Assembly (NCBI GenBank): GCA_900317165.1
Contig: ONFU01000005.1
Coordinates: 1-43,107 of the forward strand
Direction of reading: 5' to 3'
DNA length: 43,107 nt
Source: an uncultured Erysipelotrichaceae bacterium
Lineage (GTDB): Bacteria; Bacillota_I; Bacilli_A; RFN20; CAG-826
Position numbers and translations under genes: made by a program. Of this stretch, positions 1-43,107 are shown in pieces. Every line of letters starts with the position of its first letter. Position 1 is the first letter of the stretch. Below the pieces are notes generated by a model that was given only the letters and a program-made list of their open reading frames with translations, was not told the origin of the DNA and did no database searches.

Positions 1-573
1 GCCAAAAAAATCAATATGTTTGCTCATTCTTCCGTGAGAGGCATGACACAAGGCGTTTTACCTATCATCGGTTATAACAAGGCTAGCGGAAATCGTAAAA
101 GAATGAAAAAAATTGTCTATGTTAGTGGCGCTATTTCAATAAGCATTGCTTTGTTAGCTATGATTATTTCTATGATTTGGGCTGCTCCTTTATCCACTAT
201 TTTCATCCACGAAAACAATTCCATTTCTTACGCCACAAAATTTTTAAGAATATTGTGTATTGGTGGTCCTTTTTCTGCTGTTGCTTATACAGTTATTTCA
301 TTTTTCCAGGCTGTCGGTAAACCTTGGAGAAGTCTTGTTTTAGCCTTATTAAGAAAAGGAGTTTTAGATATACCTTTAATGTTTATCTTCTTTTCTATTG
401 CAAAATTGGAAAATAACTCTATTGGACCAAAGCTTATAGTTTGGGCCACTCCTATCACCGATATTATTTGTTCTCTTGTAGCAGTTATTTTGTTTTGTGG
501 ATATGTTAAACACAATGGTAAAAATGCACCCTCTTTTAATGAGCAAGAAAAATTACCATCTCTAAGAGGCTAA
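1..573 (+). CDS. MATE family efflux transporter, C-terminal part (5' end outside window)
   Basis: The frame is open at base 1, so this is the C-terminal ~190 residues of a longer protein. MATE proteins are normally ~440-460 residues in the cytoplasmic membrane and export drugs or metabolites in exchange for Na+ or H+. Visible features are the conserved stretch with GVLPIIGYNKASGN near the start, typical of MATE half 2, followed by about four hydrophobic segments and a short polar tail. The next gene starts 5 bases after the stop, so the two are probably cotranscribed. Base composition is clearly more AT-rich than the genes to the right of position 1600. The substrate cannot be read from the sequence. 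Confidence 0.85.
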   Translation, partial: AKKINMFAHSSVRGMTQGVLPIIGYNKASGNRKRMKKIVYVSGAISISIALLAMIISMIWAAPLSTIFIHENNSISYATKFLRILCIGGPFSAVAYTVISFFQAVGKPWRSLVLALLRKGVLDIPLMFIFFSIAKLENNSIGPKLIVWATPITDIICSLVAVILFCGYVKHNGKNAPSFNEQEKLPSLRG

Positions 574-578
574 TAATT

Positions 579-866
579 ATGGATAAGATTATTGATATAA
601 GACATAGAAAGCATGCTAGAAAAATAACGATTACATTTTATGGTAATAGAATTTTTTATGGCATTTACAATGAAATAAAAATGGAAGGCTATGAAATATC
701 CATTAATTATATATATTCCAGCAAAGAAAAAGATTCTTGCGTTATAAATATGACAGTTAAAAGAAGAAACAAATCATTTGATAAATATATTGCGTTTTTA
801 GCTGATAAAGTATTTTGTAAAACTATTTATATATATGATTACGTGGAAGTAGATGATGATTTCTAA
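579..866 (+). CDS. Small protein of unknown function, possible ACT-like fold
   Basis: 95 residues with no family I can name. The pattern of predicted strands and helices (strand ITITF, a helix to about residue 35, strand around INYIY, strand around VINMTVK, a helix around residues 68-80, strand KTIYIYD) would fit a beta-alpha-beta-beta-alpha-beta ACT-like or ferredoxin-like fold. That is inference from pattern only. It starts 5 bases after the MATE stop with no clear Shine-Dalgarno, so it is probably translationally coupled. It is very AT-rich and ends in an acidic tail, DDDF. No membrane segment or signal peptide is visible. Confidence 0.6.
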   Translation: MDKIIDIRHRKHARKITITFYGNRIFYGIYNEIKMEGYEISINYIYSSKEKDSCVINMTVKRRNKSFDKYIAFLADKVFCKTIYIYDYVEVDDDF

Positions 867-963
867 ACTCAGCATTAAAATTGAAGCTGAACAGCTCCAC
901 TCAGTTTGTGTAGGAATTAATTCGGATTTCAGTGCATGACAATAAGTTAGTTATATATAACAA

Positions 964-1224
964 TTATTCTTCAGGAAATTTATAAGGATTCTCTTTCATA
1001 TTCTTTAACATCATTTTAATTATCTTGAATTGTCTCCAGGCACTTCTTCTTAAGCACTTCATCGACCATTCGTAATATTCATCGCCTAAATAAGCAAATA
1101 TACCTGAGGCTTTCCATAGCCCACAACCATTTGAACGATAGAAGAATTTGTTCCACCACTCTTCAGCAGTTTTTTCATCTTTAGGTGACGCTCCATAGTT
1201 CGAATCCAGTTGACGTATTATTTT
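964..1224 (-). pseudogene. Decayed reading frame, C-terminal remnant of an unknown gene
   Basis: On the minus strand an open frame runs from just after an in-frame TGA (1225-1227) to a TAA at 964-966. It encodes about 86 codons with a protein-like composition (segments EEWWNKFFYRSNGCGLWK and AYLGDEYYEWSMKCLRRSAW). The only ATG is late, within EWSMKC. Upstream, the neighbouring frames look like parts of the same message: MNFDLLIVPMKNN ends at a TAA and YNEFRPFDSANEK ends at a TAA. The simplest reading is a gene broken by frameshifts and stops. I do not recognise the family. The surrounding 867-963 and 1225-1340 hold nothing else I can support. Confidence 0.5.
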
Positions 1225-1344
1225 TCATTGGCACTATCAAAAGGTCGAAATTCATTATAGAGCTTAATATTGGGTAAAAATGAGAAGTGTCAAAATCTGT
1301 ATTTTATTGACAAAAATCAACATTTTCCGGTATAAAAATAAAAA

Positions 1345-1370
1345 ACCAACAATAAATTGTTGGTGTTTTT
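1345..1370 (-). terminator. Rho-independent terminator of the Asn-Glu tRNA operon
   Basis: Read on the minus strand, a 9-bp stem (ACCAACAAT with ATTGTTGGT) with a 2-base loop is followed by six T residues and further AT-rich sequence. It lies 7-30 bases beyond the 3' end of tRNA-Glu. The + strand also carries a T run, so it may work in both directions. Confidence 0.75.
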
Positions 1371-1376
1371 TAGCTT

Positions 1377-1453
1377 TGGTGACCCGTACGGGATTCGAAC
1401 CCATGAATGTATCCTTGAAAGGGATATGAGTTAAGCCACTTCTCCAACGGGCC
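1377..1453 (-). tRNA. tRNA-Glu (anticodon UUC)
   Basis: The cloverleaf reads cleanly on the minus strand: acceptor GGCCCGT/ACGGGTC with one G-T pair, D stem GAG/CTC, anticodon stem TATCC/GGATA around loop CTTTCAA (anticodon TTC), T arm ATGGG-TTCGAAT-CCCGT, discriminator A and an encoded CCA. It lies 7 bases after tRNA-Asn and shares its promoter. Its 3' end faces the AT-rich segment. Confidence 0.95.
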
Positions 1454-1460
1454 AAAATAA

Positions 1461-1535
1461 TGGCGCTCAGCATAGGATTCGAACCTACAACCTACCGGTT
1501 AACAGCCGGGAGCTCTGCCGTTGAGCTAGCTGAGC
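1461..1535 (-). tRNA. tRNA-Asn (anticodon GUU)
   Basis: Minus strand cloverleaf: acceptor GCTCAGC/GCTGAGC, D arm with AGCTCAACGGCAGAGC, anticodon loop CTGTTAA (GTT) on stem CCGG/CCGG, T arm GTAGG-TTCGAAT-CCTAT, discriminator G and an encoded CCA. It is the first gene of a two-tRNA operon with tRNA-Glu(UUC). Confidence 0.95.
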
Positions 1536-1561
1536 GCAACCACCTTATTCAGGCGGAGAAT

Positions 1562-1590
1562 ATAATAGTCGGACGAAAAGCGGAATGCAA
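1562..1590 (-). promoter_or_regulatory. Promoter of the tRNA-Asn/tRNA-Glu operon
   Basis: On the minus strand, -35 TTGCAT (1585-1590), a 17-base spacer and -10 TATTAT (1562-1567) sit about 27 bases before tRNA-Asn. The spacing is ideal for the housekeeping sigma factor. Confidence 0.7.
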
Positions 1591-1643
1591 CAATTTTTCG
1601 CCTTGGCTAAATATCAATAATATTTACGATGAAATCTAGAGAA

Positions 1644-1889
1644 TTAAGCAGCTTTCTTTTCAGCTAGTTTCTTCTCAATGGAGTTGAAGAGATCACCAAC
1701 GGTCTTAAAGCTGGAGAGTTCTTCGGTCTCAAAATGAATGCCAACTTCTTCTTCGACAGCATAGCACATTTCGACAACGTCGAGACTATCAAGTCCGAGC
1801 CCGGCCAAATCAGTGTCCATTTCGATGTTTTTGATGTTAAGTCTTTCGCAGAAAAGCGATTTGATACGGGCCATTATTTCATTTTCCAT
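1644..1889 (-). CDS. acpP: Acyl carrier protein
   Basis: 81 residues, the usual ACP length, acidic and helical. The phosphopantetheine site is the DSLD motif with Ser at residue 35-36 (GLGLDSLDVVEM). The prosthetic arm carries growing acyl chains for type II fatty acid synthesis, or acyl groups for phospholipid synthesis, in the cytosol. A ribosome binding site (AGAGGAA) lies 8-9 bases before the ATG, and an extended -10 box lies about 30 bases upstream. It stands alone between the tRNA pair and the Tad operon, with no fab gene next to it. It could be a specialised carrier protein, but the sequence is that of an ordinary ACP. Confidence 0.95.
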   Translation of the reverse strand: MENEIMARIKSLFCERLNIKNIEMDTDLAGLGLDSLDVVEMCYAVEEEVGIHFETEELSSFKTVGDLFNSIEKKLAEKKAA

Positions 1890-1918
1890 ATTCAGTTTCC
1901 TCTTTCTTATTCTAGGTG

Positions 1919-1924
1919 ATTATA
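1919..1924 (-). promoter_or_regulatory. Extended -10 promoter of the acyl carrier protein gene
   Basis: The minus strand reads TGA-TATAAT, a perfect -10 with the TGn extension, about 30 bases before the start codon. The -35 position falls in the T run of the preceding terminator and is weak. Confidence 0.6.
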
Positions 1925-1941
1925 TCATTCAATTTTCCTAA

Positions 1942-1984
1942 CAAAAAGGCGCAATAGACGACAGTTGCCTATTACGCGTTTTTG
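1942..1984 (-). terminator. Terminator of the Tad-like pilus operon
   Basis: A long hairpin (arms CAAAAAgGCGcAATAG and CTATTaCGCgTTTTTG, two mismatches, 11-base loop) ends in a T run when read on the minus strand. It lies 14 bases after the pilin stop and before the acyl carrier protein promoter. It could also work on the + strand. Confidence 0.7.
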
Positions 1985-1997
1985 TTTGAGCCTATGT

Positions 1998-2144
1998 TTA
2001 AGCTATAAGCGAGGTCTCGTCAGATAGTTTCTGGGAAAGGGTGTCGACGGAGCCGGAGAAGCTCGCGTAAAGCACACTTCCGAAAAGACCAAACATGACG
2101 AGAACCATGAGCATTCCCAAAAGTTGACCTTTGATTTCGGACAT
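1998..2144 (-). CDS. Flp/class III-type pilin subunit, 48 residues
   Basis: This very short gene encodes a 48-residue protein that starts MSEIKGQLLGMLMVLV. A short polar head ends in K5-G6-Q7, followed by a single hydrophobic segment at about residues 7-29 and a short polar tail. That is the layout of Tad (Flp) and archaeal-type pilins, which are cut after Gly by an A24 prepilin peptidase and assembled by their hydrophobic helix. The usual Glu at +5 is not present (Met). It has the best ribosome binding site of the operon (AAAGGAGGTGAAT, 6-7 bases before ATG), as expected for a major subunit made in excess. It is the last gene of the operon, 17 bases after the second TadE-like gene. The pilin role is inferred from size, layout and neighbours. 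Confidence 0.75.
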   Translation of the reverse strand: MSEIKGQLLGMLMVLVMFGLFGSVLYASFSGSVDTLSQKLSDETSLIA

Positions 2145-2161
2145 ATTCTATTCACCTCCTT

Positions 2162-2512
2162 TCATTGATAATACGAGTCATAGTAGCCCACGATGGTTGA
2201 GTGCTGCACCGTAATCGCCATCGTGTTTTTGGACATAATTAAAGGCGTGTAGTCCCTTCTTAATTTGAACGTGAAGGTCATACCAACCCACAAGGGGCCT
2301 TGATGGGAGGAAAGGATCCTGGCGTTGTAGTTATTCAATAAATTTACGGTTGTCTGTGAAATCGCCCCCTCTTTGGCGATTCGGTAGCCTACCGTGGTCG
2401 CCAGGGCATTAAGGCTTGAATGAATGTGGGAAATGCACATCAAGTCACAGGCCAGAAGAAAAACGAACATCAGGAAAACGCTAGAGAGCAACAAAGAAAT
2501 CTTATAGGCCAT
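2162..2512 (-). CDS. TadE-like minor pilin/pseudopilin
   Basis: 116 residues. A hydrophobic N-terminal helix (about residues 5-27) is followed by SSLNALATTVGYRIAKEG, the amphipathic continuation usual in TadE/TadG proteins, and then a small domain predicted to be rich in beta strands. TadE-type pseudopilins sit in the membrane and help start or stabilise Flp pili. The start overlaps the end of tadC by 11 bases, and its ribosome binding site (GGGAGGTG) lies inside the tadC coding end, so translation is coupled. No clear class III cleavage site is visible. Assignment rests on topology and operon position rather than on a strong motif. Confidence 0.6.
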   Translation of the reverse strand: MAYKISLLLSSVFLMFVFLLACDLMCISHIHSSLNALATTVGYRIAKEGAISQTTVNLLNNYNARILSSHQGPLWVGMTFTFKLRRDYTPLIMSKNTMAITVQHSTIVGYYDSYYQ

Positions 2513-3170
2513 TCATAACACCTCCCATAATCTCGACCAACGCGGTCAATAACATCACCATTGAGACCCCTGAGCCAATAAGAGGCAACGCGGAAAGAGA
2601 CGAAACTCTTTCTATCTTCTTCTGCTTCCCAAGTTCATGTTTTTGATCGGACAGGCGACCGAATATTTGACGGAACTGTCGCAAATAGACTTCATTAGTT
2701 CCTTGATCGACCATTTGATAGACGGAAAGCATCACTTGGTTAATCTGAATATCATTGAAATGATCCGCAAATTCAATGTACGGGGTCACCGTTTTATCGT
2801 TTTCAATATCATTGACGAGTTTTTCCAAATGAACTCTCACCGAATCTGAAGCATAAGGAATAATGGACTGCAAAGCGTTATAAACGTTGAAGCCATCGTT
2901 CAGATAAACCTGGAAAAAGGTAAAGAGGCTTACGAATTCCTCTTCGTCTTGGAATGCGATTTTCCGCAGCATCCTTTCATATCTCGAAAAATAGAAATAT
3001 GTGAACACCAATAAACCAAGGACAGGAAAGAGAAGGAATAGAATTTGGCCACGGAGAATAAATAGGCCGACGCCCAATCCTATAAACAAAACCACGCAGA
3101 GGAAATAAACGGCGAATTCCTTATTCTCGTTAAGATTCAAAAGAACCATGTTTTTGCGTATGTTCTTCAT
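2502..3170 (-). CDS. tadC: TadC-like pilus assembly membrane protein (type II secretion F fold)
   Basis: 222 residues. There are two membrane segments near the N-terminus (about 19-39 and 43-61), a cytosolic helical domain (about 70-195) and a C-terminal membrane segment (about 196-220, ending GGVMNGL). This is the T2SSF/GspF-like arrangement of TadC, the inner-membrane platform protein that works with TadB and the TadA ATPase. It overlaps tadB by 4 bases (ATGA) and has a ribosome binding site AAGGAGGT inside the tadB end. It is shorter than proteobacterial TadC (~300 residues), which fits a reduced Gram-positive system. Sequence identity to a named family cannot be tested here; order and topology carry the call. 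Confidence 0.7.
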   Translation of the reverse strand: MKNIRKNMVLLNLNENKEFAVYFLCVVLFIGLGVGLFILRGQILFLLFPVLGLLVFTYFYFSRYERMLRKIAFQDEEEFVSLFTFFQVYLNDGFNVYNALQSIIPYASDSVRVHLEKLVNDIENDKTVTPYIEFADHFNDIQINQVMLSVYQMVDQGTNEVYLRQFRQIFGRLSDQKHELGKQKKIERVSSLSALPLIGSGVSMVMLLTALVEIMGGVMNGL

Positions 3171-3898
3171 GCCTTGACCTCCTTGTATTCCTCTTTCTTG
3201 CTAAGGCCGAAAGCTATTTTTTCTCCCGTATAGAAGCTAACGTAAACCACAATTGAGCCAAGCATCAAAACGAAGAAGGCCGCAAGACAAGAAAGAAAGG
3301 TAACGCTGGTTTTCAAAACATCGTAGAAATTGGATAAGCCAAACCTTAGAAAAACCGTAATCGCCAAAGACATCGACCAAAGCAAACCGAACTGAATCAG
3401 GTTCTTGCGATTGATTGATATGACGTCGTTTTCGGTTTCCTCGATACGAGTAAGCTCAGCGAGAAGTTCATTGGAAAGGCGAATGATATCCCCTCCTTGA
3501 TCTTGATAAATCGATAACGTCGATAGGAACATTCGGTAGATAGGCGAATCAAAATAGGATGCAAGGTATTCGATTTTCTCTATCGTGGACAATTCGGAAA
3601 TGGATTGACTCAAAGAGGTCAATTCGCTTCCTTGCCCCTGAATTGATGAAGCATAGGCTAAGTCTATTGATTCGCTTACCGAAAGGGTCGTCACGAAGGT
3701 ATTTATAAAATGGAAACATTCATGGCGTTTTCTTTCCCTTGTTTTGAATTTCTCAACCATGGGTATCACGGATAAAGACAAAACAAGAATGAAAATCAAA
3801 GCCACGCCTAAAGCGAAAATGATGGAATCGCTAGCGAAAAACGAAGCGAAAGCACAAACCAAAGATATAACCAAGCAGACGATGAATGATGTTTTCAT
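3167..3898 (-). CDS. tadB: TadB-like pilus assembly membrane protein (type II secretion F fold)
   Basis: 243 residues. Two hydrophobic segments lie at residues 3-22 and 24-46. A cytosolic helical region follows (about 60-165, with QDQGGDIIRLSNELLAEL, a typical T2SSF motif: a Gly-Gly turn between amphipathic helices). Two more membrane segments lie at about 170-190 and 198-222, and a charged tail ends the protein. TadB and TadC form the membrane platform on which TadA acts to extrude the pilus. The start lies one base after the tadA stop, with a ribosome binding site AAGGAGA. The tail of this gene supplies the binding site for tadC. Confidence 0.78.
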   Translation of the reverse strand: MKTSFIVCLVISLVCAFASFFASDSIIFALGVALIFILVLSLSVIPMVEKFKTRERKRHECFHFINTFVTTLSVSESIDLAYASSIQGQGSELTSLSQSISELSTIEKIEYLASYFDSPIYRMFLSTLSIYQDQGGDIIRLSNELLAELTRIEETENDVISINRKNLIQFGLLWSMSLAITVFLRFGLSNFYDVLKTSVTFLSCLAAFFVLMLGSIVVYVSFYTGEKIAFGLSKKEEYKEVKA

Positions 3899-3899
3899 A

Positions 3900-4865
3900 C
3901 TAATTGTTCTCCTTATAAAAGTAATCGATCTTCCGAGTTGTTTCGTTTAGATAACCCATCTCGGAAATCCTGCGGAATATCGTTCCATCCTCGGAAACGG
4001 ATCTTTTCAGATAAACGACGATGGAAATGTGGTGGTAGATGTCATCGAGGAGTTCGTCATAGACGAGGTTCTTGCCGGCTTGCATAGCCATCCTAGCCAT
4101 GCGATGGGGAACCGCGGATACGTCCAAAGCGTGGATAGTCGTAATTAACGGGTGTCCGGACATTACGGCATTTAGAGCATCTAGCATCTCAGGGCCACGG
4201 GATTCCGCGACGAGGAGATAATCGGGGTTGTTTCTCAAAGCGTTTCTGATAAGGGCTTGGAAAGAGGATTCCGGTGATCTTTCATCGACAAGCCAACTCG
4301 TCATATCCAAATCTCCGTTTCCTCTACTCAATTCCAATTCCTGGACATTATCGATGACGATGACCCTCGTAAATGGTCTTAGGTGAAGCAAAAGGAACTT
4401 CTGCAGTTCGGTTTTCCCGCACCCCGTCTCCCCCGCGATGATGATGGATTTGCCTTTGTCTATTGCCTCAAGAAGGCGTTCTCTTGTCTCACCTGGGAAA
4501 AAGGTTTTGCTGTTTTCGACCGCGGAGCCACTTGAAGCAATACGCAGAGAAAATGAATAAGCCTTTTTGTTATTGACCCGTACAAGGGATAAGAACGTGG
4601 CGTTAAGGCGATATCTTGAAAAACTCACATCCAAGATCGGTTCCTTGTAGGAGAATTGCTTTTCCGAGAAATTTGCAATTTGCCTTAGAAAGGAACCAAC
4701 TTCTTCATTCGTGAGGGGCATGTCGCTTTTTTTGCGTCCATAAGCGTTATCCATATAAAAGATGGATTCCCCATTCCAAGATATATCGGTCACGGCTTTC
4801 TCCTTTAGAAGGTCGGAAAGGAAAGAGTTCTCCATGAAGACCACGAGCTTTTCGTCATTATCCAT
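3900..4865 (-). CDS. tadA: TadA/CpaF-type pilus assembly ATPase
   Basis: 321 residues of a secretion-ATPase fold (VirB11/PilT/CpaF superfamily) that powers pilus polymerisation on the cytosolic face of the membrane. Visible motifs are Walker A GETGCGKT at 145-152, an acidic Asp box around VIDNVQELEL (170-180), Walker B DYLLVAESRG (about 215-224, the CpaF-type VGEVRG position), and a His box GHPLITTIHA (237-246). The N-terminal domain is short: CpaF proteins are often 400-450 residues, so the extra N-terminal module is missing. It overlaps the upstream TadE-like gene by 8 bases. The Walker and His boxes are intact, so it should be active. Confidence 0.92.
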   Translation of the reverse strand: MDNDEKLVVFMENSFLSDLLKEKAVTDISWNGESIFYMDNAYGRKKSDMPLTNEEVGSFLRQIANFSEKQFSYKEPILDVSFSRYRLNATFLSLVRVNNKKAYSFSLRIASSGSAVENSKTFFPGETRERLLEAIDKGKSIIIAGETGCGKTELQKFLLLHLRPFTRVIVIDNVQELELSRGNGDLDMTSWLVDERSPESSFQALIRNALRNNPDYLLVAESRGPEMLDALNAVMSGHPLITTIHALDVSAVPHRMARMAMQAGKNLVYDELLDDIYHHISIVVYLKRSVSEDGTIFRRISEMGYLNETTRKIDYFYKENN

Positions 4866-5256
4866 AATTCTCTAACCCCTTAACGATTTGGAATGTGGCA
4901 ACGCGGGATATTCTTTTCCACATCTTTGGATAGAAAGTAATCGTGACCTTCGCTTTGTAAGGAGAGGTAAGCCCGGATTGACCGGATTTGGCGTAATAAT
5001 TGATGGAAAGAGAGTATTTGCAAATCGGCTTAACCTCCAATTCGCAATAGGCTTTGACGTTCGCGGTGAAAGTCGTCCTTGAGAAAACGGGCTCGTTAAG
5101 TTCCGCTCCGGTTGAATCAGAGACGATTACCGAATTCTCGGCAATTCCTTTATATAGCCCAAGATAGGCTCTTTCGATATTGGAAAGGGTATAGTTGACC
5201 GAGAAGAAATGAATGATTGTCACCATGATGATGGTTGAACCCAAAATATGTACCAT
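4858..5256 (-). CDS. TadE-like pseudopilin
   Basis: 132 residues. A very short head (MVHILG) precedes a hydrophobic helix (about 6-24), followed by an amphipathic stretch and a beta-rich domain with two cysteines (CELEVKPIC) that could form a disulfide outside the cell. By layout it is a TadE/TadG-type minor pilin, comparable to the 116-residue protein in the same operon. It has a good ribosome binding site (AGGAGGAAAGGC before ATG) and starts 10 bases after the exported 349-residue protein. The end overlaps tadA by 8 bases. The family call is from topology and context. Confidence 0.55.
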   Translation of the reverse strand: MVHILGSTIIMVTIIHFFSVNYTLSNIERAYLGLYKGIAENSVIVSDSTGAELNEPVFSRTTFTANVKAYCELEVKPICKYSLSINYYAKSGQSGLTSPYKAKVTITFYPKMWKRISRVATFQIVKGLENYG

Positions 5257-5266
5257 GCCTTTCCTC

Positions 5267-6316
5267 CTATCCTAAGGCGACGCAATAATCGGCTTCGACG
5301 CAATTGCCGAAGAACTTCCCGGTGTTGTTCGCCATGAAATTGACGGTGATCCTGTCCCTATACTCCGTCAGGTCATAGAGGTTTAATTGGCATTGATATA
5401 TAGCGTCGTCATGGCCTTTTTTAGTCGGAATAAAAACGTCGTTGGAACGGAAATAATCATTTATTGGCGGAGTGCTTGAATACATCGAATAATCAAGCCT
5501 AGAGACATAGTAGGAAAACTCTGTCTGAACCTTATATATGCGGAAGAGGACCCCCTGATCGCTCGTCCAGTTGGAAAGATACTCGAATACCAAAGGGACT
5601 TTGGCGGCATATTTCCCATTCAAAAAGACTTTTGGGAAAACGGTCCATTCGTCTGGATATGAGAAGATGTATAAATCGCTTTTTCCCGAAAGGACATTAG
5701 AGTTGTTGATCCCTCCATGAAAGCCGATCGTGAATGAGGAAATATTCAACCCGTGATATTGTTTTTGACCGTTATCCTTACTCCAGGAACCAATCCGATA
5801 AAGGTCGCTTTCCTTAAGCTGATTTCCGTTTGAGAAACGGTTACACCACCTATAGGTGTCATATACTTTGTTTTCTTGTGGATCTTCTAGGACCATTTGA
5901 TCACCAAATCGTTCGATGTTCCACGTAGCCGTAAGAGGATATGTTTGTGTAAAGATGCTGGCCTTGATATTGAAGTTGATGACAAGAAAGACGCTCGAAT
6001 AGACTTTCGTATAATAGGCGGGGACGCTAGATTCATCATAGAATTCAGGGTTCGAGGAACTCAAAACCCCCGATTTAGTTAATTGCGAATAAAGCGTTTT
6101 GGCCTTACTTGAATCCTGATAAAGGGTCCATGAATATTCGTATCTTGGCAAATCCATATTCGTATAACGGAAACGGATTGTAAGAGGGGATCCCGCCACT
6201 AAAGGACCTATATCATAGGTAATCCCATCGAATAGGCTTTCCCCTGAAGCCGCGAAGCTAGAAAGCAGCGTCGCGGAAATTAGTAAGAACTTTCTACTTC
6301 TTTTTCCTTTAAGCAT
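5267..6316 (-). CDS. Exported protein of unknown function in the pilus operon
   Basis: 349 residues that I do not recognise. A positively charged start (MLKGKRSRK), a hydrophobic core and a plausible cut after SFAASG (about residue 25) make a classical Sec signal peptide. The rest is polar, rich in Tyr, Ser, Asn and Trp, with alternating hydrophobic residues that suggest beta sandwiches. There is no C-terminal membrane anchor and no LPXTG. Four cysteines lie in the mature part, two close together near the C-terminus (GNCVEADYC). Position two genes before the ATPase suggests a pilus-associated surface or tip protein or assembly factor; this is inference. It overlaps the upstream gene by 8 bases and has an AGGAGG ribosome binding site. 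Confidence 0.6.
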   Translation of the reverse strand: MLKGKRSRKFLLISATLLSSFAASGESLFDGITYDIGPLVAGSPLTIRFRYTNMDLPRYEYSWTLYQDSSKAKTLYSQLTKSGVLSSSNPEFYDESSVPAYYTKVYSSVFLVINFNIKASIFTQTYPLTATWNIERFGDQMVLEDPQENKVYDTYRWCNRFSNGNQLKESDLYRIGSWSKDNGQKQYHGLNISSFTIGFHGGINNSNVLSGKSDLYIFSYPDEWTVFPKVFLNGKYAAKVPLVFEYLSNWTSDQGVLFRIYKVQTEFSYYVSRLDYSMYSSTPPINDYFRSNDVFIPTKKGHDDAIYQCQLNLYDLTEYRDRITVNFMANNTGKFFGNCVEADYCVALG

Positions 6317-6689
6317 CGAAATAACCTCCTAAAGTTTTATAAGCCCGATAAGCCAAAAATCTCATTTCGGAGGAATACTCGCTATCGCTATTGAAATAAA
6401 ACCTCCACCAAAAACGATATTCGACCCCTAAACAAAGGAACTCTTTATCGAAGAATTCCCTTTCAAGTGGATCTAATTCCATAAGGAAACGCTTCATTTT
6501 CCGGATGAAATCGACTTCCTTTTTAGGGGTAAGAAAAGAAACATGGGATAAATCCACCTCTTCTACCCTCATCAAAGGGCTCATCCCTACGTTGGTAAGG
6601 CTTCTACGCAACCTCTTCCTCAAGGTTTCCGCGACGTAACGCGGTCTGACTTTTTGAATGTTTTCGTTCATGTTTTTTCCTCTTTTCAT
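6309..6689 (-). CDS. Small cytosolic protein of unknown function, first gene of the pilus operon
   Basis: 126 residues, no signal or membrane segment, strongly basic N-terminal half (RPRYVAETLRKRLRRS) and a helical C-terminal half with FWWRFYFNSDSEY. The C-terminal aromatic pattern recalls the small MG284/MPN403-type proteins of mollicutes and sigma-like phage regulators (ArpU/RinA), which I cannot verify. It might be a DNA-binding regulator of the pilus operon. Two starts are possible. The ATG at 6689 has GGGAGAG 4-6 bases upstream. The ATG at 6671 (Met7) has AGAGG 7 bases upstream and would give 120 residues. It is divergent from the guanylate-kinase-like gene, with no convincing promoter visible on this strand. 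Confidence 0.6.
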   Translation of the reverse strand: MKRGKNMNENIQKVRPRYVAETLRKRLRRSLTNVGMSPLMRVEEVDLSHVSFLTPKKEVDFIRKMKRFLMELDPLEREFFDKEFLCLGVEYRFWWRFYFNSDSEYSSEMRFLAYRAYKTLGGYFDA

Positions 6690-6811
6690 TCGGCTCTCCC
6701 AGAAATGTGCCTCTACTAACTAATAGTGAAAAAAATCAAAATTTGGCTCAAAAAAATGAAAACTTTTTAAAAATTTTTTTGGCGGTGGAGAAAAATCGTC
6801 TTATAAATGTA

Positions 6812-6840
6812 TCGAAAATGCCGTTGCCATCTACTATAAT
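6812..6840 (+). promoter_or_regulatory. Promoter placing transcription start at the ATG of the guanylate-kinase-like gene
   Basis: A perfect TATAAT at 6835-6840 is preceded by TCGAAA (6812-6817, 4 of 6 matches to TTGACA) with a 17-base spacer. The start codon begins only 6 bases after the -10, so the expected transcription start is at or next to the A of ATG. No Shine-Dalgarno lies in between. Confidence 0.65.
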
Positions 6841-6846
6841 TGGGCC

Positions 6847-7392
6847 ATGATAGTTTTAATCGGCGCTTCAGCCAGCGGCAAAACGGAAATCGCGAAAAGA
6901 TTAGGAACCCTTTTCGGTATCAAAAAAGCGGTCACCCATACGACGAGGTCACCGCGGGTAGGCGAAAGGAATCACGTCGATTACCATTTCGTAAGCCAGG
7001 AGGAATTCCTCCGTCTTAAGAAAGAGGACGCCTTTGTCGAGACGACTTACTATAACGGAAATTACTACGGTTGTTCTAAGGCAGAGATCGGTGTCGATAA
7101 GGTCGTCATCGTCGATCCGTCCGGTCTATTATCTTTCCTAGCGTTAAAAGACAAATCAATTATCACCTTCCTCCTTTCTTGCGATGAAAAAACGCGCAAG
7201 GAAAGAATGGAAAGGCGCCTTGATGATGCCCATGCGATAGAATCTAGGTTGGAAAATGACCGTGTGGCTTTTGCTAAAGAAAACGTTGCCCCCACGGATT
7301 TTGAAATCGACACCAGCGATAAAGGCATCGATGAATTAACAAAACTCATCTATGACCTTTATAAAGAAGAATACGAAAAACGAATTAATTGA
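6847..7392 (+). CDS. gmk: Guanylate kinase (or close paralogue)
   Basis: 181 residues. The P-loop is GASASGKTE (residues 6-14), followed by the guanylate-binding block TTRSPRVGERNHVDYHFVS (about 37-55) and a lid region with RKERMERRL. This fits guanylate kinase, which phosphorylates GMP or dGMP to the diphosphate with ATP. The P-loop differs from the common GPSGSGKGT, and the protein is a little shorter than the usual ~205 residues. A second gmk elsewhere would make this a paralogue. Transcription appears leaderless (see the promoter at 6812-6840). The 3' end overlaps the convergent CNNM gene by 8 bases, and no terminator separates them. Confidence 0.82.
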   Translation: MIVLIGASASGKTEIAKRLGTLFGIKKAVTHTTRSPRVGERNHVDYHFVSQEEFLRLKKEDAFVETTYYNGNYYGCSKAEIGVDKVVIVDPSGLLSFLALKDKSIITFLLSCDEKTRKERMERRLDDAHAIESRLENDRVAFAKENVAPTDFEIDTSDKGIDELTKLIYDLYKEEYEKRIN

Positions 7393-8677
7393 TCTTCTTT
7401 CTTCTCGGATGATAGGTGATTAGGGCCTCCTCGACGACATACGGGGAGGCTTTTGTTACTTTGATATCCACTTTAAGCAAAACGACTTCATCGCCCACTT
7501 TAGCGAAATCCCCAAGCCTTTCATTGATAAATCCTGAGAGGGTTTCGTATCCTTCTTCCCTTTCCTCTTCATCGATGTGGAACGTTTCAAAGAAGAGATC
7601 GATGTTGCAACTCCCCAAAACGAGGAATTGGTTCCTCTTCTGTGTTTTGGCAATGTCGACCTTAACGGTCTCGGATTCATCATAAAGCTCGCCAACGAGT
7701 TCTTCGATGATATCTTCCAAAGTCAAAATGCCATCCGTTCCTCCGTATTCGTCTTTGACGACAGCAATATGGCGATGGACTTTCTTCATTTCCTCCAAGA
7801 TAGAGGAGATTTCAGCGGTTCTTGGAACTTCTAGGACCTCAGTCAACAAAGAGTCGACCGTAACTTTCTTTTCAAAAAGCATGGCTTTATAAAGCGATTT
7901 GACAGGGATATAACCAACGATGTGGTCTAGATCATTCTCATACACCGGTACGCGGGAATGCTTGAATTTCCCTCCTCCTTGAACGAAACGGATAAGGTCA
8001 GTTTTCCTTTCAATTCCCTCAATTCGCATACGCGGGGTCATTATTTCATAGGCGGCGGTGTCTTTGAATTCGAGCGCGCTATGAAGCATTTCGGCGTTAT
8101 CCTCATCGATGATACCCTCTTTTTCAATGGCCTCGACCATGATGGAAAGCTCTTCGTCTCCAGGAGGCAAATCATCATCGAATTTTTCGATAATCGGTTT
8201 GGTAATGGTTTTGGCAAACCAAGTTGAGGGGAAAACAATCGGGAAGAAAACGATAGAGAAGAACTTAACCACTGGGGCTCCGAAAAGGGAGACGCCATAG
8301 GAATGGGCTTTGGCAAAGGCTTTAGGAAGAATTTCTCCGAAAGTCAAAATCAAAAGGAGCATTCCTAAAGATACGAGGGTGGACGTTAAGCCTCCATAAG
8401 CAGGATCAATATTGAAATCATTGACGATATTTATAGCAAACAAAGCGCCGATAGATGAAGCTACGACATTAACAAAAGCATTTGAAAATAGAAGGGTCGT
8501 GATAGATTTTTCGTATTCGGAAGCATATTTCAAAGCAAGTTTTGCCGTCTTTGCCTTTGACTTTTTTAACCTATTAATATTGACTGTCGAATAGGCCATG
8601 TCGCACATTGAAAAGAAAGCGCTGAAAACAAGAAGAACGGCAATGATGACTATATCCAAAATCGCCGCGGTACTCAT
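7385..8677 (-). CDS. CNNM/CorC-family membrane protein with two CBS domains (TlyC/hemolysin-like)
   Basis: 430 residues. The N-terminal DUF21/CNNM membrane domain (about 1-185) has four hydrophobic segments. A CBS pair follows (about 205-330; PRMRIEGIER and KDEYGGTDGILTLEDIIEELVGEL are typical), and a C-terminal CorC_HlyC domain (about 345-425). Such proteins act in Mg2+/divalent cation transport or efflux, with the CBS pair sensing nucleotides; the older hemolysin label is not a demonstrated function here. The start overlaps the upstream paralogue by 4 bases (ATGA), with ribosome binding site AAGGAGGTG. The two therefore form a coupled pair and may work as a heteromer. Confidence 0.9.
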   Translation of the reverse strand: MSTAAILDIVIIAVLLVFSAFFSMCDMAYSTVNINRLKKSKAKTAKLALKYASEYEKSITTLLFSNAFVNVVASSIGALFAINIVNDFNIDPAYGGLTSTLVSLGMLLLILTFGEILPKAFAKAHSYGVSLFGAPVVKFFSIVFFPIVFPSTWFAKTITKPIIEKFDDDLPPGDEELSIMVEAIEKEGIIDEDNAEMLHSALEFKDTAAYEIMTPRMRIEGIERKTDLIRFVQGGGKFKHSRVPVYENDLDHIVGYIPVKSLYKAMLFEKKVTVDSLLTEVLEVPRTAEISSILEEMKKVHRHIAVVKDEYGGTDGILTLEDIIEELVGELYDESETVKVDIAKTQKRNQFLVLGSCNIDLFFETFHIDEEEREEGYETLSGFINERLGDFAKVGDEVVLLKVDIKVTKASPYVVEEALITYHPRRKKIN

Positions 8678-9699
8678 TGGGCACCTCCTTCGATTTTGTT
8701 TTCTTTCTCGTTGATCGCCCCAACTAGCTCTTCCAAAACGTCTTCGGTAGTAACCATGCCCAAAATAACATCGTTTTTCCTAACGAAGGCAATTTGGGTT
8801 TGATTCTCACGGAAGAAATCGATGAGATCATCCATTTTGATGGAAGGTTTAACGAAATGTGGCTTCTTCAAATGAGCGAGGAAATTCGCGGTTCTCGGGG
8901 ATGCGAAATATTCGGATAGGAAGTCTTTGACAACTAAGACCCCAACGATTTTGTTTTTGTTCTTGTAATAAATCGGAATTCTTGAGAAACGGCATTCCTT
9001 TAGGAACTCAATGAGTTTTTCCTTAGTTAATCCAGATGCATCAAGCATGACCGTCTTTTTTAGGGGAGTTAATACTTCCGCGACACGCGTGTCATCGAAA
9101 TCGAGGGTATTTTGGATGATTTCAGATTCGTTTTCCTCAAATAATCCCTCTTCCTCGGCCAAATCAACGGCATCAGAAAAATCATCCTCGGTGAGCTCGG
9201 GGTCCTTCTTTCCCCTGAAAAGTTTTTGAAAGAGGGTGTTAAGGCCCTTAAAGACTATCGTCAAGGGATAGAAAAGGATTTTGAAGAATGTAAGAGGGAA
9301 GACGAAAACCTTAACAAAGGCATCGGGAATCTTCTTGGCGATGAGTTTAGGAATGGTGTCCCCAAGAAGAAAGATGATGAAGGCCATTGCGATTGAGATG
9401 ATTAACGAAACAACAAAATCACTTAAATAAGGGGAAAGCAAATCGACAAAAAGAAAAGTCGAAAGGACAGAAATGAAAATAGCGCAGACATTATTCCCGA
9501 TAAGCACGGTAATAAGAGTTGAATCAAAACGTTCGATAAGGGAAACGATTAATTTGGCATTACGGTCATTTTCCTTAGCCAAAGCTTTGTATTTGTATTT
9601 GTTAACACAGGCAAAAGCAGTTTCAGCGCCCGAGAAGAACGCGGTGAAGAGCACCGCGACCACGAGAAGGATGATACTAAGCCACAAAGGAATGTCCAA
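8674..9699 (-). CDS. CNNM-family membrane protein with CBS domains, lacking the CorC_HlyC tail
   Basis: 341 residues. DUF21/CNNM membrane domain with four hydrophobic segments (FFSGAETAFACVNKYK near residue 22 is diagnostic), then a CBS pair (about 200-325, with VRKNDVILGMVTTEDVLEELVGAI). It stops after the second CBS domain, so the C-terminal CorC_HlyC domain present in its downstream partner is absent. The start is TTG, chosen because a GGAGG lies 10 bases upstream and no ATG follows before the first membrane segment. Paralogue of the next gene, with which it overlaps by 4 bases. Role as for CNNM proteins: divalent cation handling. Confidence 0.88.
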   Translation of the reverse strand: MDIPLWLSIILLVVAVLFTAFFSGAETAFACVNKYKYKALAKENDRNAKLIVSLIERFDSTLITVLIGNNVCAIFISVLSTFLFVDLLSPYLSDFVVSLIISIAMAFIIFLLGDTIPKLIAKKIPDAFVKVFVFPLTFFKILFYPLTIVFKGLNTLFQKLFRGKKDPELTEDDFSDAVDLAEEEGLFEENESEIIQNTLDFDDTRVAEVLTPLKKTVMLDASGLTKEKLIEFLKECRFSRIPIYYKNKNKIVGVLVVKDFLSEYFASPRTANFLAHLKKPHFVKPSIKMDDLIDFFRENQTQIAFVRKNDVILGMVTTEDVLEELVGAINEKENKIEGGAQ

Positions 9700-9730
9700 T
9701 TCTGATTTTCCTCCAAATAATCATACATAC

Positions 9731-9764
9731 AAAAAGCCCCTTTTCCTAGAGAAAGGAGCTTTTA
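9731..9764 (-). terminator. Terminator after the 743-residue membrane protein gene
   Basis: On the minus strand, AAAAGCTCCTTTCTC / AAGGGGCTTTTT form a stem with one mismatch and a short loop, ending in TTTTTG. It lies just beyond the stop at 9773 and before the TTG start of the CNNM gene. Confidence 0.7.
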
Positions 9765-9772
9765 TTTGGGTA

Positions 9773-12004
9773 TTAATCTTCGTCCGAATCGTCACTTTCG
9801 TCCGAATTGACGAGTTCATCAGCCCAATTGTGTGGGACAACCGGTCCTTGATCGAAGTTCGCTTTATCGAAGACATCGGCGATGAGTTGTTTGGCTCTGC
9901 GTAGCGAAAGATCGCTCTTCACCTTGAAAACAAGAGGAATGGCTTCGTAGATCTTCTTGCTGGAAGCATCGGAAATCGGAAGGGTCGAAGTGGCGTAATC
10001 CTTGGGGTCAAGGGCCATGTAGAGTTTGAGGCTCTTGCCGGCGATAGTCAGTTTGACATAAGTGACTTTGTGCAAACGGAATGTATCGCCGGAATTGGAT
10101 GTGCGACATTTCACGCCATAGGAAAGGATTTCCGATTTGAGTTCATTGTAGTTGCTCTTCATGTTCTCATCGGCCGTTTTCATTCTATCCGTAAAGGGGA
10201 TACGAATAATCTTGCCGTCGCCCCCTTCTTCGTCCGCGTCCTTCGATTCTGGTTCTGCAACAGAAGGAATAGGCAAAGGTTCGGGCTTAGGGGCTTCGAT
10301 AACTGGCTCTACGGCGGGTTTAGTTTCCGAAGCTGGGTTATTGACAACGACGGTTATGGAAGGCGCGGGAGCCGGAGCGGGTGCAGGGACTGGTTCTGGT
10401 TTTGGCTCGGGTTTTATAACCTCAACAGGTTTTGCGGCCTCTGGTTCGCGGATAACGACGGTTATAGGGGTAGGTCTTTCTTCCTTAATCGGTTCGGAGG
10501 TTTTCATTTCCGAACGGATGATGGCCCTAATCATTTCAGGAGAGAGAGCTGCTGGCTCCTTCTTTTCCGGTTTGGAAAGCTTGGCCATTTCATCGGCGAC
10601 GATTGAACGAATGTCAGAGGCGGATAAAGATGGCTCTGGAGTTTTTAGGGGTTCGGGTTCTGGCTCCGGTTCTTCTTTATGATAGGAATCAAGAACCTCG
10701 CGCATTATGGAACGGACTCCTTCTTCAGTAAGAGGAGCCTCTTCTTTGACGGGTTCCGGTTCCTTTACGGGTTCTGGAGTAGGGGCTGGTTTTGATTCAG
10801 CGAGGGCTTCATTGATAATGTGCTTAACATCCTCGATAGTTAAAGGTAAATCGCCTGGTTCGATAACGACATCGCCTTCAGAAGCAGAATCGATGGTCGC
10901 GGCTTTCAATTCCTCAGAGACGATTGAACGGACATCTTCGGCGGAAAGAGGTTTGACTGGTTCAGAGACAGGGGCAGGAACAGAGACAATGACTGGGGTC
11001 GCCTCTTTCTCTTTTTTGCTCCCCTCTAACTCGTCGCGGATAATCTTCCTGACTTCTTCCGCGGTGAGGGCCGTTGGCTTTTCTTCTTCTTTGCTGTTTT
11101 TGACGGTTTCGCCAGCAGGGGCATATGTGTTGATATATTGAATAAGGAACGGACCATTTAGACCTGGAGCCTGAGGCATTGGGGCAGGCATAGGAACCGG
11201 AGCGGATTCCTTGGTTGGTTCAATATCTTTCTCCGCCTTGATTGGAGGAATGCCGACCTCAGGTTTCTTATCGGCCGCGAGCATGTCGGCGGTCAAACCT
11301 TCACTGGCGGGCTCTTCGACATCCCCTTCATAGACGCGGATGATGCGCTTTTCATCGCCAGCTAATTTTTTGGAGGCTGGGGAATCTTCATCCTCTTCCG
11401 CTTCAGGCATCTCGATGGTAGCCAAAGCCCCAATAGTTCCAATCGCGAAGACGACGAAGAGAACTAAACCAATGAGACCAAGCAAAACAGGAACATAGGA
11501 AAGGATTAACCACCCAACTCCCAAAGCGCCATGTTGGACATACTCAAGGGCAAAGGTGATGTAACCACCCATCTTGTCGTCTAAACCATATTGGATGTTT
11601 CCATTGATATCTTTTAGACCAATTGAATCGACTCCTTGTTCAAAGAAATTTGGAGCGAAGAAGACGGTGATGAGATAGAGCAATCCGCAGGTTGCGATGA
11701 TGTGAAGAAGAACGGCGAAAAGGTAGATTGGTTTCTTCTTTGAAATGATGAAGATGATTTCAAGAATGAGGAGAATACCAGCAACCCCGATGAAGGAGAT
11801 CATGAGGATTGGGAAGATTCCAGAAGTGCCGTTGAAGTTAAAAGCGGTGGCAAAACTATTGAGTCCATGACGTGGACGGAGCAAACGGAAATTATTGAAG
11901 AAAGCGTTTTGCCCAAGAATGTTCGGAAGGAAGAAAAGTAAGACAACCCCACTTACGAGGAAGAAAATGCTCAATAAGGCTTCTACAACAAGTTTCTTTT
12001 TCAT
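9773..12004 (-). CDS. Large membrane protein with six helical-motif repeats and a conserved C-terminal domain
   Basis: 743 residues, function unknown. Four membrane segments (about 6-27, 63-87, 93-115, 162-197) are followed by a long acidic, Pro/Glu-rich, probably disordered linker (about 200-595), then a compact C-terminal domain (about 598-720, with KLTIAGKSLKLYMALDPKDY) and an acidic tail ending DESDDSDED. The C-terminal domain resembles one I recall as common, often in several copies, in gut Firmicutes proteins; I cannot name it with certainty. The linker carries six copies of a 15-residue motif and (PA)n and (EP)n runs. The tail is probably cytosolic. A ribosome binding site AAGGGGGT precedes the ATG, and a GC-rich dyad lies in the leader (12041-12056). 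It is a single-gene unit with its own terminator. Confidence 0.75.
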   Translation of the reverse strand: MKKKLVVEALLSIFFLVSGVVLLFFLPNILGQNAFFNNFRLLRPRHGLNSFATAFNFNGTSGIFPILMISFIGVAGILLILEIIFIISKKKPIYLFAVLLHIIATCGLLYLITVFFAPNFFEQGVDSIGLKDINGNIQYGLDDKMGGYITFALEYVQHGALGVGWLILSYVPVLLGLIGLVLFVVFAIGTIGALATIEMPEAEEDEDSPASKKLAGDEKRIIRVYEGDVEEPASEGLTADMLAADKKPEVGIPPIKAEKDIEPTKESAPVPMPAPMPQAPGLNGPFLIQYINTYAPAGETVKNSKEEEKPTALTAEEVRKIIRDELEGSKKEKEATPVIVSVPAPVSEPVKPLSAEDVRSIVSEELKAATIDSASEGDVVIEPGDLPLTIEDVKHIINEALAESKPAPTPEPVKEPEPVKEEAPLTEEGVRSIMREVLDSYHKEEPEPEPEPLKTPEPSLSASDIRSIVADEMAKLSKPEKKEPAALSPEMIRAIIRSEMKTSEPIKEERPTPITVVIREPEAAKPVEVIKPEPKPEPVPAPAPAPAPSITVVVNNPASETKPAVEPVIEAPKPEPLPIPSVAEPESKDADEEGGDGKIIRIPFTDRMKTADENMKSNYNELKSEILSYGVKCRTSNSGDTFRLHKVTYVKLTIAGKSLKLYMALDPKDYATSTLPISDASSKKIYEAIPLVFKVKSDLSLRRAKQLIADVFDKANFDQGPVVPHNWADELVNSDESDDSDED
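10505..11071 (-). repeat. Six copies of a 15-residue motif within the 743-residue protein
   Basis: Consensus [APS]-L-[TS]-x-[ED]-x-[VI]-[RK]-x-I-[IVM]-x-x-[EA]-[LM]. Copies at residues 312-326 (ALTAEEVRKIIRDEL), 352-366 (PLSAEDVRSIVSEEL), 387-401 (PLTIEDVKHIINEAL), 424-438 (PLTEEGVRSIMREVL), 459-473 (SLSASDIRSIVADEM) and 486-500 (ALSPEMIRAIIRSEM). Each is a short amphipathic helix with an N-cap Thr/Ser, separated by 12-25 residues of Pro/Glu/Lys-rich linker. The DNA copies have diverged, so the protein motif is what is conserved. Confidence 0.9.
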
Positions 12005-12100
12005 GAATAATACCCCCTTGTTGAAATCCTTAAAAGTTTAGCGCACTTGCGCGCGTATGAAAAGATATAGTTTTAATATTCCTGCAAAAATCAAGTTATT

Positions 12101-12955
12101 TTATATTTTAGCGAAGAATTGAGCCTGTTTTTTAGAAACGGAAATCCGTGCAATATTGCGCTCATCGCGTTCTCCATCAAGACACCAAACATTATCGTCA
12201 ATTGATAAAATATCCACGTTTTGAGCGGAAATCCGGTGTACACCAATATGAAAGAAATATCTCACTAACCCGTTAAAAAGCCCACCTTTTGTATAGAAGA
12301 TTTCAATGAGTCCATCATCAAAATTGCCTTTTGAATTGACTTTAAAACCACCAACTTTTTTACCGTTTAAAACCATGAAAAAGCCGGTTTTAACTGAATA
12401 CTCTTTTCCATTCACCCCGAAGGAAATTCTTACTCTTTTATATTTGAATGCAGTGACGAAAGAACGCCAATAATAAGCCAGCCTCCCAAACCTCTCGACA
12501 TCTTTTCTTTTTGTTCTATAGGCTATATCCGAGAAGGCTCCAACGGCACACATGTAAAAGCAAATCTCGCCATCAAAATCTATGAGATCATAGTTATGAG
12601 TCTTACCTTCCCTAATGACCTCAATGGCTTTTTTAAAGCTCCTTTTTATGCCTAAATTCTTGCCGGCATCGCATAAAGTTCCGGTAGGAATATATCCTAT
12701 TTTTGGAAAATCCAAATCTTTGTTATATATGAAATTCAAAACGTTTCTGAGCGTTCCATCTCCGCCCGTGACAATAAGAGTATGGATCTTTTTTAGATCG
12801 GAGAGGATGGCTTCAAGGCTTTCTTTGAAGCTCTCCCCAATCTCAATAAAGGACAACTCAAAAATATCGGAAAGACCATTTTTGATTCTTTCTTCGGTCT
12901 CCTTGGGGTGGGCCCTCCCAGAGTGAGTTGATATCAGGACTATCGCCTTTTCCAT
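12101..12955 (-). CDS. Diacylglycerol/lipid kinase family protein (YegS/BmrU/DgkB-like)
   Basis: 284 residues from the ATG at 12955 (a TTG two codons earlier is possible). The DAGK catalytic motif GGDGTLRNVLN lies at about residues 63-73, followed by IPTGTLCDAGKNLG (nucleotide and substrate loop), and NFDDGLIEIF with CLDGE in the C-terminal beta domain. Members phosphorylate diacylglycerol or related lipids at the membrane with ATP, for phospholipid recycling or lipoteichoic acid turnover. There is no N-terminal membrane segment, as usual for soluble DgkB types. No Shine-Dalgarno is evident; possible -10 hexamers (CATTAT or TATCAT) lie 7-10 bases before the ATG, so it may be leaderless. Divergent from hslO. 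Confidence 0.88.
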   Translation of the reverse strand: MEKAIVLISTHSGRAHPKETEERIKNGLSDIFELSFIEIGESFKESLEAILSDLKKIHTLIVTGGDGTLRNVLNFIYNKDLDFPKIGYIPTGTLCDAGKNLGIKRSFKKAIEVIREGKTHNYDLIDFDGEICFYMCAVGAFSDIAYRTKRKDVERFGRLAYYWRSFVTAFKYKRVRISFGVNGKEYSVKTGFFMVLNGKKVGGFKVNSKGNFDDGLIEIFYTKGGLFNGLVRYFFHIGVHRISAQNVDILSIDDNVWCLDGERDERNIARISVSKKQAQFFAKI

Positions 12956-13126
12956 ATGCAAAATAATGATACTCTATTTGCTTCCTTCTTTCCTAGAAAA
13001 CAATTAAAGAACCATTCAAATAAAAACTAAAAAACCACGCAATTTTTATTTTTTTCCTGCAATTACCTTATTTTTGGTGAGATTTTTGCAAGATTAATTA
13101 AACGCCAAAAACTATTGAAAAAAGTG

Positions 13127-13132
13127 TAAGAT
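13127..13132 (+). promoter_or_regulatory. Extended -10 box of the hslO promoter
   Basis: TGTAAGAT gives TAAGAT at 13127-13132, only 9 bases before the ATG at 13142 and with no Shine-Dalgarno between. The mRNA leader would be 2-4 bases or none. No good -35 is seen at 16-18 bases. Confidence 0.5.
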
Positions 13133-13141
13133 ATAGCTGTT

Positions 13142-13981
13142 ATGGAAAAAGATCATATCATTCGCGCAATCTCCCTAGACGGGGAACATCAGCTCTATGT
13201 CGTTAGGGCAAGGCAAGTACTTCTTGATGCTACAGCCATTAGGCCGTTATCCAAAAAGGCAAGTGAGTTACTGTCCAACATGATGATGCTCGCCCTTCTT
13301 CGGAGTAACAATTTGAAGGAAGCAAGTTCTTTGTTGACCTTCCAATTGGACACTGTTTCCGACGCCAAGAAAATTATGGCAACCGCCAATTCTATGGGCG
13401 AGGTCAAAGGCTATATTGCTAATCCTTCCTGCATTGGCGATCTATCATCTAACATGCTTTCTTGTACAGCCGACTTAGGGATGAAGACTCCATACCATTC
13501 TTCGATTTTCGTTGACGGTTCTTCGTTCGAAAATTGTGTTAATTCTTTCTTTGAGCAAAGTGATCAAACTCTCATCCGTTTTCATTCCCATTTACTCTTT
13601 GATGATAACGGTGATTTCGTTGACGCTGTTGCCTTGCTTTATCATAAACTACCAACAAGTTCTCATGACTATAATAATATCTATAGTGATGCGCGCGCGG
13701 AGGAAGCATTAAAAAAGGATACACTTGAAGAAATTGCCGCAGCGTTTTTCAAAGAGGAGAAGTTTGAAATTGTCAGCGATGAACAGGTCTGCTTCCATTG
13801 CGATTGTTCAAAAGACAAATTCGTCAAGTTGCTCCAAACGGTTACCGTTGAGGAATTATCTGACATGGCCTCTCAAAAAGAACCAACTGTCACCACTTGC
13901 GGATGGTGCGGAAAGAGTTACTCCTTCACCCCAGAAGAGATTGCAAGAATCGCTTCCAGCAAGCTGAAGAAACAAGCCTAG
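13142..13981 (+). CDS. hslO: Redox-regulated chaperone Hsp33
   Basis: 279 residues, near the family length of ~290. The C-terminal zinc switch is present: CFHCDC at about 218-223 and CGWCGKSY about 30 residues later, so the CxC and CxxC pairs that bind Zn2+ when reduced and form disulfides under oxidative stress are both there. The N-terminal domain contains RPLSKKASELLSNMMMLALL, typical of the substrate-binding face. Hsp33 is a cytosolic holdase that prevents aggregation under oxidative and heat stress. An extra Cys in CFHCDC follows the family pattern CxxCxC. A terminator follows at 13991-14020. Confidence 0.95.
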   Translation: MEKDHIIRAISLDGEHQLYVVRARQVLLDATAIRPLSKKASELLSNMMMLALLRSNNLKEASSLLTFQLDTVSDAKKIMATANSMGEVKGYIANPSCIGDLSSNMLSCTADLGMKTPYHSSIFVDGSSFENCVNSFFEQSDQTLIRFHSHLLFDDNGDFVDAVALLYHKLPTSSHDYNNIYSDARAEEALKKDTLEEIAAAFFKEEKFEIVSDEQVCFHCDCSKDKFVKLLQTVTVEELSDMASQKEPTVTTCGWCGKSYSFTPEEIARIASSKLKKQA

Positions 13982-13990
13982 AAAAATGAA

Positions 13991-14020
13991 AGCCGTACGC
14001 GAATCACGTACGGCTTTTAT
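13991..14020 (+). terminator. Bidirectional terminator between hslO and tRNA-Glu(CUC)
   Basis: A 9-bp perfect stem AGCCGTACG / CGTACGGCT with a 7-base loop, then TTTTAT on the + strand. Read on the minus strand the same stem is followed by TTTCATTTTTC, so it can end both hslO and the gltX/tRNA-Glu unit. Confidence 0.85.
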
Positions 14021-14027
14021 TCTCTAG

Positions 14028-14102
14028 TGGTGACCCCAACTGGAATCGAACCAGTCATTCGACCTTGAGAGGGTCGCGTCTTAACCGATTGACCATGGGG
14101 CC
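14028..14102 (-). tRNA. tRNA-Glu (anticodon CUC)
   Basis: Minus strand cloverleaf: acceptor GGCCCCA/TGGGGTC with one G-T, D arm GGTC..GAC, anticodon stem CGACC/GGTCG around CTCTCAA (anticodon CTC), T arm ACTGG-TTCGATT-CCAGT, discriminator A, encoded CCA. It lies 45 bases downstream of gltX in the same direction. A second Glu isoacceptor (UUC) is at 1377-1453. Confidence 0.93.
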
Positions 14103-14111
14103 AGCGGAGGT

Positions 14112-14140
14112 AATTTACCATTACACCCCGTTGTTGTAAA
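14112..14140 (-). promoter_or_regulatory. Promoter of tRNA-Glu(CUC) inside the gltX-tRNA gap
   Basis: Minus strand -35 TTTACA (14135-14140), 17-base spacer, -10 TAAATT (14112-14117) preceded by TGG. It ends 9 bases before the tRNA 5' end, so the tRNA can be made independently of gltX readthrough. Confidence 0.6.
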
Positions 14141-14147
14141 GATTTTT

Positions 14148-15809
14148 TTATAGCGTCTTCGCTACGGCATTTAAGCGGGCGCGGACTTCCTCTTCTCCAA
14201 GGATTTCGAGAATCTCATGAAGATTGGGCGATTGAGTGGATCCAGTGACCGCGATGCGAATGATTTCCGCGGAATCGGAAAGGGAACCAACGAACTTTTC
14301 GGGGTTCTCTTTGTAGTCCTTATTGGAGGTTGCAAAGCCAAGTCTTCCGCCAAGTTCCTTAACGCAGGAGAACCAGGTATTCTCGTCGGTGCCAAAGACC
14401 ATTTCCTTAGCCGCGAGTTCAAGCATTTGCTTAACGATTGCTTTGTCGATGCCTTCTTTGAAAGGAAGTGGATTAGCAACCATCTTTTCCCATTCTTCTT
14501 TGAAGAAGAAACGGATATTGGGGGAGACATCGCTATATTTAGCGTAGTCTTTGCGAGGATTCTTCCTATCTTTTTCGATATTTAAGATCTTTCTTAGATA
14601 TTCTGGCATTTCAACCATCCTCTTATAGAGGATTTCATCGTGCTTTTTGGCGTACTCCTTTACTTCCTTGCAAAGCTCATCAATCGGGGTGGCCGCGATG
14701 ACTTCCTTCGAGAAATAATTGAGTTTATCGATATCGAATAGGGCTCCATCAAGAGACATCTTCTTGATTTTGAAGGGGAATTTGGAGATATCGAAGCTCT
14801 TATTGGCGGCAGCCCATTCCTCAAAGTTGGAATTGGCGATGCTCATAAGGTAAACGAGCAAGGCCTTGGTTGGATAGCCTTCATCGAGGAAATAGGAAAC
14901 CGCGGCTTCGGGATCTTTACGTTTGGAAAGTTTTCTCTTATTGCCATGGTCCAATTTCATGATGGAAGGGATGTGGGCGTATTTTGGAGCCTTCCAATTA
15001 AGGGCGCGGAACATATCCAAGTGGATAGGGGTCGATGGAATCCATTCCTCTCCACGGGAAATGAGGGTGGTCCTCATGAAGTGGTCGTCGCAGACATGGG
15101 CGAAATGATAGGTTGGTAAACCATCGCTTTTGAGGATGACGACATCGGTGTCGTTATCCTGCAATTCGATTTCACCGCGGATAGCGTCGGTGAATTTGGT
15201 TTTGCGGTCATGGTCGCCATTGGATTTGAAACGGATAACCCAAGGGGTTCCGGCGTTGATGCGGGCGATTCTTTCGTCGACAGAGAGATTACGGTCACGC
15301 GCGTATATTCCATAATAGCCGGGGAGGACTTTGTTGGCTTCTTGGCTCTTGCGGATCTTGTCCAAATCCTCAGGGGTGCAGAAATCGGGATAGGCGCGAC
15401 CAATGCGAACTAGTTCTTTAATGACCGTGCGATAGATTTGACGTCTTTCAGATTGCTTATATGGCCCATATGCGCCTTTATCGCCTTCTTTGAAATATCC
15501 TTCATCGGCATCGATTCCGAATTCATGGAGTTGTTCGATAAGAAGATCGCCGCTTCCTTCGATGGTGCGTTTGGTGTCGGTATCTTCAAGACGGAAGAAA
15601 TAAACACCCCTGGTCGTCTTGGCAACTGTATAGGAAATCATTGAAGTGAAAAGCGAACCGGTATGCAAAAAACCTGTTGGCGATGGGGCAAAACGAGTTA
15701 CTTGAGCTCCTTCTGGAAGGTTGCGCGCTGGATAGCGTTTCTCAAGATCTTCGATGCTGTCTTTTACGTCCGGAAACAGCAATTCCGCTAGTTCTTCATT
15801 AGTAGCCAT
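14148..15809 (-). CDS. gltX: Glutamate--tRNA ligase
   Basis: 553 residues, class I aminoacyl-tRNA synthetase that charges tRNA-Glu in the cytosol. The HIGH-type motif is FAPSPTGFLHTG (residues 40-51) and the KMSKS-type motif is KLSKR (293-297). GltX motifs such as RLEDTDTKR (73-81) and the LPTYHFAHVCDDHFM block (231-245) are clear. The protein is longer than the usual 470-500 residues, mostly through a ~35-residue N-terminal extension before the Rossmann fold, and it reads as a genuine start because AAGGAGGT precedes this ATG. The gene is followed by tRNA-Glu(CUC). It may also charge tRNA-Gln; that depends on glnS/gatCAB elsewhere. A TATAAT lies 27-32 bases upstream. Confidence 0.95.
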   Translation of the reverse strand: MATNEELAELLFPDVKDSIEDLEKRYPARNLPEGAQVTRFAPSPTGFLHTGSLFTSMISYTVAKTTRGVYFFRLEDTDTKRTIEGSGDLLIEQLHEFGIDADEGYFKEGDKGAYGPYKQSERRQIYRTVIKELVRIGRAYPDFCTPEDLDKIRKSQEANKVLPGYYGIYARDRNLSVDERIARINAGTPWVIRFKSNGDHDRKTKFTDAIRGEIELQDNDTDVVILKSDGLPTYHFAHVCDDHFMRTTLISRGEEWIPSTPIHLDMFRALNWKAPKYAHIPSIMKLDHGNKRKLSKRKDPEAAVSYFLDEGYPTKALLVYLMSIANSNFEEWAAANKSFDISKFPFKIKKMSLDGALFDIDKLNYFSKEVIAATPIDELCKEVKEYAKKHDEILYKRMVEMPEYLRKILNIEKDRKNPRKDYAKYSDVSPNIRFFFKEEWEKMVANPLPFKEGIDKAIVKQMLELAAKEMVFGTDENTWFSCVKELGGRLGFATSNKDYKENPEKFVGSLSDSAEIIRIAVTGSTQSPNLHEILEILGEEEVRARLNAVAKTL

Positions 15810-15835
15810 ATGGGTTACCTCCTTGAGGCGAGAAG

Positions 15836-15841
15836 ATTATA
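15836..15841 (-). promoter_or_regulatory. -10 box of the gltX promoter
   Basis: TATAAT on the minus strand, about 27 bases before the gltX start codon. A GC-rich CATACGCGCA sequence lies in the spacer; the -35 is not obvious. The leader is too short for a T-box riboswitch. Confidence 0.5.
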
Positions 15842-15865
15842 TGCGCGTATGAAGTAAACTTCTAC

Positions 15866-15895
15866 TTGAAACGCAAATATTCTCGTGTCTATAAT
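15866..15895 (+). promoter_or_regulatory. Promoter of tRNA-Gly(GCC)
   Basis: -35 TTGAAA (15866-15871), 18-base spacer, -10 TATAAT (15890-15895) with TG two bases further upstream (TGTCTATAAT). The expected start near 15902 gives a ~20-base pre-tRNA leader that contains the small hairpin TTCCC-AA-GGGAA. Confidence 0.8.
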
Positions 15896-15922
15896 ATGCA
15901 GGCTTTCCCAAGGGAAGCACAT

Positions 15923-15996
15923 GCAGGCGTAGTTCAATGGTAGAACACTACCTTGCCAAGGTAGATACGCGGGTCCGATTCCCGTCGCCTGCTCCA
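15923..15996 (+). tRNA. tRNA-Gly (anticodon GCC)
   Basis: Acceptor GCAGGCG/CGCCTGC, D arm GTTC-AATGGTA-GAAC, anticodon stem CTACC/GGTAG with loop TTGCCAA (anticodon GCC), T arm CGGGT-CCGATTC-CCGTC region, then TCCA at the end with CCA encoded. Single-gene unit with its own promoter and terminator. Confidence 0.94.
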
Positions 15997-16009
15997 GATT
16001 GACTGAAGC

Positions 16010-16033
16010 ATCCTCCGATTGGAGGATTTTTTC
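16010..16033 (+). terminator. Terminator after tRNA-Gly(GCC)
   Basis: Stem ATCCTCC / GGAGGAT with a GATT loop followed by TTTTTTCTT. It ends right at the stop of the convergent NERD-domain gene. Confidence 0.85.
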
Positions 16034-16663
16034 TTACTTATTCTTGCTATTTAGATTTAAATGGGCGAAATCCTTGACCGCGACGGCGACCGACTCCTCG
16101 TTTAATGGAGGGACGTCTTTTTGGTTCTCTAGAGTCTTGATGAGTTCTGGGAATTTCTTCAAGGAAACAAGGAAGGAGTCGCATTTGGTATTTTGCATCG
16201 GAGTCATGAGGCAATCGTTGTTGATGAGGACGATCGAAACAAACAATTTCAAATCGAGGTTCGTAAGAAGGGAAAGTCTTTCCATCCTAAGATGGTTCAT
16301 AAGCAAGGGATTTGGAATCATCCTCGTCTTCTTCCCTTTATAGAAAATCCATTTAGGATCATCTTCCGTCGCGGATAACGCGCCCGGATAATAACGATCG
16401 CGGATGACGTAGATGAATTTCTCACCCACCATAATATGGTCGATGGTGAATTGCTCCCTATCTGCGGTGCGATTCATGAAATCGTTAATTAGGTAGAAGT
16501 CATTATCGAGGGTGACCCTTCTGACATTGCGGTAATACATCCTGACCGTAAAATGCTTGTAAAGGAACCTTTTTATTGGGCCGTAAAATACGAAAAACAA
16601 TAACACGCATACGCTAAAAATAGCGACAACGAGAAAAATTGTCAGTCTTGTATTATAGGGCAT
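16034..16663 (-). CDS. Membrane-anchored NERD-like domain protein, catalytic residues not conserved
   Basis: 209 residues. One N-terminal membrane helix (about 7-29) and a cytosolic domain resembling NERD (nuclease-related domain, PD-(D/E)xK fold): FTIDHIMVGEKFIYVIRDRYYPGAL at about 72-96 matches the NERD core in which IDH is followed by a strand ending in E-x-K. Here the E-x-K position reads R88-D89-R90. NPLLMNHLRMERL further on fits the NERD NP motif. Nuclease activity is therefore doubtful and the fold may serve binding. It overlaps the end of deoD by 11 bases and is the last gene of the cdaA-deoD operon, with a GGAGA ribosome binding site inside deoD. Confidence 0.7.
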   Translation of the reverse strand: MPYNTRLTIFLVVAIFSVCVLLFFVFYGPIKRFLYKHFTVRMYYRNVRRVTLDNDFYLINDFMNRTADREQFTIDHIMVGEKFIYVIRDRYYPGALSATEDDPKWIFYKGKKTRMIPNPLLMNHLRMERLSLLTNLDLKLFVSIVLINNDCLMTPMQNTKCDSFLVSLKKFPELIKTLENQKDVPPLNEESVAVAVKDFAHLNLNSKNK

Positions 16664-17381
16664 TGGTCTCCTTTTCGGCGGCCTCGATTGCTATCTCAAT
16701 CATGTTGATGAGGTTGGTTTGCCTTTCTTCTGGGGTAAGCTGAGGCTCATTATGGAAGGAGTCGGAAATGGTGAGGACACAACCTGCTTTCTTATGAGTG
16801 CGCGCAGCGTTGCAGAAAAGGGCGAAGGATTCCATTTCAACGCAAAGGACGCCAAGGGCTTCCCATTTCTTCCAGCGTAAGCCGTCGGCGTTATAGAACA
16901 TATCGGAGGATAAGACGTTGCCGATATGGACTTTCTTTCCTTGGTTCTTCGCGGCCGCTACTTCTTTTTCAAGCAAAGAGAAGGTCGAGACGGCGGAATA
17001 AACGCCACCATTGAGTTCGAATTGCAGCATCCAGCTAGAATCGGTGCAGGAGCCGTTAGCGATGACGACATCACCGACGTGGACGTCTTTTTGATAGGAA
17101 CCCGCGGTTCCAACCCTGATAATCGCTTCAACTCCATATTGGGTGAAAAGCTCATAAGAATAAATGCCGATCGATGGTTGCCCCATGCCGGAAGCCATGA
17201 CGGAAATGCGGACGTTATTCTTGGTATAACCGGTGAATCCAAGCATTCCGCGAAGATTGGTAACCTCTTCGACGTCATGAAGGAAAGTGCTAGCAATCCA
17301 TTTCGCACGAAGTGGATCTCCTGGCATTAAAACGACTTTGGCGAATGCGCCGTCTTTAGCGTTGATGTGGGGTGTAGCCAT
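16653..17381 (-). CDS. deoD: Purine nucleoside phosphorylase, DeoD type
   Basis: 242 residues, the normal length of the hexameric bacterial DeoD. It splits purine (deoxy)nucleosides with phosphate into base and (deoxy)ribose 1-phosphate in the salvage pathway. Motifs visible: phosphate-site MPGDPLRAKWIA (19-30), GTAGSYQKDVHVGDVVIA (about 92-109), the substrate-binding VEMESFALF (about 181-189) and ISDSFHNE with the catalytic Asp of the SDS motif (about 205-212). A ribosome binding site AAAAAGGAGAAT precedes the ATG. It lies 35 bases after cdaA and overlaps the NERD gene, suggesting one operon. Confidence 0.96.
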   Translation of the reverse strand: MATPHINAKDGAFAKVVLMPGDPLRAKWIASTFLHDVEEVTNLRGMLGFTGYTKNNVRISVMASGMGQPSIGIYSYELFTQYGVEAIIRVGTAGSYQKDVHVGDVVIANGSCTDSSWMLQFELNGGVYSAVSTFSLLEKEVAAAKNQGKKVHIGNVLSSDMFYNADGLRWKKWEALGVLCVEMESFALFCNAARTHKKAGCVLTISDSFHNEPQLTPEERQTNLINMIEIAIEAAEKETNAL

Positions 17382-17416
17382 AATAATTCTCCTTTTTGCT
17401 TTATTGACTAATGGAA

Positions 17417-18244
17417 TTAGATTTCATCATCTTTCTTCGGTTCGGACTGGAAGGCCATGGCTTCTTCGAAAGTCGAAAGGAAGTTATCGGGAGTAACTGT
17501 GGTGAGTTCTCCTTTATGGGCGATCGATATACGACCGGTTTCTTCGGAAACGACGACGGTAACGGCATCGCAGATTTCACTAATGCCGATGGCGGCTCTA
17601 TGACGTGAGCCGAATTTACCGGTCAATGGACGGGTGGTCGGGGTGAAATAAACGCTAGCGGCGACGATCATATCGTTACGAATGATAACCGCGCCATCAT
17701 GGAGGCGGGTCCCTTCATAGAAAATGGTTTGGAGGAGCTCGGCGGAAACAGGGGCGTTGATAATCGTTCCAGATTTCATGACGTCATCAAGGTTATCTTT
17801 CTTCTCAAAGGTAATGATGGCGCCGATTTTCTGCTTGGACATGGTGATGACGGCGGTTTGGATTTTGCCATACATCTCCTCACGGTTGAAAAGAGCTTCG
17901 CCTTTATGCTTTCTGCGTTTGAATAATGGGATATCGATATTCTTGCCTTTGAGGTTATTGGCGGTTAGGTTTTTGCTTTCGGCCGCGTTAGCGACATAGA
18001 AGCAAATGGTCCCGGTTAGAAGCATCATAAGGCAGATGAAGGCCGGGAGGTTAAAGCCCATGAGCCAGCAGACAAGGCCTAGGACTTCAGTCGCTACTAT
18101 GAAGATACGTGGGAAGTTGCGACGGAAAAGAATGAAGAGAAAGAAGTCTCCAGTCCCCAAAACCAAGATCGCCAAGATCAGCGATACAACATTGATGTAA
18201 TTGCCCATATCCGAAATGGGTCCAGATAATGCAAATATAGCCAT
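17417..18244 (-). CDS. cdaA: Diadenylate cyclase CdaA (c-di-AMP synthase)
   Basis: 275 residues. Three membrane helices at the N-terminus (about 17-37, 45-63, 67-85) precede the DisA_N catalytic domain (about 110-240), with the DGA motif at 183-185 (LHDGAVII) and the RHR motif at 214-216 (GSRHRAAIG). It joins two ATP into c-di-AMP, a messenger for potassium, osmotic and cell-wall control in Firmicutes. The ATG at 18244 is preferred over an upstream GTG because AAAGGGG lies 9-10 bases before it and membrane segments begin soon after. The usual partners cdaR and glmM do not follow; deoD does, which is unusual. Confidence 0.95.
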   Translation of the reverse strand: MAIFALSGPISDMGNYINVVSLILAILVLGTGDFFLFILFRRNFPRIFIVATEVLGLVCWLMGFNLPAFICLMMLLTGTICFYVANAAESKNLTANNLKGKNIDIPLFKRRKHKGEALFNREEMYGKIQTAVITMSKQKIGAIITFEKKDNLDDVMKSGTIINAPVSAELLQTIFYEGTRLHDGAVIIRNDMIVAASVYFTPTTRPLTGKFGSRHRAAIGISEICDAVTVVVSEETGRISIAHKGELTTVTPDNFLSTFEEAMAFQSEPKKDDEI

Positions 18245-18261
18245 TCGAAAATGCCCCTTTC

Positions 18262-18310
18262 GCCGAAGCACTTTATTTTAATCCTAACGCGCGTGCAAAG
18301 ACAATTGAGA
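18262..18310 (-). promoter_or_regulatory. Likely promoter of the cdaA-deoD-NERD operon
   Basis: The minus strand carries TTGTCT, an 18-base spacer containing the GC-rich ACGCGCGT, then TAAAAT about 30 bases before the cdaA start. The -35 matches 4 of 6 positions. Confidence 0.45.
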
Positions 18311-18328
18311 AAAGGGGTTAATTTTTCG

Positions 18329-18406
18329 TTCAAAAAAACCTGTTTTTTCCTTGCAAAAACGAAATATTATTGGATATTTGCGAAGATTTTATAAAACAGG
18401 TTGATA
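18329..18406 (-). terminator. Long nested inverted repeat after glf, probable terminator
   Basis: Outer arms AACCTGTTTT and AAAACAGGTT enclose an inner near-palindrome (CGCAAATAT / ATATTTCG). Read on the minus strand the outer stem is followed by seven T residues, so it can end the GH3-GT2-glf operon. The interior is longer than in a simple terminator and could form a larger RNA structure. Confidence 0.5.
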
Positions 18407-18410
18407 ATTT

Positions 18411-19520
18411 TTATCCTATTCTTTCCGCTAAATCAAAAGCCGAAAGAATGGCGTCGTCCATATCAAAATATTGGTAGTTGGCAAGGCGCCCAAGGAAGTG
18501 GACGTTTGGTTTTTCTTTGGCAAGTTCCTTATATTTTCTCGCTAGCTCAAGGTTACGATCATCCGCGATTACGTAATAAGGGATCTTTCCTTCCTCAAAG
18601 GCATCTGGATATTCGTAAGTGACGATTGTGGAGGTGTGGTTTGGGGAAGCGACATGGAATTTCTTATGCTCGGTGATACGGGTATAAGGAACTTCACGTT
18701 CCGTATAATTGATGACCGCGGTCTCTTGGAAGGAATCAACGTCTTTCTTAACGGTTTCGAAGCGGAGCGAACGCCATTCGAGATGACCAAGGGAGAATCC
18801 GAAATATTCATCAAGACGCCCGGTGAAGATCACGTTCTTCGCAAGGGATTCATATTCCTCTTTCTTTTCAAGGAAATCGACGCCTAAACGGACTTCAACA
18901 CCTTTAAGGAGGTTCTCGACGAACGGGGTGTAACCGTATTTTGGTTGACCCTGATAAGCGTCGTTGAAATAGTTGTCGTTATATTCAAAACGTAGCGGAA
19001 GCCTTTTGATGATGAAGGCGGGAAGTTCTTTGGCGTCTCGTCCCCATTGTTTTTCGGTATAACCTTTGACGAGGGTTTCGTAGATCGTCCTTCCAACCAA
19101 GGACAAAGCTTGCTCCTCAAGGTTCTTAGGCTCGGTAATCCCTTCCTTTTTGACTTCTTCTTCAATTACCTTCTTCGCTTCTTCCGGGGTTTTGACGCCG
19201 AATAGGGCTTCGAAGGTCGCCATATTGAAAGGCATGGAAATAATCTTGCCTTTGTAATTGGCCTTGACCCTATTAACAAACGGGGTGACCTCGGTATATT
19301 TGCAGAAGAAATCCCAAGCCTCTTTGGAATGGGTGTGGAAGATATGCGGTCCATAGGTATGGACTGGGATATCGTCGATGATGTCGGTATGGATATTCCC
19401 ACCGACCTCATTGCGTTTTTCGATAACGAGGCAACGATGTCCCCTATCGGTTAATAAACGGGCCATCGTGGCGCCCGAAAGCCCGGCGCCGACAATCAAA
19501 AAATCATATTTTGGTTCCAT
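18411..19520 (-). CDS. glf: UDP-galactopyranose mutase
   Basis: 369 residues, the usual length. Flavoenzyme that interconverts UDP-galactopyranose and UDP-galactofuranose for surface polysaccharides. Visible motifs: the FAD-binding GAGLSGATMA (11-20) with VIEKR downstream, EVGGNIHTD, TYGPHIFHT (about 56-64, active-site lid region), GYTEKQWG (about 154-161) and the RLPLRFEYN block (about 174-182). It follows the GT2 gene by 4 bases and is the last gene of the GH3-GT2-glf operon. This suggests that the glycosyltransferase uses UDP-Galf. The ribosome binding site is weak (GGAT). Confidence 0.96.
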   Translation of the reverse strand: MEPKYDFLIVGAGLSGATMARLLTDRGHRCLVIEKRNEVGGNIHTDIIDDIPVHTYGPHIFHTHSKEAWDFFCKYTEVTPFVNRVKANYKGKIISMPFNMATFEALFGVKTPEEAKKVIEEEVKKEGITEPKNLEEQALSLVGRTIYETLVKGYTEKQWGRDAKELPAFIIKRLPLRFEYNDNYFNDAYQGQPKYGYTPFVENLLKGVEVRLGVDFLEKKEEYESLAKNVIFTGRLDEYFGFSLGHLEWRSLRFETVKKDVDSFQETAVINYTEREVPYTRITEHKKFHVASPNHTSTIVTYEYPDAFEEGKIPYYVIADDRNLELARKYKELAKEKPNVHFLGRLANYQYFDMDDAILSAFDLAERIG

Positions 19521-19524
19521 TTTC

Positions 19525-20550
19525 TTATCCTAGTTTTAATTTGCGTTTAAAGAATTGGTACCCCAAAGGATAAATCCTTACGGATAACCAGGGTGGAATC
19601 GAGCGAAGGAAAGGCATGTAGGCGTGATGGAATATCTTCTTGTAAAGGGAAGGGTTCATCGCCTTGACGTTTTTGCGGAAAGCGCGGTAATTCTCCACGC
19701 GTTCCTTTCCCTTATCCATATAGACATAAGCCATCGCGACGGTTGTCATGATTCTTAAGACATGGATCATGTATTTCCTTAATTTCTTAGGAAGTTTTTT
19801 AAGGTCTTCATAGGTGTAAGGACGGAACATCTCCGTGATGACGGTAAGTTGCATCATGTAACGCTTCTTCATGTTCTCAACCGTAACCGATTGATCTGGA
19901 CGTCCAATAAAATACCAATACAAATCGAGGTCAAGATAGCAAAGCTTCTCAACGAAGGGCAAAGGTTGATAGCAATAGATCTCATCCACGTAGAAACAAT
20001 GTTCTGGAAGATGCATTTTCGAGGCCCTGATTCTTTCCGTTTTGAAGGTCATCGAATGCATGAGCATGTAATCGGAAACGCCCCAATGCTTCATCTCATT
20101 CCAAGCGAAAAGACGGTTCGGCGGCATTTGCTTAGCCAGGGAGTTCACATGGATGGTGTTATCGAATTGATGGTCGTAAACGTAATTGGTGAAATAAACA
20201 TCCGGTTCATTTCCCGCCTCTAAGGATTCCCTCATGTGTTTAAGCATCTTCTTAAGGGCATCGACTTGAAGATAATCATCCGAATCACAGACACGGAAAT
20301 AAACGCCTGTTGCAACGGCTAATCCAGCGTTAACGGCAGACCCATGTCCTCCGTTTTCCTTATCGATGACCTTAACGATAGTCGGGAATTCCGCCTCGTA
20401 TTCGCGGGCGATTTCGAGGGTGCTATCCTTCGATCCGTCGTTAACGATGATAATCTCCATCTCCTCGCCGCACTCAAGCATAAAATCAATGCATTTGCGC
20501 ATGTAGGCAGCGGAGTTATAACAAGGAATGGCAACGGATAGTAGTTTCAT
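19525..20550 (-). CDS. Glycosyltransferase family 2
   Basis: 341 residues. The N-terminal GT-A domain begins LLSVAIPCYNSAAYMRKCID, with VNDGSKDSTLEIA (about 36-48), the GGHGSAVNAG block (about 69-78) and the metal-binding DSDDYLQ (about 94-100). The C-terminal part is basic with helices, ending in RKLKLG. It transfers a sugar from a nucleotide sugar, probably at the membrane surface. The start lies 5 bases after the GH3 stop, with no separate ribosome binding site, so translation is coupled. Next to glf, a galactofuranosyl transfer is a reasonable guess but unproven. Confidence 0.93.
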   Translation of the reverse strand: MKLLSVAIPCYNSAAYMRKCIDFMLECGEEMEIIIVNDGSKDSTLEIAREYEAEFPTIVKVIDKENGGHGSAVNAGLAVATGVYFRVCDSDDYLQVDALKKMLKHMRESLEAGNEPDVYFTNYVYDHQFDNTIHVNSLAKQMPPNRLFAWNEMKHWGVSDYMLMHSMTFKTERIRASKMHLPEHCFYVDEIYCYQPLPFVEKLCYLDLDLYWYFIGRPDQSVTVENMKKRYMMQLTVITEMFRPYTYEDLKKLPKKLRKYMIHVLRIMTTVAMAYVYMDKGKERVENYRAFRKNVKAMNPSLYKKIFHHAYMPFLRSIPPWLSVRIYPLGYQFFKRKLKLG

Positions 20551-20555
20551 CTTTT

Positions 20556-23018
20556 TTATTCTGGCATTTTGTTGCGTGGGGACTTGTCATATTTGTCCTC
20601 CATCGCAATCGATATATTGTCCATGCGTTCGGGGAAATGGTCAATGATAAATTGTAGAATTCCCATATCCGCACGTTGAAGCTCACCTAAGGTGAGGCCG
20701 TCTTCTTTGTGGAGGCATTGGAAGATTGAGGGCTGCAATCTCTTCAAACGGTCAGAACCTGGCATGAAGAGGTTATTACCAGCGCGGATTCTCCAACCAT
20801 GATCTTTGATGTGCTTATAATCTGGGCACTTTTCCTTCCAAACCCACCAGTCGGTCATCGTAAGGCCCTTGAAGCCCCATTGACGGCGGAGGATGGTGTC
20901 AATCAAATCGAAGGAATAGGCGTTGAGAATGCCGTTAACCCTGTTATAGGAGGTCATAACCCAATGTGGTTTTGCTTCTTTGATGGCGATTTCGAAGGCG
21001 CGAAGGTAGATTTCGCGTAAGGCCTTCTGGGAGACGATGGAATCGCCGGACCAGCGGTGCTTCTCTTGGTTATTGCAAGCGAAGTGTTTGATGGTCGCGG
21101 AACCTCCATTATCCTGGATGCCCTTGATATAGGAAATCGCGAATAAGGCGGTTAGATATGGATCTTCGGAGAAATATTCGTAGTTGCGTCCGCATAATGG
21201 GTTGCGGTGGAGGTTGATGGCTGGGGCTAACATAACCTGAGAGTCACCGGCCTGTTGCTCTTTGCCAACTTCATCGCAAAGGGCTTTGACAAGCGTTGGG
21301 TTCCAAGTGCATCCAAGCGCGGCTCCGATTGGAAGAAGGGTGGTGTGGTGCTGGAAACGGTTTCCGGATTGGCCATCGTTGCAGTTCATCGTTGGGATGC
21401 CATAATAACGGAGATCCGCGGTGATGCCACCGAAGACGCCGGCGTTTCCTGGAATACCAATGGTGCAGAACATCGCGCCTTGATTGCCGCGGGAAAGGTT
21501 CTCAAGCTCGACATCATCAAGTTGAGCGATGAATTCCTCCATCGTGCATTTGCCTTCTTTGACGTCTTTTAATTTGAGACCTTTATCGCCAGTTTGCGGG
21601 ATATCCGCAGGGATTTGGGTGGCGATACGGTCTTTGACCGAAACCTTGGAAACAGGAACGTCCTCAAAGGTTAACGCGCCTTTGCGGTTAGCCATACGCT
21701 TGAAGGATTCCTTAACGCCAACCGCTTCTTCGAGTTCTTCGATGACGCGGAGTTCATTGACATGGACATCCATCACCTTTTCGGCATGACGGACATCTGA
21801 GCCAACGTAAATTGGGTAATCACCAGGCTCGACAACCCAACACATGTTATGTTCCGTAACACCAGTGTCATCAAAGGAAGCGAGGTCCTTGATATTGAAA
21901 CGGATCTCGAATTCCTCGTTTTCCTCCGGCTGCAGCTCTTTGGTCTTATAGAAACGGACGAGGTTCTTATCGGCCCTGGAGAGTTTTCCTTTAGGTCCGC
22001 CATAATAGACTTGGACTACTTCTTTGCCGCGGAATTCACCAATGTTCTTGACGTTGAGATTCAAGATAACCTCATCGCCTTCAACCTTGCCTCTTCCCTT
22101 CGCATCGATATCAAATTTGGTATACGTTTTGCCATATCCGAAGGGGAAACGGACTCTTTCTTTGGCAAAGGTCTCGAAATAACGATACCCAACGAAGATG
22201 TCTTCAACGTAATGGGTTTTCTTTAGTCCGAATTCGTCTTTGGAAGGTTGATCATCATATTCCCTAGCAATCGTATCGGCGAGTTTGCCGGAAGGATAGG
22301 AGATGCCCAAAACGACATCCGCGATCGATCCACCAGACTCTTGACCGCCTTGCCAAGCAAATAACAACGCGGAGATGTTGTAATTATCAAGCCATTTGAA
22401 ATCGATGAATCCGCCGGAATTGACGACGACTAGGACTTTCTTGAATTCGCGCGTAACCTGTTCGAGAAGACGCTTTTCGTCTTTGGTTAAGAACCAGGAG
22501 CCATCGACTAATTTGGTGTCGCGGTCTTCGCCGGAGCTTCTGCCGATGACAACGATCGCGGCATCGGATTTGGCGGCCTGTTTTTTAACGAATTCATCTT
22601 CGAGTTTGAATTCATCGTAATGATAGGGCCAAGCGCCCCAGAATCCGTCATACGGGACATCCGCCGCGCATTTTTCTTGATACCAGCTCGCTAGTTCCTC
22701 ATTTACTTTCGCCCCAGCTTCAAAGAAACCTTGAAGCAAATTGGTCTTATATGGGGCTTTGACGTCTCCGCCAGAGCCATATCCGCAGAAGAAATAATTG
22801 ATTTGGCATCTTCCGAAGATGGAGATCCTCGTATCTTTATTTAGTGGGAGCATGTCATCGTTTTTGAGCAAAACGAGGGATTCGGTAGCGGCCTCGCGGC
22901 AAAGCTTTTTGAATTCCTCTGGGGTGGTTTTTCCATCGTCAAGAGCGGGGACCGAAGTCTGGGAAAGCCCAGGAATGATGGAAACGACCGCGCGGATGAT
23001 CTTGTGACGTAGCTTCAT
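20556..23018 (-). CDS. Glycoside hydrolase family 3 with swapped domain order (beta-glucosidase-like)
   Basis: 820 residues. The GH3 C-terminal alpha/beta sandwich comes first (about 35-290, acid/base candidate E164 in RSSGEDRD), then a fibronectin-III-like domain (about 310-420), and only then the TIM-barrel N-domain (about 480-800) with the nucleophile candidate D723 in LTMTDWW. KHF with NNQEKHRW and NYEYFSEDP of the active site are conserved. This B-A order is known for some rumen GH3 enzymes (Ruminococcus albus, Butyrivibrio). No signal peptide is visible, so it is probably cytosolic and cleaves imported beta-glycosides. It is the first gene of the GH3-GT2-glf operon. An AAGGAGAA ribosome binding site precedes the ATG. 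Confidence 0.92.
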   Translation of the reverse strand: MKLRHKIIRAVVSIIPGLSQTSVPALDDGKTTPEEFKKLCREAATESLVLLKNDDMLPLNKDTRISIFGRCQINYFFCGYGSGGDVKAPYKTNLLQGFFEAGAKVNEELASWYQEKCAADVPYDGFWGAWPYHYDEFKLEDEFVKKQAAKSDAAIVVIGRSSGEDRDTKLVDGSWFLTKDEKRLLEQVTREFKKVLVVVNSGGFIDFKWLDNYNISALLFAWQGGQESGGSIADVVLGISYPSGKLADTIAREYDDQPSKDEFGLKKTHYVEDIFVGYRYFETFAKERVRFPFGYGKTYTKFDIDAKGRGKVEGDEVILNLNVKNIGEFRGKEVVQVYYGGPKGKLSRADKNLVRFYKTKELQPEENEEFEIRFNIKDLASFDDTGVTEHNMCWVVEPGDYPIYVGSDVRHAEKVMDVHVNELRVIEELEEAVGVKESFKRMANRKGALTFEDVPVSKVSVKDRIATQIPADIPQTGDKGLKLKDVKEGKCTMEEFIAQLDDVELENLSRGNQGAMFCTIGIPGNAGVFGGITADLRYYGIPTMNCNDGQSGNRFQHHTTLLPIGAALGCTWNPTLVKALCDEVGKEQQAGDSQVMLAPAINLHRNPLCGRNYEYFSEDPYLTALFAISYIKGIQDNGGSATIKHFACNNQEKHRWSGDSIVSQKALREIYLRAFEIAIKEAKPHWVMTSYNRVNGILNAYSFDLIDTILRRQWGFKGLTMTDWWVWKEKCPDYKHIKDHGWRIRAGNNLFMPGSDRLKRLQPSIFQCLHKEDGLTLGELQRADMGILQFIIDHFPERMDNISIAMEDKYDKSPRNKMPE

Positions 23019-23040
23019 GGTATGTTCTCCTTAATTTATG

Positions 23041-23083
23041 GCGAGCGAAATCATTCGCCTAAGTTCACTCATATTCTATATGA
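23041..23083 (-). promoter_or_regulatory. Candidate operator and leader hairpin before the GH3-GT2-glf operon
   Basis: A perfect 15-base dyad TCATAT-TCT-ATATGA (23069-23083) covers a possible -10 (TAGAAT on the minus strand). A small hairpin GCGAA-ATCA-TTCGC (23045-23058) lies between it and the GH3 ribosome binding site. A dyad over the -10 is a common repressor layout. The -35 is not convincing. Confidence 0.4.
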
Positions 23084-23189
23084 AAGAAGCTTCCTTTGCC
23101 TCTAAAATTACAGGATTGGCCCTTTTTTAGACATAAATTTTATAAATTGCCCATTGAAAAGCCATCATATATCTCTTTTATCTTTGTGA

Positions 23190-23195
23190 TAAAAT
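23190..23195 (+). promoter_or_regulatory. Extended -10 box of the diguanylate cyclase gene
   Basis: TGA-TAAAAT with the TGn extension lies 8 bases before the ATG at 23204, leaving a 0-2 base leader. No Shine-Dalgarno is present and no -35 is at the normal distance (TTGAAA is 30 bases away). Confidence 0.55.
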
Positions 23196-23203
23196 GGATT
23201 TGT

Positions 23204-24175
23204 ATGAATGATGAACGTTTAGATGTCCTATCCTCATTCCGTTCCTTGATTCTCCTTGATATGCCTTTCGGCGTCGACGCGATGAAAAGCCATCTGGAAT
23301 ACCTTTTTTCCGACTTTTCCATCGCGGGAATGCCAAATTTTGAGACTTTCGGAGATATCCTCAAAAATATCGACCCCAATAGCGAAGTTTGTGAAGGCGT
23401 TGGTTTTCTAACATATAAAAACGAGATCAAAGAAAGTTTGCAAACCTGTTTCGAAAACGGGAAAACCACTTCTATTCTTTTGCCGTTAAGATATGGCGAA
23501 GACTCCCATAATTTCCTAATGAAAATCAAAAAGAACGGACACGGGTTATCTATTTTGCTTTTCTTGCTCCATAAAGATGGGTATATCGATTTGGACACTT
23601 ACGTCGCGGACAAGTTCAAAGATAGGCTTACGGGTTTATTCAATTTCAATACTTTCAAAACCCATCTTGAAGCGGATAAAACGCCGGGGTTCATATGCTT
23701 GTTTGATTTGAATAAGTTCAAAGAGATCAACGATACATACGGGCATAGCGTGGGAGATGATGTCCTTCTCCTTGTTTCTTCATTCATGATTTCGATTTCT
23801 TCCCAAGATGAGATCTTCTATCGCCGTTCAGGGGATGAATTCCTGATCTACGTCCTTAAAAACGACCTTAAATACGCGATGGGTCTCATAAAGTCCATGG
23901 AAGCCTATCTCCATAGCATCCCCAAAGTCTCCTTAAAACAATATGAAGGCTTAAGCGTTTCGGCGTCTTACGGCTTATTGGAAATCCACGGAAGCAACGA
24001 TAAAAACGAGTTATCTTTGGACGATAAGCTGAAACTATTGGACTTAGCTATGTACCAAGCGAAAAAGTCCGGGAAGCTATGTCATTACATCTCCTACGAG
24101 GATTCGTTAAATATCGTTGCTAGCGGAGATCTAGATAAGAGACTTCAATCTCTTGCCGCCTCGATAAAACGTTAA
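23204..24175 (+). CDS. GGDEF-domain protein, probable diguanylate cyclase
   Basis: 323 residues from the ATG at 23204; an upstream ATG at 23096 would add 36 residues of non-coding-looking sequence before the -10 box. The N-terminal half (1-130) may be a sensory, PAS-like domain. The C-terminal GGDEF domain starts DRLTGLFNFNTFKTH (about 140-154), has FDLNKFKEINDTYGHSVGDD (167-186) and SGDEF at 209-213 instead of GGDEF, and ends with the LDLAMYQAKKSG helix (278-290). It would make c-di-GMP from two GTP; SGDEF variants are active in some proteins. The RxxD inhibitory site is absent. No membrane helix. It is divergent from the GH3 operon. Confidence 0.88.
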   Translation: MNDERLDVLSSFRSLILLDMPFGVDAMKSHLEYLFSDFSIAGMPNFETFGDILKNIDPNSEVCEGVGFLTYKNEIKESLQTCFENGKTTSILLPLRYGEDSHNFLMKIKKNGHGLSILLFLLHKDGYIDLDTYVADKFKDRLTGLFNFNTFKTHLEADKTPGFICLFDLNKFKEINDTYGHSVGDDVLLLVSSFMISISSQDEIFYRRSGDEFLIYVLKNDLKYAMGLIKSMEAYLHSIPKVSLKQYEGLSVSASYGLLEIHGSNDKNELSLDDKLKLLDLAMYQAKKSGKLCHYISYEDSLNIVASGDLDKRLQSLAASIKR

Positions 24176-24182
24176 GACAAAT

Positions 24183-24219
24183 AAAAACGTGGAAGTTAAG
24201 AGCTCCCACGTTTTTTTGA
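24183..24219. terminator. Shared terminator of two convergent genes
   Basis: Arms AAAAACGTGG and CCCACGTTTTTTT enclose a 13-base loop. T runs on both strands allow it to end the diguanylate cyclase gene (+) and the 454-residue protein gene (-). Confidence 0.8.
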
Positions 24220-24228
24220 ATAAGTTCT

Positions 24229-25593
24229 TTATTCGGTGACCGTGATGGTCTTGGTGGCGGTTAGGCCATTCCAAGTCGCGGTGATGTCGTAGCTGCCGGC
24301 AGCGGCGAACTTGCCACCATCAAGCATTCCCGCTGGATCGGTCCATCTGACTTCAGAGGCTTTGAAGACGGCGGAATAGTTGAGGTTCTTGAGGATGCGG
24401 TTAGCGGTCCAGGAACTTCTATCGAAGGTCTTGCCGACTTTGAATTCGGTGCCGGTATCGGCGGTATCGATGGCGAGGTCGACGACTGGATAATAGACAT
24501 ATCCATTAAGGATCATGGAACGGGTACCCCAACCCATGTTGAGGTAGACGTAGGCATGGCATTCATAGAAGCCGGTCGCTGGTTCGGTGATGATGGATTC
24601 GTATTTGCTGACGTTGGAGACCATCTTGAGGCAGTCTTTGATATCGTTGCCTTGTTCGTCTTTACCATCGGTCAACGAGGAGTTGAACCAATAGCCTTTG
24701 ACGTTGGTATCCCTGATCTTTCCACCGAAGAGACCGTCATCCCAAAGGTAGAGGTAACCATAGGTTTCGGAATAGTCGCCTTGATAACCTTCGGCATAGG
24801 AACCTTCGAAGACGTAGACCAAGTTGTGGTCGGCCCTGGTATCGCCGGTGCCAAGAGCGTTGAGCTCGGCGGTGCCATAGGTGTAGGATTCCTGCTCCTT
24901 GATGATCTTTTCTTCCGGTTTGAAGTCATAGGCGTAAGCGTCGGCTTTGGCCCTGACATCATCGGTGATTGGATCGAATGGTTCGACATGGACCGGTGGT
25001 TCTACTGGCTCTTGATCAACTGGAGCGGCCGCGTTGGCGGCGTTTCTCATGTTGATGGCAACTAGAGAGCTGGAGAGGACGGCCGCGACGACAAGCGCGG
25101 TACCCGCGGCGATTTTAACGACCTTAAGGGTTTGTCCCTTCTTAACGGCCATATCCTCATCAGCCTCTTCTTCTTTCTTGTAGAATCCGAAGAAGACGGC
25201 GACGATCGCGGAGATAGCGATAAGGAGAAGGGTGACTAGGTAGAAGACGTTGGTACCGAGGTTACCACCTTGGTAGAAGACGTTGTTGGCCCAGTCGGCG
25301 ATAAGGGCGGGGATGAGGAGGATTTCCTTATATAGGGCAAGGCCATACATGACCAAGGCTATAACGTGGATAAACCTATATTGCGGTAAGACGAGGAGGA
25401 CGCATTCGACGACGAATCCCGCGAGGAGGAAGATGCCGATGGTCTCAGGAATGTTCGCGGCGGCGTTGTTAGCCATCGCGGTTTTGTAAGTGGCGAAATA
25501 GATGATCGCTAAGACGAGGGCCAAGACGGCGTCGGCGATTGCGATGTAGTAACCGACTGTTTTGTTCTTGAAGAACTCTTTAATCTTTTCCAT
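24229..25593 (-). CDS. Membrane protein with extracytoplasmic Ig-like tail, partner of the anchored GH3
   Basis: 454 residues, no function known. Five hydrophobic segments (about 14-34, 50-70, 73-95, 113-137, 159-180) are followed by a Pro/Glu-rich stalk (190-220) and an extracytoplasmic region. The middle part (about 235-370) is rich in Tyr, Gly and beta pattern. The C-terminal ~80 residues (from TGTEFKVGKTFDRSS to GLTATKTITVTE) look like a bacterial Ig-like domain. It starts 14 bases after the anchored GH3 stop, and the ribosome binding site AAGGAGGT overlaps that stop codon, so the two are an operon. It may bind glycans or hold the hydrolase at the surface; this is inference. A terminator lies at 24183-24219. 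Confidence 0.65.
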   Translation of the reverse strand: MEKIKEFFKNKTVGYYIAIADAVLALVLAIIYFATYKTAMANNAAANIPETIGIFLLAGFVVECVLLVLPQYRFIHVIALVMYGLALYKEILLIPALIADWANNVFYQGGNLGTNVFYLVTLLLIAISAIVAVFFGFYKKEEEADEDMAVKKGQTLKVVKIAAGTALVVAAVLSSSLVAINMRNAANAAAPVDQEPVEPPVHVEPFDPITDDVRAKADAYAYDFKPEEKIIKEQESYTYGTAELNALGTGDTRADHNLVYVFEGSYAEGYQGDYSETYGYLYLWDDGLFGGKIRDTNVKGYWFNSSLTDGKDEQGNDIKDCLKMVSNVSKYESIITEPATGFYECHAYVYLNMGWGTRSMILNGYVYYPVVDLAIDTADTGTEFKVGKTFDRSSWTANRILKNLNYSAVFKASEVRWTDPAGMLDGGKFAAAGSYDITATWNGLTATKTITVTE

Positions 25594-25607
25594 TGTCTGT
25601 TACCTCC

Positions 25608-28600
25608 TTATTGGCCTTGGGCCTCAGGTTTTTTCTTGAGTTTGGAAAGGATTTCCATGACGACATAGGTGATGACGAGTCCGCCGGTGACGACGCTCAC
25701 TCCGATGACAGCCCCAGAAACGGTTTGCTTCCACCATGGGTTGCTGGATTCTTCGAGCTCTTCCTCGGAGACTTTGACGCCACCCATCCAAGACCTGCTG
25801 ATCGAATACATGATGTATTTATTCGCTCTTTGCAAGCACTTTAGGAGCGTGCCATCGTTGTTGCTATCGATGTAGCTTCTTAAATCCCTGCCGCGGTTAC
25901 CGTCAAGGCAGAAGAGGTCGGTTCCGCAATAAAGCATCGCTGGACCGTTGCTGTATTGATCGGTGTTGGAGCCGGTAAGCGCGTCATCGATGATGAAGCC
26001 CTTGTAGTTCCATTCCTTCCTCATGACGTTCATCATAAGAGGTTCATGGGTGGCCGCGTAGGTCGCGCCGATACGGTTATAGGAAGTCATGATGCCAAGG
26101 CCGTGACCTCTGGTGAGGGCGCCTTCGAATGGCTTGAGGTAGATTTCCCTGATAGCCTGCTCGTTGCAATAGGTATGGATCCTTTGACGGCCGGATTCCT
26201 GGTTGTTCAAGAAGCAGTGTTTGATGTTCATGATCAAACCTTTTCTCCTCGCTTCACCGACGATGTTGGAGGCGACATAGTAGTTCATAATGCCATCTTC
26301 GGACATATATTCGGAGGCACGTGAACCATATGGGGTACGGTTGATGTTGGCGCCTGGGGCGTTAACGGAGGCAACGCCGCAGAAGAGGGCGTCTTCACCA
26401 TAGAATCCACCGAATTTCCTTTGCATTTCATGGTCGAAGGTTCCGGTGTATGTCGGACCGGTTGGGAAACCGGTGGCCCATCTCTTGTCACCATATTGGT
26501 ATTTGGAGAGAAGTCCTTCTGGTCCTTCGGCAACGGAGTTACCTTTCTTTTGGACCTTCTTGACGTCGAGGATACCGCGGTTGTCGGAGACGGAGATGAC
26601 CAAGTCATCAAGGCTCATCTGCTTGATGAAGGCATCCCAGATATCTGCGCCTTGCTTTCCAGCGAATTTACCTTCTTTGATCTCACCCTCTAACGGGACT
26701 TTGGTCATATCGTTGAAGGTGATGAGAACCTCTTTTCCCTCATCGTCATGATAGGCGATGTTGGAATAGATTTCTTTGCCGTTATCATCTTTATATTTCG
26801 GGGCATCATCGCCGGTTGGGCGTTGATACTTGGTGGCCATGTTGCTATCGGCGTTGGTAGCGGGGTTGACGGAGATCCTGGTTGGGTAGGTGCCTTCCCA
26901 GTCTTGTCTATCAAGATATTTGATCTTGTCCCTGCCGTTCTTTTCGGCCATCCAGTTGTAATCGGCGTCATCGAATTGGTTGGTGACTTCGATTTCCGGA
27001 TTGTAATGGGATTTCTTGTAGGTGAGGCGGTCTTCGGAGATATCAAGTGATTTCACGCAGTCGGAAACGCCATGGTATTCTTGGCCGAGGTGGTCAACGA
27101 GGGCCTTGCCTGGGTTGGAGACAGAAAGGATGTTGTTCAATGCTTCGTGAGCGCCATTGCCGATACCGAAGTAATACTTCCCGCCTTCGAGAATGTAGGT
27201 CTTGTTGACCACATAGTCGTAGGTGGTGAGGAAATACCTATCGAAGGAAAGGGTGACCCTTTGGGTCTGCTTGGCTTTGACTGGTACTTTCTCATAAGCC
27301 ATAAGGGCGATGGCGGATTTGCCTAAGCCGTTGTTCTTATCGAAATCGGTGTATGGGGCGTTGACGTAAAGTTGGACGGAGGCCCTGCCATCGATATCAC
27401 CGGAGTTGGTGACGTCGACAACCGCGTCGATCGTGTCTTTCTCGGCGTTATGCCTAACGTCAAGAAGCTTCATGTCGAAGTTGGTATAGGAAAGGCCGAA
27501 TCCGAATGGGTAACCCATTTCATCGGCATAGTTCCAATTGCCTTGGCTATTGGAGACGCCGGCTGCGCCAAGGGCGTTGCCTTGTCCAAGGACGCCATCG
27601 GCATACCTGGTTTCATAATATTTGTAGCCGACATAGACGTTTTCGGCATAGACGGCGAGTTGGTTATTGCCGAAGTTTTGATATGCTGGCGAGGAACTAG
27701 CGATGGAAGCGAAGGAATCTGGGGCGTGGCCAGAAGGATTGACGACTTTGCCATCGGCGTCTTTGCCCATCAAAACGTGGACGATTCCGCCGGCACCATA
27801 ATATCCTGGGACGCCCATATAGACGCAGGCGTCGATGCCGAATTCCTCGTTATCGACCCAGTCGGTGGACATCGCTAACGGGGAGTTGATAATGACGATA
27901 ACCTTTTTAAAGGTTCCATTATCCTTATATTCCTTGACCATCCTAAGGAGGTTCTTCTCATCGTCTTTAAGGTTGAGTTGTCCATTGGATGGGTCGGTAT
28001 TCTCGGTACCGATACGGACGAAGGTAATGATGGCGGCATCGCCATATTGGGAGAAGGATTCCTTCATCTCATCCGTATAGAAATTGTTGAATGAATGTTC
28101 AACGTTGGTTCCCGGGTTCGTCATCTGGGATTGGCTGAGCGTGGAATAGCGGTCAAAGACAGTCCTGTTGATCGAGAAGCCGTTGTCTTCGAAGGCTCTG
28201 TCTAGTTTAACGACCAAGTTGGTGTTCGGGGCAGCTCCGCCGGCACCGGAACGCATGAACAAGTTCTTACTGCCTTGTCCAAGCAAGGAGATGTTTCTCT
28301 CGTTTTCCGCTAGCGGGAGGGTTGGTTTTCCGTCTTTGACAGCGTTCTTGAACAAAACGGAACCCTGCTCGACGCATTCTTCGCAGAATTTGTAGGAATC
28401 CTTGATCATCGCTCTCCAACCCCTGTCGCTTAAGGAACCATCCTCATCGACATAGGCCGAGCCTTCGACTTCATCGGAATCAATACGGGAAATCTTCTGC
28501 GTGGAAAGGCCTAGGACGTCGTTGATCAAACCTTCGTATTCATTAGAAAGTCTTTGTCCAGCAAGGATCATGCTGGTCAGTAAAACACCGACGGCTGATA

Positions 28601-28628
28601 GACCCAACCATAGTTTTGGCTTTACCAT
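25608..28628 (-). CDS. Membrane-anchored glycoside hydrolase family 3 with swapped domain order
   Basis: 1006 residues from the ATG at 28628, chosen because AAAGGATAAAAGT precedes it and a signal anchor (6-24) begins directly after; a start 15 codons earlier lacks both. The C-terminal-type GH3 sandwich comes first (acid/base candidate Glu in RIGTENTDPS), then an Fn3-like domain, then the TIM barrel (about 660-940) with KHCFLNNQE, TSYNRIGA and nucleophile candidate D882 in GFIIDDAL. A second membrane helix (971-994) and a KLKKK tail end the protein, so both ends are anchored and the enzyme faces outward. The DWG/DWW tryptophan is Ala, and the Asp of the usual DGPxG loop is Glu (AEGPEG), so substrate may differ from simple beta-glucosides. 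Confidence 0.9.
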   Translation of the reverse strand: MVKPKLWLGLSAVGVLLTSMILAGQRLSNEYEGLINDVLGLSTQKISRIDSDEVEGSAYVDEDGSLSDRGWRAMIKDSYKFCEECVEQGSVLFKNAVKDGKPTLPLAENERNISLLGQGSKNLFMRSGAGGAAPNTNLVVKLDRAFEDNGFSINRTVFDRYSTLSQSQMTNPGTNVEHSFNNFYTDEMKESFSQYGDAAIITFVRIGTENTDPSNGQLNLKDDEKNLLRMVKEYKDNGTFKKVIVIINSPLAMSTDWVDNEEFGIDACVYMGVPGYYGAGGIVHVLMGKDADGKVVNPSGHAPDSFASIASSSPAYQNFGNNQLAVYAENVYVGYKYYETRYADGVLGQGNALGAAGVSNSQGNWNYADEMGYPFGFGLSYTNFDMKLLDVRHNAEKDTIDAVVDVTNSGDIDGRASVQLYVNAPYTDFDKNNGLGKSAIALMAYEKVPVKAKQTQRVTLSFDRYFLTTYDYVVNKTYILEGGKYYFGIGNGAHEALNNILSVSNPGKALVDHLGQEYHGVSDCVKSLDISEDRLTYKKSHYNPEIEVTNQFDDADYNWMAEKNGRDKIKYLDRQDWEGTYPTRISVNPATNADSNMATKYQRPTGDDAPKYKDDNGKEIYSNIAYHDDEGKEVLITFNDMTKVPLEGEIKEGKFAGKQGADIWDAFIKQMSLDDLVISVSDNRGILDVKKVQKKGNSVAEGPEGLLSKYQYGDKRWATGFPTGPTYTGTFDHEMQRKFGGFYGEDALFCGVASVNAPGANINRTPYGSRASEYMSEDGIMNYYVASNIVGEARRKGLIMNIKHCFLNNQESGRQRIHTYCNEQAIREIYLKPFEGALTRGHGLGIMTSYNRIGATYAATHEPLMMNVMRKEWNYKGFIIDDALTGSNTDQYSNGPAMLYCGTDLFCLDGNRGRDLRSYIDSNNDGTLLKCLQRANKYIMYSISRSWMGGVKVSEEELEESSNPWWKQTVSGAVIGVSVVTGGLVITYVVMEILSKLKKKPEAQGQ

Positions 28629-28850
28629 ACTTTTATCCTTTCTTGCGCTACGCGCTATATAAGGGCAAAACACATGAAAATATGCTTTTTGCGGTTATGT
28701 CCATATTTTACCTTTTCAAACGCCTTCTTTTAATATGATTTTCTTGCGATAAGAATATGTATTTATATAGGTAGGGAAAAATCTCATTTATGAGGGAATA
28801 AACTATTTTGGGAAAAGTTTCCACCTTCAAATGATTCAAGAAAAGAAAAA

Positions 28851-28874
28851 CGGACCAAGTTTTCGCTTAGTCCG
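28851..28874 (-). terminator. Terminator after the esterase lipoprotein gene
   Basis: Minus strand stem CGGACTAAG / CTTGGTCCG with one G-T pair and a 6-base loop, followed by TTTTTCTTTTC. It lies 14-37 bases past the esterase stop. Confidence 0.82.
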
Positions 28875-28887
28875 CTTCTACTTAAGC

Positions 28888-29955
28888 TTAGTCGAGCATC
28901 CCGTTTTCAAGGACGACATCCGCATAGGCTAGTCCAAGCCTCAGCATGTCCTTGGTTATGTAATGGTAGATGTTGAAGCATCCTTCGACATCGGAGTTTT
29001 GGGATCCTCCGCCAATTTGGAGTTGCAACCCGCCTTCGCGTTTCATTGAGGTATTGATGCAGAAATTGTGGTCGCCTTCTTCGGCGAAGGCGAGTTTGGA
29101 ATCGTTGAGTTTATCGACGGAGCCATAGGTCAATCTGGTGCCATCATAGATGAGGGCGTCGACGAAATTGATGTTGTCCCCATTGCCTTCCACCGCGTAA
29201 TCCTTGAATTCTTCGCGGAATTCGCCGACGAGATGGCGGAGGTTATCCAAATACCCCGTCGCGGCCGAATCGTTGTTCGCATCTGATTCGCCTTGATGCC
29301 AAAGGAAACCTTTTATGACCGGTTTGTAACCCATGCCTTCGATTAAACCAAGGTTATTATGGGTATAGAGGAGAAGACGATCAAAAAGTTGATCATCCGT
29401 TCCTTGCTCATGGGTTTTCCAAGTGGGGTTTTGGGAGGTGAATCCCGAACCGGAGAAAGCGCATTTGATGAAGAAAATCGGACGGCTATTCTTGCGATGA
29501 TCCTTCAAGCCAAGGGATAAACCAACTTCCGGGCCCATGAGGTCATCGCGGTTGCCCATGCCAACTTTGGTGGCCTCGAATTTGCCATCGAGCGGGCTTT
29601 CCGTATTGGAGCAATGCGGGGTGATGTTCTTCCAGGCATCCTGACCCCAACCTTGATATGGATAATAGCCATAGAAACTTGTTTGGACCCCTTCTATTCC
29701 TTCAAAGGCGGGTTCGACATCGACTTCCAAAGCCTCTCCAGCGGCGCGAAGGTAATCGTGTCCATTATCGTAGAAGGTCGAGCCTTCCATATTGGATTGG
29801 CCGGAAAGGACGAAGACCGATACGGTTTTGCCGTCGTCTGGGTCTGATTCGACGCTCGATTCGCTGGAACTCCCTGGCGCTTGGCCTCCTCCGCAACTAG
29901 AAAGAGCCATCAAAGCCAAAGATGATAGCAATAGAAAATGGGATTTTTTGTTCAT
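28888..29955 (-). CDS. SASA-type carbohydrate esterase lipoprotein (sialate O-acetylesterase-like)
   Basis: 355 residues. A lipoprotein signal with lipobox LSSC (Cys21) and a Ser/Glu-rich linker place it on the outer face of the membrane. The SGNH fold of the SASA/DUF303 family (also carbohydrate esterase family 6) is shown by SGQSNMEG with Ser54 as nucleophile, and GFLWHQGESD (216-225). A likely catalytic His is H331 in NIYHYITKD. Members remove acetyl groups from sialic acids or plant xylan. The substrate cannot be set from the sequence; the neighbouring anchored GH3 suggests glycan degradation at the surface. A single-gene unit with its own terminator, downstream of the ABC transporter and in the same direction. 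Confidence 0.87.
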   Translation of the reverse strand: MNKKSHFLLLSSLALMALSSCGGGQAPGSSSESSVESDPDDGKTVSVFVLSGQSNMEGSTFYDNGHDYLRAAGEALEVDVEPAFEGIEGVQTSFYGYYPYQGWGQDAWKNITPHCSNTESPLDGKFEATKVGMGNRDDLMGPEVGLSLGLKDHRKNSRPIFFIKCAFSGSGFTSQNPTWKTHEQGTDDQLFDRLLLYTHNNLGLIEGMGYKPVIKGFLWHQGESDANNDSAATGYLDNLRHLVGEFREEFKDYAVEGNGDNINFVDALIYDGTRLTYGSVDKLNDSKLAFAEEGDHNFCINTSMKREGGLQLQIGGGSQNSDVEGCFNIYHYITKDMLRLGLAYADVVLENGMLD

Positions 29956-30098
29956 GGGTTTTGCTCCTGTTCGTTTAAATAATGGAATTTTTGCGATTTG
30001 TTAACAACATTCAATTTGCTTTTAAAGGGTCGACTATCATGCTATCAAACAGGTTGAAAATGGATAACGTTTCCGAATATATTCCAAAACGGGGGTCG

Positions 30099-32615
30099 TT
30101 ATTCCCTACTTCTGGTGTTATCCGCGAGGTTCCATTTGCGGATGGAGATCATCGAATAGACGTGGCAAAGCAAAACCGAGAGGAGAATGAAGGCAAAGGA
30201 AATCCCAAGGACAGGCCAAGAGAAGATAAATGGATAAATCTGGTTTTTGCCACTTGCTAAGCTAAATAACAAAATGGAGGCCCCAATTCCCGCCGGGATA
30301 GCAACTATAGAGGAGGCTATCATTTGTAAGATGCTTTGAAGTGACCAAACGGTAGATATGTCACCGACCGTAAAGCCGATTAATCGTAGCACGGATACGC
30401 TCCTTTGCTGTTCCATCAAAGAATTCTGCGACATGATCGCCAAAATGATGAAGCCTATTCCGAAAGCGAAGCCTATCATGATAAATATCATGACGTTGAT
30501 GGCGTCGAAGATGCCATGAAGGTCTTTGGAAAGATTGCTGGTATAGACCTTTAAGCATTGGATACTGTTGGAGGTGAAATAGTCTTCGAATGCTTCTTTG
30601 TCGTTCAAATTGGCGATGAAGCTAGAAACGTATTTGGATAATTCCGAAGCTTTTCCTATCGCCTCCATCTGGGTCTTGCTTAGATAGGATATCGGATGGA
30701 AATATTGGTAGGAGATGTTAGCGACCTTCACCTGTAGACCACCGACGGTGATTATGTCGCCGACATTAACCCCAAGAACGATTGCATCGGATTTAGGGAG
30801 AATAATGCCTTCCGCAGGAACACTTAGGCTACCCGTGCCATTGATATCGGGAATTGCAATCAAGCCAGAATTGCTCGCCTCGTTGATTCCAAGGGTCTCA
30901 ATGTAGACGGATCTATCCCCTTTTTCCGCTTTGAGGTATGTGTAATAGCAATCCTCGAATTTATCGACCGAAGGAAGGGCTTTGATTTCATCGATGAGGG
31001 CTTGATCGCTGACTTCCTGCATGTAGACCTGGCAATCATAATTGAGGCGTTGGTCAACCGATTGGGAAATCATCGTTTCCTTGGAAACATAGAAGTTGCA
31101 GCAAAGCATGATAAGGACAAAGGAAGCAAAGATAGAGAATGAGGAAACGAAGAACCTCTTGGGGTTTTGGAAAATCGAATTGAGCCCGAGTTTTACACTC
31201 ATCGGGGATTTATCGATAAGACGCTCCACCCATTTTGGATTTTTCTTCCTCTTTGATTCATTGGAGATAACCGCATCTTTCGGGGTGATTTTGAAAATCG
31301 CTAGGCAAGAGAGGAACGTCGCAAGTTCCGCGAAGATCGTTAAGCCAACTATCGCCCCGGCGAGGACAAGAGGGTTAATCGAACTGACCAAAGTTGGAAT
31401 CGAATAGGTCTCGGTCATAATCGAAGTCATGAATATATTTAGTCCATAGCCAACGAATGAGCCGATCAACCCCGCGGTCATCGAAATGACAAAGGCGAAG
31501 AGGAGGAAAAGGGATATGATGTCCCATTTCCCTACGCCTATGGACATCATAATCCCCATATCGCTTGTCATGTTTTTGATGATCTGATTCATGAATAAGC
31601 CGATGATGATCATCGTGACGCTATAGAAGAAAACGGGAAGAAAAATAGCCCCGACCGTCAACTGCCTTTGGGCGTTAGCCATATAAACCTTATAGGGAAG
31701 GGTCTCCCCAGTTAACGACTTTCTGACGGAAATGACCTCGGACGCCAGATATTCCTCAACCGCGGTTTTCGCCTCATCTTGAGTATAACCTTCTTTGTTT
31801 TGGATGATTATTTGATTTCCAAAAGCGGAAACATAGTTTGAATCAATGGAAGGATCAAGGAAATTTGGAAGGCCCATAAGCTCGATAAGACCAACGAAAA
31901 TCTTCCTAATAGTATCCTTGGCCTCTTCGGTGGTCTCGCTTTCAATTCGGGCGATGATTTTATTGGAAAGGTTGGTTATGCCCTTCCCGAATTCCTTCTC
32001 ATCGACATATAGGTAGCCGAAGCCTTGGTTATCGCTCCAAATATATTCGTTGGCTCTTGGGTAAATGCCCTCCGCGGTTTCGACTATTTCGTTGATATAG
32101 ACATCGACGTAAACATCCTGATATCCAATGACGAGGGTTTGTCCTAAAGTGATGGAATTGTTCTTGGCAAACTTCCTGGTTATGCCGGCGTTCATATATT
32201 TGAAGCTGCCGTCTGGCATTTTTTCGTAATTAGGCTCAGTGGAGGAAAGGACATACCTTTTGAAGATGTCGTTTTCAGGTTCGTTATAGGAAAAAATACG
32301 CGCGGTCAAAGTCTTTTCGGTTGGGGATGTGCTCTTTTTCAAATAGGTATCAAGGGAAAAACGGACATCGGCCTTTTTGATTCCGGGGACTGCTTGGAGG
32401 ACCCCGTTCAAATCCTCTCTGCTAGCAAGGGAGGTATCTACTTGAAGATCAACGTTTCCATATTCCTTTAGGTAGGAAGTATATCGCTCATCCAAATTGA
32501 TGAGGGTACTTCCAAATGTTACGAGAAGTCCGATTGCCAAAAGGGAAACGAAGGTCATCGAAACGAAAAGACCTAGAAACCTTTTGAAAAACGATTTGAA
32601 GAGCATTCTGATCAT
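30099..32615 (-). CDS. ABC transporter permease, FtsX/MacB type with two FtsX domains
   Basis: 838 residues. N-terminal membrane helix (about 13-35), then a large extracytoplasmic domain (about 40-320), three helices (about 325-440), another helix near 500, a second extracytoplasmic domain and three C-terminal helices: the ~800-residue Gram-positive layout of two FtsX units. In this superfamily the protein does not transport across the bilayer but moves lipids, antimicrobial peptides or signals, or acts mechanically. The partner ATPase ends one base before its start, so the two are translationally coupled. The substrate is unknown; possible roles include peptide resistance or lipoprotein-related transfer. 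Confidence 0.9.
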   Translation of the reverse strand: MIRMLFKSFFKRFLGLFVSMTFVSLLAIGLLVTFGSTLINLDERYTSYLKEYGNVDLQVDTSLASREDLNGVLQAVPGIKKADVRFSLDTYLKKSTSPTEKTLTARIFSYNEPENDIFKRYVLSSTEPNYEKMPDGSFKYMNAGITRKFAKNNSITLGQTLVIGYQDVYVDVYINEIVETAEGIYPRANEYIWSDNQGFGYLYVDEKEFGKGITNLSNKIIARIESETTEEAKDTIRKIFVGLIELMGLPNFLDPSIDSNYVSAFGNQIIIQNKEGYTQDEAKTAVEEYLASEVISVRKSLTGETLPYKVYMANAQRQLTVGAIFLPVFFYSVTMIIIGLFMNQIIKNMTSDMGIMMSIGVGKWDIISLFLLFAFVISMTAGLIGSFVGYGLNIFMTSIMTETYSIPTLVSSINPLVLAGAIVGLTIFAELATFLSCLAIFKITPKDAVISNESKRKKNPKWVERLIDKSPMSVKLGLNSIFQNPKRFFVSSFSIFASFVLIMLCCNFYVSKETMISQSVDQRLNYDCQVYMQEVSDQALIDEIKALPSVDKFEDCYYTYLKAEKGDRSVYIETLGINEASNSGLIAIPDINGTGSLSVPAEGIILPKSDAIVLGVNVGDIITVGGLQVKVANISYQYFHPISYLSKTQMEAIGKASELSKYVSSFIANLNDKEAFEDYFTSNSIQCLKVYTSNLSKDLHGIFDAINVMIFIMIGFAFGIGFIILAIMSQNSLMEQQRSVSVLRLIGFTVGDISTVWSLQSILQMIASSIVAIPAGIGASILLFSLASGKNQIYPFIFSWPVLGISFAFILLSVLLCHVYSMISIRKWNLADNTRSRE

Positions 32616-32616
32616 A

Positions 32617-33324
32617 TTACCATTCGACCTCTTCGGCTTTGACGATATGATCGTTATAGACCTCGCTCACAACCTTGCCGCTTTTCATGGTGATGATGCG
32701 GTTCGCCATTTGAGCGATTTCGCGTGTATGGGTAACCAAAACGAGGGTTTTTCCTTCGTTATGGATCTCTTCCAAAAGCTTGAGGACTTCTTTTCCACTT
32801 GCGTCGTCCAAAGCCCCTGTCGGCTCATCGCAAAGGAGGATGTTGCTGTTCTTGTTTAAAGCGCGGGCAATCGCAACGCGTTGTTGTTGACCACCGGAGA
32901 GCTGACGGGGGAATTTATCTTTCTTCTCCAATAGGCCAACGCGGGAAAGAAGGCGTTCCGCCCTCTCCTTGTTTCTACTTCCCGGAGCCAAGATGACGTT
33001 TTGATAGACGGTTACGTCGTTGATGAGATTGAAGAACTGATAGACGAATCCGATTTCGTTGCGTCGATATAAAGTCAATTCCTTGTCATTGACCTTGGTG
33101 ATATCACGCCCATTGACGAGGATTTCGCCTCTTTCGACTTTATCGATTGCCCCGATCATATTGAGGAAAGTACTCTTTCCTGAGCCTGAGCCTCCAAGGA
33201 TTACGAGGAAATCATGCTCATAGACATTGATGGAAACATCATTCAGAGCGAAGGTTTTTGCTTCTCCTTCCCCATATGTCTTCACTAGGTTTTTAGCCTC
33301 GATCACAATTTTCTTTTCTTCCAT
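32617..33324 (-). CDS. ABC transporter ATP-binding protein, MacB/LolD type
   Basis: 235 residues. Walker A GGSGSGKST (about 43-51), Q-loop GFVYQFFNLI (about 93-102), ABC signature LSGGQQQRVAIARAL (about 139-153), Walker B ILLCDEPTGALD (about 158-169) and the switch His in VLVTHTREIA. The PTGALD form and the Q-loop are those of the MacB/LolD/FtsE group that pair with FtsX-type permeases, here the next gene. A ribosome binding site AGGAGAG precedes the ATG. It is cytosolic and drives the permease by ATP hydrolysis. Confidence 0.95.
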   Translation of the reverse strand: MEEKKIVIEAKNLVKTYGEGEAKTFALNDVSINVYEHDFLVILGGSGSGKSTFLNMIGAIDKVERGEILVNGRDITKVNDKELTLYRRNEIGFVYQFFNLINDVTVYQNVILAPGSRNKERAERLLSRVGLLEKKDKFPRQLSGGQQQRVAIARALNKNSNILLCDEPTGALDDASGKEVLKLLEEIHNEGKTLVLVTHTREIAQMANRIITMKSGKVVSEVYNDHIVKAEEVEW

Positions 33325-33404
33325 AAGTCTCTCCTAAAACCGGGGGGGCGATTTCCTTGTTTTTCTTTTAGAAAGAATAAATGCAAAGTCCTTTTTTGTC
33401 GATA

Positions 33405-33433
33405 TGAAAAGACCATGGTTTCCCATTGGTCTT
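33405..33433 (-). terminator. Terminator after the subtilase gene
   Basis: Minus strand stem AAGACCAATGG / CCATGGTCTT with one mismatch and a short loop, followed by TTTCATA. It lies 20 bases past the stop at 33454. Confidence 0.65.
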
Positions 33434-33453
33434 AAAAGCAATTGGAAAGCTAT

Positions 33454-36400
33454 TTATTCTTCTTTTTTCTTTCTAAAGAAAGCATAGCCTCCAAATGAGA
33501 GCAATGCCGTTGCGAACAAGATGAAAACCATAGCACCCGCGTCATTGTTTTCACTGAAAATGATCGGAGCCGAAGCGATGTGTACTCCATTGAATTGGAA
33601 ACGACCATCTTCGAAGATAAGTTCCTTTCCTTGATGGACGGACCAGGCTAAGATCCTTTCCCTAGCGGAGCTTATGACATAGTTTTCGGAAGTCCAGAAA
33701 GTATTCTTGTCGGAGGAAGACATGTTATTGAGTTTGTCCAAAGCGAGATCGAGTTTGGTAAGGCATTGGTTTTCCGTATCTTCATACATGATGTAATTAG
33801 CGACGTTAACGACATTATCTTGGCCTCTTAAGGTAAAGGTGATGGAGGAGATATTGCTATAGGAATCACTGCTCCCTTCATAAGCGATCTTGAAGTAACG
33901 GTATCCACCTTTCGCGGTTTCTTCCAAAGAATAAGGGACATAATCCTCTCCGTTTTTGCTAATGGAGATAACGCCATCAGTCCTGGCTCCGCTTCTGATA
34001 TTAAAACCAACCGAAAGCAAGTCGTAATCAAACGGATTGGCATTGGAGATGGAACCGGCAGTTTTTCCAAAGGAAAGGAAGTATGTGCTGGAAGATTGAT
34101 AGATATAGGCGTTCGTGGTTACGGTAAAGGCGATCCCCCCAATCGTGACGTTGGAATTGCTTGGGGTGCTACTGCTAGAAGAGACATCGGAGGCATGGAA
34201 CTGCGAAGAGGATAAAGACGTAGATGGGTTATTGATTGGGGAATAAGCCACCCTATTCACCTTAACGTCGAAGCCATACTCAATTCCTTCGTAGGAAATG
34301 GTGAAGTGCTTTGTCGCGTTAGCCCCGCCGTTATAGGCGTCTTCATAGGTAAAGCGATATCCATCACTTTCGAATGTAAAGTCATTGACGACCCCGCTTT
34401 CTCCGCTAAGACGGGTAACGTTAACCGTTAAGTCGGATTTGGAGATGGTCTCACCTGGATGGTAGGTTTTGTTGTTGGTGATGGTGACGTTTGAAACGCT
34501 ATCGACGACGACCGTTACATCAAATGTTGTTACCATTGGGTCAGTCTCTACTTCTAACGTACCGATATAGGTGACCGTGACGGTCTTAGTCCCGGCGGAA
34601 GCGCTTGAGAAACCGGTCAACGTGTAATCGCTGCTAGGCAAAACGGCATCTTGATACCTTTGGCTGTTAGTATATGAAGCGGTGACCGTTAGGGCAGATT
34701 CGTTTAAATTACGGCCGACAAATACGTTCCCGCCATTATAAGAAGCAGAGAGACTAGCGATAATCTTTGGATCGGAAACCGCATATTCAAAGGAAACGGT
34801 AATCGACCTTAACCTTATTTGTTTCCCTGGTTTCGTGATTTTTATAGCTAAATCATCCGAGAAGGAAGCGAAAGCGTTTGCTTGGGAAACCGTATATGTG
34901 ACTTCCTTGTAAGTGCTGCTAGTTGGAAGCGTGCCACTCATTGCGGAGGAAACCGATGATGAGCAAGCGGAATCGCTATAGACGGAGAAAGTCGATTCGC
35001 TTGGATTATTTCCGTTTCCATAAGTCGCGCAATCGATGGTGATGGCAACATCGGACATGATGTCCTTGCCCTCAAATATTCCGTTTAGCAAGGCGATGGA
35101 AGTCGAATTGTTACCATTAGGGCAAAGAAGGAATTGATTTTGGGAATCATAATTGGTCAAAGACCAGGTGGTTCCAACGTTAGAATAGGAGAATGTGGAG
35201 TTGCATTGATTGATGCTTGAAGCAGATACGACTATGTCATATGTCGCTGTTTTGGTGGTGGCGGCATATGTATAGCTGACCGTGACCGTGTAGTTTCCCG
35301 CGACCGTCATGTTATAACCACTGAAGGTACAGGAATTAGTTACATCCTCATGTGAATCATCACTGAAATTAGCGGTGACCGTGCCACCAAAAGAGAAAGG
35401 CGAATTGACGATAAACGCAGTCGTGTATCCGCTAATCGATATCGAAGAAAGAGTTTTTGGGGCAGGCGTGCTATCGATAACGGTCAATGAGCAGGAACCC
35501 GATTTGCTTGGATCGACAGTTGAGGTAGCGGTAATGGTTGTGCTTCCAGTAGCTAAGGCGGTAACTACGCCGGAATTGGAAACGGTTGCAATGGAATTGT
35601 TCCCACTAGACCAAATAACGCTTTGGGATGGCGAATTAGTTCCGTTTACGGTCGCGGAAAGGCTGCCCGAAGCGTTCCCATTTAAATCGAGATTCAATAC
35701 CGAGGGGCTAACCGTAACGCTGGTAACGGTTGGAGAAGGCGCAACTCCGTTAGAAGTATAGGAATAAGTAATTCCATAGACTTTAACGCCTTTGCTGATA
35801 TTTGTGACCAAAATGCTTAAATTCGTTCCTTCCGCTGAGGAAGTGCTATTGACCACAACATCGCTGGAAGCGGAAAGCGAGCCACTGCCGATGGTGGTTG
35901 AGCCGACTTTGATAGCGATATTGCCGGCGGTGTTATTGAACCCTCCGAAGGAGGCGCTGACATCGCTAAATGTCGCGGAAGAAGGAAGAGTCAACGAAAA
36001 AGTGATGTTGGAGGCCGGATTATTTGATGAACCTATTTGAGAATAATCGGCATTAGGGGTAAATGAGGAGGTCCCTCCAGTAGTTATACTCCATGTATTT
36101 GATAGGCTATCGGTTCCGTTGATGCTTACTCCGTTGATGTTGGTTTTGCCATCCGCATTCCCAAAATAGATAGACCCTGTATGCAAATTCGTGTTCTCAA
36201 CCGTTACTGTGAGGGTGTCATAGCCATCACCATAAACGGATACGGCTTCAATCGTAGTCGAACCTACTCCTACCCCTCTAACTAAGCCCGTTTCTTCATC
36301 GACGGTGGCAACGTTTTCATTTCCGCTAGCGAAAAGGAAAAGGCGCGAGGCATTAGCGGGAGAAACGTTTATGGTCGCTTCCGCGTCATAAGTATCGCCT

Positions 36401-37962
36401 ATGCCAATCGTAATCGATTTGGGATCGAAAGAGAGTGATGAACAAGAAATAACGTTGCTGACGCTAACTGCAACGGTGGTTGTCGCTGTTTTGTTGTTTT
36501 TGGTAGCGGTAACTGTGATCGTTGCATTTCCGGCAGATACTCCTTCTACAACGCCAGAACTATTTACCGTTGCAACGGAGCCATTGGAAGAGCTATAGGA
36601 AATAACGCCGTTAAAGGTATCCAAATCGATTTGGCGTTGCTCACCTATAGAGATATTGAGATTGGTTTGAACGGTCGAAACGAACGGTTCATCAATTTCC
36701 AATAGATTAGCGACATTGAGGCGACCGTTTTCGATTTCCGAAGGACCTACATCATCAAGCTCGTCATACCATCCGCTGACAGGAACATATTTATCGGCGT
36801 AATACCCGATTCCGTCAGCGGTAGATTGGAGTTCTTGCAAGAATTGATCAGGGGTGCCGTTAGGATATTTTTGTTTCCATAAGCAAGCGGCCCCAGCAAT
36901 TATTGGGGAAGAGAACGAGGTTCCTTGGATATCGTCATAAACATGGGTAGGGGAATATTGCGTGCCCGATTGATGGGCGGTATAGGAATAGCCCGGAGCC
37001 AAAATATCGACATTCACCTCACCGGTTTGGTCTGATTTCACATAATTGGTGAATTCGGCAAGGACATCCGAATTCCCTTTATTGTCCCAATCTCCCGTAG
37101 CTCCAACGCCAATGACCTTATAGTTACAGGCGGGATAAGATTTATGCCAAGTAGATTCATTGCCGGCAGAGGCAACGACGATTACCCCTGCGTTATATGC
37201 AGCTTCACACACATCTTCCAAAAAATAGGGAAGGTCTTCATAGCCCTCTTGGCTATCACCCCATCCATCGACGAAAGTATCGGCATAGGCCCCTAAGGAC
37301 ATATTAATAACATCAACACCTTGACTAACGGCATACTCGATTGCACTTTCCAAAGAGGCGAATTTCATATCGGTTTTGAGGGCCAATATATCGGCCTCAG
37401 GAGCGATACCGACTCCGCCGCCATTATTCATTGGCGCAGCGGCTGTTGTTGAAGTCGCGGTTCCGTGCGTCGCCCATGCGTATCCGCCGTGTCCATCGCT
37501 TCCCCATTTTTCCGCGATACAAGATGGGTTATCCGAGAATTCCTGAAAATAAACCGATGACCCGTTTAGATAATAATAACGGCTGTTAGGGAGGATCGCG
37601 CTTTGACCATTCTGTCTTCTATATTCGGGATGATTGTAATCAAAGCCATCGTCGATAATGGCAATTTTCGTTCCCTTTCCGGTATATGAAGACCAAACGT
37701 TTTCGATGTCGCCGATTAAGCTCGTACCGAGAAAACGTGTCTTTTGGGTATTGTATTTATTATCGGTTGGAACAACGGATGGCTTAGCTTGAATAAAGCC
37801 CGCCTTATTTTTGACTTGTTGGGAAAAATAGGCATTTTCCGCAGGCACGTATTCGCCCTTTTCGTATTTTTTTGTTAGATTCAAACCAGAAAGAAAGGCC
37901 ATCGTCAAAGCCGCAAGGCCAAGACCGGCGAAAAAAGAAATCGCGATTTTAGATTTTCTCAC
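33454..37962 (-). CDS. Cell-surface subtilisin-like serine protease (S8) with Ig-like repeats
   Basis: 1502 residues from a GTG start with GGAGGGAAGG upstream. An N-terminal signal (about 5-25), a short propeptide-like region and an S8 catalytic domain (about 75-400): Asp104 (IIDDGFDYNHPEYR), His166 (ATHGTATS), Asn268 (SAGNES), Ser349 (GTSFSSP). Then at least three Big_2-type Ig domains (about 430-510, 515-600, 760-850), a further Ig-like domain, and beta-rich modules. The C-terminus has a membrane helix (1477-1496) and RKKKEE, with no LPXTG, so anchoring is by the membrane helix. The triad is complete, so it should be active. Likely roles are extracellular proteolysis or surface-protein processing. 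A perfect palindrome lies upstream (38018-38035). Confidence 0.92.
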   Translation of the reverse strand: MRKSKIAISFFAGLGLAALTMAFLSGLNLTKKYEKGEYVPAENAYFSQQVKNKAGFIQAKPSVVPTDNKYNTQKTRFLGTSLIGDIENVWSSYTGKGTKIAIIDDGFDYNHPEYRRQNGQSAILPNSRYYYLNGSSVYFQEFSDNPSCIAEKWGSDGHGGYAWATHGTATSTTAAAPMNNGGGVGIAPEADILALKTDMKFASLESAIEYAVSQGVDVINMSLGAYADTFVDGWGDSQEGYEDLPYFLEDVCEAAYNAGVIVVASAGNESTWHKSYPACNYKVIGVGATGDWDNKGNSDVLAEFTNYVKSDQTGEVNVDILAPGYSYTAHQSGTQYSPTHVYDDIQGTSFSSPIIAGAACLWKQKYPNGTPDQFLQELQSTADGIGYYADKYVPVSGWYDELDDVGPSEIENGRLNVANLLEIDEPFVSTVQTNLNISIGEQRQIDLDTFNGVISYSSSNGSVATVNSSGVVEGVSAGNATITVTATKNNKTATTTVAVSVSNVISCSSLSFDPKSITIGIGDTYDAEATINVSPANASRLFLFASGNENVATVDEETGLVRGVGVGSTTIEAVSVYGDGYDTLTVTVENTNLHTGSIYFGNADGKTNINGVSINGTDSLSNTWSITTGGTSSFTPNADYSQIGSSNNPASNITFSLTLPSSATFSDVSASFGGFNNTAGNIAIKVGSTTIGSGSLSASSDVVVNSTSSAEGTNLSILVTNISKGVKVYGITYSYTSNGVAPSPTVTSVTVSPSVLNLDLNGNASGSLSATVNGTNSPSQSVIWSSGNNSIATVSNSGVVTALATGSTTITATSTVDPSKSGSCSLTVIDSTPAPKTLSSISISGYTTAFIVNSPFSFGGTVTANFSDDSHEDVTNSCTFSGYNMTVAGNYTVTVSYTYAATTKTATYDIVVSASSINQCNSTFSYSNVGTTWSLTNYDSQNQFLLCPNGNNSTSIALLNGIFEGKDIMSDVAITIDCATYGNGNNPSESTFSVYSDSACSSSVSSAMSGTLPTSSTYKEVTYTVSQANAFASFSDDLAIKITKPGKQIRLRSITVSFEYAVSDPKIIASLSASYNGGNVFVGRNLNESALTVTASYTNSQRYQDAVLPSSDYTLTGFSSASAGTKTVTVTYIGTLEVETDPMVTTFDVTVVVDSVSNVTITNNKTYHPGETISKSDLTVNVTRLSGESGVVNDFTFESDGYRFTYEDAYNGGANATKHFTISYEGIEYGFDVKVNRVAYSPINNPSTSLSSSQFHASDVSSSSSTPSNSNVTIGGIAFTVTTNAYIYQSSSTYFLSFGKTAGSISNANPFDYDLLSVGFNIRSGARTDGVISISKNGEDYVPYSLEETAKGGYRYFKIAYEGSSDSYSNISSITFTLRGQDNVVNVANYIMYEDTENQCLTKLDLALDKLNNMSSSDKNTFWTSENYVISSARERILAWSVHQGKELIFEDGRFQFNGVHIASAPIIFSENNDAGAMVFILFATALLSFGGYAFFRKKKEE

Positions 37963-38017
37963 GTCCTTCCCTCCAAGACATAAGCATGGTTATTCTACTA
38001 TAAATTATCATTTAAGC

Positions 38018-38035
38018 ATAAACATTCATGTTTAT
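38018..38035. promoter_or_regulatory. Perfect 18-base palindrome upstream of the subtilase gene
   Basis: ATAAACAT-TC-ATGTTTAT, 8-bp arms with 2 central bases, about 55-73 bases before the subtilase start and near possible promoter elements (TAGAAT/TATAGT on the minus strand). A site for a dimeric regulator is plausible. It lacks the T run of a terminator and lies outside the terminator at 38046-38076. Confidence 0.5.
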
Positions 38036-38045
38036 TGGACTAGAC

Positions 38046-38076
38046 AAAAATGCGCGCCCGGAAGACGCGCATTTCA
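38046..38076 (-). terminator. Terminator after the 273-residue membrane protein gene
   Basis: Minus strand stem AAATGCGCG / CGCGCATTT (9 bp) with a ~9-base loop, followed by TTG. GC-rich core in an AT-rich surround. Confidence 0.7.
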
Positions 38077-38092
38077 TTGTTTTGTTTAAGCC

Positions 38093-38914
38093 TTAGATAC
38101 TTCTATGGAGTTTGGCAAAACGCGGGGATCTTGCATCGAGCTCGGCGAAGTCTTTTTCGGTTGGAGTATCCTTCATGCCGGCCTCCATGAAATTTTTCAT
38201 GACTCCGACAAGGATAAACGGACGAATAAAGACATCGTGGACGAAACTCCAAAGGACGATGGCCCCGATTCCAGTGATGAACGCGGTAAGTACCGTTGTG
38301 TTGGTGATCCAGTTTGGAACTTCCCCACCGTTGCGGGCGGCAACTTCAAGAATCTCGTTGGCAAGGCCTTGGAAGATGCCGGGGAACTGGTAGAAAATCG
38401 CGAAGGAAATTCCGAAGAAGGCCCCGCCGATAAGAAGGAAGGAAGCGGCACCTAAACCAAAGATACGGCCGACGTTGCGAACAAGGGTTTTGCCGTGTTT
38501 GAAGAAAATAACGGCGCCTTCGCAAGCGGCGATCGCGGTATTTTGTTCCTTGCGGTAGAAAGTCCAGGCCAAGCAGCAATCACAGAGATAACTAAGGAGC
38601 GTTTGGACGGCGGAATCAATCGCGGAAGTTATTCCATTGCCGACGTTCCCGCCAATCGCGGTGCCGATTTTGTTAATGACTTGGCCGATTTGACGGAATA
38701 TGCCTTTGATCGCGTTGGTAACAAAGAAGAAAGCGGTGATTTTGCCGAAACGGCCTTTGATTTCCTTGAAGCCTTCGGAAAAAGAACGTTCTGGTAGCTG
38801 TCCTTCGGTAATCCCCTTAACCATCATGGCAATTTGGGCGGCTTTGATTCGATTCGAAATGAAAACACTAATCAAGATAGCCAAGATAATGCCGATAACA
38901 AAACCGATAACCAA
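38093..38914 (-). CDS. Multi-spanning membrane protein of unknown function (start uncertain, possible frameshift)
   Basis: 273 residues from a TTG, with several hydrophobic segments: one at the N-terminus, one or more around 95-115, one at about 155-185, and one around 215-240. I do not recognise the family. Nothing like a ribosome binding site precedes the TTG. A strong site (AAAGGAG) and an ATG at 38946-38948 lie 34 bases upstream in the +1 frame. Removing one base from the TTTT run at 38937-38940 would join them and give MTNFKSIRLIG before the annotated start. So the real protein may be 284 residues, with a sequencing error or genuine frameshift. A GC-rich terminator follows. Confidence 0.7.
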   Translation of the reverse strand: MVIGFVIGIILAILISVFISNRIKAAQIAMMVKGITEGQLPERSFSEGFKEIKGRFGKITAFFFVTNAIKGIFRQIGQVINKIGTAIGGNVGNGITSAIDSAVQTLLSYLCDCCLAWTFYRKEQNTAIAACEGAVIFFKHGKTLVRNVGRIFGLGAASFLLIGGAFFGISFAIFYQFPGIFQGLANEILEVAARNGGEVPNWITNTTVLTAFITGIGAIVLWSFVHDVFIRPFILVGVMKNFMEAGMKDTPTEKDFAELDARSPRFAKLHRSI

Positions 38915-39031
38915 TCCGATAAGTCTTATAGATTTGAAAATTGGTCATACAAACTCCTTTATTATTGTTGGTAATATTCTACCGACATCTTTTCGTTTTT
39001 CAAAGATGGTTTAACACGGTAAACCCATAAA

Positions 39032-39052
39032 AGAAAACGCGGCCAAGCCGCG
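39032..39052 (-). terminator. Terminator of tRNA-Gly(CCC)
   Basis: Minus strand stem CGCGGC / GCCGCG with a 3-base loop, followed by TTTTCTTTTA. It lies 12 bases past the tRNA. Confidence 0.75.
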
Positions 39053-39063
39053 CATTGTTCTAA

Positions 39064-39137
39064 TGGAGCACCCTGCGGGAATCGAACCCGTGTGTCCAGC
39101 TTGGGAAGCTAGCGTTCTACCATTGAACTAAGGATGC
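39064..39137 (-). tRNA. tRNA-Gly (anticodon CCC)
   Basis: Minus strand cloverleaf: acceptor GCATCCT/AGGGTGC with one T-G pair, D arm GTTC..GAAC, anticodon loop TTCCCAA (CCC) on stem CTAGC/GCTGG, T arm CGGGT-TCGATTC-CCGCA, encoded CCA. Second Gly isoacceptor of the window. Confidence 0.92.
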
Positions 39138-39160
39138 ATCGTCGTTTTTCGACGGGGTGG

Positions 39161-39190
39161 ATTATACCCTTCGAGGGTTTAATCTTTCAA
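39161..39190 (-). promoter_or_regulatory. Promoter of tRNA-Gly(CCC)
   Basis: Minus strand -35 TTGAAA (39185-39190), 18-base spacer, -10 TATAAT (39161-39166), followed by a leader with the hairpin GTCG-AAAAA-CGAC. Confidence 0.8.
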
Positions 39191-39203
39191 CAGGGAGTTA
39201 CCT

Positions 39204-39890
39204 CTAGTCCTTCTTCCCTTTGACAACGACATTGACCCCGTGTTCCCTGGCGACACGTTGTGCAAATGCAATTGCCTCTGATTGACGGTAAAAGAAATGA
39301 ACCCGTCCATCGACTTTCACGGTCCAAGTCTTCGCCCCGACCCCTGCGTATTTCGGATCGAAACTAACCTTAGGGATTCTTGGGTCGCGTTCTGGTTTTG
39401 GAACAGAAGGGGTTTCTCCAGCCTTCTCTTTATTGGTTATTTCTTTGATGGTATCCGTTTCTTCTTCCTCTGGTTTTTCTTCCTCCGCTGGAGAAGGCAA
39501 TTCTTCTACCGGTTCATTAAGGGCTTTTTCAACGGCATTGAGGGTATCGAAGAAACGCTTCGTGGCAATGAAGGGACCAACGATGATAAAGGCTCCAAAG
39601 AAAGACCATAAATAAGCATGGTCGAACGAGGTTTTCTTTATATCGAGGTTCAGCTCTTCCGCTTTTTCCCTTATGGCATCCGCGCGGTTAGAGAACCAAA
39701 CTAGGGGAACGATAAGGAAAGTGATTAGTCCAAGGAGATAAGCAACCCAATACGGCATGCCTTTTTTCTTCCCAAAGCTTCCAATCTCCTCGCGGACTTC
39801 CTTCATATAGAAAACGAAGAAGATACCCATGGTGATGATATCTAACAGGCATAAGAGGATTCCTTTGCGATTCGTCTTCTGATAAGTCAT
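39204..39890 (-). CDS. Membrane protein with DUF4234-like N-terminus and DUF2188-like C-terminus
   Basis: 228 residues. Three hydrophobic segments (about 10-29, 45-66, 92-110); the first, with ITMGIFFVFYMKEV, resembles DUF4234. A Glu/Pro-rich linker (about 125-165) leads to a small C-terminal domain (about 185-228: TWTVKVDGRVHFFYRQSEAIAFAQRVAREHG) that fits DUF2188. Function unknown. No Shine-Dalgarno is present; TATGAT on the minus strand lies just 6 bases before the ATG, so the mRNA is probably leaderless. Confidence 0.65.
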   Translation of the reverse strand: MTYQKTNRKGILLCLLDIITMGIFFVFYMKEVREEIGSFGKKKGMPYWVAYLLGLITFLIVPLVWFSNRADAIREKAEELNLDIKKTSFDHAYLWSFFGAFIIVGPFIATKRFFDTLNAVEKALNEPVEELPSPAEEEKPEEEETDTIKEITNKEKAGETPSVPKPERDPRIPKVSFDPKYAGVGAKTWTVKVDGRVHFFYRQSEAIAFAQRVAREHGVNVVVKGKKD

Positions 39891-39896
39891 GGAAAA

Positions 39897-39902
39897 ATCA
39901 TA
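39897..39902 (-). promoter_or_regulatory. -10 box of a probable leaderless promoter (DUF2188-like gene)
   Basis: Minus strand TATGAT, 5 of 6 matches, with 6 bases (TTTTCC) before the ATG. The -35 position is weak and falls within the T run of the tRNA-Val terminator. Confidence 0.5.
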
Positions 39903-39913
39903 CTACAAAGCAA

Positions 39914-39942
39914 GAAAAAGAAAACCGCGTTACAAACGCGGT
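39914..39942 (-). terminator. Terminator of tRNA-Val
   Basis: Minus strand stem ACCGCGTT / AACGCGGT (the arms pair with one-base asymmetry around a short loop), followed by TTTCTTTTTCTTG. It lies 13 bases after the tRNA. Confidence 0.75.
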
Positions 39943-39954
39943 GCTTCGTTCACG

Positions 39955-40030
39955 TGGTGGGTGCTACAGGGATCGAACCTGTGACCTCCTGTACGTCAAA
40001 CAGGTGCTCTCCCAGCTGAGCTAAACACCC
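39955..40030 (-). tRNA. tRNA-Val (anticodon GAC)
   Basis: Minus strand cloverleaf: acceptor GGGTGTT/AGCACCC with one G-T, D arm AGCTCAGCTGGGAGAGC, anticodon loop TTGACGT (GAC) on stem CCTGT/ACAGG, T arm CACAG-GTTCGAT-CCCTGT region, encoded CCA. Confidence 0.92.
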
Positions 40031-40075
40031 ATGGGCTGGACATCCGTGAACGTACCGCCTTTAGCGGCATGCAAA

Positions 40076-40104
40076 ATTATAGAGGTGAGCAATAAGTTCT
40101 TCAA
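40076..40104 (-). promoter_or_regulatory. Promoter of tRNA-Val
   Basis: Minus strand -35 TTGAAG (40099-40104), 17-base spacer, -10 TATAAT (40076-40081), about 45 bases before the tRNA 5' end. Confidence 0.75.
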
Positions 40105-40207
40105 GAGCCAATTTTTCGCGATAAAATCGCACTTTTCCCGTTTTTGTTCGAAATATTTATTTTGTCTATCGCTAATCTTAAGGAAAGAACAAAAACCTCT
40201 TCTATGT

Positions 40208-40213
40208 TATAAT
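40208..40213 (+). promoter_or_regulatory. Extended -10 box of the M13 peptidase gene
   Basis: TGT-TATAAT, a perfect -10 with the TGn extension, 26 bases before the ATG. The -35 region is weak. Confidence 0.6.
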
Positions 40214-40239
40214 CTCCTTTGAAAAGGAGAATTTCCATT

Positions 40240-42144
40240 ATGAGCAACAAACCAAGAATCCAGGATGACCTTTATCATCACGTGAACGGGGAATGGCTAG
40301 AGAAGGCCGTTATTCCTAACGATAGGCCTACCACCGGTGGGTTTTCCGATCTCGACCAAGAGGTTGAGAAACTGTTGATGAACGAATTCAAGGAATTCGC
40401 GGATGGCAAGCTTTCCACCGATATCGAAGAGATGAACGACGCCATCCGTCTATATAAGAAGATAGTCGACGCCAAAAGAAGGAATGAAGAAGGCATTAAA
40501 CCGATCCTCCCTCTTTTAGAGAGAATCAAGAACATCAAAACCGTTGATGACCTTAACAAGAATGCCGCTGATTTGATGCTAAATAACATTGACTTACCGC
40601 TTAACGGCGGAGTCACCGAGGATATGGCCGATGCGACCAAGCACTCCTTCATCCTCCTTGGACCGGACATCATTTTGCCGGATACCACCTATTATGAAGA
40701 TGGCAATCAAGCCGGCCAACAATTGCTACAGGTCTACGCTCAAATGGCGGATGCCTTACTTCAATTCACTCCGTTAAGTGAGGAAGAGAGAAAACAATAT
40801 GTCGCGGATACCCTCGCTTTCGACGCTTTGGTCGCTAAACGCGTCAAGAGCCAAGTCGAATGGGCGGATTATGTCAACAACCATAACCCAATGGATATCG
40901 AGGAAGTCGCCGAATACGTCAAACCTCTTGATATCAAGCGCGTCCTTAAGGAAATATTCGGGAAAAACACCCCCAAGACCATTATCGTCTATGATCCTAG
41001 GGCCATTAAGGAATTCAGCCTTTTCTTCTCTGAAGAGACCTTGCCTCTATATGTCCATTGGTGCTATGTCATGGCCCTTGTTAAGGGTAGCAGAAGCCTC
41101 TCAACCAATTTGAAGAAACTCGGAAACACCTATAGAAGAATTCTAACCGGCGTTGCGGAAGATCCTGTCATCGAAAAGGAAGCCTATCAAGTTGTAGGAC
41201 GCGTCTTTGCTGAGCCAATTGGGGTCTATTATGGCCGTAAATATTTTGGTGAAGAAGCCAAGAAAGACGTCGTCTCCTTAGTCCACCAAATCATCGATAC
41301 CTATAAGAATAGGGTCAGGAAAAATTCCTTCTTGGAGGAATCGACAAAGGAAAAGGCTATTCTTAAGCTTTCTACGATTGCCGTCAAGATGGGCTATCCC
41401 GATGTAATCGATCCGTTCTACAAAGAGCTTAAGGTCAATGAAGAGGATTCTTATTTCGAGGCGATGCAAAAACTCATGAAAGCCAAAATCCGTCATAACC
41501 TCGAGGATTTGACAAAGCCTGTCGACAGGAACAAATGGGCGATGCCGGGACATATGGTCAACGCCTGCTATAACCCAAGCGCGAACGACATCACCTTCCC
41601 AGCCGCCATATTGCAAAAGCCATTCTATTCAATCCATCAATCCGTTAGTGAGAACCTAGGCGGAATTGGCGCGGTCATCGGACACGAAATCTCTCATGCC
41701 TTTGATAATAACGGTGCCCATTTTGATGAAAACGGAAACCTCTTCGATTGGTGGAAGGAATCAGATTTCAAGGCCTTCAAGGAACTCACCAACGACATGA
41801 TCAAGCAATTCGATGGCATTCCTTTCCATGGAGGAAAGGTCAACGGTGAGCTTGTCGTCAGTGAGAATATCGCCGATAACGGTGGCATGGGTGTCACGAT
41901 TGAGATTATGCATAAGCTTGATAAGCCTGACTTCAAAGCCTACTTCATCAACTGGGCGAAGGTCTGGTGCATGAAAGCCAAGGAAGAATACATCAACCTC
42001 CTTCTTGCTAGCGACGTCCATTCTCCCGCGGAACTTAGGGCGAACATGCAAGTCCGCAACTTCGACGAATGGTATGAAACATTCGACGTCAAAGAAACGG
42101 ATAAAATGTTCATTCCAAAGGAAAAACGCATCTCCATTTGGTAA
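40240..42144 (+). CDS. pepO: M13 family zinc metallopeptidase (PepO-like endopeptidase)
   Basis: 634 residues from ATG 40240, preferred over a TTG seven codons earlier because the AAAAGGAG site lies between the two and suits the ATG. Zinc motif HEISH at 482-486 (GAVIGHEISHAFDNNG) and the third ligand Glu542 in SENIADNGG (ENxAD). The C-terminal region ends FIPKEKRISIW, the PepO-type substrate-binding end (W-terminus typical). There is no signal peptide or membrane helix, so it is cytosolic, as lactic bacterial PepO, where it cuts short peptides taken up by the cell. Own promoter and terminator. Confidence 0.94.
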   Translation: MSNKPRIQDDLYHHVNGEWLEKAVIPNDRPTTGGFSDLDQEVEKLLMNEFKEFADGKLSTDIEEMNDAIRLYKKIVDAKRRNEEGIKPILPLLERIKNIKTVDDLNKNAADLMLNNIDLPLNGGVTEDMADATKHSFILLGPDIILPDTTYYEDGNQAGQQLLQVYAQMADALLQFTPLSEEERKQYVADTLAFDALVAKRVKSQVEWADYVNNHNPMDIEEVAEYVKPLDIKRVLKEIFGKNTPKTIIVYDPRAIKEFSLFFSEETLPLYVHWCYVMALVKGSRSLSTNLKKLGNTYRRILTGVAEDPVIEKEAYQVVGRVFAEPIGVYYGRKYFGEEAKKDVVSLVHQIIDTYKNRVRKNSFLEESTKEKAILKLSTIAVKMGYPDVIDPFYKELKVNEEDSYFEAMQKLMKAKIRHNLEDLTKPVDRNKWAMPGHMVNACYNPSANDITFPAAILQKPFYSIHQSVSENLGGIGAVIGHEISHAFDNNGAHFDENGNLFDWWKESDFKAFKELTNDMIKQFDGIPFHGGKVNGELVVSENIADNGGMGVTIEIMHKLDKPDFKAYFINWAKVWCMKAKEEYINLLLASDVHSPAELRANMQVRNFDEWYETFDVKETDKMFIPKEKRISIW

Positions 42145-42147
42145 TAG

Positions 42148-42172
42148 AAAGGGCACGCACGTGCCCTTTTTC
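42148..42172. terminator. Shared terminator between pepO-like gene and mntP
   Basis: GGGCAC / GTGCCC with a 4-base loop, flanked by AAA and TTTTT, so it works on both strands for the convergent genes. Confidence 0.8.
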
Positions 42173-42175
42173 AAT

Positions 42176-42805
42176 TCATAGATAATGTTCGAGGATTACC
42201 CAAACGGCTAGACCAATAAGGATAATTCCCCCGATGATCCCCGCGATTTCATATTTGCCGCGGAATAATTTCATAATCTGTTTGCCAAGGAACAAGCCCA
42301 CAAGGGACATGCAGAATGTTATGACCAAAACGATTGATACATGTAACCAAACCGTCGTGGTATTCGATAATCCTGCGTGCAGGGCTACGCCTGCCGCCAA
42401 AGCGTCTACCGCGGTGGCAAAGCCATAGAATATGACTTCTTTCACGGAGAAAACGCGTTCCTTCTTTTCTTCTTCGCTTTTCCTTAAGGCAAGAATCGAT
42501 TCGATTAACATCTTCCCACCGATTAAAAGCAATAAGCCAAACGCTAGCCAAGCAACGATTAAGGAAGCGATAGATCCGGCTTCAGATCCCGCCACTCCTC
42601 CAGCAATGTGTTCGACGAGTTCGACAATCCAGAAGCCTACCAAAGGCATCAAGGCCTGCATGACTCCGAACGTCGCGGCAATGAAGAATATCTTTTTCTT
42701 ATTGATATCCTTATAGGTTAAGCCGTCCACCAAAGCAACGGAAAAAGCATCCGCGGATAAGCCGAGGCCTAGAAGTGCAATTTGGATGATGATGTCAAAT
42801 GTCAT
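42176..42805 (-). CDS. mntP: Manganese efflux pump MntP
   Basis: 209 residues with six hydrophobic segments, near the usual ~190. Both repeats carry the family Asp motifs: GLSADAFSVAL (first) and ATAVDALAAGVAL (second), and FGVMQALMPLVG is the diagnostic MntP loop. It exports Mn2+ across the cytoplasmic membrane when the metal is in excess. The ATG at 42805 is preferred to a TTG 17 codons earlier because residues before it look unlike the family. No Shine-Dalgarno is visible, and no yybP-ykoY (Mn2+) riboswitch can be recognised in the short leader. Confidence 0.93.
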   Translation of the reverse strand: MTFDIIIQIALLGLGLSADAFSVALVDGLTYKDINKKKIFFIAATFGVMQALMPLVGFWIVELVEHIAGGVAGSEAGSIASLIVAWLAFGLLLLIGGKMLIESILALRKSEEEKKERVFSVKEVIFYGFATAVDALAAGVALHAGLSNTTTVWLHVSIVLVITFCMSLVGLFLGKQIMKLFRGKYEIAGIIGGIILIGLAVWVILEHYL

Positions 42806-42894
42806 ATACGAATGGCTTTTTGCCGCAAGGGAAACAATAGACCATTTTTCTATCAATTCAAGTTTTTAATGAAAAACAGATACATGTCCCCATT

Positions 42895-42932
42895 AAAAAA
42901 GCTGCTAACCTTGAAGCTAGCAGCTTAATTAA
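42895..42932 (-). terminator. Terminator of the partial gene at the right edge
   Basis: Minus strand stem AAGCTGCTA / TTAGCAGCTT, a 9-10 bp stem with a ~9-base loop, followed by TTTTTTAATG. It lies 10 bases after the stop at 42942. Confidence 0.8.
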
Positions 42933-42941
42933 TCTAGAAGA

Positions 42942-43107
42942 TTATGCGTAGACCAACCTGACTTCTTCCTTGAAGAGGAGACGGTAGTCGGTGACGTTAT
43001 GGTCGAGCTCGATCTCAACGTTCATGTCGGCGTCGATATCGAAGGTGCAGAAGTCAAGGTACATGCCTTCGGTTTCGCTTAGTCCGAGGGTCGCGTATTG
43101 CGCGTTA
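42942..43107 (-). CDS. C-terminal end of an unknown protein (5' end outside window)
   Basis: The last 54 codons and stop of a frame that continues beyond the right edge. Segments read GLSETEGMYLDFCTFDID and DYRLLFKEEVRLVYA. No family recognised. Codon usage (many GAC, CTC, ACC) matches the well-expressed genes of the window. A clean terminator follows. Confidence 0.65.
   Translation of the reverse strand, partial: NAQYATLGLSETEGMYLDFCTFDIDADMNVEIELDHNVTDYRLLFKEEVRLVYA

Follow-up and report, generated by a model that had tools for sequence, protein, structure and literature searches.

An eight-gene operon and its conserved neighbours

The window analysed here (the whole stretch of DNA, 43,107 nucleotides) carries on its minus strand a compact unit of eight open reading frames, P1 to P8, all of which were recovered as initially annotated. 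The successive distances between them, from P1 to P8, are -8, +10, -8, +1, -4, -11 and +17 bases, in agreement with the range of -11 to +17 first given, and a Shine-Dalgarno-like sequence lies in front of most of the genes. The expectation that all eight genes would co-occur in related genomes was borne out by comparison of gene neighbourhoods, since of the 39 loci fetched, 25 carry the complete set in an identical arrangement; the remaining loci were mostly cut by contig ends or presented a diverged P2 at the correct position. The gene order is kept in relatives spread over about six families within a single Bacilli order, and its retention in 25 loci rules out chance as the source of the arrangement.

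A hairpin resembling an intrinsic terminator (1949..1977, minus strand; 11-bp stem, 7-nt loop and T-rich CTTTTTGTTA tail) is located 3' of the pilin gene P8, where the unit had been proposed to end. The conserved unit nevertheless continues past this hairpin into an acyl carrier protein (ACP) gene (1644..1889, minus strand), which follows the pilin gene at a short distance and on the same strand in nearly all loci of the window's family extending that far. Across the region, terminator-like matches occur at chance level (6 observed versus 6.1 expected), and the promoter scan was uninformative, with matches below chance. A guanylate-kinase-like gene (6847..7392, plus strand), not itself part of the machine, lies divergently ahead of P1 in 31/31 window-family loci tested and in none of the six tested from other families. 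Within the window's family, this gene and the ACP gene form part of one conserved block.

P1 (6309..6689, minus strand; 126 aa), which opens the operon, probably encodes a DNA-binding regulator belonging to the MG284/MPN403 family. The P1 family presents a putative helix-turn-helix similar to sigma region 4 and ArpU, and the ArpU model TIGR01637 matches 5 of its 33 members. The NCBIfam model NF045770 matches 22 of the 33 (best 3.6e-20), placing a C-terminal MPN403_MG284 domain in these relatives; the window's P1 taken alone scored 0.0051, below the curated cut-off. P2 (5267..6316, minus strand; 349 aa) encodes an exported protein whose N-terminus resembles a signal peptide and whose AlphaFold model (pLDDT 81) shows Ig-like beta-sandwich domains. 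Foldseek matched this model best, at E 1.8e-5 and weaker and with low TM-scores, to beta-sandwich regions in transglutaminases and in ClfB; no Pfam family matched P2. P2 shows no clear relative of known function.

Motor, platform and pilin-like subunits

The motor component is encoded by P4 (3900..4865, minus strand; 321 aa), a short CpaF/TadA-type secretion ATPase matching Pfam T2SSE (3.9e-20), the VirB11 model (1.5e-36) and the TadA model (5.5e-29). As initially annotated, its Walker A motif (GETGCGKTEL) and His box (HALD) are intact and conserved, and the N-terminal extension is missing (321 residues versus about 450 in classical CpaF of the same class). The Walker A, Glu and His-box residues are invariant among 12 relatives, and a tree built with FastTree groups P4 with CpaF, VirB11 and FlaI, outside the PilB group. 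No other P-loop protein was detected within the operon, in line with the reported lack of a TadZ/CpaE-type localisation ATPase in the locus.

The Pfam T2SSF, TadE and Flp models do not match any window protein taken singly. The profile hits anticipated for the small proteins were obtained in part only, with T2SSF and TadF matching some of their relatives. The TadB and TadC identities assigned to P5 and P6 hold on the evidence of these relatives and of profile comparisons, rather than of the window proteins by themselves. For the TadB-like membrane platform protein P5 (3167..3898, minus strand; 243 aa), T2SSF matches 4 of 27 relatives (best 6.7e-5) and profile comparison yields 98.6% with P6 and 92.6% with compact TadB. 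For the TadC-like platform protein P6 (2502..3170, minus strand; 222 aa), the corresponding values are 7 of 25 relatives (best 2.3e-5) and 98.6% with compact TadC.

Two further genes had been described as TadE-like. For P7 (2162..2512, minus strand; 116 aa), this designation stands in part, since Pfam TadF matches 2 of 30 relatives (best 2.5e-4), which weakly suggests a TadF-like pseudopilin. Its N-terminus reads M[AS]YK followed directly by the hydrophobic stretch, with a near-invariant Asp23. P3 (4858..5256, minus strand; 132 aa), by comparison, is pilin-like by predicted fold only: some three residues precede the hydrophobic stretch, and the AlphaFold model (pLDDT 93) presents a long N-terminal helix (residues 2-33) followed by a small four-stranded sheet. 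A Foldseek search against the PDB returned no match below 1e-3, and placement of P3 in a solved fold family was rejected. Significant similarity to classical TadE is slight or lacking in both proteins.

The candidate major pilin, P8 (1998..2144, minus strand; 48 aa), matches neither Flp_Fap nor any other Pfam family. Its earlier identification as a pilin is sustained instead by profile comparison with leaderless pilins encoded by other compact Tad-like loci (61.7%, E 7.7e-5), to which it is related. An alignment of 30 sequences outlined an N-terminus of the form M[SG]E[ILF]K[GA]Q[LI]L, with M1, E3, K5, Q7, L9 and F18 invariant and no Glu at +5. The class III leader with Glu+5 and Tyr+6 is absent from P8, leaving a short KGQ-like remnant; residues K5, G/A6 and Q7 resemble positions -2, -1 and +1 of classical TadE sites (KGQ). 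P3, P7 and P8, the three pilin-like subunits, all lack the G|xxxxE processing site, and no prepilin site was identified in the aligned relatives of P3.

Prepilin peptidase and host envelope

The window contains no A24 prepilin peptidase, as first noted. The initial annotation anticipated such an enzyme elsewhere in the genome, an expectation contradicted by the search: none was found in the window's own genome (1.66 Mb, 84% complete, 141 contigs), nor in 60 of the 67 operon-bearing genomes of its family, many of them more than 95% complete. The search covered 74 genomes of this family with working controls. Among the operon-bearing genomes lacking A24 is a single-contig, 99% complete assembly (G291), and the peptidase was also absent from eight more operon-bearing genomes of the order. 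The same search detected A24 in the majority of genomes from several further Bacilli families, among them the approximately 1-Mb genomes of family f17, and picked up a divergent 122-aa TadV inside the operon of one relative (G061, family f9), indicating that its sensitivity was adequate. Where A24 does occur in relatives, it nearly always adjoins a separate PilB-type ATPase: in all eight A24-bearing genomes of the relatives sample, such an ATPase (about 560-590 aa) is encoded on the A24 contig, and two of these loci encode T4a-type prepilins. These results indicate that A24 is, for the most part, truly absent from the lineage and not merely missed.

The cell envelope of the hosts also departs from what had been proposed. 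Of 37 genomes examined from the window's family, 36 lack penicillin-binding transpeptidases and SEDS proteins, suggesting that these organisms are probably wall-less. The label of a reduced Gram-positive variant is hence better replaced by that of probably wall-less Bacilli, and the bacterium of the window, from gut or rumen, probably lacks peptidoglycan. Neither a wall-loss study of these orders (PMC10868615) nor an environmental Tenericutes paper mentions pili, and no paper was found joining Tad, pilus and RF39. Mollicutes served earlier as a pilus-negative reference set (PMC3244431).

Functional interpretation and relation to known systems

Overall, these data make it reasonably probable that the operon encodes a previously undescribed variant of Tad/type IVc-related filament machine that operates independently of a prepilin peptidase. 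The compact Tad variant originally proposed is upheld in its CpaF/TadB/TadC machine, its co-occurring genes and its lack of a peptidase, and set aside in its Gram-positive label and its peptidase encoded elsewhere. In the proposed mechanism, the P4 ATPase would power the P5/P6 platform, which would build the P8 pilin together with the pseudopilins P3 and P7. The three subunits would enter the membrane uncut, because their N-termini already lie close to the hydrophobic stretch and the G|xxxxE site is lost. P2, as a candidate tip or surface adhesin, would probably be displayed on the structure or at its tip, P1 would probably govern transcription of its own operon, and in a host apparently devoid of peptidoglycan the structure would span one membrane only. 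The organisms are uncultured and the machine is known here from its genes, which weakens the pilus reading, as do the scant likeness of P3 and P7 to classical TadE and the lack of a functionally characterised relative for P2.

Among the alternatives, the use of Tad parts in a static envelope complex or a device for secreting proteins, with no pilus formed, is unlikely, albeit the one to be taken most seriously: versions lacking ATPase and pilin persist in two families (f3 and f4), and the exported P2 always accompanies the system, but the ATPase motifs and a highly conserved 48-aa pilin are maintained in essentially all complete loci of the window's lineage. Somewhat less probable still is the cutting of the pilins after Gly/Ala6 by another enzyme, such as signal peptidase I, the gene for which is present in the genome, or an unknown membrane protease. 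Although G/A6 flanked by the invariant K5 and Q7 looks like a cleavage site in P8, no comparable site exists in P3 or P7, related compact loci have pilins starting MKAFFEEYG with nothing to remove as a leader, and signal peptidase I cleaves behind the hydrophobic stretch, not ahead of it. A DNA-uptake pilus for natural transformation is improbable: many relatives encode ComEC and most lack any other pilus ATPase, but ComEC is not associated with the operon (28 of 39 operon-bearing versus 13 of 22 operon-free genomes, counted by hand) and families f4 and f5 retain it without the ATPase, so a competence role was rejected. Finally, an ordinary reduced Tad system whose A24 peptidase was overlooked through assembly gaps or extreme divergence is very improbable, since the fragmentation of the window's genome and the single divergent TadV are outweighed by the absence of A24 from nearly complete and single-contig genomes and by the loss of the substrate motif in the P8 alignment.

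Reduced forms of the cluster seem to persist among relatives and may extend as far as mycoplasmas. Families f3 and f4 retain P1, P2, P3, one TadB/C-like protein and P7, with no ATPase or pilin; some of these parts may hence serve a role other than pilus building. The mycoplasma MG284/MPN403 cluster, on which no relevant open literature was found for MPN403/MG284-286, consists of four genes, with a P1 homolog first and usually an ACP gene last. Unlike the window operon, it lacks ATPase, TadB, TadC and pilin, and neither of the proteins in its middle can be convincingly equated with P2 or P3. Profile comparison detected no similarity between the second protein and P2, and this assignment was rejected; the third gave a single suggestive score against the f3 P3 set (E 6e-4), exceeding column-shuffled decoys, and scored within such decoys against the combined P3 set. 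A tentative scenario, which we regard as possible but doubtful, is the stepwise dismantling of a Tad-derived machine that had shed prepilin processing in wall-less Bacilli akin to mycoplasmas. It would be complete in the window's family, have lost ATPase and pilin in f3 and f4, its sister families, and be whittled down in mycoplasmas to ACP, a regulator of the MG284 type and a further two proteins. If so, the poorly characterised MG284-MG287-type cluster would be the leftover of a pilus operon, and the peptidase-free operon supplies a testable origin for this conserved mycoplasma gene cluster.

The favoured reading, a filament machine free of prepilin processing, would place a pilus-like apparatus in bacteria that are related to mycoplasmas and apparently deficient in peptidoglycan. 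Classical Tad (type IVc, Flp) pili of monoderm Bacillota, such as that of Bulleidia extructa (PMC12786226; comparison loci L176-L179), share with it the succession CpaF/TadA-type ATPase, TadB, TadC, a tiny pilin, pseudopilins (candidates in the window) and the lack of a secretin. They possess, however, TadV, CpaB, TadZ-like genes and a CpaF of about 450 aa, all absent here, and P1, P2 and ACP are new partners. Their Flp and TadE/F proteins carry the G|xxxxE sites missing from the window's subunits; classical Flp in the same class reads ESGQGMVEYGL and adjoins TadV, in contrast to P8. Compact Tad-like loci of other Bacilli families (f25, f20 and f17; L138-L147 and L155) have a short CpaF that forms a clade with P4 (support 0.99), TadB, TadC and a pilin of about 50 aa without the classical leader. 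In most of them the ATPase gene is preceded by one for a CpaB/SAF-like protein and genes of the P1 and P2 types are lacking, and their genomes, unlike those of the window's family, usually hold A24 elsewhere. Some Clostridia Tad-like loci (Imam et al. 2011, PMC3244431) likewise encode no protein bearing a recognisable prepilin signal, but retain tadV, tadZ and rcpC homologs. MSH-type systems (Denise et al. 2019, PMC6668835) also lack a prepilin peptidase in their locus, yet MSH genomes always contain that of another system, thought to be borrowed, whereas nearly all genomes here have none. A24 prepilin processing is regarded as core and ancestral in the type IV filament superfamily (PMC6668835); a lineage with motor, platform and pilin but neither the enzyme nor its site would show that processing is dispensable, and the operon would offer a natural minimal type IV filament system.

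Layout and conservation of the operon

All eight minus-strand open reading frames proposed in the initial annotation (1998-6689) are present, separated by gaps of -8, +10, -8, +1, -4, -11 and +17 bases. Shine-Dalgarno-like sequences precede most of the genes, and a terminator-like hairpin of good quality lies downstream of the pilin gene (1977-1949). Genes for tRNA-Glu and tRNA-Asn (1377-1535) follow on the same strand, just downstream of the acyl carrier protein (ACP) gene.

A protein search with the ATPase (P4) returned matches in 42 of 61 relatives, placing this short ATPase type in most of the window's genus and, elsewhere in the order, in several further families. Iterated profile searches of 39 loci (the window and 38 further fetched loci) recovered all eight genes in conserved order in 25, including the window, and hence bore out their proposed co-occurrence. 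The remaining loci were mostly cut by contig ends or, in other families, carried a diverged exported protein (about 320-365 residues) at the position of P2. A divergent guanylate-kinase gene lies upstream of P1 in all 31 window-family loci, and nearly all those reaching far enough carry the ACP gene 3' of the pilin gene. The reading frames belong together as a stable chromosomal unit and were not lined up by chance.

Sequence comparison groups P1 with the MG284/MPN403 family and ArpU-like regulators, suggesting a regulatory role. The predicted structure of P2 comprises beta-sandwich domains behind a signal-peptide-like N-terminus. The C-terminus of many P2 proteins (alignment A3; window 5267-5330) contains a conserved FGxCxxAxYCV motif with two cysteines. 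P4 is a CpaF/VirB11-type ATPase with intact motifs; as initially described, the N-terminal region present in the ~450-residue CpaF of classical loci in the same class is missing. In a FastTree phylogeny of class ATPases, the operon ATPases form one group (support 0.93), nested in a compact-ATPase clade (0.99) separate from classical CpaF. The assignment of P5 and P6 as TadB and TadC was also upheld: the single window sequences did not match Pfam T2SSF, relatives of each did, and profile comparisons linked P5 to P6 (98.6%), P5 to TadB of other compact loci (92.6%) and P6 to their TadC (98.6%). In one locus (L137, genome G065), the gene for a short CpaF-like ATPase has TadB/C- and TadE-like neighbours and lies beside genes for conjugative-element-like proteins (a large membrane protein and a PrgI-like protein).

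Pilin processing and the missing A24 peptidase

Of the two proteins described as TadE-like, P7 is weakly TadF-like; P3 is pilin-like in its predicted layout (a long N-terminal helix followed by a small sheet, at high confidence), with no solved structural relative found. P8 matched the short pilins of compact loci (61.7%, E 7.7e-5). An alignment of 30 pilins defined the pattern M[SG]E[ILF]K[GA]Q[LI]L; E3, K5, Q7 and F18 are invariant, and there is no equivalent of Glu at +5. Classical loci of the same class encode Flp with ESGQGMVEYGL, TadE/F with GQ-x3-EF and an adjoining TadV, whereas P8 lacks Glu+5; its KGQ may be a leftover of the classical processing site. No processing site was seen in P3 or P7. 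Truly leaderless pilins (MKAFFEEYGLV, MKSAIELY) occur in compact loci of other Bacilli families (L138-L141, L155), whose genomes nonetheless hold an A24 peptidase elsewhere.

Pfam A24 was not found in the window's own genome, a 1.66-Mb draft (84% complete) in which the window is one 43-kb contig. A peptidase encoded elsewhere had been anticipated, but a hand count of 74 genomes searched in the window's family, with the short ATPase in 67 and A24 in 7, left 60 operon-bearing genomes without A24, including G291 (single contig, 99% complete) and G005 (100% complete). None was found in eight operon-bearing genomes of the order's other families. Eight genomes in the relatives sample do have A24, each with a PilB-type ATPase (~560-590 residues) on the same contig, and two of these loci encode T4a-type prepilins; the family's seventh A24 (G385) is a weak match. 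Applied to 395 Bacilli genomes, the search found A24 in 162; it even detected a 122-residue TadV beside the related compact operon of G061, and hence works within this group. That operon (L136), whose very short TadV carries a GGGDIK motif, is a possible intermediate. Since peptidase and substrate motif are both gone, we favour unprocessed subunits over an overlooked enzyme; cleavage of the pilin by an unrelated protease is possible.

Cell envelope and reduced relatives

Near relatives carrying the operon are metagenome-assembled genomes named 'uncultured Erysipelotrichaceae', 'Bacilli' or 'Bacillales', some rumen-derived. Of 37 genomes in the window's family, 36 lack PBP transpeptidases as well as SEDS proteins; going partly by this phenotype, we tentatively take the family to be CAG-826. 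The only genome with both sets of genes (G035) also lacks the operon's ATPase. Families f6 and f8 combine the operon with a cell wall, and wall loss is therefore not required for the operon. The absence of PBP and SEDS genes fits the published prediction of peptidoglycan deficiency in RFN20 families CAG-826 and CAG-288 (PMC10868615).

No short ATPase was found in two sister families within this order, f3 and f4, where a gene run encodes P1, P2-like and P3-like proteins, one 290-377-residue membrane protein at the TadB/C position and a P7-like protein. Profile probabilities against the window's family (P1, 98.7%; P2, 72%; P3, 90%; P7, 97%; membrane protein, 18%, to TadB) give sequence support for every member except the membrane protein. 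These operon versions of the two sister families (L126, L127, L128, L156, L157, L159-L161) lack ATPase and pilin. In mycoplasmas, with small genomes and TGA read as Trp, a conserved cluster (L120-L124, L162-L174) comprises, in order, the MG284/MPN403 gene, genes for a ~375-residue protein and a ~140-residue single-span protein and, in most, ACP; the first gene and ACP are common to this cluster and the window's operon. Homology of the cluster's first gene to P1 is secure; the single-span protein weakly resembles P3, and the ~375-residue protein showed no similarity to P2 in profile comparison. The P1 homology, the P3 resemblance and the shared ACP end point suggest that the cluster may be a remnant of a window-type operon.

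Proposed assembly and known systems

In the proposed mechanism, an ATP-driven TadB/TadC platform would assemble the leaderless 48-residue pilin and two pseudopilins across one membrane only, bringing the exported Ig-like protein P2 to the outside of the cell, where adhesion to plant fibre, mucus or adjacent cells would be its most likely role. The gene complement, its conservation and the lack of peptidase, motif and wall-synthesis genes are observed; how the structure assembles, what it does and how it is regulated are inferred. We regard the operon as a Tad-derived variant that probably works like a Tad pilus. We do not classify it as a Tad pilus because two defining features were sought and not found: TadV and a class III site in the pilin.

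MSH-type loci also lack a peptidase of their own, but the host genome supplies one (PMC6668835), whereas most operon-bearing genomes of the window's family lack any A24. Clostridial Tad-like loci, in contrast to this operon, retain tadV (PMC3244431). Our literature search found no report of an A24-free lineage in which motor, platform and pilin of the Tad type are conserved. Peptidase-less loci are already known; what appears to be new is a lineage devoid of any A24 peptidase that nevertheless maintains these three components.
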